A stretch of DNA of 30,636 nt from positions 1 to 30,636 of IMG/VR virus record IMGVR_UViG_3300043409_000713, one strand, 5' to 3'. The stretch comes from a virus. The number at the start of each line of letters is the position of its first letter. Within the stretch, counting starts at the first letter, position 1. This document shows positions 1 through 30,636 of this stretch, piece by piece. A program made the translations under genes and the position numbers. The notes below the pieces were generated by a model. The model was not told the origin of the DNA. It saw only the letters and a list, made by a program, of their open reading frames with translations, and did no database searches.

Positions 1-1
1 T

Positions 2-18
2 ATAGTACAACGTGATTC
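2..18 (+). repeat. Terminal inverted repeat, left copy (17 bases)
   Basis: ATAGTACAACGTGATTC, starting at base 2, is the exact reverse complement of 30619-30635 at the other end. The match stops at both sides after 17 bases. It lies within the open frame of the HNH-type gene. See the right copy. Confidence 0.85.
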
Positions 19-250
19 AAGTTCTAAGGACGTAAAAGCTAAAGAACTTTTGTTATTCAAAAAGATTTACAATGAACGACCACCCTACTGTGAATGGTGC
101 AAAACACCAATTGAAGTATTCCATATAGTTAATTACCATCACTTAAAAACAAAAGGAGCGCATCCTGAATTACGATTAGAAGAAAGTAACGTAGTTAAGA
201 TTTGTAAGCAGTGCCACATAAAAGAACATAGTTTTAAACCTGAACATTAA
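2..250 (+). CDS. HNH-type zinc-binding protein, 5'-truncated by window edge
   Basis: The frame is open from base 2 to the stop, with no ATG, so the gene begins outside the window; a TTG at 50 could only give a 66-residue fragment. The visible part has the layout of a small HNH-family protein: CEWC, then paired histidines (YHHLKTKG), a PELRLEESNVV stretch and CKQCHIKEH, that is C-x2-C, HH, N and C-x2-CH-x3-H. In phages such proteins are nucleases acting in recombination or packaging, or anonymous neighbours of the replication module. I cannot tell whether the catalytic centre is complete. The stop overlaps the next ATG by one base, so it belongs to the same operon. The family is fairly clear; the exact role is not. 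Confidence 0.6.
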   Translation: MVQRDSSSKDVKAKELLLFKKIYNERPPYCEWCKTPIEVFHIVNYHHLKTKGAHPELRLEESNVVKICKQCHIKEHSFKPEH

Positions 251-498
251 TGATACGACAAATCACAATCCCCATTGAACATGAAGTTTACATGGACGAA
301 GTACTCAAAGAAATGGAGTTAACATGCGAAAAGAAACCATTATCTAGTAGTGCTTACTATCCTGAACCTGACCTAAATAAGAAAAGTAAGTCTTACCTAT
401 TGTACGATATTAAGGTCAATGAAACTTTAGCTTATGTAATTGGGATGAAGGTAGAACGCAAAAAGATTGAAAGTTTAAACGCAAAAAACATATTATGA
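250..498 (+). CDS. Hypothetical protein, 82 aa
   Basis: I do not recognise this protein. It starts with ATG in a TAATGA overlap with the HNH-type gene and ends in a TGA that overlaps the next start (ATGA), so it is translated as part of the left operon. It is charged and lysine- and glutamate-rich, with no membrane segment, signal peptide or metal motif. Two short tyrosine-containing stretches (SAYYPEPDL, KSYLLYDI) fall in the middle. Base composition and codon use match its neighbours, so the frame is very likely real. A role in late replication or recombination would be a guess based only on position. Confidence 0.6.
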   Translation: MIRQITIPIEHEVYMDEVLKEMELTCEKKPLSSSAYYPEPDLNKKSKSYLLYDIKVNETLAYVIGMKVERKKIESLNAKNIL

Positions 499-869
499 AA
501 ACAAGGAAGGAACAACTAGAAATTGAATTGGCATTTGAAAACGGAGCTAAGATTGAAAATAGGTCAGCTAACTTTCATGGTGAAGAATGGGCATACACCA
601 ATAGCCCCTCTTTTAGTTGGGAAAATACTGATTACCGTATCAAAGAAGAACAGCAAAGAGTCCCATTTGATTGGACAGATGCTTTCAATTTGTTAGGTAG
701 AAAGTTTATGTTGATAAATAGCCAGTTGTTTTATTCGTTATGTACGGATGTTGACGAATGGGGTGTTTATTTTGGCGAACATTATTTCAAGTATGGGCAA
801 TTATTAGAGGAGTACGAAATATGGAACGACCTATTAAAAGTTTGGGAGGAATGTAGTAAGGTAAAATAG
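495..869 (+). CDS. Hypothetical phage protein with W-x-x-x-DYRIK motif, 124 aa
   Basis: The start overlaps the preceding stop (ATGA). The N-terminal half contains PSFSWENTDYRIKEEQ, a motif I know from small phage proteins of unknown function in which a short domain (a W, four residues, then YRI followed by a charged run) occurs singly or in repeats. The C-terminal half is rich in aromatic and acidic residues (WGVYFGEHYF, EYEIWNDLLKVWEE). There is no signal peptide or membrane span. It is the last gene of the left operon: a clear stem-loop terminator follows at 879-912. The family resemblance is recalled, not searched, and no function can be assigned. Confidence 0.6.
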   Translation: MKTRKEQLEIELAFENGAKIENRSANFHGEEWAYTNSPSFSWENTDYRIKEEQQRVPFDWTDAFNLLGRKFMLINSQLFYSLCTDVDEWGVYFGEHYFKYGQLLEEYEIWNDLLKVWEECSKVK

Positions 870-878
870 TATTGCTTA

Positions 879-912
879 AAGGCTCTAGCTTAATCGTTAG
901 AGCCTTATTTTT
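879..912. terminator. Stem-loop terminator between convergent genes
   Basis: AAGGCTCTA (879-887) pairs perfectly with TAGAGCCTT (898-906) around a ten-base loop, followed by ATTTTT on the + strand. It lies between the end of the left + operon (869) and the end of the - strand gene (926). On the - strand the stem is followed by a shorter T-rich stretch (TTTAAG), so it may end transcription from both sides. Confidence 0.8.
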
Positions 913-925
913 GAAATAGTTTTGC

Positions 926-1618
926 CTATAATGAGAAATTGGAGATAGCATACATAATCTGATTATCTTGTTTAATCATGCCTATTTCTATTCCTTGCGT
1001 TAAGAATTGCTCAATCTTGGTAATATTCTTTAAATCAATTGCAGATGCAAGATTTCGCATCCCAGTTAAATGTTTACCAAATACCTTTTCGTTTATTGCA
1101 ATTGAGTATTTTTTATAATCAGGATTTTGAACAACTTTAGAAATAGCCTTATTCATTGGCTTAAAATTATCCCCTGCTTCTATCCTGTCAAATATTAGGC
1201 TATCAGTGATAAAAGAAATTACTTTAGCATAAATCATTGGATTTAATTCTAATGCAATAGCTACCCAAATATAAGGGTCGCACATAACCATTTTAGTCGA
1301 ACCTTTGCCAGTTGTTTTCCAAACCTGCAACCCTTTTAAAACCTTTGTAATTCCCTCTGTTTTACACATTTCTATAAAAGTAGATAATTCTATTTTTATG
1401 ATTTCCTTGTCTTTCAGTACATAATAAAGCCTTTCAACCATTTTTGCCGATTGCATTAAAGAAGCAATATTTATCTCACTCCATCCATATTGCCATCTTG
1501 CTTTCTCATATGCCTTTTGAAGTTCAGACAATGAAAGGAATCCATTTTTTGTTTCTTGCTTGATAACTATACCAAATAAATCCCTGTCTTTACTTTTCAT
1601 TATTATATTAGTTTCCAT
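926..1618 (-). CDS. KilA-N-like phage regulator, putative
   Basis: This is the only convincing gene on the - strand: 230 residues starting at an ATG. Residues about 25-75 (FLSLSELQKAYEKAR, then ASLMQSAKMVERLYYVL) and about 100-145 (WKTTGKGSTKMVMCDPYIWVAIALELNP, then KVISFITDSLI) follow the pattern of phage KilA-N domains: a sequence like 'LNATDL...WL...T.eyi', then a W/G-rich turn, a (D/H)P-x-(I/L)-A-(I/L) helix and a terminal helix before 'W/F I.d.L'. KilA-N proteins are thought to bind DNA and often lie beside regulatory regions of temperate or lytic phages. Its promoter must lie just beyond 1618, where a TATATTTA sequence is present on the - strand. The opposite orientation, facing away from the terminase operon, fits a regulator. 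An unrelated hypothetical protein remains possible. Confidence 0.45.
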   Translation of the reverse strand: METNIIMKSKDRDLFGIVIKQETKNGFLSLSELQKAYEKARWQYGWSEINIASLMQSAKMVERLYYVLKDKEIIKIELSTFIEMCKTEGITKVLKGLQVWKTTGKGSTKMVMCDPYIWVAIALELNPMIYAKVISFITDSLIFDRIEAGDNFKPMNKAISKVVQNPDYKKYSIAINEKVFGKHLTGMRNLASAIDLKNITKIEQFLTQGIEIGMIKQDNQIMYAISNFSL

Positions 1619-1691
1619 TTTGTATTTATTATTTTATAAAGTTACTAAATATATTTTATACGGAAATGTTTTTAGATTTAAAAAGTATTGC

Positions 1692-1699
1692 TATATTTG
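1692..1699 (+). promoter_or_regulatory. Bacteroidota -7 promoter box of the small RNA
   Basis: TATATTTG matches the TAnnTTTG -7 element used by Bacteroidota primary sigma factors. Initiation a few bases downstream would begin the transcript near 1704, right at the first hairpin of the structured RNA. I see no clear -33 TTTG at the usual distance. Confidence 0.5.
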
Positions 1700-1703
1700 C
1701 AAT

Positions 1704-1800
1704 GTGATTGCTCGCAACAATCGAAGATATTGCCGAAAAGTGAAGACCAACGGTAATTTTCCTAAAGCCTAGATGTTGCGAGCGTCTGGGCTTTTCTGTT
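1704..1800 (+). ncRNA. Three-hairpin RNA with complementary first and last loops
   Basis: Hairpin 1 is GATTG (1706-1710) paired with CAATC (1718-1722), loop CTCGCAA. Hairpin 2 is ATTGCCG (1729-1735) paired with CGGTAAT (1751-1757), with one G-U pair. Hairpin 3 is AAAGCCTAGA (1764-1773) paired with TCTGGGCTTT (1785-1794), with one G-U pair; TTTTCTGTTT covers its 3' end and the bases after it, so it looks like an intrinsic terminator. The whole seven-base loop of hairpin 1 is complementary to TTGCGAG (1776-1782) in the loop of hairpin 3, and flanking bases extend this to nine (1710-1718 with 1775-1783). A -7 box sits just upstream. This predicts an independent RNA of about 95 bases with an internal, or RNA-RNA, kissing interaction. 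I do not recognise it as a known family. It could act as a small regulatory RNA, an attenuator or a packaging-related RNA; the function is open. Confidence 0.55.
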
Positions 1801-1920
1801 TAGTAGCCGTTCTATTGAGTAGCGATAGATTAACAACACTTTAGCTCAAAAGGTTATTGGATCATGTACTTTGCTTATTTATCAAACACGAATAGGCGAG
1901 TCAATTACTTTTCTGGAAGC

Positions 1921-1975
1921 TTTTCTTTCTTTTCTTTTATTTCTTAAACTTGTTTCTTTTCATTTTCTTTCTTTA
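1921..1975 (+). repeat. Polypyrimidine tract, partly mirror-symmetric
   Basis: About 55 bases are almost only T and C, interrupted by a few A and G near the centre. The two halves (TTTCTTTCTTTTCTTTT and TTTTCATTTTCTTTCTTT) run roughly as mirror images about 1947. Mirror-symmetric pyrimidine tracts can form triplex DNA. The tract ends about 55 bases before the terminase promoter. No coding frame uses it. It could be part of a packaging or control site, but nothing in the sequence proves that. Confidence 0.45.
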
Positions 1976-2028
1976 GGAATGTTTAGAACACACAAAAAAA
2001 GACTAACAACAAAATAATTAATAATTTG

Positions 2029-2036
2029 TATATTTG
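2029..2036 (+). promoter_or_regulatory. Bacteroidota -7 promoter box of the terminase operon
   Basis: TATATTTG, a TAnnTTTG match, lies 17 bases before the ATG of the small terminase gene, giving a short leader of about a dozen bases. That is the typical spacing for a gene without a Shine-Dalgarno sequence in Bacteroidota. No convincing -33 element is visible. Confidence 0.55.
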
Positions 2037-2053
2037 TGTATTAAGAATCAGTT

Positions 2054-2554
2054 ATGGCAGCAACGAAAGGTAACGACTTTTGGAAAGCACGTACTAAGCA
2101 TGGAAGGGATAAAATATTTAGCGATGGCACAACCTTTTGGGATGCTGCTTGTGAATACTTTCAATGGTGCATAGATAATCCAATAGTAGAAGAATCAAAT
2201 ATGATTGTTGGTATTGGTGGTGGTGCTTCTAAGGTTGAAAAGGTAGAAAGAAACAAACCTAGAGTATTTACTATACATGGTCTTTGTCATTTTTTAGACG
2301 TAAATTCAGATTATATCACTGATTTGAAGGATAGTTTGAAAGATAAAGAAGACGAACACTCTAGAGATTTTTCACGTTTGCTTACACGTGCGCAAGAAAC
2401 TATTTACAATCAGAAGTTTACAGGGGCAGCAGTTGGAGACTTTAACGCTTCAGTGATGACTAGAGATTTAGGATTGACCGATAAGAAAGAAGTAGACGCT
2501 TCTGTTAAAATGGATAAAGCAATAATAGACTGGTCTGATGAATCAACAACATAA
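2054..2554 (+). CDS. terS: Terminase small subunit (DNA-packaging protein)
   Basis: The 166-residue protein opens with FWKARTKHGRDKIFSDGTTFWDAACEYFQWC and continues with FTIHGLCHFLDVNSDYITDLKDSL and RAQETIYNQKFTGAAVGDFNASVMTRDLGL. This is the layout of the small-terminase/DNA-packaging family common in Bacteroidota phages: an N-terminal helical DNA-binding part, a central helix pair and a 'YNQKFTGAAxGxxNAxxxxRDLGL' oligomerisation segment. It recognises phage DNA and hands it to the large subunit. The stop (2552-2554) directly abuts the ATG of the large subunit at 2555, so the two are cotranslated. Length and order are normal. Confidence 0.88.
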   Translation: MAATKGNDFWKARTKHGRDKIFSDGTTFWDAACEYFQWCIDNPIVEESNMIVGIGGGASKVEKVERNKPRVFTIHGLCHFLDVNSDYITDLKDSLKDKEDEHSRDFSRLLTRAQETIYNQKFTGAAVGDFNASVMTRDLGLTDKKEVDASVKMDKAIIDWSDESTT

Positions 2555-3886
2555 ATGGAAGCAAAAATAATAAAACCTTTTGCGAAACAATTAGAAGCAC
2601 ATAAAATAGTCCTACAAGAGGAAAAGAAAATTATCCTCTATGGTGGGGCTATATATTTGCCCCTATCTTAACAGGTAGGGGCGCAAGTGATACGTGGTGG
2701 AAAAACATTTTGGCTATTTTTTGAGCTTTTTACACTTTGTGCTAAATACAAAGGTTCTAGGTGGTTGTATATAAGGGAGTCAATGCCAACATTAGAGAAA
2801 ATATCTATGGTCACCTTTAGAAAGGTTCATGATTTGGGGCTTTGGTGTTATGTAAAAAAAATGAAATCGTTTGGTAGCCATTACGAGGTTGAATACGTTA
2901 ATGGTTCAGTTTTAATAATAATGCCAGAGTCGTTTGAAAAAGACCCTAATCACATGAGGTTTCATGGACTAGAAATTAATGGGGCTGGATTAGATGAAAT
3001 GCCAGAGTTACAAGAATCTACTTTCGATAAAATTATTGAAAGGTCAGGCTCACATATAACAGGCGAAAAAATACCAATAAAAATACTAGCAACTGCAAAT
3101 CCTAACGGTACATGGGTAAGAACAAGAATATACGACAAATGGCGTGAAGGAAAACTACCAGATAGCTATGCTTATATTACTGCTAAAATAACAGACAATC
3201 CACATGTACCACAAGATTATATAGACTCATTAAAGGAGAATTTACCTTCAATGTTGTATGATAAGTTTGTCGATGGGGATTGGGACGTAACCGATAATGA
3301 CAAGCCGTGGGCGTATGCTTTTAAGTTACAAAAACATGTATCTGAGGAAGCCGAATATAATCCATCATTGCCTATATACCTATTGTTTGACTTCAACGTA
3401 GAACCAGCAACATGTGGACTAAACCAGTTTACAAGAGATGCAAGATGGCAATTTGATGAAGTACACGTAAACACAGGAAGTATTTATGATGTGATAAGCG
3501 AGATAAAATACAAGTACGGTGAAAATGTAATTTATAAAGTTTCAGGTGATGCAAGCGGATGGGCAAGAGAAAAGGCTACATTTAACCTAACCAACATGTA
3601 CGAAATAATTCAAAAAGAATTAAGGCTTACAGATTATCAAATTGACACACCTAGAGTTAATCCTAGCAACAAATGGGGGCGAACATTGACTAACTTTATA
3701 CTAGAAAAAAAGAACTTCTTAATCCATCCTAGATGCAAATACACTATATTGGATTTGCAGAATTGCAGGGTACTAGATGATGGTAACATAGACAAGAAAA
3801 ACAGCACAATGAGCCATCATTTAGACCATGTTAAGTATTTCTTTACAACTTATTTTGCAGAAGAATTGAATCAGGACTATGTTTAA
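2555..3886 (+). CDS. terL: Terminase large subunit, interrupted in Walker A by a 39-base insert
   Basis: This is the ATPase-nuclease that pumps DNA into the capsid. The frame opens with MEAKIIKPFAKQLEAHKIVL and reaches YGGA at 2650. A 39-base insert with an in-frame TAA follows, and from 2690 the same frame resumes with IRGGKTFWLFF. Without the insert the protein is 430 residues, a normal length, with P-loop YGGAIRGGKT (residues 29-38), Walker B LDE (133-135), ATP-coupling motif ATANPN (166-171) and nuclease aspartates D266, D319 and D411. As written, ordinary translation gives a 38-residue peptide; reinitiation at the GTG at 2687 would give a protein lacking the first half of the P-loop. Everything downstream is intact, so selection for function seems to continue. 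Translational bypass, RNA removal, a population variant or an assembly error are the options. Confidence 0.85.
2651..2689 (+). other. 39-base hairpin-bearing insert inside the terL P-loop codons
   Basis: The insert keeps the reading frame (13 codons) but carries TAA at 2669-2671. GCCCCTATCT (2659-2668) pairs with AGGTAGGGGC (2673-2682), ten pairs including one G-U, around the tetraloop TAAC, so the stop codon lies in the loop. ATA occurs both at its 5' edge (2651-2653) and immediately after it (2690-2692), so the excised segment can be drawn with identical first and landing codons, as in known translational bypassing. The GGGGC of the terL codons at 2645-2649 could also pair with GCCCC (2659-2663). 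It also contains the promoter-like TATATTTG at 2652-2659. Exact removal of 39 bases, and not of the 33 bases between the GGGGC repeats, restores a consensus P-loop. Confidence 0.75.
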
Positions 3887-3901
3887 TTATTATATTTGTT
3901 T

Positions 3902-4276
3902 ATGAGTTACTACGGAAATGATTCTTATTTGGCTTGTGGATGCTATGTAGCTAATCCATTGCCTTGGTGTTGTGAGTCTATTAAGATACCACAACTAAAC
4001 ACTGGAGCTACTTATAAGGCTGTTGTAACTGACCATTTTAATATACAATACGAGCAGGATTCACTAACTATTGTTGATGGTTATGCGACAATTGACGTAA
4101 CTGAATTACCATCGGGGTTTTTAAATCCTTATTCGGGTAGTTATAAATTACAAGTATTTAACGAAATAGATGTAGTTACTCCTGTAAACTTTGTTTTTGG
4201 TGCAAATAGCTACGATTGCATTCAATTGACGTTCAAAGAAATCATCCCAGTGCCAGCTACGGCAGAAATTCAGTAG
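3902..4276 (+). CDS. Hypothetical small protein, 124 aa, possible structural protein
   Basis: I chose the ATG at 3902; an in-frame TTG two codons upstream is less likely. The protein is rich in aromatic residues and has six cysteines near the N-terminus or scattered (CGCYVANPLPWCCESIKIP), then a beta-rich, Ig-like pattern (YKAVVTDHFNIQYEQDSLTIVDGYATIDVTELP, SYKLQVFNEIDVVTPVNF). That pattern is typical of small phage decoration, tail or head-fibre proteins in Bacteroidota phages. It has no signal peptide. It sits between large terminase and the glycan block. A TATATTTG box at 3891-3898 ends only three bases before this ATG, so either the transcript is nearly leaderless or the box is fortuitous. 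Function not recognised. Confidence 0.6.
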   Translation: MSYYGNDSYLACGCYVANPLPWCCESIKIPQLNTGATYKAVVTDHFNIQYEQDSLTIVDGYATIDVTELPSGFLNPYSGSYKLQVFNEIDVVTPVNFVFGANSYDCIQLTFKEIIPVPATAEIQ

Positions 4277-4279
4277 TTT

Positions 4280-5020
4280 ATGATTGTTTATAATAAACTA
4301 GGAGTAGCTGGTAGGCTTGGAAATATGCTCTTCGAGATAGCCTCAACTTTAGGCATAGCGGATAAATGTGGACAAAAAGCAGTGTTCAATAAATGGGATT
4401 ACGCCCAATACTTCAACTTTGAACAACTACAAACAATCGGATCGGTCAATTACTGGACGTTTAGAGAAGGTGATGAGAATTATTTTAGACCTGAAACATT
4501 TGAACTGAAAGAAAACTGGCAATTAGAAGGGTATTTCCAGAGTGAAAAGTATTTTGAACATATTCGTGAAAAAGTACAAGAAATTTTTGTCTTCGATGCT
4601 AGCAAAGTTGCTCAAAAAATCTTGAAAAAGTACCAATTAGCTTTGCGTTTAGACCCTGTTTCGTTACACGTTCGAGCGGGCGATTTTAAACATAATGGTT
4701 GGTATGTAGGGGATAATTACTTTTTGTCAATGGCTACCAAATTCAAGGAAAGATTAGTAGTCGTCTTTTCTGATGACATACCATATTGCAAGAACATGTT
4801 TCGTGACTTCAAAAACATCATGTATGCAGACGAAAACGAGGTTGATTCGCTTTGTTTAATGTCGATGTGCAAGACTCATGTAATAAGCAATAGCACGTTT
4901 AGTTGGTGGGGAGCGTGGTTAAGTAAGTCAAACGAGGTTTACTATCCTGATTGGCAAAAAGGCAATTACCCAAATAAAGACTTCTATCCTGAACGATGGA
5001 TAAATACCACAATAAAATAA
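4280..5020 (+). CDS. GT11-family fucosyltransferase-like glycosyltransferase
   Basis: The 246-residue protein has the hallmarks of family GT11 (alpha-1,2-fucosyltransferases and relatives): GRLGNMLFEIA (11-21, usually GRLGNQMFQYA), LEGYFQSEKYF (82-92), the donor-binding HVRAGD (130-135, usually HxRRGDY), FSDD (163-166) and ISNSTFSWWGAWL (202-214). The second arginine of HxRRGD is replaced by alanine, which is also seen in divergent members. The enzyme would transfer a deoxy-hexose from a GDP-sugar to a glycan in the cytoplasm. It is the first glycosyltransferase of the cargo block, starting three bases after the preceding stop. The phage carries no recognisable GDP-fucose synthesis gene here, so it would depend on host donor. 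Family call strong, exact linkage unknown. Confidence 0.85.
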   Translation: MIVYNKLGVAGRLGNMLFEIASTLGIADKCGQKAVFNKWDYAQYFNFEQLQTIGSVNYWTFREGDENYFRPETFELKENWQLEGYFQSEKYFEHIREKVQEIFVFDASKVAQKILKKYQLALRLDPVSLHVRAGDFKHNGWYVGDNYFLSMATKFKERLVVVFSDDIPYCKNMFRDFKNIMYADENEVDSLCLMSMCKTHVISNSTFSWWGAWLSKSNEVYYPDWQKGNYPNKDFYPERWINTTIK

Positions 5021-5057
5021 ATATTGCACTAAATGTAATTTGTACACACAATGTACA

Positions 5058-5065
5058 TACATTTG
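5058..5065 (+). promoter_or_regulatory. Possible internal Bacteroidota promoter in the cargo block
   Basis: TACATTTG fits TAnnTTTG and has a TTTG at 5039-5042, fifteen bases upstream. It lies in the only gap of note within the glycan block (5021-5069), four bases before the ATG of the 51-residue gene. Initiation would give an almost leaderless message. Confidence 0.3.
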
Positions 5066-5069
5066 TCCT

Positions 5070-5225
5070 ATGCCAAAGAAGTTAAAAGATTTCAGACTTA
5101 ACAAGCGTTTCAGAAGCGATGACGTTGCTAAATGGCAATTGCAAGCTGACAAAGAAACAGGTAGTAATCTTACGCTTTGGATTGAATTGACATTGAACAA
5201 AACCATAAAGGAAAATGACAACTAG
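5070..5225 (+). CDS. Small basic protein, ribbon-helix-helix-like, 51 aa
   Basis: I take the ATG at 5070 (MPKKLKDFRLNKRFRSDDV); an upstream in-frame ATG at 5040 would add a cysteine-rich extension overlapping the promoter-like box and is less likely. The N-terminal beta-like basic strand (KLKDFRLNKRF), a helix (SDDVAKWQLQADKETG) and a final S-N-x-T-L-W-I-E-L-T-L segment resemble the short ribbon-helix-helix or mobilisation-type proteins of Bacteroidota elements, which bind DNA as dimers. Its end overlaps the next start by 11 bases. A regulator of the cargo block is plausible, but the fold call rests on pattern only. Confidence 0.5.
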   Translation: MPKKLKDFRLNKRFRSDDVAKWQLQADKETGSNLTLWIELTLNKTIKENDN

Positions 5226-5790
5226 AGAGCGAATAGAACTACTTGCAGAACGCACCGAGAACTGGTGGAGACCGCTTTATTACCATGTAGTGCCAAAGAT
5301 TATAAACGACAACGGTTATAAGACTGGAATCGAGATTGGTGTTGCTTTTGGTGGTCATGCGGAAGCTATATTTCAGAATACGAGTATAGAAATACTTGTT
5401 TGTGTTGATCCGTGGGAATTTACTGGTGCAGAATTTGAGGGACTAAAAAATAAATATGATTATGATGAATGGGCATTTTACGTTCGCCAAAGGTTATTAG
5501 ATTTGAGCATTAATTGTCTTGTCGAAAGAACTACTAGTGATGAATTTGCAAAATACGCACATAATAATTTTTTTGACTTTGTTTTCATTGATGGAGACCA
5601 CTCATACGAACAAGTAAAGAAAGACATTCAAAACTACCTGCCTAAAATAAAATCAGGAGGCATGTTGATAGGTCACGATTACGGACACGCTGATTACATG
5701 GGAGTAAAACAGGCGGTTGACGAATTTATTCAGGGATCAGGAAAAGAATTAGTATTGCACGATGGTTATGTTTGGAGCGTAAGAGTATGA
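5215..5790 (+). CDS. Class I SAM-dependent methyltransferase (Methyltransf_24-like)
   Basis: The 191-residue protein has a Rossmann SAM-binding loop GIEIGVAFGGHAE (38-50), an acidic VDPW strand end (64-67), and FDFVFIDGDHSYEQVKKDI (120-138) followed by SGGMLIGHDYGHADYMGV (147-164). The F-I-D-G-D-H-S-Y-E and GGxxxxHDY motifs are characteristic of the Methyltransf_24 group, often found in sugar- or polysaccharide-modifying clusters. The likely role is O-methylation of a glycan or sugar nucleotide made by the adjacent glycosyltransferases. It overlaps the gene before it by 11 bases, and its stop overlaps the next ATG (ATGA). The substrate is inferred from context only. Confidence 0.82.
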   Translation: MTTRERIELLAERTENWWRPLYYHVVPKIINDNGYKTGIEIGVAFGGHAEAIFQNTSIEILVCVDPWEFTGAEFEGLKNKYDYDEWAFYVRQRLLDLSINCLVERTTSDEFAKYAHNNFFDFVFIDGDHSYEQVKKDIQNYLPKIKSGGMLIGHDYGHADYMGVKQAVDEFIQGSGKELVLHDGYVWSVRV

Positions 5791-6572
5791 TACAAGAAAT
5801 TCCTAAACAATTCCAACCACAACAAAAGTCATCATATCCAAGCTATTGTACGGATATGATGATAGAGCAATACATTAACACCAATTACAAAGGCGAACAC
5901 GAGCGTATTTACTTGCCAATCTATTGGACTAATTACTACGTGAACAACAATTACGGAAACGGAGACATAAAGCCTTTGTATTACTTTTTGGATAGCCTAG
6001 ACAAAACAAAAAAATACTGGACGGTTGTTCAATATGATGATGGTATTTTAGAAAAGCCTTTAGACTTAGATTTGCTGATATTCAGTTCAGGTAGTTCTCA
6101 AGGAATACCAATTCCGTTATTACCTAGTCATTATTTACCATATGATGAAACAGAAGGAAAACTATACGATGTTTCGTTTATTGGCAATAAAACAACGCAT
6201 CCAATACGTCAAAAAATGGTAGATGTTTTAAGACCCTGGGTGTTTGATAACTTTGTTTCTCAACATTATTACCAGCGTTTATGCGAATCTTGGTTTAGCC
6301 TTTGTCCTCGTGGTTACGGTATAACATCTTTCAGGCTTTACGAGGCTTTGTCGTGTCGTTCAGTCCCAATCTACATTTCAGATGAACACATTTTGCCATT
6401 TATAGAGTTAATTGATTGGGGAAAAATTGCAATTATTATCCATTCAGACGATATTTCGATACTAAGACAAATAATGGCTGAATTTGAGACTGATTGGGAG
6501 TATTTCGATTCAATTAAGCATATGTTTACGATGGAAGGAACTTTAAAATACATTGAGTCATGTTTAGTTTAG
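5787..6572 (+). CDS. Exostosin/GT47-like glycosyltransferase
   Basis: The ATG at 5787 overlaps the previous stop; an upstream in-frame TTG is ignored. In the 261-residue protein the C-terminal half is diagnostic: YDVSFIGNKTTHPIRQKM (127-144), FSLCPRGYGITSFRLYEAL (170-188), then VPIYISDEHILPFIELIDW (193-211). CPRGxGxxSFRLYEAL...PVYIxD is the nucleotide-sugar-binding signature of the exostosin family. The N-terminal half (YWTNYYVNNNYGNGD) carries the acceptor domain. Cytoplasmic, no membrane span. The end overlaps the next gene by 13 bases, showing tight coupling with the GT2 enzyme. Exact sugar unknown. Confidence 0.82.
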   Translation: MIQEIPKQFQPQQKSSYPSYCTDMMIEQYINTNYKGEHERIYLPIYWTNYYVNNNYGNGDIKPLYYFLDSLDKTKKYWTVVQYDDGILEKPLDLDLLIFSSGSSQGIPIPLLPSHYLPYDETEGKLYDVSFIGNKTTHPIRQKMVDVLRPWVFDNFVSQHYYQRLCESWFSLCPRGYGITSFRLYEALSCRSVPIYISDEHILPFIELIDWGKIAIIIHSDDISILRQIMAEFETDWEYFDSIKHMFTMEGTLKYIESCLV

Positions 6573-7225
6573 CGATTACAACTTATGAGCGAGTGGTTGA
6601 GGTGGTTCGACTAATTACTTCTGTTTACCATTGTCCTGAAATAAAGGAAATAATAGTAGTAGACGATTATTCGCCTGATTACGAACGGTTAAAGGCTTAC
6701 ACTCATTTTAAAAAGATTAAGCTTTACAGAAATGAAACCAATTTAGGATGTTTTAAAAACAAACTTGAAGCTATTTCAAAATGTACGCAAGATTACGTTT
6801 TATTGATTGACTCCGACAACGTGATTGATGCAAATTATGTCAAAAAGTGCATTGAAAACGTGGATGGTAAAAGTATAATCGCACCTTCAAAAGCTTTGCC
6901 ACATTTTGACTATACTTCTATGATTGGCACACTTGATAAATCTGTTTTACCAACTATAAAAGACAATTCAATACTTGATTGTGCGCTAAATACTTGCAAT
7001 TATTGTTTGCCTAGAATTGAGTTTATAGAGTTTGCCAAAACACTTGATAAGTCGTATGATTGGAAGGGAGTTGATAGCTTATACATGGCAGTAGAATGGC
7101 TTAAATCAGGTCGTGAAATTAAAATAATTGAAGGTATGGAATATGTACATGAAATTCGCCCTCACGATTCAGTTTATTTAAAAACAAGTAACCCAGAAGA
7201 AATCAAAAATAAAATACTAAGTTAA
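6560..7225 (+). CDS. GT2-family glycosyltransferase (GT-A fold)
   Basis: 221 residues. The N-terminus (SLAITTYERVVEVVRLITSV, 3-22), IIVVDDYSPD (31-40), the NETNLGCFKNKLEAI segment (58-72) and LLIDSDNVID (81-90, a D-x-D metal site) give a standard GT-A, family 2 enzyme using a nucleotide-diphosphosugar. The domain is short and lacks membrane helices, so it is soluble. It may extend the same glycan as the GT11 and exostosin-like enzymes before it. ATG chosen because it overlaps the preceding stop as elsewhere in this operon. Confidence 0.85.
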   Translation: MFSLAITTYERVVEVVRLITSVYHCPEIKEIIVVDDYSPDYERLKAYTHFKKIKLYRNETNLGCFKNKLEAISKCTQDYVLLIDSDNVIDANYVKKCIENVDGKSIIAPSKALPHFDYTSMIGTLDKSVLPTIKDNSILDCALNTCNYCLPRIEFIEFAKTLDKSYDWKGVDSLYMAVEWLKSGREIKIIEGMEYVHEIRPHDSVYLKTSNPEEIKNKILS

Positions 7226-7227
7226 AT

Positions 7228-7365
7228 ATGAGTGAGGAGGAAATAGAAGAACTTGAAATGCTTAACGAAAAGTATATTGCAGGTTCAAATGACTTACAAC
7301 AAGTTAAAATTGCAATAAGAATTAAACAATTAATGGACAAAAACGAAAACAGTAAAAAGTTATGA
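7228..7365 (+). CDS. Very small acidic/helical protein, 45 aa
   Basis: This short frame (MSEEEIEELEMLNEKYI, then DLQQVKIAIRIKQLMDKNEN) fills the gap between the GT2 and FkbM genes, begins three bases after the preceding stop and ends in an ATGA overlap with the next start, just like the annotated genes. It is predicted to be two amphipathic helices with no cysteine or membrane segment. Position and overlap argue that it is translated. Small helical proteins of this kind occur beside phage glycan genes, but I cannot name a function. Confidence 0.6.
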   Translation: MSEEEIEELEMLNEKYIAGSNDLQQVKIAIRIKQLMDKNENSKKL

Positions 7366-8102
7366 TGATGGATTTTAAAGAGCTTATTCAAAAACATAAG
7401 CTAAAGATTAATGGAGTGATCCAAGTTGGTTGCCACTACTTTGAGGAGTGGTCTTTGTGGCGTGAACTTAAAATAGGGCATAAAGTATTCTTCGAAGCTG
7501 ATGAAAAGAACTTTCAAGAAGGGTTAAGACGGAATGGAGTACCCGACAATGTATGGATTGAAAACCTAGCATGTGGCAATGAAAACAAAATGATTGAAAT
7601 GAATTACGAAGAACGTAACGAGGGTCAATCGAATACTTTACTAGAACCAGCACTTTGTTTAGAGCAATATCCTGATATTGTTTACAAGGGTAAAAAGTTG
7701 GTTAAAATGATCCGTTTAGATGATTACCATAATGACATTACACCAATGAACTTCTTAGCAATGGACGTTGAGGGGTATGAGTTAGAAGTATTGAAAGGTG
7801 CAACTAAGCATTTACAACACATTGATTATATTCTTACAGAGGTATCATGTGAGGAGCGTTATAAAGGTCAGCCAATGGTTGAAGATTTAGATAACTTTCT
7901 TTCACCGTTTGGCTTTGAACGTGTCGAAACTAATTGGGGTGGGATTAATTGGGGCGATGCTTTGTATATTAAGACAAAGCCAGTTGAATTGCCTGAAATG
8001 TTTAGAACTAAAATGTCTGATTTTAAAAAAGACTTCTTTGATGCACAAAAAGCAAAAGAAGAGCCAAAAAAGAAAGGAAGACCATTTAAAAAAAAAGTCT
8101 AA
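7362..8102 (+). CDS. FkbM-family methyltransferase
   Basis: 246 residues. GVIQVGCHYFEEW (18-30) is the SAM-binding loop, VFFEAD (42-47) the acidic strand, LACGNENKMIEMN (69-81) and EGQSNTLLEP (87-96) are FkbM hallmarks, followed by RLDDY (118-122) and NFLAMDVEGYELEVLKGA (130-147). FkbM enzymes O-methylate sugars or small molecules. After the domain comes a basic tail (EEPKKKGRPFKKKV) ending in a run of nine A (8088-8096). At that run the -1 frame leads straight into a glycosyltransferase domain that lacks its own start codon, so a frameshifted fusion product is possible. Tandem ATG codons mark the start; the first overlaps the stop of the 45-residue gene. Confidence 0.85.
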   Translation: MMMDFKELIQKHKLKINGVIQVGCHYFEEWSLWRELKIGHKVFFEADEKNFQEGLRRNGVPDNVWIENLACGNENKMIEMNYEERNEGQSNTLLEPALCLEQYPDIVYKGKKLVKMIRLDDYHNDITPMNFLAMDVEGYELEVLKGATKHLQHIDYILTEVSCEERYKGQPMVEDLDNFLSPFGFERVETNWGGINWGDALYIKTKPVELPEMFRTKMSDFKKDFFDAQKAKEEPKKKGRPFKKKV

Positions 8103-8668
8103 AGATTTACTACATTAATCGAGATGAACGTACCGATAGGAGAGTTGATATTGAAAGCCAATTTGGAGAAACAGCAGAAAGATTCAAAGCGTATGAGCCA
8201 ACAGATAGTATTGGAGAAATTGAAGACAGGTCAAACCTTGACGAACGTGCAAAAGCATGTTACAGAAGTCACTTTGAATTGTTAAAACTGATTTCCAAAA
8301 GAAAAGACCAGATTGTTTTAGTCCTTGAAGATGATGCTAAAGTAATAAACGGATTTAGTGATAAATTAGACAACGTACTTTCAGAATTGCCGATTAACTT
8401 TGATTTGTGTTATCTTGGTGCAAGTCACGATAACCAACAATGGAAGGTAAAAGTAAAAAATTGTGATTATATTAGCCACGCAGACCATCAGTGGTGCTTA
8501 CATGGTTATATCGTTAATAAAGATTGCGTTCAAAAGATAATTGATAGAGTCAAAATAATGGACAACTCAATAGATGGTATATTTGTGCAGTTGCAGGAGG
8601 CGTTAAACACTTACGCAAGTAATGAGTATATAATAAATCAAAGTGGTTCAAAAAGCGATTTAAGATGA
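8090..8668 (+). CDS. GT25-like glycosyltransferase domain without its own start codon
   Basis: The frame opens after a TAA at 8087 and reads KKSLKIYYINRDERTDRR, typical of the very N-terminus of family 25 (LPS) glycosyltransferases, which normally starts M-K-x-Y-x-I-N-x-x-x-x-x-x-R. Further on come ACYRSHFELL, the acidic LVLEDDAKV (77-85), DLCYLGAS (105-112) and ADHQWCLHGYIVNKDCVQKI (131-150), so the domain is complete. There is no ATG, GTG or TTG before the TTG at 8279, which would delete the first third. The frame is -1 relative to FkbM and meets it at the A9 run, so expression by -1 slippage as an FkbM-GT25 fusion is the simplest reading. A missing A in the assembly would give the same picture. 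The stop overlaps the next ATG (ATGA). Confidence 0.7.
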   Translation, partial: KKSLKIYYINRDERTDRRVDIESQFGETAERFKAYEPTDSIGEIEDRSNLDERAKACYRSHFELLKLISKRKDQIVLVLEDDAKVINGFSDKLDNVLSELPINFDLCYLGASHDNQQWKVKVKNCDYISHADHQWCLHGYIVNKDCVQKIIDRVKIMDNSIDGIFVQLQEALNTYASNEYIINQSGSKSDLR

Positions 8669-9294
8669 AAAAATACATTTTAACATTATTAGTATTATTA
8701 CCTTTAATAGGTAATTGCCAATTTAAAATAGGAATTGAATCAGGTATTCTTATATCAGGTTCAAAAAATCAGAAAGAAATAATTCCATCATCAGCATGGA
8801 GTTCATTCTTTAATGTTGGATATAAGATAAAGCAATTTAGTATTTTATCTGGTATTGGTTATTTATCTTATCAATGTGAAAATAAAATAACAATATATAA
8901 GACAGATATTTTTGCCAATAAACTTTATTCAGTTCAACATGCTGGTTATTATACCTCAAATTATTTATCAGTACCATTGTGTGTAGAGTATGATATATTA
9001 AAAAATAAACTAATTACTCCTTTATTAGGGATAGGAATATTAAATAATATCAAAGTTGGTAATAGATTTGAAAGTAATGATAATAGGTATGTTGAAAATA
9101 TATCAATAAAATCAGTAGATTCATTTATAAGTACATTTACAATGATTGGTTTAAAAGCTAGGATAGGTAATAAATTTGCAGCATTAATAAAATCAAAGTA
9201 CCAATACAATGCAGTTAGTATATTTCACTCAAAAAATGAATCTTTACAATTAAACGGAATAAGTTTTAATATTGGTTTTAATTACATTTTTTAA
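8665..9294 (+). CDS. Secreted outer-membrane beta-barrel protein
   Basis: Residues 1-19 (MKKYILTLLVLLPLIGNCQ) form a signal peptide of Bacteroidota type, with cleavage likely near NCQ-F. The rest alternates polar and hydrophobic residues in strands (FKIGIESGILISG, FFNVGYKIKQFSILSGIGYLSY, YYTSNYLSVPLCVEYDIL, LITPLLGIGILNNIKVG, FTMIGLKARIGNKFAALIKSKYQYNAVS) and ends in SFNIGFNYIF, a C-terminal aromatic strand as required for barrel insertion. This is an OmpW/PorT-sized eight-to-ten-strand barrel. Two 60-base stretches I counted have 20-28% GC, against about 45% in a stretch of the capsid gene, which suggests separate acquisition. Placed at the end of the glycan block, it may alter the host surface, for example to exclude other phages; that is inference. 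Confidence 0.75.
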   Translation: MKKYILTLLVLLPLIGNCQFKIGIESGILISGSKNQKEIIPSSAWSSFFNVGYKIKQFSILSGIGYLSYQCENKITIYKTDIFANKLYSVQHAGYYTSNYLSVPLCVEYDILKNKLITPLLGIGILNNIKVGNRFESNDNRYVENISIKSVDSFISTFTMIGLKARIGNKFAALIKSKYQYNAVSIFHSKNESLQLNGISFNIGFNYIF

Positions 9295-9324
9295 TTGTTG
9301 TTTGATATGGTTTAGATTCAATTG

Positions 9325-9360
9325 AAACACTATAATCTTTGGTTATAGTGTTTTTGTTTT
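9325..9360 (+). terminator. Rho-independent terminator after the cargo block
   Basis: AAACACTATAA (9325-9335) pairs with TTATAGTGTTT (9343-9353), eleven pairs with a seven-base loop, followed by TTGTTTTT. It closes the operon containing the glycan genes and the beta-barrel gene and separates it from the tail module. Confidence 0.85.
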
Positions 9361-9366
9361 TATTGT

Positions 9367-9374
9367 TATATTTG
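9367..9374 (+). promoter_or_regulatory. Bacteroidota -7 promoter box of the tail module
   Basis: TATATTTG lies 15 bases before the ATG at 9390 and directly after the preceding terminator. This is the expected place for a promoter driving the chaperone, tape-measure and distal-tail genes. The -33 element is not clear within the T-rich terminator tail. Confidence 0.55.
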
Positions 9375-9389
9375 TGATAATCAATAGCT

Positions 9390-10103
9390 ATGAAAATACT
9401 AGACAGGATTAAATCATTTTTAGAGCCTAAGTACAAGCGTGAAGCTAATACAGTTGTTGAATTTGCCTTTTCTATTGGCGGAATTGATTACTTTCAATGT
9501 GGTGCTGGGGAGTTTACTAACATGCCTTTCAATCGTGCAGAAAAAGCAATGGTTTTCTATGAGGAGTTAAAAGCCAATATTGATTATAACTATTTGTTAT
9601 GGATAACCAATGAAATTGAAGCATTATTGGACAAAGGAAAGCTTACTAAAGTAGCTAGTTTAGTTTCATTAGTTAAGGAGCGTTTAAGTCTTGCACCTGA
9701 ACCTGATTTAGTGCTTAAACTTGCTTCTGTAATGTATTTTGATAAGAACGAAAGTATTTACGATTATGATTTTGCATACAACAAGAAAAAGATAGCAAAT
9801 TGGAAAACTAATAAGTTAGACGCTTTTTTTTTGAAAATGCCTATCGAAAAATTACTACCTCACATAGATTTCTCGAAAATAGATTCTATCCAGATGAAAG
9901 AAGCTATGCTAGCAACAAGCGCAACGACAGTAAGGCTTATGGACAATCTATTGGAGGGGGAATACAGTCAAAACTTGACAGAAGATTTAAAGAACAGTTA
10001 CTTGTTAGCAAGGCAATCGGCATTGGACTACCTGAACTTAGAAGGCTTGGACTATATGAATATAATCTCTGCATTGAGACAGCAAGAACTAAAAGCTAAT
10101 TAA
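9390..10103 (+). CDS. Tail assembly chaperone, putative (zero-frame form, 237 aa)
   Basis: The gene directly precedes the tape-measure gene, where siphoviruses keep their tail-assembly chaperone pair. Residues 1-145 are shared by both possible products: a basic start (MKILDRIKSFLEPKYKREA), a beta-like FAFSIGGIDYFQCGAGEFTNMP, then helices including DYNYLLWITNEIEALLDKGKL and SLVKERLSLAPEPD. At 9824-9832 lies a run of nine T. In the zero frame translation goes on as LKMPIEKLLPHIDFSKID to the stop abutting the tape-measure ATG. A -1 slip gives an alternative C-terminus. I recognise no sequence motif, so the assignment rests on position, length and the two-frame arrangement, which is the classic property of such chaperones. 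Confidence 0.6.
   Translation: MKILDRIKSFLEPKYKREANTVVEFAFSIGGIDYFQCGAGEFTNMPFNRAEKAMVFYEELKANIDYNYLLWITNEIEALLDKGKLTKVASLVSLVKERLSLAPEPDLVLKLASVMYFDKNESIYDYDFAYNKKKIANWKTNKLDAFFLKMPIEKLLPHIDFSKIDSIQMKEAMLATSATTVRLMDNLLEGEYSQNLTEDLKNSYLLARQSALDYLNLEGLDYMNIISALRQQELKAN
9815..10099 (+). CDS. Frameshift-encoded C-terminus of the tail assembly chaperone (-1 frame)
   Basis: In the -1 frame an open stretch starts right after a TAA at 9812-9814, nine bases before the T9 run, and stays open for 94 codons to a stop at 10097-10099. It therefore overlaps the whole C-terminal part of the zero-frame gene and ends four bases before it. Slippage on the T run would make a product of about 236 residues with C-terminus FENAYRKITT...KAIGIGLPELRRLGLYEYN. 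The pattern 'ka-G-i-x-L-x-E-L-r-x-L-x-L-x-E' resembles the C-terminal (T-like) part of chaperones in other siphoviruses, where about the same spacing of hydrophobics occurs. Both frames being open this long in AT-rich DNA is unlikely by chance. Confidence 0.5.
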   Translation, partial: VRRFFFENAYRKITTSHRFLENRFYPDERSYASNKRNDSKAYGQSIGGGIQSKLDRRFKEQLLVSKAIGIGLPELRRLGLYEYNLCIETARTKS

Positions 10104-12200
10104 ATGGCAGTTCAGGACATACGCATAAAATACTTAGTTGACAATATCGAACTTATCGAGACAGATAAGATATTGGGTGGTATTTCTAAAGAGGAGGAGG
10201 AGGTAGCAAAGAACGCTACTAAAATGTCCACTGCGATAAAAAAAGGAAGTACTGAAAGTAAGAATTCAGTCAATGATTTAAACGGCTCAATTAAGGCGAT
10301 AGGAGTAACGATTCTTGCAGCTTTTACAGTTGATAAGATTATTGCATTTGGTTTAGAGGTAGTGCGTGTACGTGGTGAATTTCAAAAGTTAGAAGCGGTA
10401 TTGACTAATACACTTGGAAGCCAAAGTAAGGCACAAGCAGCATTAGGACAAATTAAAGATTTTGCAGCTAAGACTAATTTTGGAGTTTTAGAATTGACAA
10501 CTTCATTTGTTAAGTTAGCTAATCAAGGATTTGTGCCAACTACCAATGAATTGCGTAAACTTGCAGATGTTGCTAATTCTACTGGTAAATCATTTGACCA
10601 ATTAACAGAAGCTATTATTGATGCTCAAACTGGAGAATTTGAGCGATTAAAAGAATTTGGAATTAGAGCATCAAAACAAGGAGACCAAGTGACATTTGCT
10701 TTTAAGGGAGTACAAACACAAACACAATTTACATCAAGTGCAATACGTGAATATATACTTTCACTTGGAGATTTGAATGGTGTTGCAGGAGCGACAGAAG
10801 CAATAAGTAAAACATTAGGTGGTCAAACTTCTAATTTAGGAGTCGCTTATGATAGCCTTTTAAATACTATTGGAATAAGACTAGAACCAGCTTTGGCTGG
10901 ATTGATTGGACAATTATCTGAAACATTAGCATTAACAGACCAATTCTTAGAAACAGCATCTCAAGCTGGTCAAAAACAAAAAACACAAAGAGAAAGTCAA
11001 TTAAAGGCAGAATTAGAAGACAGAATTAAAAACCAAATAGATTTTGATATTATACTAAAAAAGAGTTTTAATTCTGAATTAGAAGCTAGGAAATCAGCTA
11101 CAAAATTTATTCTCGATGACTTAAAAGATAGACAAGAAAGAGAAATAGACATTGTAAGAGGTAAATCTATATCTGAAACATTAGCCATAAGGGAAAATAC
11201 AAAAGAAAGAATTGCAATAGCAGAGCAATATTATAAAGAATTAATTGAAAAAGAATTAGCACTAGACAAAGAAAAAGCTGATAAGCTAAGTGAGCAACAA
11301 GAAAAAGAAGCAAAAAAGAAATTTGAAAGGGACGTAAAAGACGAAACTAAAAGGTTAAAAGCTTTAACAAAATTAGAAGCTGATTGGGGTAAGTCATCAG
11401 TAAAACAAAAAGTAGAATTGACAGAACTTGACAAACAAATAGCAGAAGAAGCTATGGAGTCAAGAAAAGTAAATACAGACGAAACTATAAACCTTATTCA
11501 AAAGGAGTATGAATATAGTCTTGCTGTAAGCAATGCAAAGCGTGATTTATATTATCAAGAACAGCAAACATTAGGAAACCTAGCAGCATTTATTAGGGCA
11601 TCTTTTGGAGAATCTAAAGAGTTAATGTTTGCAGCTTTTTTATTGGAAAAAATACAAGCCGTTTCTTCTGTAATTTTGAATAGTGCAAAAGCTCAAACAG
11701 CAGCAATAGCAGCTTCAACTGAAATATCAACTTTAAATCCAGTTTTAGGAGCTGCATATTTAGCCAAACAAACAGCATTAATTAATGTAAATAAAGTTTT
11801 GCAATTAGGTACTATTGGTGCTTTAACAATTGGACAAGCATCTCAAACATTTGCTAAAGGTGGTTATACTGGAGATGAAAGAGGATACATAGACCATACT
11901 GGCGAAATGGTAGCAGGAATAGTCCATAAAAAAGAGTTTGTATTTGACAGAAACAAAACATCAAGATTTAGACCATTATTCGAAGCTATACATAGAGGTG
12001 AGTTAACAGAAAACGACATTGTAATAAAAAACAATAATACAAATAGCTTTGACTATACACAAATGGCATCAGCTTATAAGCAAGCTTTAAAAGGTCAGAC
12101 TAAAGCTGATATTCATTTAGATGAGCGTGGATTTACTAAGTACATGGTAAGCGAATCAAAACGTCAAGAGGTACGAAACAAACGATACAGCACTAAGTAA
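10104..12200 (+). CDS. Tail tape measure protein
   Basis: 698 residues. After an N-terminal region (IRIKYLVDNIELIETDKIL) come a hydrophobic segment (SIKAIGVTILAAFTVDKIIAFG, about 62-84) and helical repeats typical of tape measures (FQKLEAVLTNTLGSQSKAQAALGQIKDFAAKTNFGVLELTTSFVKLANQG, about 93-143). A long lysine/glutamate coiled coil follows (about 295-480), then a second hydrophobic stretch (about 535-580). The 'LANQGFVPTTNELRKLADVANSTGKSFDQLTEAIIDAQTGEFERLKEFGI' stretch is highly characteristic of phage tail length proteins. At about 0.15 nm per residue the tail would be about 105 nm. It begins directly after the chaperone stop and its TAA overlaps the next ATG. Confidence 0.9.
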   Translation: MAVQDIRIKYLVDNIELIETDKILGGISKEEEEVAKNATKMSTAIKKGSTESKNSVNDLNGSIKAIGVTILAAFTVDKIIAFGLEVVRVRGEFQKLEAVLTNTLGSQSKAQAALGQIKDFAAKTNFGVLELTTSFVKLANQGFVPTTNELRKLADVANSTGKSFDQLTEAIIDAQTGEFERLKEFGIRASKQGDQVTFAFKGVQTQTQFTSSAIREYILSLGDLNGVAGATEAISKTLGGQTSNLGVAYDSLLNTIGIRLEPALAGLIGQLSETLALTDQFLETASQAGQKQKTQRESQLKAELEDRIKNQIDFDIILKKSFNSELEARKSATKFILDDLKDRQEREIDIVRGKSISETLAIRENTKERIAIAEQYYKELIEKELALDKEKADKLSEQQEKEAKKKFERDVKDETKRLKALTKLEADWGKSSVKQKVELTELDKQIAEEAMESRKVNTDETINLIQKEYEYSLAVSNAKRDLYYQEQQTLGNLAAFIRASFGESKELMFAAFLLEKIQAVSSVILNSAKAQTAAIAASTEISTLNPVLGAAYLAKQTALINVNKVLQLGTIGALTIGQASQTFAKGGYTGDERGYIDHTGEMVAGIVHKKEFVFDRNKTSRFRPLFEAIHRGELTENDIVIKNNNTNSFDYTQMASAYKQALKGQTKADIHLDERGFTKYMVSESKRQEVRNKRYSTK

Positions 12201-14854
12201 TGGAGTTCAAGTTCTACCTAGATGATGTTGAAATTGAAGAGCCTATTGGATGGGATTCTTCTGAATTGTCTATTAAACGAGACATGGACAAGTATCATGG
12301 CTTGTTTTTCTCTTATACTACTGACTTAGAATTTATTGGAGATGCTTATTTTATTTTAAAATCTCTATTTGATAATTACGGATTTGACGCTACTTGTATT
12401 GTAAGAATTACAATGTCTTGCAATAACGGAGATTATGAAGAGGTGTTTAGTGGAAAGCTAAATTTTGCATCTTACAAAAGAGGTATTTCAGACAAGTGTT
12501 CTATTTCAATGGAAATAGCAGAAAGCACTGATGAAATAAATATAGTAAATAGACAAGATATTGACGTTGATTTTAGTACAACTGAAAGTTTAGATGGTGT
12601 TTCGATACCAGCAGTTACATTGTTTGATTTATTAATGCATAATTATACGTTATTCTTTCAGGGTGAATGGTTAACAGATGATTCTACTACAAGTACGCAT
12701 TCAGAGAGTTTAATATATGGTTCATCTGGATTTTGGCAATTAAGAAATCCTTTATGTATAACATTTGACGAAATTGGTGGTATGACAAACTGTTCTGATG
12801 CGGGGGATTACCAATCCTCTCCAGATCCAGTAGCATTAGCAGCAGCTTCAACAATATTCACAGCACCAAGAACAAGCACTTATACTTTCACTTATTATAT
12901 AAGTGGAGTATTTAGCGATGTTGCTCCAGTTAATAGAACTGGAACGAGGTTTCTAGGATTCTCAAAATATGATGGTGTAAATCCAGTAAGTACATTGTAT
13001 GCTCTAGAATCTCCAACTGGATATTCAGCAGGAAGTTCAACATACACTCAAGGATATGATTATACAGGCTCATTTAATGCTGCGCTAAACGCTGGTGATA
13101 CAGTTCAATTTAGGTGTAGCGTTGCAAATAGAAGCGTTACTACTGGAGGAGCAAGTGACCCATATACGCATACTTTAAGTTTACAACTAAATCCTAGTAA
13201 CTATATAACAGTAGGTGAACAAAGTACAGTAGCAGCAACAAATGCAAAATCTACAAAAATATATGATGCATTTTGGAAGTCAATATCTTATTATACTGGG
13301 AATACAGATGCTTTTTATTCACTATACTTAGGTTATCCAACAGCTCCAGATAGAACTTATGTTGGGAATGGTTGTGCGAGTTATACAGCCTTGACAAATG
13401 GATATTTAATTAGAGGTTTTTTAAGTACAGATAAACCTATTATTGCTAATTTATCTGATTTATTTGATTCAGTTGATGCAATATTTAATCTAGGAATGGG
13501 TTTTGAGCTTATGCCTGATGGTGTAAAAAGGTGTAGAATAGAAGAGAAATCGTACTTCTATAATAATCTAATGCTATTAGCCTATTTTGATGATGTAAAA
13601 GAATATCAAGAGTCGATAGAAGAAAATTTATGTTATAATACAATTGAACTAGGTTTTGATGATTTTAAAGTTGAGCAAGGAACTGATAAACTAAATACTA
13701 ATGATGAATTTTTAACAAGATACCAATGGGCAACGGTTGCAAACTCGATTAAAAACAAATTTACACGAGTTTGTAAATATATTAGTTCGTTATATCCGAT
13801 AGAAACAACAAGAAGAAACAGATACGTAAGTAACGGTTCAAAGGAAAGTAAATTTGATGAGGACAACTTTTTACTAGCAATGAATAGAAATGGTGCTGAT
13901 TCTTGCGAAAAAGACGAGAACTTTGACACTGTAACAGGTTTAAATTCTGCATCAGAAGCTTATAATTTACGTTTTAATCTGTTTTCTACTTTAATACGTT
14001 GGTCAAATATTATTCAATCTAGTGTTTCGAGATTATATGAAAAGACTATAAAATACCAATCAGGTTCTATTAATACAAGTGTTACTTTACAATACAATGA
14101 CACATGTAATGGAGCTTACAATGATGCTTTATTTAGCGTAAGACAGAACATTGAATTAGCTGATGTAAATAATGAAGATAATTTACCATTATATGAGCCA
14201 ATAGTTTACGAGTTTGATTATCCTATGTCTTGGAAGCAATACAATGATTTTAAGCGTTATCCGCAAGGAATGGTAGTTTTTGGACGTTCACCAAGAACAT
14301 TAATAGCAGCTTTTATTTACGATATAACTTATAAGCCAGTTTTAGGAATGGCAACTTATAAATTATTGCGTTCTTATAACCAAGATTTAGTAAATTTGTT
14401 TATTATACCACCCGATTTAACTTTATTAGAAATGGGAGCAATAATTATGTATAAGGGCTTGATGTCTAATTTTGATACATCAGGTCTTGGGTTAGGAGTT
14501 TGGAGCGATTGGGCAATATGTAACGGTAACAACGGAACTGAGGATTTAGGCGGTTATTCATTAAAGGGGTATAATGTAAATGATGCTAATTACTCTACAC
14601 CATATTCTGAACATGGAGCTGATGATGTTACATTAACAGCAGCCCAATCAGGAAGAGTTGGTGGCACGTTTGGTGTTTCTGTTCAGTTAAACACAAGCGG
14701 TTATACAGGAGCAGGAACTGGAGTTGCAAATGCTGATAATACTGGAGGTTTAACTTCTGTTGGCGAAACGGTTATTCCAACAATTAATGCAAGCCAATCA
14801 CACGAAAACAGACCTAGAGGAAAAGCAGTTGTATTTATCGAAAAAATAAGATAA
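12200..14854 (+). CDS. Distal tail/baseplate protein with C-terminal tail-collar-like domain
   Basis: 884 residues immediately after the tape measure, the place of distal-tail and tail-associated proteins. The N-terminal part (FKFYLDDVEIEEPIGWDSSELSIKRDMDKYHG) matches the baseplate-hub-like proteins of Bacteroidota siphoviruses. A large beta-rich middle follows (about 130-600). The final 110 residues (WSDWAICNGNNGTEDLGGYSLKGYN, then TLTAAQSGRVGG, HENRPRGKAVVFIEKI) match the phage tail-collar/short-fibre domain, in which G-W-x-x-C-N-G-x-x-G-T-x-D-L-x-G and ENRPxxxAxxxIxKI are hallmarks. This suggests a baseplate protein carrying its own receptor- or collar-type domain. Functions inferred from position and motifs. 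Confidence 0.75.
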   Translation: MEFKFYLDDVEIEEPIGWDSSELSIKRDMDKYHGLFFSYTTDLEFIGDAYFILKSLFDNYGFDATCIVRITMSCNNGDYEEVFSGKLNFASYKRGISDKCSISMEIAESTDEINIVNRQDIDVDFSTTESLDGVSIPAVTLFDLLMHNYTLFFQGEWLTDDSTTSTHSESLIYGSSGFWQLRNPLCITFDEIGGMTNCSDAGDYQSSPDPVALAAASTIFTAPRTSTYTFTYYISGVFSDVAPVNRTGTRFLGFSKYDGVNPVSTLYALESPTGYSAGSSTYTQGYDYTGSFNAALNAGDTVQFRCSVANRSVTTGGASDPYTHTLSLQLNPSNYITVGEQSTVAATNAKSTKIYDAFWKSISYYTGNTDAFYSLYLGYPTAPDRTYVGNGCASYTALTNGYLIRGFLSTDKPIIANLSDLFDSVDAIFNLGMGFELMPDGVKRCRIEEKSYFYNNLMLLAYFDDVKEYQESIEENLCYNTIELGFDDFKVEQGTDKLNTNDEFLTRYQWATVANSIKNKFTRVCKYISSLYPIETTRRNRYVSNGSKESKFDEDNFLLAMNRNGADSCEKDENFDTVTGLNSASEAYNLRFNLFSTLIRWSNIIQSSVSRLYEKTIKYQSGSINTSVTLQYNDTCNGAYNDALFSVRQNIELADVNNEDNLPLYEPIVYEFDYPMSWKQYNDFKRYPQGMVVFGRSPRTLIAAFIYDITYKPVLGMATYKLLRSYNQDLVNLFIIPPDLTLLEMGAIIMYKGLMSNFDTSGLGLGVWSDWAICNGNNGTEDLGGYSLKGYNVNDANYSTPYSEHGADDVTLTAAQSGRVGGTFGVSVQLNTSGYTGAGTGVANADNTGGLTSVGETVIPTINASQSHENRPRGKAVVFIEKIR

Positions 14855-16626
14855 TGTCAAACTATAATCACCCATATTGCACAATTGATTCTTTGCGAAT
14901 ATCAAAGGCAAACGGTATTCGTTTTATTTATATTACAGACGAAGAAGGTTCTTTTTTCGATGGAGAAAATATCCCTGATAATACTCCGTATAATGAAATG
15001 ACTAATTGTGGTTTTGTTGTTCCTGCATTTCAGCAACAAATACCTTGCGGTGGTATTGCTAGGTTTCAGTTTCAATGGTGTGATGACCAGAATCCTTTAG
15101 TACATGTATTTAAAAATGGAGTTTTCGATTATGAATTAACACCTACTTTAGTATTAGATGGAACTTATCAGATATACGAGCAAGAGTTAAATTTTGATGA
15201 ATCTTTTTGCGATTCATGCGTTGAGATAAGAATATGTACAGGTGTTCAGGAGTGGTTTACTGCTTATGGTACTGATGAAGAATTTTATAATGTTGGCAAT
15301 CTTGATACTTTTTCATCATTTGCATTTTCATCTGGATTTAGGTCAAAAAAAGTATTTGTAACTGATTATGACAAAGCTGTTGTATTGGCTCAGAATAATT
15401 CAACAGCAAGGTCTGAAGTTTATACATATATTAATGGGGTATCAACTAATTATGTAGGAGGTGAGATAATATTTGTTGGAAATTTTCTTTATGCTCTAGA
15501 TACTGACAATTGGGTTGTTGCTAATAATGGTACTTCTGGATATATATATACATGTATAGCGGGAAGTTTATCACTTGAAGCAATGGGTATTTCGCCTTAT
15601 GTTCGAGGTGTAGTTATGAGTAGTAATGGGACTATATATGTTGTAACTCAATCCCCTTATGGAACTACTTATATTTATAAAAGGGTATCGAGTGGTAACT
15701 GGGTTCAGGAATATGTTTTTTCAGCAGAGGTTTTATACATCAACAGCGATAGCCAAATTAAAATTGATATATTTGAGGATGTGCTTTATGTGCCGTATCA
15801 TTTCATGGGCGAAATGCAGGTTTTAAAATATCCTTTGGCAACAGGTCAACCAGTAAGCTTAGATATAGCATCAGGAACAACAGAAGAGTCAATAAGCGTA
15901 TTTAATGCTACAAATATAGCCGTTTGTACCAACAGAGATTTATATTTATACGATGGTGAATCTTTTGTGCAAGACACTGGCATTAGTTTACTTAGAGCTT
16001 CTCTTCCTGACTCAACCAATATAAACTCAGTTGAATTTGAAAGTGAAGATGTGATTAGAGTAATATCTGGTGAGCGAATGTACACAAAAATTAACGGAAC
16101 TTGGAGAACAGGTTCTGGAGGTAGTTATACAGTTCCAAATAATTTTTTAACAGTTTCTGGTTTAGAAAATATCAATTACAGCTACCATGCAAAAAGTGAG
16201 CCTATAATCATTGCTGATGATGAATGCCTAAAGAAATTTGAGTATTGGAATGATGATGATTACGATTACCAAACTTTTTGTCAAGGTTTTAGAAATATTA
16301 CTTATGTTCAGGCTCAAATAACTGGATTTAAGCCAATGGAAGAAAGTGAGGTATATGTTACATCAAATAATCGAAAAAGAGTTATATCTTCTAATTTGGC
16401 AAAGTTAAATAACTTAGATATAAACTATATTCCAGAATATTTACACGAGATACTTTGGAGAGCATTTGGGATGACTAACCTAGAAATGGAGGATAAAAGC
16501 TACACTAAAAACGGTGATTATAATATAGAAGAAAATCCAACAAAATATGCTTTGTACAAAGCAAACATAGAACTATACGAAAATTTGTATAAATTTGCTA
16601 ATAGTAATTGTGACGAGTCCTGCTAA
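14854..16626 (+). CDS. Large tail-associated protein, cysteine-rich with propeller-like middle
   Basis: 590 residues, start overlapping the preceding stop. Residues 1-130 contain spaced cysteines (PYCTIDSL, NCGFVVPAFQQQIPCGG, FQWCDDQNP, FCDSCVEIRICTG), suggesting disulfides or a metal site. The middle (about 150-440) is a series of short beta segments with repeated V-x-x-x-x-G/N-x-x-Y/L patterns (VLAQNNSTARSEVYTYING, YALDTDNWVVANNGTSGYIY, GTIYVVTQSPYGTTYIYKR, YLYDGESFVQDTG), reminiscent of a beta-propeller or repeated sheet. The C-terminal 120 residues are helical and again cysteine-bearing. Between baseplate and tail-tube genes it is probably a tail-tip or adhesin protein. I do not recognise the family. 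Confidence 0.6.
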   Translation: MSNYNHPYCTIDSLRISKANGIRFIYITDEEGSFFDGENIPDNTPYNEMTNCGFVVPAFQQQIPCGGIARFQFQWCDDQNPLVHVFKNGVFDYELTPTLVLDGTYQIYEQELNFDESFCDSCVEIRICTGVQEWFTAYGTDEEFYNVGNLDTFSSFAFSSGFRSKKVFVTDYDKAVVLAQNNSTARSEVYTYINGVSTNYVGGEIIFVGNFLYALDTDNWVVANNGTSGYIYTCIAGSLSLEAMGISPYVRGVVMSSNGTIYVVTQSPYGTTYIYKRVSSGNWVQEYVFSAEVLYINSDSQIKIDIFEDVLYVPYHFMGEMQVLKYPLATGQPVSLDIASGTTEESISVFNATNIAVCTNRDLYLYDGESFVQDTGISLLRASLPDSTNINSVEFESEDVIRVISGERMYTKINGTWRTGSGGSYTVPNNFLTVSGLENINYSYHAKSEPIIIADDECLKKFEYWNDDDYDYQTFCQGFRNITYVQAQITGFKPMEESEVYVTSNNRKRVISSNLAKLNNLDINYIPEYLHEILWRAFGMTNLEMEDKSYTKNGDYNIEENPTKYALYKANIELYENLYKFANSNCDESC

Positions 16627-16646
16627 CTAACTAAAATAATATAACA

Positions 16647-17174
16647 ATGTCAACATACTCATGTGAAACGATTCCAAGCTACAATAATATAGCTTGCAAT
16701 CAGAGCGAAATGGCTCGTGTACGTTCAATCGTATTGGTAAAAAATGATGTCACAATTGTAGACCCATCTAGTGAAGCAGAATGGACTGCTAATGCAGTTT
16801 CTGGTGATGCAATAATTATTCGTGAGATTAGAGGTAATTATGATGGTGGTCAAACAGTCGAAGGTGCTGGTTTTGGTTCTCAAGTTGTTCGTGTATTGAA
16901 CATGAACCACACTATGACAGTAACAGACCCAAGAGCGATAGACAATATCGGATTCTGGAATGTAATGAAAAGACAATCTCAAAACTATACAGTTTGGCTT
17001 TTGACTGAAAACTATGTTTGGAATACACATGGAATACCAAGTATTGCGCCAACTATGCCAATTCCAGAGGATATTACTCAAGAGGTGAATATTGTAACTG
17101 CTATTAAATGGCAGTACGAAGATTTGCCTACTCCATACGCAAAACCTAATACGTATTTAGACGTAGCACCGTAA
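16647..17174 (+). CDS. Structural protein, candidate major tail tube protein
   Basis: 175 residues, beta-rich (RSIVLVKNDVTIVDPSSEAEW, GDAIIIREIRGNYDGGQTVEGAGFGSQVVRVLNMNHTMTVTDP, NIGFWNVMKRQSQNYTVWLLTENYVWN). The 'G...GxGS...dNIxFWNxMxxxSxNYxVWxLTxxxVW' pattern looks like a tube or capsid-fold virion protein. No other gene in the window fits the major tail protein. Its leader (16622-16646) contains CTAACTAACTAAAATAAT, a sequence shared in part with the major capsid leader (CTAACTAACATG), which suggests strong translation. It lies in the tail module but downstream of the baseplate genes, an unusual position, so the identity is inferred. Confidence 0.5.
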   Translation: MSTYSCETIPSYNNIACNQSEMARVRSIVLVKNDVTIVDPSSEAEWTANAVSGDAIIIREIRGNYDGGQTVEGAGFGSQVVRVLNMNHTMTVTDPRAIDNIGFWNVMKRQSQNYTVWLLTENYVWNTHGIPSIAPTMPIPEDITQEVNIVTAIKWQYEDLPTPYAKPNTYLDVAP

Positions 17175-18104
17175 ATGGAAAAAGGTGTAATAATTTTAGC
17201 ATTAGGACATGCGAACTATGGTCGCATGGCTCTTAACCTTGCTGTATCGCTTAAAAGCGTAAACGGTATGGATGGAGTTCATGTTACCTTGTTACATTCT
17301 AAAGGTCTAGAAACTTTGTATAACCACAATGAAAGACAATTCTTTGATGGTTTTATTGAAGTTCCTGAAAGTTATTACACCTACAAAGGGGATAAGGAGT
17401 ATCAAATGGCTAAATGCTATATGTATGATTTATCTCCTTACCAAAAAACTATTTACCTTGATGCTGATTCGCTATGGCTACCTGAAAGAAAGATTGATTC
17501 TTTGTTTGACGAATGCTATAATCAACCAGTTTCATTCCAGTGTATTGACAAGTGGGATATTCAAGGCGAATGGGGTTGCCTTTGGACTGCAGGCAAAGAA
17601 AAGAACGATGGATTAAAGCAAATTCGTGAATTGTACAATATCACTGATAATCGTACAATCTACGAAATGCAATCTTCATTTATGTACTTTGAAAAGTCAA
17701 GGGTTGCAAAAGCGTTTTATGATACTGCAAAAGAATGTTATATAAAACGCCCTTTCTGGTTTTACACGTGGAACGGTGGTATCCCTGATGAATTGGTTTT
17801 TAACATTTCTACCGCAATAAACGAAATTAAACTACCTAAATTCCCATATACACCTTTATGGTTTATTGATTACGAAAGTAGATTTAAAAATGACAGTTCT
17901 AGGTCAATTAGCTTGAGGAATAGAGGTAGCATATTTAGTAAATACTATGCTTTTTCTATGGCTGGGAACACTAATCCAGCAAGAGCGGTTGAGATATATG
18001 ACGACTTAGTAAAGGGCTACTATTCAAAGTTCCCTGCTAAAATTCGTTTCCCTTGGTTGTGGAAACAGAAACGACAATATCTTACTACAAGACTTGCAGC
18101 ATGA
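17175..18104 (+). CDS. GT8-like glycosyltransferase
   Basis: 309 residues, beginning directly after the preceding stop. The N-terminus (GVIILALGHANYGRMALNLAVSLK) and the metal-binding YLDADSLWLP (94-103, D-x-D at 96-98) are typical of family 8 and related nucleotide-sugar transferases; a downstream FWFYTWNGGIPDELVFNIS segment and PLWFIDYESRF would form the acceptor side. A basic C-terminus follows (FPWLWKQKRQYLTTRLAA). It sits between the candidate tail-tube gene and the portal gene, overlapping the portal start by four bases, so it is expressed with virion genes. Glycosylation of a virion protein is one reading. Family call is good at fold level, less so at exact family. Confidence 0.72.
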   Translation: MEKGVIILALGHANYGRMALNLAVSLKSVNGMDGVHVTLLHSKGLETLYNHNERQFFDGFIEVPESYYTYKGDKEYQMAKCYMYDLSPYQKTIYLDADSLWLPERKIDSLFDECYNQPVSFQCIDKWDIQGEWGCLWTAGKEKNDGLKQIRELYNITDNRTIYEMQSSFMYFEKSRVAKAFYDTAKECYIKRPFWFYTWNGGIPDELVFNISTAINEIKLPKFPYTPLWFIDYESRFKNDSSRSISLRNRGSIFSKYYAFSMAGNTNPARAVEIYDDLVKGYYSKFPAKIRFPWLWKQKRQYLTTRLAA

Positions 18105-19846
18105 TTGAGATAGACAAAGAGTTCATCAAAGAGTATCTAATTGATGGTACTAAAAGTGACGAATATAAAAAGCGTGTTGCTGAATGCGAGAAAATAAAGG
18201 TTCATTCAACTGATGAACCTAGTGAGTTGATGTTGCGTAAATATCAACCTTCCGAACCTGATTGGGCAATTGAATACAAAAAAGAAAACTGGAGGGGAAT
18301 TACTAAAACTCACTTTGAAAAGATTGAGAATGTAATTGCAAAGATTTTTAGGGCTTCTGATTTTGTAGTAAAGTTTGAGAATAGTGAGTCAACTGGCGTG
18401 GCTGATGGTCAATCATTGGAAGACTATACTACGAAGTATTTCCCAAAGACAAAAACATTGCTGTATTACGTTCAAAAGATATGGCTTAGACAGTACTTAG
18501 TTGAGCCTAATGGAGTTACTTTGATTAAACCAATAAATTATAAGACAAAGAAAACAAATGAGTACTGGAGACCTTATTTGTATCAAATTTGTTGCGAAAA
18601 AGTCATTTATCTTTCAGAGGAATATCTTATAGTAAAAGATGATGATAATGAATGGTTGATAGTTGACACGTTTGAGTTTATCAAGTTAAAAAAAGTAAAA
18701 GATACATATATCACAGAACCTATCTTTGAGCATAAATTAGGGTATGTGCCTGCTATCTACAACGGTGGTAATATATGCCTAGATGACGATAATGAGTTTT
18801 ATTACGAAAGTGTTATTTCAGGTGTTTGTCCTTGGTGGTCACAGGCATTAGTTGAAGAGGCTGATAAAAACGTTGCAATAAAACAACACATGCACCCTGA
18901 AAAAGCGGTGTATGGTGAGGATAAATGTAAAACATGTGCTGGAACTGGTAGGGTATCAAGAACAGTTGGGTTTGATAAAAAGATTGAACATGTAAATTGT
19001 AATACTTGTCAAGGTTCAGGTATAATGACTCCTACAACATCCGCTTTTGGTTTGCATGTTGTAAGACCACCAAGAGGTGGCGAATTACCAATGCCAGATT
19101 GGGGGCCAGCAAAATACATTCAAAAAGACATAACACCTCTTGAATTCCTTGACAAGGATATTGACAAACTTATCATTCAAGGATATGCAGCCGTTTGTAT
19201 GGAGCAATTGGCGCAAAATACAAGTGATAAGACAGAAAGTGGAATTAAAAAGGCTTATGATTGGGAACAAACAAACTTATTCCTTTACAATATTGCAGTT
19301 GACATTTGTCAATATAAATTGCCTTGGATTTACAAAGTCATATCAGACTATCGTTACGGAGTTGTAGGTCAAGGAATGATCGAGCAATCTATTGAGGAAA
19401 TGCAACCACAAATTAATACTCCTCAAAGGTTTGATATAATTGGGGTTAATGATTTGAAAAGCCAAATTGCTGAATTAAAAACGGCTGGTTGTTCTGTTGA
19501 TATAATTAGCGAACTTGAAAAGCAATTGATTGGTAAAGAGTTTAGTGGAGATAGAGATACAATTAAATACTTAATGGCAGTAATTGAACTTGACCCTTTG
19601 CGTAACACTACAATTGAAGATAAGGCATTAGCACAAGCAAGCGGTTTCACTAATATTGATGATTTAGTAGTTTCGGTTAATATTCAGGCATTGGTTCAAC
19701 AAGCAATTCAAGACAAAGGCTTTTATGATTTAGATTTTACTAAACAAAAAGCTAAGATTTACGAATTGTCAAAGAATATAAAAAGTAGCGATATAAATAC
19801 GATACCTATTAATAATTTATCAATTAATGGGGGGGGGGCTACATAA
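18101..19846 (+). CDS. Portal protein with inserted CxxCxGxG zinc motif
   Basis: 581 residues from the ATG at 18101, which overlaps the previous stop; an upstream in-frame start would sit inside the GT gene. It lies before the head morphogenesis, scaffold and capsid genes. The N-terminal part resembles Bacteroidota-phage portals (YKKENWRGITKTHFEKIENVIAKIFRASDFVVKF; EPNGVTLIKPINYKT; YVPAIYNGG). At about residues 276-313 are two CxxCxGxG boxes (CKTCAGTG and CNTCQGSG), a DnaJ-type zinc-binding motif inserted in the portal. The helical later part carries 'TSDKTESGIKKAYDWEQTNLFLYNIA', usual for portals. The frame ends NNLSINGGGAT at a run of ten G; the expected C-terminal domain continues in another frame. 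Confidence 0.8.
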   Translation: MIEIDKEFIKEYLIDGTKSDEYKKRVAECEKIKVHSTDEPSELMLRKYQPSEPDWAIEYKKENWRGITKTHFEKIENVIAKIFRASDFVVKFENSESTGVADGQSLEDYTTKYFPKTKTLLYYVQKIWLRQYLVEPNGVTLIKPINYKTKKTNEYWRPYLYQICCEKVIYLSEEYLIVKDDDNEWLIVDTFEFIKLKKVKDTYITEPIFEHKLGYVPAIYNGGNICLDDDNEFYYESVISGVCPWWSQALVEEADKNVAIKQHMHPEKAVYGEDKCKTCAGTGRVSRTVGFDKKIEHVNCNTCQGSGIMTPTTSAFGLHVVRPPRGGELPMPDWGPAKYIQKDITPLEFLDKDIDKLIIQGYAAVCMEQLAQNTSDKTESGIKKAYDWEQTNLFLYNIAVDICQYKLPWIYKVISDYRYGVVGQGMIEQSIEEMQPQINTPQRFDIIGVNDLKSQIAELKTAGCSVDIISELEKQLIGKEFSGDRDTIKYLMAVIELDPLRNTTIEDKALAQASGFTNIDDLVVSVNIQALVQQAIQDKGFYDLDFTKQKAKIYELSKNIKSSDINTIPINNLSINGGGAT

Positions 19847-20069
19847 TCCTAATGACATTGAGGCAGAGGCTAAGGCAAAACTAAAAGGTACTGTCGGAGG
19901 TGTTCAAGGTGTTCTTTCAATTCAAGATTCAGTATCAAAAGGAATAACAGATTACAGTGCAGCCGTTACTTTATTGTTTGAAATTTACGGATTTAACGAA
20001 GCTACTGCAAAAGCAATACTTGGAACACCTAAAAAAATAGCCACTATACCAAATGGCATTACCAGCTAA
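19827..20069 (+). CDS. Portal C-terminal domain, out of frame by one base after a G10 run
   Basis: From an ATG overlapping the G10 run (19829-19838) this 80-residue frame reads NPNDIEAEAKAKLKGTVGGVQGVLSIQDSVSKG, then DYSAAVTLLFEIYGFNEATAKAILGTP. The G-G-V-Q-G-x-x-x-I-x-x-x-V-x-x-G ... A-A-x-x-L-L-x-E-I-Y-G-F-x-E-A-T-A segment is one I know as the very C-terminus of phage portal proteins. Removing one G would join it to the portal in a single frame. So it is an extension expressed by +1 shift, a separately reinitiated piece, a phase-variable part, or evidence of a homopolymer error. It overlaps the next gene by 17 bases, consistent with the true end of the portal lying here. Confidence 0.7.
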   Translation: MGGGLHNPNDIEAEAKAKLKGTVGGVQGVLSIQDSVSKGITDYSAAVTLLFEIYGFNEATAKAILGTPKKIATIPNGITS

Positions 20070-20952
20070 ATTAGATGACATTTTACAAAAGCTATCGGAA
20101 AATTCTGATAGCTTAGTAGTTGGTATTAAAAAGGATGTTGAAAGTTTAGAAACAAAACTTTTTGCCTCAATATCTGAATTTATTGCAGGATTAGAAAAAG
20201 ATAAGGCTGGCAATATAAAGCCAAACAAGCCTAATATTAAAAAACTTTCCACGCTAAATTCGTTTATTAATAATGCGATTGTAGACGATGCGTATTTAAA
20301 AAAGGTAAACGAATACATCAAGTCTTTAGAAGAATCACAAGTATTAATTGCTGAATACTTTAAAGATTTGGACGTTGGATATAAAGATGACATGGCATTT
20401 AATAAAGTTGTGAATGATGCTTTGTTAAATCCAATTAGAAACACGCTTACACAAGAAGGATTAAGCCAAAACGTAAATACTCAAATACAAAAGTCAATTA
20501 CCAATTCTATTGTTGGAGGTTATAAAACTACACAAGCATTAAGCGAGTTATCACTTTTAGTTATAGGTAACAAAGAAAAACAAGGATTACTTTCAAGGCA
20601 TATTGACCAAGTTGCGACTGATGCAACTAATCAGTATGTAGCTACTTATTATGAGGTTATAGGCTCTGATTTAGGTTTAGAGTTTTATTTGTATGAAGGT
20701 TCAAAAAAAGATACTACAAGGGAGTTTTGCCAACAACGATATGGTAAATACTTCCATAAAAAAGAAGTACAAGCTTGGGGCAATCTAAGTAATTGGGCTG
20801 GTAGAATACCAACTACCAATTCTGCAAACATTTTTATTTATCGTGGGGGCTATAATTGTCGGCATCAACCTATTCCAGTTTCTACTATCATAGTTCCAAA
20901 AGATGTTATTGAAAGGAACATTAAGAACGGAAATTATAAGCCAAAAAAATAG
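20053..20952 (+). CDS. Head morphogenesis protein (minor capsid, SPP1 gp7/Mu gpF-like)
   Basis: 299 residues between portal and scaffold. A helical N-terminal half is followed by the diagnostic C-terminal segment REFCQQRYGKYFHKKEV (about 226-242), NWAGRIPTTNSANIFIYRGG and YNCRHQPIPVS, that is the T-R-x-F-C ... W-x-G-x-I-P ... Y-R-G-G-x-N-C-R-H pattern of the minor head protein family. Such proteins sit inside the procapsid near the portal and help initiate assembly. The ATG lies within the portal C-terminal frame. Confidence 0.85.
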   Translation: MALPAKLDDILQKLSENSDSLVVGIKKDVESLETKLFASISEFIAGLEKDKAGNIKPNKPNIKKLSTLNSFINNAIVDDAYLKKVNEYIKSLEESQVLIAEYFKDLDVGYKDDMAFNKVVNDALLNPIRNTLTQEGLSQNVNTQIQKSITNSIVGGYKTTQALSELSLLVIGNKEKQGLLSRHIDQVATDATNQYVATYYEVIGSDLGLEFYLYEGSKKDTTREFCQQRYGKYFHKKEVQAWGNLSNWAGRIPTTNSANIFIYRGGYNCRHQPIPVSTIIVPKDVIERNIKNGNYKPKK

Positions 20953-20980
20953 TTTTAGTATAACATTTGATTATAGTAAA

Positions 20981-20988
20981 TAATTTTG
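20981..20988 (+). promoter_or_regulatory. Possible -7 box before the scaffold and capsid genes
   Basis: TAATTTTG fits TAnnTTTG and lies 33 bases before the ATG of the scaffold gene, in one of the few non-coding gaps of the head module (20953-21021). A TTTG at 20966-20969 is too close to be a good -33 box. It could give the scaffold and capsid genes their own promoter. Confidence 0.35.
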
Positions 20989-21021
20989 CTTAATTTAGCA
21001 CTAAATTAAAACACGTGCATA

Positions 21022-21888
21022 ATGTCTACATTAGCAGAAACAATCAAAAAACTAGCTGCGAAAGCAGGAATTGACACAGCAAACGAGGAATTTAAAATTG
21101 CAATTGATGTGATTAGTCAAATCAAAGAAGATTTTATACCTGAAAACACAGATTTGCTAGGAGCGTACATTCTAAAATCCGATGCAAAAGTAGACCCAGA
21201 AATCAAGTCACATTATTACGGACAATTTGCTAATCAATTTGATTCAGCAGTATTGAAAAGTTATGAAGCGATTGGATTAAGTAAGGATGCTTTAGAGGAC
21301 TTAAAGAAAAACGAACCAAATTCATTCAAGAGACTTGACCAGTTGACAATCAAAGCACAAGAACATATTGCTAAGCTTGCCGACCCTTCAACTCTCAAAG
21401 GTGAAAAAGCAGACCTTCAAAAGAAACTTGACGAACTTGATGGTCAAATCAAATCAATGTTAGACGTACATGAAACTGAAAAAAGGCAGTTAAATGAGCG
21501 AAACGAACAAAGAGAAATTGATTTCTACCTAAAGGACGTTTCAAGAGATTTCAAATTGATTGACATTCCTTATAGGGACACAATCGTAGGGCAAAGTATC
21601 AAAAAGGCTCTTGAGGAGCATGAGGTTAAGCCGATATTAAAAGATGGTAAAGTTACTCTTGTCAATGCAAAAGACCCTTTGTTAAATGCAAAAGATGGTT
21701 TGACTTTTAAATCTATCATTGAAAAAGGATTTGCAAATGATAAACTTCTTGATTTAGGTACACCGCCAACACCAGAAGGTGATGAACTAAGAAAAAGAGG
21801 GCAATATCAAGAGCCTAGCCAACAAGAAACTGTATTCCAGAGAAATCTGAGAATGGCAAAAGCTTCTGCAACGAGTATTGAAGCTTAA
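21022..21888 (+). CDS. Capsid scaffold protein, putative
   Basis: 288 residues directly upstream of the major capsid gene. It is highly charged, with a predicted coiled coil (EKADLQKKLDELDGQIKSMLDVHETEKRQLNERNEQREIDFYL, about 128-171) and a basic, glutamine-rich C-terminus (GDELRKRGQYQEPSQQETVFQRNLRMAKASATS) of the kind that touches capsid subunits. That is the usual make-up of scaffold proteins that template procapsid assembly. No protease motif is visible. The function is inferred from position and composition. Confidence 0.72.
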   Translation: MSTLAETIKKLAAKAGIDTANEEFKIAIDVISQIKEDFIPENTDLLGAYILKSDAKVDPEIKSHYYGQFANQFDSAVLKSYEAIGLSKDALEDLKKNEPNSFKRLDQLTIKAQEHIAKLADPSTLKGEKADLQKKLDELDGQIKSMLDVHETEKRQLNERNEQREIDFYLKDVSRDFKLIDIPYRDTIVGQSIKKALEEHEVKPILKDGKVTLVNAKDPLLNAKDGLTFKSIIEKGFANDKLLDLGTPPTPEGDELRKRGQYQEPSQQETVFQRNLRMAKASATSIEA

Positions 21889-21900
21889 ACTAACATTTAA

Positions 21901-21913
21901 AATCTAACTAACA
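21901..21913 (+). repeat. 13-base direct repeat flanking the capsid gene, copy 1
   Basis: AATCTAACTAACA ends on the A of the capsid ATG (21913). An identical copy follows the gene at 22993-23005, where it enters the terminator stem. The TAACTAAC part also precedes the candidate tail-tube gene. It may be a translation-enhancing leader in a host that does not use Shine-Dalgarno sequences. Confidence 0.6.
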
Positions 21914-22983
21914 TGGCACTAGGTTATTGTCCATCACTATTAATTGGGATTGAGGAAGTCGCTAAGAATAACGACCCACAATTTAAACTAGACCCTATCG
22001 GGTTTACGGAAGCTTTACAGCAACCAGAAAATGCATCAGCATCTGTAAAAGGATATGACGTTGGTAATGGTCACCAAGTTGACGTAAGAGTAAAATACTT
22101 ACAGCGTTCTACTGAATCAGACGTCAAAACAACTGCTGATTGTAATTTCGGAACACATAAACCATACAAAGAGACAACCGTTTCTATTTCTGATTATGTG
22201 GAAATTGACATTGCTCTTGCAGAGGAAGAAGTTCGTTTGTATTGTTCACAAGCTTCTGATTTGAAGAAATTTGGAATGACCACATTGATGTATGACCACG
22301 TTTTACGTGTAATGTCATCATTGAACGGTGTTCGTTCTAAAATGAATCGTAACTTGGTTTCAACAATGGCAAATAACTTTGATCCGCATCCTGGTTCTAG
22401 TTCATCTGCTAAAGACGTTACTATGCTTGGTAAAACAGCAACAGGAGCGACAGCATTACAAGCTCCTATTTGGGATGGTTGGAATGACATTATGCAAGAC
22501 TACGAGACTGCTGGTTTATCAGGTAAGCCGTTAGTTATTGGTTTCGGTAACTTTAACCGTTGGAATCGTACATTAGGGTATGCTTGCTGCAATGATGCTG
22601 GTGTTGATGCTTCAAGACTTCCATCTGAGTATTCGTATTTTAGAGACTTGGTTGCACCTAGTGAATGGGGAGCTAACAATATTGCAGTACTTGCCCCGGG
22701 CGTTGTTCAATTGATTACTTACAATAAGTATCGTGGAACATTTGTTACAGAAGGTAACAAGTTTGCACTAGAACGCTTTACAATTCCTGACCCAACAGTA
22801 CCTAACTTGCTTTGGGATGCGAAATTAGAGTTTGACTCTTGTACTGAGGTTTATAACTTGAAATTGTCGTTGACTCATGGATTGTTTGTATTGCCAAATG
22901 ATTCTTATGCAGCAAACGACAGATTGTATTATGGTGGTTCTATTACTGGAGCTTTCAGATACAATGTATTGCAAGGTTCTTAG
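21913..22983 (+). CDS. Major capsid protein
   Basis: 356 residues. It follows the scaffold and is followed by a strong terminator, as expected for the most expressed virion gene. Features include a long beta-rich domain (YDVGNGHQVDVRVKYLQRSTESDVKTTADCNFGTHKPYKETTVSISDYVEIDIALAEEEVRLYC), a helix with GVRSKMNRNLVSTMANNFDPHPGS, then PLVIGFGNFNRWNR and NNIAVLAPGVVQLITYNKYRGTF, resembling capsid proteins of Bacteroidota siphoviruses and the HK97 fold in general. Its composition is less AT-rich than its neighbours, as is common for abundant proteins. The ATG follows a TAACTAAC leader. Confidence 0.82.
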   Translation: MALGYCPSLLIGIEEVAKNNDPQFKLDPIGFTEALQQPENASASVKGYDVGNGHQVDVRVKYLQRSTESDVKTTADCNFGTHKPYKETTVSISDYVEIDIALAEEEVRLYCSQASDLKKFGMTTLMYDHVLRVMSSLNGVRSKMNRNLVSTMANNFDPHPGSSSSAKDVTMLGKTATGATALQAPIWDGWNDIMQDYETAGLSGKPLVIGFGNFNRWNRTLGYACCNDAGVDASRLPSEYSYFRDLVAPSEWGANNIAVLAPGVVQLITYNKYRGTFVTEGNKFALERFTIPDPTVPNLLWDAKLEFDSCTEVYNLKLSLTHGLFVLPNDSYAANDRLYYGGSITGAFRYNVLQGS

Positions 22984-22992
22984 TCTTATTCT

Positions 22993-23005
22993 AATCTAAC
23001 TAACA
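22993..23005 (+). repeat. 13-base direct repeat flanking the capsid gene, copy 2
   Basis: This copy is identical to 21901-21913 and lies just after the capsid stop. Its last four bases are the start of the terminator stem. Recombination between the copies would remove the capsid gene exactly. Confidence 0.6.
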
Positions 23006-23042
23006 AAGAGCCTGTCTATTCCTAGGCAGGCTCTTTGTTTTT
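23002..23042 (+). terminator. Strong terminator after the major capsid gene
   Basis: AACAAAGAGCCTG (23002-23014) pairs without mismatch with CAGGCTCTTTGTT (23027-23039), and the stem can extend by a G-U and two more pairs to about sixteen, with a six-base loop and a T run after it. It is the best terminator of the window. It would separate capsid expression from the connector genes, which then need readthrough or a further promoter. Confidence 0.92.
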
Positions 23043-23054
23043 AACATTAAATAA

Positions 23055-24027
23055 AATGGATTGTTTTATAGATTATATCGGACTTAGGAATTGTAGTGCA
23101 ACAGAACCTGAATCTGGCATTTATATTAATGACATGGCTGGTATGTCAATCAAACGATTAGACAATATTGGCAATGAAGAAAAGAAAACATTTATAGGTG
23201 TTTGGAATGCTATTCAAAGGCGATGCGCTTTTGAAATGGAATCACGAATACTAACCAAGTTTACCAACTATTACAAAATAGCCAAATCATTACAATCGAG
23301 TATATTTGGTTGGTTCGATTATGATTCTACTTTTTTAACATTAGAATCGAAGTACAAAGGCACAATGTTTACAGCTTATTTGCCTTCCTACGCAAAGGCA
23401 CAAATTAATACAATTGAGGTTTATTCGGCACAAGTTTATACAGATGCAAAATTCTATGTTTATGACTTGAATAGCGCAATACAACAAAAAGAAATTACGG
23501 TTGATTTAGTCGAAGGGTACAATAAGATAGATATAAATTATTCAGCATTAGTAAAAGCTAATTATTATTTTAGGCTGTTCTTGTGTTATGATGCTAGTTT
23601 GTATTCATTAAAGCAATCTAAGCCTAACTACCAATTGAATGGACATGATGAATATATGTGGTCACAAGATGGAAATCTTGAAGGTACATTTAACTACTCA
23701 AATTTTGTGGCTAATACAGGAAGTGGATTAAGTACTAATTTTAGCATTGAATGTTCTTTGGATGCTTTTATCTGTGAACGTAAACAGTTATTTAAGTTTG
23801 CATGGTCACGTTTGTTAATGGCTGAAATATTTAACGAAACGATTAATTCAGACCGTACTAACTACTTTACTACTATAAATATAGACGTTGCTCAAGGAGG
23901 TTATGATAAGGCTATGTCAGACTTTAATCAGTCGATTGGTGACGTTTTAGAAAATATGGACATTCCACACGATGAAATATGTTTTGAGTGCAATACACAA
24001 ACTAAAGCCGTTTATGGTAGACCATGA
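23055..24027 (+). CDS. Virion protein, possible head-tail connector
   Basis: The start is the ATG at 23055, just after the terminator. The 323-residue protein begins MDCFIDYIGLRNCSATEPESGIYINDMAGMSIKRLDNIGNEE. The 'C-x-x-x-I-G-L-R-x-C-x-x-x-x-x-x-S-x-x-Y-I-N-D-x-x-G' start is a pattern I know from anonymous structural proteins that follow the capsid gene in Bacteroidota phages. A beta-rich middle and a cysteine-containing end follow (CSLDAFICERKQLFKFAW, HDEICFECNTQ). Position suggests a connector or adaptor. Its stop overlaps the next start by four bases. Role inferred. Confidence 0.6.
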
Positions 24028-24326
24028 TTTATTGTGGAATTATATCGGCTTTGTTTTCGCTATTCTTAGTTAAATGCTTTGAGCCAAACATGATATTTAG
24101 AAGGTACTATCTTTTGTTAAATTATGTTTGGATTAGGAACTGGAGAAAAAAAGATAGATGGAAACGATTTATATTGAAACCTTTTGGACTTTGCGTTTAT
24201 TGCTTTGGGGCTTGGTTAACTATATTCGTATCTTTGTTTATATTTAAGTTCACTTTAGTAGATTCTATTTTATCTATTGGAGTAAGCAATATTATACTAA
24301 TGTCATGGGAAAAGTTATTAAGTTAG
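24024..24326 (+). CDS. Small membrane protein with CVYCFGAW motif
   Basis: 100 residues with three hydrophobic stretches (IYCGIISALFSLFLVKCF, CVYCFGAWLTIFVSLFIF, LVDSILSIGVSNIILM) and a basic loop between the first two (FRRYYLLLNYVWIRNWRKKDRWKRF). C-x-x-C-F-G-A-W within a membrane segment resembles the small DUF1360-like membrane proteins seen in phages. It could act in lysis, host-surface changes or exclusion; nothing in the sequence decides. Its stop lies 22 bases into the next small frame. Confidence 0.6.
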   Translation: MIYCGIISALFSLFLVKCFEPNMIFRRYYLLLNYVWIRNWRKKDRWKRFILKPFGLCVYCFGAWLTIFVSLFIFKFTLVDSILSIGVSNIILMSWEKLLS

Positions 24327-24412
24327 AGGTTAAGAAAATAAAAGACTCCTGCAAAAAAGGTAGTCGTGGTTGTGAGATTGACAAGGATTTGCCTTACATG
24401 AAAGCTGCATGA
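24305..24412 (+). CDS. Very small basic protein, 35 aa
   Basis: This short frame (MGKVIKLEVKKIKDSCKKG, then CEIDKDLPYMKAA) bridges the gap between the membrane protein and the neck-type protein. It overlaps the former and ends in an ATGA overlap with the latter. It has two cysteines in a lysine-rich context (DSCKKGSRGCEID). The overlaps argue for translation. No family is recognised. Confidence 0.5.
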   Translation: MGKVIKLEVKKIKDSCKKGSRGCEIDKDLPYMKAA

Positions 24413-24966
24413 TTGTAAGTAATGCAAATATCGTTTTTGCCAAATTGAGAGCAAACTTAGCTTACTTAGAAAAACTAGGTACTGTATCTGATTCTGTAAC
24501 ACGAACGCTTTTATTAAGTATATTAGCATTAATAAAGAAAAGGGTATTTGAGGAAGGAAAAAACACTTCAATGCGTGGAATGGGTGGTTATTCTAAGCAA
24601 TATCAAGATAAGATTAGAGGTGCAAACGGTTGGAGTAATTCAAATGTGACTTTAGAATTGACAGGTCAATTAAGAAGGGAGTATATTTTAGATTCTGATG
24701 GTAAAAATTGGGTAATTGGCTTTCTTACAAGTACTGGTGAAAAAGCATATTCTTATAAATATAAGTTTGATGGTGGTAGAAAAACGAAGAACAACCCATC
24801 AGGAACTAAAGGAACAAAAAGAATTACCACCACGACAGAAGCAAGCGGTCAAGTGGCTAGGGATTTAGAAAAAAGATACGGTACTGTTTTTGAAATGTCA
24901 ACACCTGAAATAGTCAAATCAAACGAGATATTCATTTTTGAATCAAATAGAAGGTTAAATGGATAG
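24409..24966 (+). CDS. Neck/tail-completion-like protein (virion morphogenesis type)
   Basis: 185 residues. The centre (TRTLLLSILALIKKRVFEEGKNTSMRGMGGYSKQYQDKIRGANG) and the following LELTGQLRREYILDSDGKNWVIGF are like phage virion-morphogenesis and gp10-like connector proteins: a helix with I-x-x-R-V-x-x-x-G, a polar YSxxY loop and an 'LTGxLRxxY' segment. It directly precedes the tail-terminator-like N-terminus of the next gene. It overlaps that gene by eight bases. Function inferred from position and pattern. Confidence 0.65.
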   Translation: MIVSNANIVFAKLRANLAYLEKLGTVSDSVTRTLLLSILALIKKRVFEEGKNTSMRGMGGYSKQYQDKIRGANGWSNSNVTLELTGQLRREYILDSDGKNWVIGFLTSTGEKAYSYKYKFDGGRKTKNNPSGTKGTKRITTTTEASGQVARDLEKRYGTVFEMSTPEIVKSNEIFIFESNRRLNG

Positions 24967-27900
24967 AATAGACGAAGTAGTAAAAGTATTAAATGCGAAT
25001 CTGTTATATGTAGGAAATATAACGGATTATAATGCTTTTGGGATAGCTGAAAAAGTAAATCGTGGTGAACAAGTTTTATTATACGAAAAAACAGCTTTAG
25101 GGGTGCAAAACGGAATATCTATTAACGATTCAAAAAGAGTAACAATATTTCACACTTTAAAAAATATACAAAGTAAATCTGATAATGAACGTGGTTCAGG
25201 TGGTAGTCCTAAAATGGTTGAAACATACGATTTAAGCCTATTTACTTATTATTCTAACATAACTAATACAATAACAAGTAAAGAGTTATTAGAGATTGCC
25301 AAACTAGCATTTCCAGTAACTTTAAGCAAAAGTAATAAGGAAGCTTTACAGATTTCTAAGATAACTTTTGAGGTAACAGATTCAAGTTTTGATAAACATG
25401 ATATATTTGAAAACGTATTTACAAAACAAAAGAATAATTTATCAGACAATTCGATTTTAGTACAAATAGACTATCAAGTGACTATGGAATTTAACAGAAA
25501 TTGCATACCATATTTGCCATGTGACTTGTCAGAATATGATATAGAAATTCAAAATAGCATTAGAAATTGTGCTGATATAAAAGATTGTATTGGTATAATT
25601 GAAAGCGGAAGTTCTGTTAAATATCTAAATCAGCAAGGAGATTTTGTTACGGTTGATTCGATAGATGACATCGCAGGATTAATCGAAGCTGGAAGCAATA
25701 TTACAATAATTGGAAGCGGTACGATTGCCGACCCTTACGTTATTAGTTCAAGTGCTGGTGGTGGTACTTGGGGAAGTATTACTGGAACTTTGTCAAATCA
25801 GACTGACCTACAAACGGCACTAGATGGTAAGGTAGATGAAAATTCAGCAATAGTAGGAGCAACAAAAACAAAGATTACTTACGATACAAAAGGGCTTGTA
25901 ACGGCTGGTGATGACGCAACAACGGCAGATATTAATGATTCTACTGACAGGCGTTATGTGACCGATGACGAATTAACAATAGTTGAAAACATAGGAAGCA
26001 CTGGTATTCTTACTGGTGGTGTTATAAGTATAGGAACTGGTGGGGCAGGAGTGGCTACTACTTTTTCTATTACAGCAGGTACAGGGCAAATAATTAATAA
26101 TACAGTAGACCCATCAACAATTACACCTGTAACATGGACAGTAAAAACAGATGTTGCAGTAACTAATATACTTACTCAACTTGTAACATTTATTGCAATA
26201 GATTCAGGTGGTAATGTTATTCAATCTACAACAGATTTTACACCAGCACAAATGCGCCAATACATTGTTATTGGTGTAGTTGTTCATTCTAATTTAATAA
26301 CTATCAATGCAGTAAATCAAGGACAAATAGTAGCTTATAATCAAGGGAATCAGCTAACTGATTTAATGTATTCTATTGGTTTGTTCAATGTTACTGGAAA
26401 TGTATTTTCTCCTAATGGAGCAAATTTAAAGATAAATAAATCAGCTGGTTCTATATTCAGAAGGGGTGCTAATTATTCCACATTAAGTGATAATCCTCAT
26501 TTAGTTACAACTGCATCTTTAACACAAGGTGCTTTTCGTATGCAAAACCAAACAGGCGCAGGTGGTGCAAGTGTTACAGATATAGACGTTGCTAATTATG
26601 ATGTAGGAGGTGTTACTACTGTGATAAGTCCATCTACTCGTTTTTCTGTTTTAAGAATTTATTTATTCCAAAGTAATTTAATTGCAGTACAAAGAGGTCA
26701 AGCAATATATAATTCTTTAGCAGAAGCAAAAGCATCTATACAAACAGAAAACTATGTTACTAATAGTGTCCTACTTGCAAATGGATTATTGCGAGGTTTT
26801 TTAGTAGTTCAAGCAAATGCAACAGATTTAAGTATTGGTACTAAAGCATTCTTTATTGAAGCTGGAAAATTTGGAGGTAGTTCAGGAGTAGGTGGTTTAT
26901 CTGTATCAACGATGCAGAATACCTACGACAATTCATCTGACCCCGAAATATTAACAGATTCTACAAGAGGTGCTGTAACATTTAAGAGAGGAAGTGCATC
27001 AGATACAGATGATGTATTTGAAATTCTAAATAATGCAGGAACGCAAAAATTTGCTGTTACTGGAAATGGTAAAGTATTCACTGCTTCCGAAACTGCGAGT
27101 AGAATAGCATCGATTAATGCAGGACAAGAATTAGAAAGTTTAGATACTACAACTTATCCAGATTTAGTAGAATTGAGTAGAGTAAAAGGAGTTACAAGCG
27201 CAATTCAAACACAACTAGACAGTAAACAAGCTACATTATCAATCGCTTCTGATGCAGAAATGCAAACAGGAACTGATAATGTAAAATATACGACAGCTTT
27301 AAGAATTGCAAGTTGGTGGACTTGGATAAAAACTCAAGTAGCTACTATTTCAGCTATTTGGACTTTTTCAGCAGGTATTGCAATGTCTGGAGGTCGTTTC
27401 TTACTTACTAATACAAGCACAGCTTCTGGAGATGGATTTTATCGTTCTGCTGCTAACTTGGTAAAATGGTGTATAAATTCAGTTGATGTATTCGAGTTTG
27501 GAACTACACTAAGAAGCAAAGTAGCGCATTATTTTGATGCTACAATGTTTACCAATCTTACACCTACTGCAATTTCTATTCCAGTAATAAATACTGATGG
27601 TTCTATTTCAGCAAATTACGGAGTAGAAACAGCGTATATGAATATTTCTGCACAAGGTTTAGCAGCAATAGCATCTACAACAACAGAAACAGAATTAACA
27701 GCAGCTACTTCTTTAGGGGATAATACATTTCTCGCAGTAAATAATTTTACTAATAGAATGACTGCATTTGGTCGTTCTGGTGTAATTGGAATGGTAGCAA
27801 CTAATACTTACACATTTGCTGTAAGATTTGGTCCAGCAGCGACAGCTTTTGCTAGTAGAACAGTGGTAGCAACAACTGGAGCAATAAGTGCAGCAGCATT

Positions 27901-28144
27901 AACAGCGCAAGGTTGGAAGTTAGATGGTATATTTTCTATTAAGACACATAGTGCTAGTGCTGTGGTTAATTGTGCTTTTGAGTTGAAAGTAAATGGACAA
28001 GCTATTGTAGTAGTAAGTACGGTAACAAGTGCAAGTATCGACACGACAGTAGATAATGTACTTACAGTTACAATAGATTACGGTACTTCAAGTGCGAGTA
28101 ATACATGTACATTACATCAGGAATACATTTATAAATTATCATAA
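24959..28144 (+). CDS. Fusion of tail-terminator-like domain and tail fibre
   Basis: 1061 residues in one frame. Residues 1-200 (MDRIDEVVKVLNANLLYVGNITDYN, RVTIFHTLKNIQSKSDNERGSGGSPKMVETYDLSLFTYYS, then EFNRNCIPYLPCDL) look like the small tail-completion/terminator proteins that follow the neck gene. From about 215 on come fibre modules: GDFVTVDSIDDIAGLIEAGSNITIIGSGT, TWGSITGTLSNQTDLQTALDGKVDE (about 267-291) and TKTKITYDTKGLVTAGDDATTADI, all typical of phage tail fibres. Alanine- and threonine-rich beta repeats and a C-terminal VVNCAFELKVNG...YIYKL domain end the protein. The two parts are usually separate genes. Adhesion to the host surface is the likely main role of the C-terminal part. 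Confidence 0.78.
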   Translation: MDRIDEVVKVLNANLLYVGNITDYNAFGIAEKVNRGEQVLLYEKTALGVQNGISINDSKRVTIFHTLKNIQSKSDNERGSGGSPKMVETYDLSLFTYYSNITNTITSKELLEIAKLAFPVTLSKSNKEALQISKITFEVTDSSFDKHDIFENVFTKQKNNLSDNSILVQIDYQVTMEFNRNCIPYLPCDLSEYDIEIQNSIRNCADIKDCIGIIESGSSVKYLNQQGDFVTVDSIDDIAGLIEAGSNITIIGSGTIADPYVISSSAGGGTWGSITGTLSNQTDLQTALDGKVDENSAIVGATKTKITYDTKGLVTAGDDATTADINDSTDRRYVTDDELTIVENIGSTGILTGGVISIGTGGAGVATTFSITAGTGQIINNTVDPSTITPVTWTVKTDVAVTNILTQLVTFIAIDSGGNVIQSTTDFTPAQMRQYIVIGVVVHSNLITINAVNQGQIVAYNQGNQLTDLMYSIGLFNVTGNVFSPNGANLKINKSAGSIFRRGANYSTLSDNPHLVTTASLTQGAFRMQNQTGAGGASVTDIDVANYDVGGVTTVISPSTRFSVLRIYLFQSNLIAVQRGQAIYNSLAEAKASIQTENYVTNSVLLANGLLRGFLVVQANATDLSIGTKAFFIEAGKFGGSSGVGGLSVSTMQNTYDNSSDPEILTDSTRGAVTFKRGSASDTDDVFEILNNAGTQKFAVTGNGKVFTASETASRIASINAGQELESLDTTTYPDLVELSRVKGVTSAIQTQLDSKQATLSIASDAEMQTGTDNVKYTTALRIASWWTWIKTQVATISAIWTFSAGIAMSGGRFLLTNTSTASGDGFYRSAANLVKWCINSVDVFEFGTTLRSKVAHYFDATMFTNLTPTAISIPVINTDGSISANYGVETAYMNISAQGLAAIASTTTETELTAATSLGDNTFLAVNNFTNRMTAFGRSGVIGMVATNTYTFAVRFGPAATAFASRTVVATTGAISAAALTAQGWKLDGIFSIKTHSASAVVNCAFELKVNGQAIVVVSTVTSASIDTTVDNVLTVTIDYGTSSASNTCTLHQEYIYKLS

Positions 28145-28145
28145 T

Positions 28146-28907
28146 ATGTTTGTAAATGGAAACAATAAAATAATTATAAAAGGCGCAAATCTTGGGGATG
28201 CGAAAGATTATTTTACACAAACTATTTGTGCTAAATACGGTCTTGGGAAAAACAATGTTCAATATACAGATGGTGCTACTGTAACAACAGCGTTAATTAA
28301 TCTAGTTACAGGAACAGCACCTCCTTTTGGTATAACTTCAACACCATCAGTTAAAATAGCATCAAGTAAATTCAGTTTTAATATTACTACCAATACACAA
28401 AACTTGACCGTAGGTTCTGGTACTGCAATGAGTGGTTACACGCAAGCTGTTGGTGCTTGTCGTGTGTATATTACCACGCCTGAACCTAGTAATACAGGTG
28501 GAATAATTCACTTTAAAAATCAAGCTAGTAATGGATGGAATTTTTTACTTGCTTACAATAGTGCAAATGGACTGTATTTTAAAACTAATAATAAAAATGA
28601 TAGTAATGATGATGTTGATTTGAATATTCCACAACCTTTCCCAATCTTAAATAGATGGGCTAATCTTATAGCTTATCAGGATTTCGTTAACAATGTAAAA
28701 AAAGTATACATTGATGGGGTATTGGTATTAAATGAAACGACTGCATTTGATGGGACAGCAATAAATAATTCCTCTGCTGGGAGAGCTATATTAGGTGGTA
28801 GTTCTTCTCCAATAATGGAATGTTCATTTTCAGGTTGGGGAGGTAATAAGGTATTAACTGCGACAGATTTTCTCAGAATTAACAATATGTTATCGGATTA
28901 TGCTTAG
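28146..28907 (+). CDS. Lectin-like (LamG/concanavalin-fold) virion protein, copy A
   Basis: The ATG at 28146 comes right after the fibre stop; an earlier in-frame ATG lies inside the fibre gene. The 253-residue protein has a variable start (NNKIIIKGANLGDAKDYFTQTICAKYGLGKNN) and a beta-sandwich-like C-terminal part with the LamG-type hallmark GWNFLLAYNSANGLYFKTNN, ANLIAYQDFVNNVKKVYIDGVLVLNETTAF and FSGWGGNKVLTATDFLRINNMLSDY. These glycan-binding folds are common in phage receptor-binding proteins. The C-terminal half is similar to the next gene, so the two are tandem paralogues. Likely a receptor-binding or fibre-tip protein. Confidence 0.68.
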   Translation: MFVNGNNKIIIKGANLGDAKDYFTQTICAKYGLGKNNVQYTDGATVTTALINLVTGTAPPFGITSTPSVKIASSKFSFNITTNTQNLTVGSGTAMSGYTQAVGACRVYITTPEPSNTGGIIHFKNQASNGWNFLLAYNSANGLYFKTNNKNDSNDDVDLNIPQPFPILNRWANLIAYQDFVNNVKKVYIDGVLVLNETTAFDGTAINNSSAGRAILGGSSSPIMECSFSGWGGNKVLTATDFLRINNMLSDYA

Positions 28908-29673
28908 TTCAGGATTAGACATATTAGACCCTATTAACGCTGGAGGTGGTGGTACTGCAATGTTTATGCTTTCCGCAAAGTATTTTCAAGGGAAAAATAA
29001 TGCTACTCCTGCGGATGGAACTGCGGTTGGGAGTGCGGGTAATGTACCAACTGACCTATACGGAGTAAATACATTTTCGCAAGCAACGGCAGCAAATAGA
29101 CCATTATTTAAAACAACAGAAGGATTTAAAACCATTCAATGCGTTGATAACACAGACAACATAGCTACTATTAATACCCTTTCAAATAGTGCAACTTCAA
29201 TACTGTATGGTTTTTTTGGAAAAATAAATTCTCATAATTCAGGAACTGCATCAAATAACCAATTATTATTTATTCAAAATACGCTTGGTACTGGATTTAG
29301 ATTTGCGGTTTCAGTAAATGAAACTAATATTTATTTTGCAACAAACAATAATGATGTTAATAGTAGTGGTCAAAACAATTTAAACATCACAGAGCAAACA
29401 GATTTAAAGAATACCTACATGACATTATTATGTTATCAAAATTTTATTGATAATACAAAATGGATATATGTAAACAATAGATTGATAGGAAGCACTACGA
29501 CAAGTTTTGGAGCGGGTATTCCAGCAGCAAATAGTATTTCATCAACCGCATTAGGACAAAATACTTTATCACCTCCTAACCATTGTAAGGTAGCATTTAT
29601 GGTCAAAAACTTTGCTAGCAATCCAACCACAGAAGATATAAGAAGAATAAATAATTATTTAATTCATAATTAA
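28900..29673 (+). CDS. Lectin-like (LamG/concanavalin-fold) virion protein, copy B
   Basis: 257 residues, start overlapping copy A. It opens with a short glycine-rich segment (INAGGGGTAMFMLSAKYFQGKNN). The C-terminal part parallels copy A: GFRFAVSVNETNIYFATNNN, TLLCYQNFIDNTKWIYVNNRLIGSTTTSFGAG, VKNFASNPTTEDIRRINNYLIHN. Both share K-Y-x-x-G-K-N-N near the start, YQ-(D/N)-F-x-x-N-x-K-x-(V/I)-Y and the final R-x-N-N-x-L. Divergence is large, so the duplication is old or the two were acquired separately. Likely another adhesin. Confidence 0.68.
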   Translation: MLSSGLDILDPINAGGGGTAMFMLSAKYFQGKNNATPADGTAVGSAGNVPTDLYGVNTFSQATAANRPLFKTTEGFKTIQCVDNTDNIATINTLSNSATSILYGFFGKINSHNSGTASNNQLLFIQNTLGTGFRFAVSVNETNIYFATNNNDVNSSGQNNLNITEQTDLKNTYMTLLCYQNFIDNTKWIYVNNRLIGSTTTSFGAGIPAANSISSTALGQNTLSPPNHCKVAFMVKNFASNPTTEDIRRINNYLIHN

Positions 29674-29675
29674 TC

Positions 29676-30056
29676 ATGGAAATTATACAAGCAATATCAG
29701 ATAGTAAGTTTGGACTAAAAAGAGAGGTACACCTTATAAGATTAGTTTCAGAAGTATCGTGCTATAAGTTGCAAATGGAGGTAAAATACTGGTCGATGGT
29801 AGACGAAGAAAAACAATATTTACCACAATCAATTCCTGCGAAAGAGTTTGTCACTACCAATACAAGGCGAATGCTACCTAGTGTGGATGGTGCGATTTCT
29901 TTGTTTAGCGATACAGAAGAAGGATGGGCGCAAGCAATACCAGAAACTACTTTCTACGATTACCTACTTGCATCTGGTGGAGTGACATTACCAGTGTTGC
30001 TTGCTGGTGCAATATTAAACTTAGATTCATCAAAATGGAATTGGTTTGCTGAATGA
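29676..30056 (+). CDS. Hypothetical protein, 126 aa, end of the fibre module
   Basis: The protein opens with a beta-like part (MEIIQAISDSKFGLKREVHLIRLVSEVSCYKLQMEVKYWSMVDEE) and ends with a hydrophobic, alanine- and leucine-rich stretch (TTFYDYLLASGGVTLPVLLAGAILNLDSSKWNWF). The N-terminal pattern is like small proteins found downstream of fibre genes in Bacteroidota phages, of unknown function. It begins two bases after the preceding stop and overlaps the next start (ATGA). Confidence 0.6.
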   Translation: MEIIQAISDSKFGLKREVHLIRLVSEVSCYKLQMEVKYWSMVDEEKQYLPQSIPAKEFVTTNTRRMLPSVDGAISLFSDTEEGWAQAIPETTFYDYLLASGGVTLPVLLAGAILNLDSSKWNWFAE

Positions 30057-30418
30057 AACATCTCATTTTATTCATATTAGCTGTTTTATTATTCATTCTG
30101 ATTGCACCGATTGGAATAGCTTATACTGCTTTCTACTATATTTGGCATGAAAAAGAACGCAATAGACCTTACTTGTACCGTTGTGCATTTGTTATAGATA
30201 TTTGCGCTAATGTGATGTTTGGTGAGTTATTTGAGACTATTTTTGCAAAGAAAAGAAAGTTCACTTTGTTTGGCGAGTATATCACTATTTCAGCAAGTAT
30301 AGGACAGCTTATACATGTGAATAATATAAAAAACATTGGAATAAAATTTAGTAAATTGCTCGACAAAATATTTAACGAACAAAATCATTGTATTAACGCT
30401 TATATAAATAGAAAATGA
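30053..30418 (+). CDS. Single-span membrane protein, 121 aa
   Basis: Residues 1-30 (MKHLILFILAVLLFILIAPIGIAYTAFYYI) form one strong membrane segment, with a positively charged loop after it (WHEKERNRPYLYR) and a long polar C-terminal domain (FGEYITISASIGQLIHVNNIKNIGIKFSKLLDKIF). Small proteins of this build stand near the end of the late operon in related phages, where they may act in lysis, but no known holin motif is present. The start overlaps the preceding stop. Confidence 0.6.
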   Translation: MKHLILFILAVLLFILIAPIGIAYTAFYYIWHEKERNRPYLYRCAFVIDICANVMFGELFETIFAKKRKFTLFGEYITISASIGQLIHVNNIKNIGIKFSKLLDKIFNEQNHCINAYINRK

Positions 30419-30554
30419 CAGAGGGCGAAACAATGTGGGATTTACTAATCACTTCTATACCGATACTGTATTTATAAAAAAGAAAGGCTTACTAAGAGCG
30501 TACCTGTTTGGTCTTGCTTCGGGTATTGCGCTCCGTTCGGCACTTCCTAGATAA
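30408..30554 (+). other. Right-end short overlapping frames of uncertain coding status
   Basis: Two frames compete. An ATG at 30415 (overlapping the previous stop) gives only 20 residues (MTEGETMWDLLITSIPILYL). The -1 frame is open from 30408 to 30554 and, from a GTG at 30435, would give 39 residues including VFIKKKGLLRAYLFGLASG. GC content rises here. The arrangement could be a small frameshifted or truncated gene, or non-coding. I cannot choose. Confidence 0.3.
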
Positions 30555-30618
30555 CTAACGAGGTTTCTGAAAGTTATTCCATCTTGGATAAAGATTCTTA
30601 TAACATTCAATAATAGTC

Positions 30619-30635
30619 GAATCACGTTGTACTAT
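30619..30635 (-). repeat. Terminal inverted repeat, right copy (17 bases)
   Basis: GAATCACGTTGTACTAT is the exact reverse complement of bases 2-18. Having the two copies one base from each end of the window by chance is very unlikely. The pair could mark true ends, an inversion site, or a point where an assembly was cut at an inverted repeat. Confidence 0.85.
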
Positions 30636-30636
30636 T

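Follow-up and report, generated by a model that had tools for sequence, protein, structure and literature searches.

The window analysed here is the whole of a 30,636-base IMG/VR virus record, a metagenome contig. Its large terminase gene, terL, lies at 2555–3886 on the + strand, directly after the small terminase gene terS, and a 39-nt insert splits its Walker A motif (P-loop), YGGAI|RGGKT. The frame is open on both sides with a single break, a TAA at 2669–2671, and the translation runs ...ILYGGAI, then the 13 insert codons YLPLS*QVGAQVI, then RGGKTFW.... Because ATA is present on either side of the insert, placements from 2651–2689 to 2654–2692 are equivalent. The features of the locus are, in order:

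2054–2554, + strand: terS, small terminase subunit (GP3_package, Pfam PF16677, E 2.6e-22; PHROG phrog_606, E 1.8e-39), adjoining the 5′ end of terL
2555–2653, + strand: 5′ part of terL, 33 codons of open frame to ...ILYGGAI (first half of Walker A), containing a G-run at 2645–2648
2651–2653, + strand: ATA, probable take-off codon (5′ Ile copy); ATH stands on either side of the 39-nt insert in 30/30 contigs
2654–2692, + strand: the 39-nt insert, its length and site identical in 29 other contigs
2659–2668, + strand: 5′ arm of the hairpin, GCCCCTATCT, from pairing and folding
2669–2671, + strand: TAA stop inside the tetraloop TAAC (2669–2672), in the reading frame; an in-frame stop occurs in 30/30 inserts
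2673–2682, + strand: 3′ arm of the hairpin, AGGTAGGGGC, whose GGGG ends 8 nt before the landing codon and may act in a Shine-Dalgarno-like way
2690–2692, + strand: ATA, probable landing codon (3′ Ile copy)
2693–3886, + strand: 3′ part of terL, RGGKT..., 397 codons and stop (PHROG 979, 10250), with the ATPase and nuclease regions intact

Removal of the insert leaves YGGAI|RGGKT in an open frame, and the original prediction of a 39-base insertion in the terL P-loop is borne out, as are its in-frame TAA in a tetraloop, its ten-pair hairpin and its ATA at both junctions. It had also placed the insert in the most conserved codons with no further decay downstream, and the frame from 2693 to 3886 is indeed open with complete motifs. 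The window TerL is ~40% identical to the intact TerL of two relatives (L002 and L003) and retains the conserved motifs. In relatives the protein is uninterrupted through GGA(I/A)(R/G)GGKT, and one (L081) reads exactly YGGAIRGGKTF. The longest callable ORF of the window terL begins at 2687, within the insert.

The window stem is composed of 10 bp, 2659–2668 with 2673–2682, closed by the loop TAAC at 2669–2672. Folding gave a z-score of −2.6 for the 81-nt region of the window and −3.8 for the 42-nt element alone, with 0 of 300 shuffles equally stable. Within the AT-rich 30-kb window this hairpin alone is unexceptional: other hairpins outscore it and shuffles match its score. The feature that stands above chance is its recurrence, with 29 other contigs carrying a 39-nt stop-bearing hairpin at the same site.

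Three other features of the window were observed. A 17-bp inverted repeat, ATAGTACAACGTGATTC, occupies its ends (2–18 and 30619–30635), either as a real terminal repeat or as an assembly-graph end. The contig start (2–247, + strand) holds a truncated HNH-type nuclease frame (PPYCEWC...CKQCHIKEH) of a type other than NUMOD4, and frames resembling sugar- and methyltransferases lie at 4280–8668, between terL and the tail genes, an unusual position for such a cassette. A search for relatives of its presumed capsid protein returned none, so that no near relative of the window phage could be read.

Recurrence of the insert in other terL genes

A split-P-loop pattern allowing inserts of ~20–50 nt found two further terL genes, L091 and L092, and one unrelated ATPase. 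Both terL genes carry exactly 39 nt at the same codon, with a TAG stop and a CCCC..GGGG hairpin differing from that of the window. When the length was fixed and the codons relaxed, the pattern matched 79 contigs. In 29 of them the match is a terL gene in which 39 nt with an in-frame stop separate GGAI from RGGK; the other matches were rejected as chance, mostly glycine-rich or repetitive frames. With the window, the total is 30 contigs and 13 distinct elements across diverged terL genes, although many bearers are close relatives and the counts are not independent. The elements fall into five sequence families:

Window
L091
L092
Group A: L093, L101, L106, L119, L121, L131, L133, L137, L160
Group B: L096, L099, L110, L113, L117, L128–L130, L138, L141, L144, L146, L149, L152, L157, L161, L163, L169

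TerL identity to L092 is ~60% for L091 and group A, falling to 38% for group B and 35% for the window. Insert length is constant: the open scan (~20–50 nt) gave 39 only, and every hairpin insert among 80 terL relatives collected without regard to length was 39 nt. The comparison by which the original prediction proposed to check the insert, terL with and without the 39 bases, is available, with 29 other bearers and insert-free relatives both found.

Other searches defined where the element is absent. The exact hairpin core of the window was missing from viral_contigs and genome_contigs, the strict 39-nt pattern had no match in genome_contigs, and 0 of the first 80 terL relatives examined was interrupted. 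Degenerate hairpin arms (TTGCCCCT..AGGGGCGCAA) retrieved five chance matches in unrelated contexts, which were rejected. Blastn of the insert against phages and plasmids returned nothing meaningful, and a PDB sequence search with an intact TerL relative gave no match.

All bearers are metagenome contigs, and the terL genes of L119, L131 and L137 show assembly-type deletions further downstream, as an assembly or sequencing artefact might produce. The same architecture nevertheless appears in ~30 contigs, many metagenomes and several sequence families, which leaves artefact a negligible probability; the variety of source metagenomes rules out misassembly as the origin of the family as a whole. 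The downstream deletions, each different and unique, are likely assembly errors, and their interpretation as second inserts was rejected.

Architecture of the element and selection across it

The element has a consistent order: ATH, a short stop-bearing leader, a GC-rich hairpin, GGGG, a few A-rich bases and ATH. The window departs from the common layout in having its stop in the loop. Its junction Ile codons are identical (ATA/ATA), while those of most bearers are synonymous but not identical; in groups A and B and in L092 the Ile codon changes from ATA to ATT or from ATT to ATA, which involves different tRNAs. Groups A and B also have CGN (Arg) at both junctions, and this better-matched pair is confined to them. 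The Arg-to-Arg pair is decodable by one tRNA through wobble, whereas the Ile-to-Ile pair, present in all bearers, often is not.

The in-frame stop is insert codon 2 or 3 in all bearers except the window. Only group A and some members of group B have it immediately after CGN; in the other group B members it lies one codon later. In the window, five sense codons stand between ATA and the tetraloop stop, so the stop is not directly 3′ of the take-off codon. Because its position differs (after Arg, one codon later or in the tetraloop), the sequences argue that a uniform A-site stall at the stop is not a property of the family. The original prediction had pointed to this misfit with T4, in which the stop immediately follows the take-off codon; the misfit holds for the window but is eased in most relatives, where the stop is near a possible take-off site. 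In-frame readthrough or stop reassignment was considered and rejected: TAA and TAG are both used, L106 and L121 have two stops, insert residues show no conservation from one family to another, and readthrough would place 13 residues within Walker A.

All 13 distinct elements fold as hairpins with a tetraloop and are more stable than the shuffled average (z −2.1 to −4.8). The loops are GAAA or GUAA in groups A and B and UAAC in the window; those of L091 and L092 can be drawn as GCAA/GUAA or, one register over, CAAC/UAAC. A UAAC tetraloop can mimic GNRA. In group B, stem pairing is kept in 98.6% of cells with one compensatory pair and beats slid controls, while covariation is modest, only slightly above shuffles (25/500). 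GGGG is present in the Gly-Gly-Ala codons upstream of the site in 30/30 bearers versus 26/146 insert-free terL genes, and pairing of this G-run with the CCCC arm could give an alternative fold.

Selection was measured on both sides of the stop. Downstream of it, the group B genes (15 sequences) have a mean dN of 0.024 and dS of 0.66, a ratio of 0.036, and upstream a dN of 0.018 and dS of 0.17; the downstream ratio in group A is 0.075. Variation within the group B insert is 0.106, compared to 0.265 at third codon positions. Strong purifying selection thus acts beyond the stop, which points to expression of these codons.

These values bear on the idea that a homing or protective event left the insert behind as a scar in a dead gene, with the phages relying on helpers or another terminase. 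Every member does have an in-frame stop in its ATPase motif, and L201, L195, L236 and L251 show other disruptive inserts arising at the same spot. A dN/dS of 0.036 across the full downstream frame at dS 0.66 is difficult to reconcile with decay, and further counterevidence comes from records with one TerL only on contigs of 36–38 kb and from cultured Streptomyces phages with an interrupted terL P-loop. We consider a disrupted terL very doubtful overall, and a dead gene appears very unlikely in group B; the open, motif-complete frame of the window suggests that its terL is also live. A second terL elsewhere in the genome, raised by the original prediction as a point against rescue, has no counterpart in 13 of the 15 bearer records searched, which gave a single TerL match. 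Of the other two, the L119 record has its TerL broken into two fragments by an assembly-type deletion, and a record of 52 kb has two copies.

In the proposed bypass, the ribosome would read ...YGGA-Ile (or Ile-Arg) and pause before the GC-rich hairpin and stop, whereupon the peptidyl-tRNA would release its codon and re-pair, 39 nt downstream, with the matching second copy of the Ile (or Ile-Arg) codon. Translation would then resume in frame at RGGKT..., yielding normal TerL.

The main rival to bypass is termination and reinitiation, giving a split TerL. Termination at the stop would open the hairpin, and the GGGG released from its 3′ arm would serve as a Shine-Dalgarno sequence; the restarted product (fMet-RGGKT..., from ATH) would associate with the short N-terminal peptide, as in split gp39/gp60 or split NrdA. 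In every family GGGG ends 5–8 nt before ATH with a stop shortly upstream, and split essential phage proteins beside homing endonucleases exist (PMC2988022). The proposed start codon, however, is ATA, ATT or ATC in 30/30 and never ATG, though an ATG start would be cost-free, and no ATG or GTG start within the insert is common to the families. The break would also fall inside Walker A, after a peptide of ~33 residues. Together these points make a split TerL unlikely.

Spread of the insert, linked endonuclease genes and shorter inserts

The element appears to be mobile as well as recurrent, and both points go beyond the original prediction. The 39-nt state is scattered across a tree of 111 TerL proteins: well-supported branches force at least 6 changes, and at least 10 when all interrupted genes are set against uninterrupted ones; long branches leave the window's own position on this tree unsure. 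The occupied L160 and the empty L194 are 97.4% identical over 3,963 nt. Their identity is 98–100% from −480 to −180 and ~80% from there to the insert; the first two 60-base bins past the insert give 91% and 86%, and beyond them it is ~100%. The upstream side of this tract in L160 is 93–100% identical to other bearers. L160 thus appears to carry a recently transferred tract of ~300 bp (about −180 to +120) enclosing the insert, as homing or plain recombination would leave. A 52-kb contig, IMGVR_UViG_3300044695_002763 (L252 and L253; the L157 contig), holds two terL genes, one occupied and one empty, that lie ~35.7 kb apart and share 90.6% identity; it is probably two strains joined in assembly. 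The tract, the two-terL contig and the scattered tree all display spread into empty sites with co-conversion of the flanks. A transposon target-site duplication was rejected; no transposase was seen, and the 3-nt repeat is too short to tell.

Removal of the element from DNA during infection, so that packaged or expressed genomes would lack it, could make use of the direct ATA repeats flanking the window insert, and the hairpin could favour precise deletion. Flanking repeats are non-identical in most families, though, and no excised form with the same flanks was found, the closest insert-free copies having diverged flanks. No insert-linked recombinase was seen, only an HNH homing-type nuclease. 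Excision from the genome is therefore highly improbable.

The nuclease is encoded beside the insert. An ORF of ~170–200 aa lies between terS and terL in L133, L096, L099, L113, L117, L128, L144, L146 and L161; the ORF types scanned match NUMOD4 and HNH_3, and L106 and L121 retain only a C-terminal endonuclease remnant. A NUMOD4/HNH gene or remnant is present upstream of terL in 12/31 interrupted loci, including one with a 5-nt insert (L236), versus 0/137 uninterrupted loci with at least 700 nt upstream (Fisher p 2e-10; the loci are non-independent, stemming from about three lineages). Neither the window nor 18 further interrupted loci have such a gene beside terL; inserts left without their nuclease would be expected in such systems. 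The insert may split the DNA target of this HNH homing endonuclease, often encoded between terS and terL. Bearers would then resist cutting, and recombination would carry the insert, alone or together with the endonuclease gene, into insert-free terL genes.

Among the 80 relatives collected without regard to length, four terL genes have other stop-bearing inserts at the same spot:

L201: 6 nt, ATT CGC TGA CGT
L195/L196: 11 nt, out of frame, ATT CGC TGACAAAC CGT
L236, L251: 5 nt, out of frame, GCC TGACT ATA, an identical insert in two diverged terL genes

L201 has insert-free relatives at 92–93% identity, and in L236 the NUMOD4/HNH gene is directly upstream. The matched CGC/CGT pair is kept in L201 and L195, and L236 and L251 have no obvious matched pair. 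At 5, 6 and 11 nt, these inserts are too short to be introns.

The short inserts weigh against RNA removal, in which the 39 nt would be an extremely short intron, possibly what is left of a degenerate group I intron, cut out in trans with the flanking ends joined. This idea draws on phage ICP1, where a spliced terL intron has a neighbouring free-standing endonuclease gene (PMC10448857), and on the GNRA-type loop of the hairpin. Rfam gave no match at gathering thresholds and chance-level matches only in a permissive search, and 39 nt cannot hold a ribozyme core. The group I U/G boundary rule suits some families only, no conserved exon–exon pairing was seen, and the short stop-bearing inserts share the site. 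On balance RNA removal is quite improbable. Two defined classes were rejected separately: a group I intron, for want of a conserved catalytic core (Rfam) and sufficient length, and bulge-helix-bulge splicing, with no consistent flank pairing. RNA or DNA removal, offered by the original prediction as alternatives to bypass, thus gained no supporting evidence, and the stop-bearing versions of 5, 6 and 11 nt make splicing less likely.

Interrupted terL genes also occur in Streptomyces phages. Bypass has been suggested for the terL of phiHau3 (Hau3) (PMC5009743). Its gap sits in Walker A, TGG GGC [TTACTCC] GGT AAG (KGWG|GKD; L254, record positions 2602–2640), and is common to GreenWeasel and BroPlease. 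The terL P-loop therefore appears to be a recurrent place for tolerated interruptions. In the comparison of L254–L256, phiHau3 and GreenWeasel have a second 10-nt insert, CGGTC TTTAA CGGTC, further down terL (phiHau3 ~2930), which BroPlease lacks.

Proposed bypass and its relation to known systems

We place a probability of roughly 0.6 on the reading that the 39 nt within the Walker A codons of terL are a mobile RNA hairpin element, carrying a stop, which ribosomes skip during translation. Translation across the gap is favoured because it covers the most observations: the duplicated codons, the hairpin, the tolerated stop, the short forms, the endonuclease linkage and the T4 precedent. The codon pair used may be Ile or Arg, and the window copy presumably works as those of its relatives do. 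The element appears best read as a homing-endonuclease-linked bypass element, analogous to T4 mobA/gene 60 but in a new gene.

In T4, the bypassed insert of gene 60 is neighboured by the HNH gene mobA (PMC3014915, PMC5009743, PMC2988022). Both systems have a stop-bearing gap, a hairpin with a stable tetraloop, junction codons that match (in terL often only synonymously), an essential phage gene, a nearby HNH gene and absence from relatives (PMC3014915, PMC5009743). Gene 60 differs in encoding a topoisomerase subunit and in having a 50-nt out-of-frame gap between GGA/GGA codons; its stop comes directly after take-off, and a nascent-peptide signal is known for it. It is also a single case, whereas the terL element is widespread, 39 nt, in frame and in Walker A codons. 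The terL element would work like T4 gene 60/mobA and may belong with it; because a stop directly after take-off is absent from the window and non-uniform in the family, we class it as a variant of that kind. The gene 60-like rescue put forward by the original prediction has gained selection on both sides of the stop, a conserved RNA hairpin and an HNH gene linked in relatives as mobA is to gene 60, and bypass itself is what we infer from these.

The phiHau3 (Hautrevirus) gap resembles the terL element in its Walker A position (KGWG|GKD), where a 10-nt insert leaves a GGC/GGT matching pair. It differs in being from an actinobacterial phage with a different terminase, in having no such hairpin, and in its rare TTA codon in the gap and second 10-nt insert. 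The short forms L201 (6 nt) and L195 (11 nt) resemble phiHau3 more than the 39-nt form does. Bypass also makes short inserts tolerable in the mitochondria of Magnusiomyces capitatus, whose byp elements include some with imperfect codon matches (PMC5009743). They are read by mitochondrial ribosomes at 81 sites in many genes, reportedly independent of mRNA context, unlike the one fixed site of the terL element. Collaborative homing in ICP1 is similar in that terL is interrupted and the endonuclease gene lies beside, not inside, the insert (PMC10448857). There, however, the interruption is a splicing intron with a T5orf172 homing endonuclease gene, whereas the terL element is 39 nt, has no ribozyme core and is linked to NUMOD4/HNH. 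TerL relatives in Flavobacterium and Bacteroides phages suggest that the bearers infect Bacteroidota, the phylum to which Prevotella loescheii belongs. A 29-nt hop has been reported in a P. loescheii adhesin (PMC5009743), a host gene with a different gap and one that was hard to make work in E. coli.

The wider proposition is a widespread homing-endonuclease-linked bypass family at a fixed terL site with hairpin (39-nt) and minimal (5-, 6-, 11-nt) forms, the Walker A codons being a recurrent hop site in Streptomyces phages too; we hold this to be evenly balanced. If bypass is true, this would be, to our knowledge, the first many-membered family of bypass elements in bacteria. No description of the 39-nt element was found in the open-access papers searched. 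Efficient bacterial ribosome bypass rests almost wholly on T4 gene 60; a review lists few further candidates and states that natural hops over an in-frame stop are not known (PMC5009743). A family offering five or more hairpin sequences, natural variants of the stem, terL genes with and without the insert at 90–98% identity, and minimal forms would allow the requirements of bypass to be read from evolution and compared side by side. Inserts that spoil a homing-endonuclease target inside a motif too conserved to mutate would also be a general origin of such gaps. Gene callers would shorten or miss terL in bearers, which affects phage detection and taxonomy.
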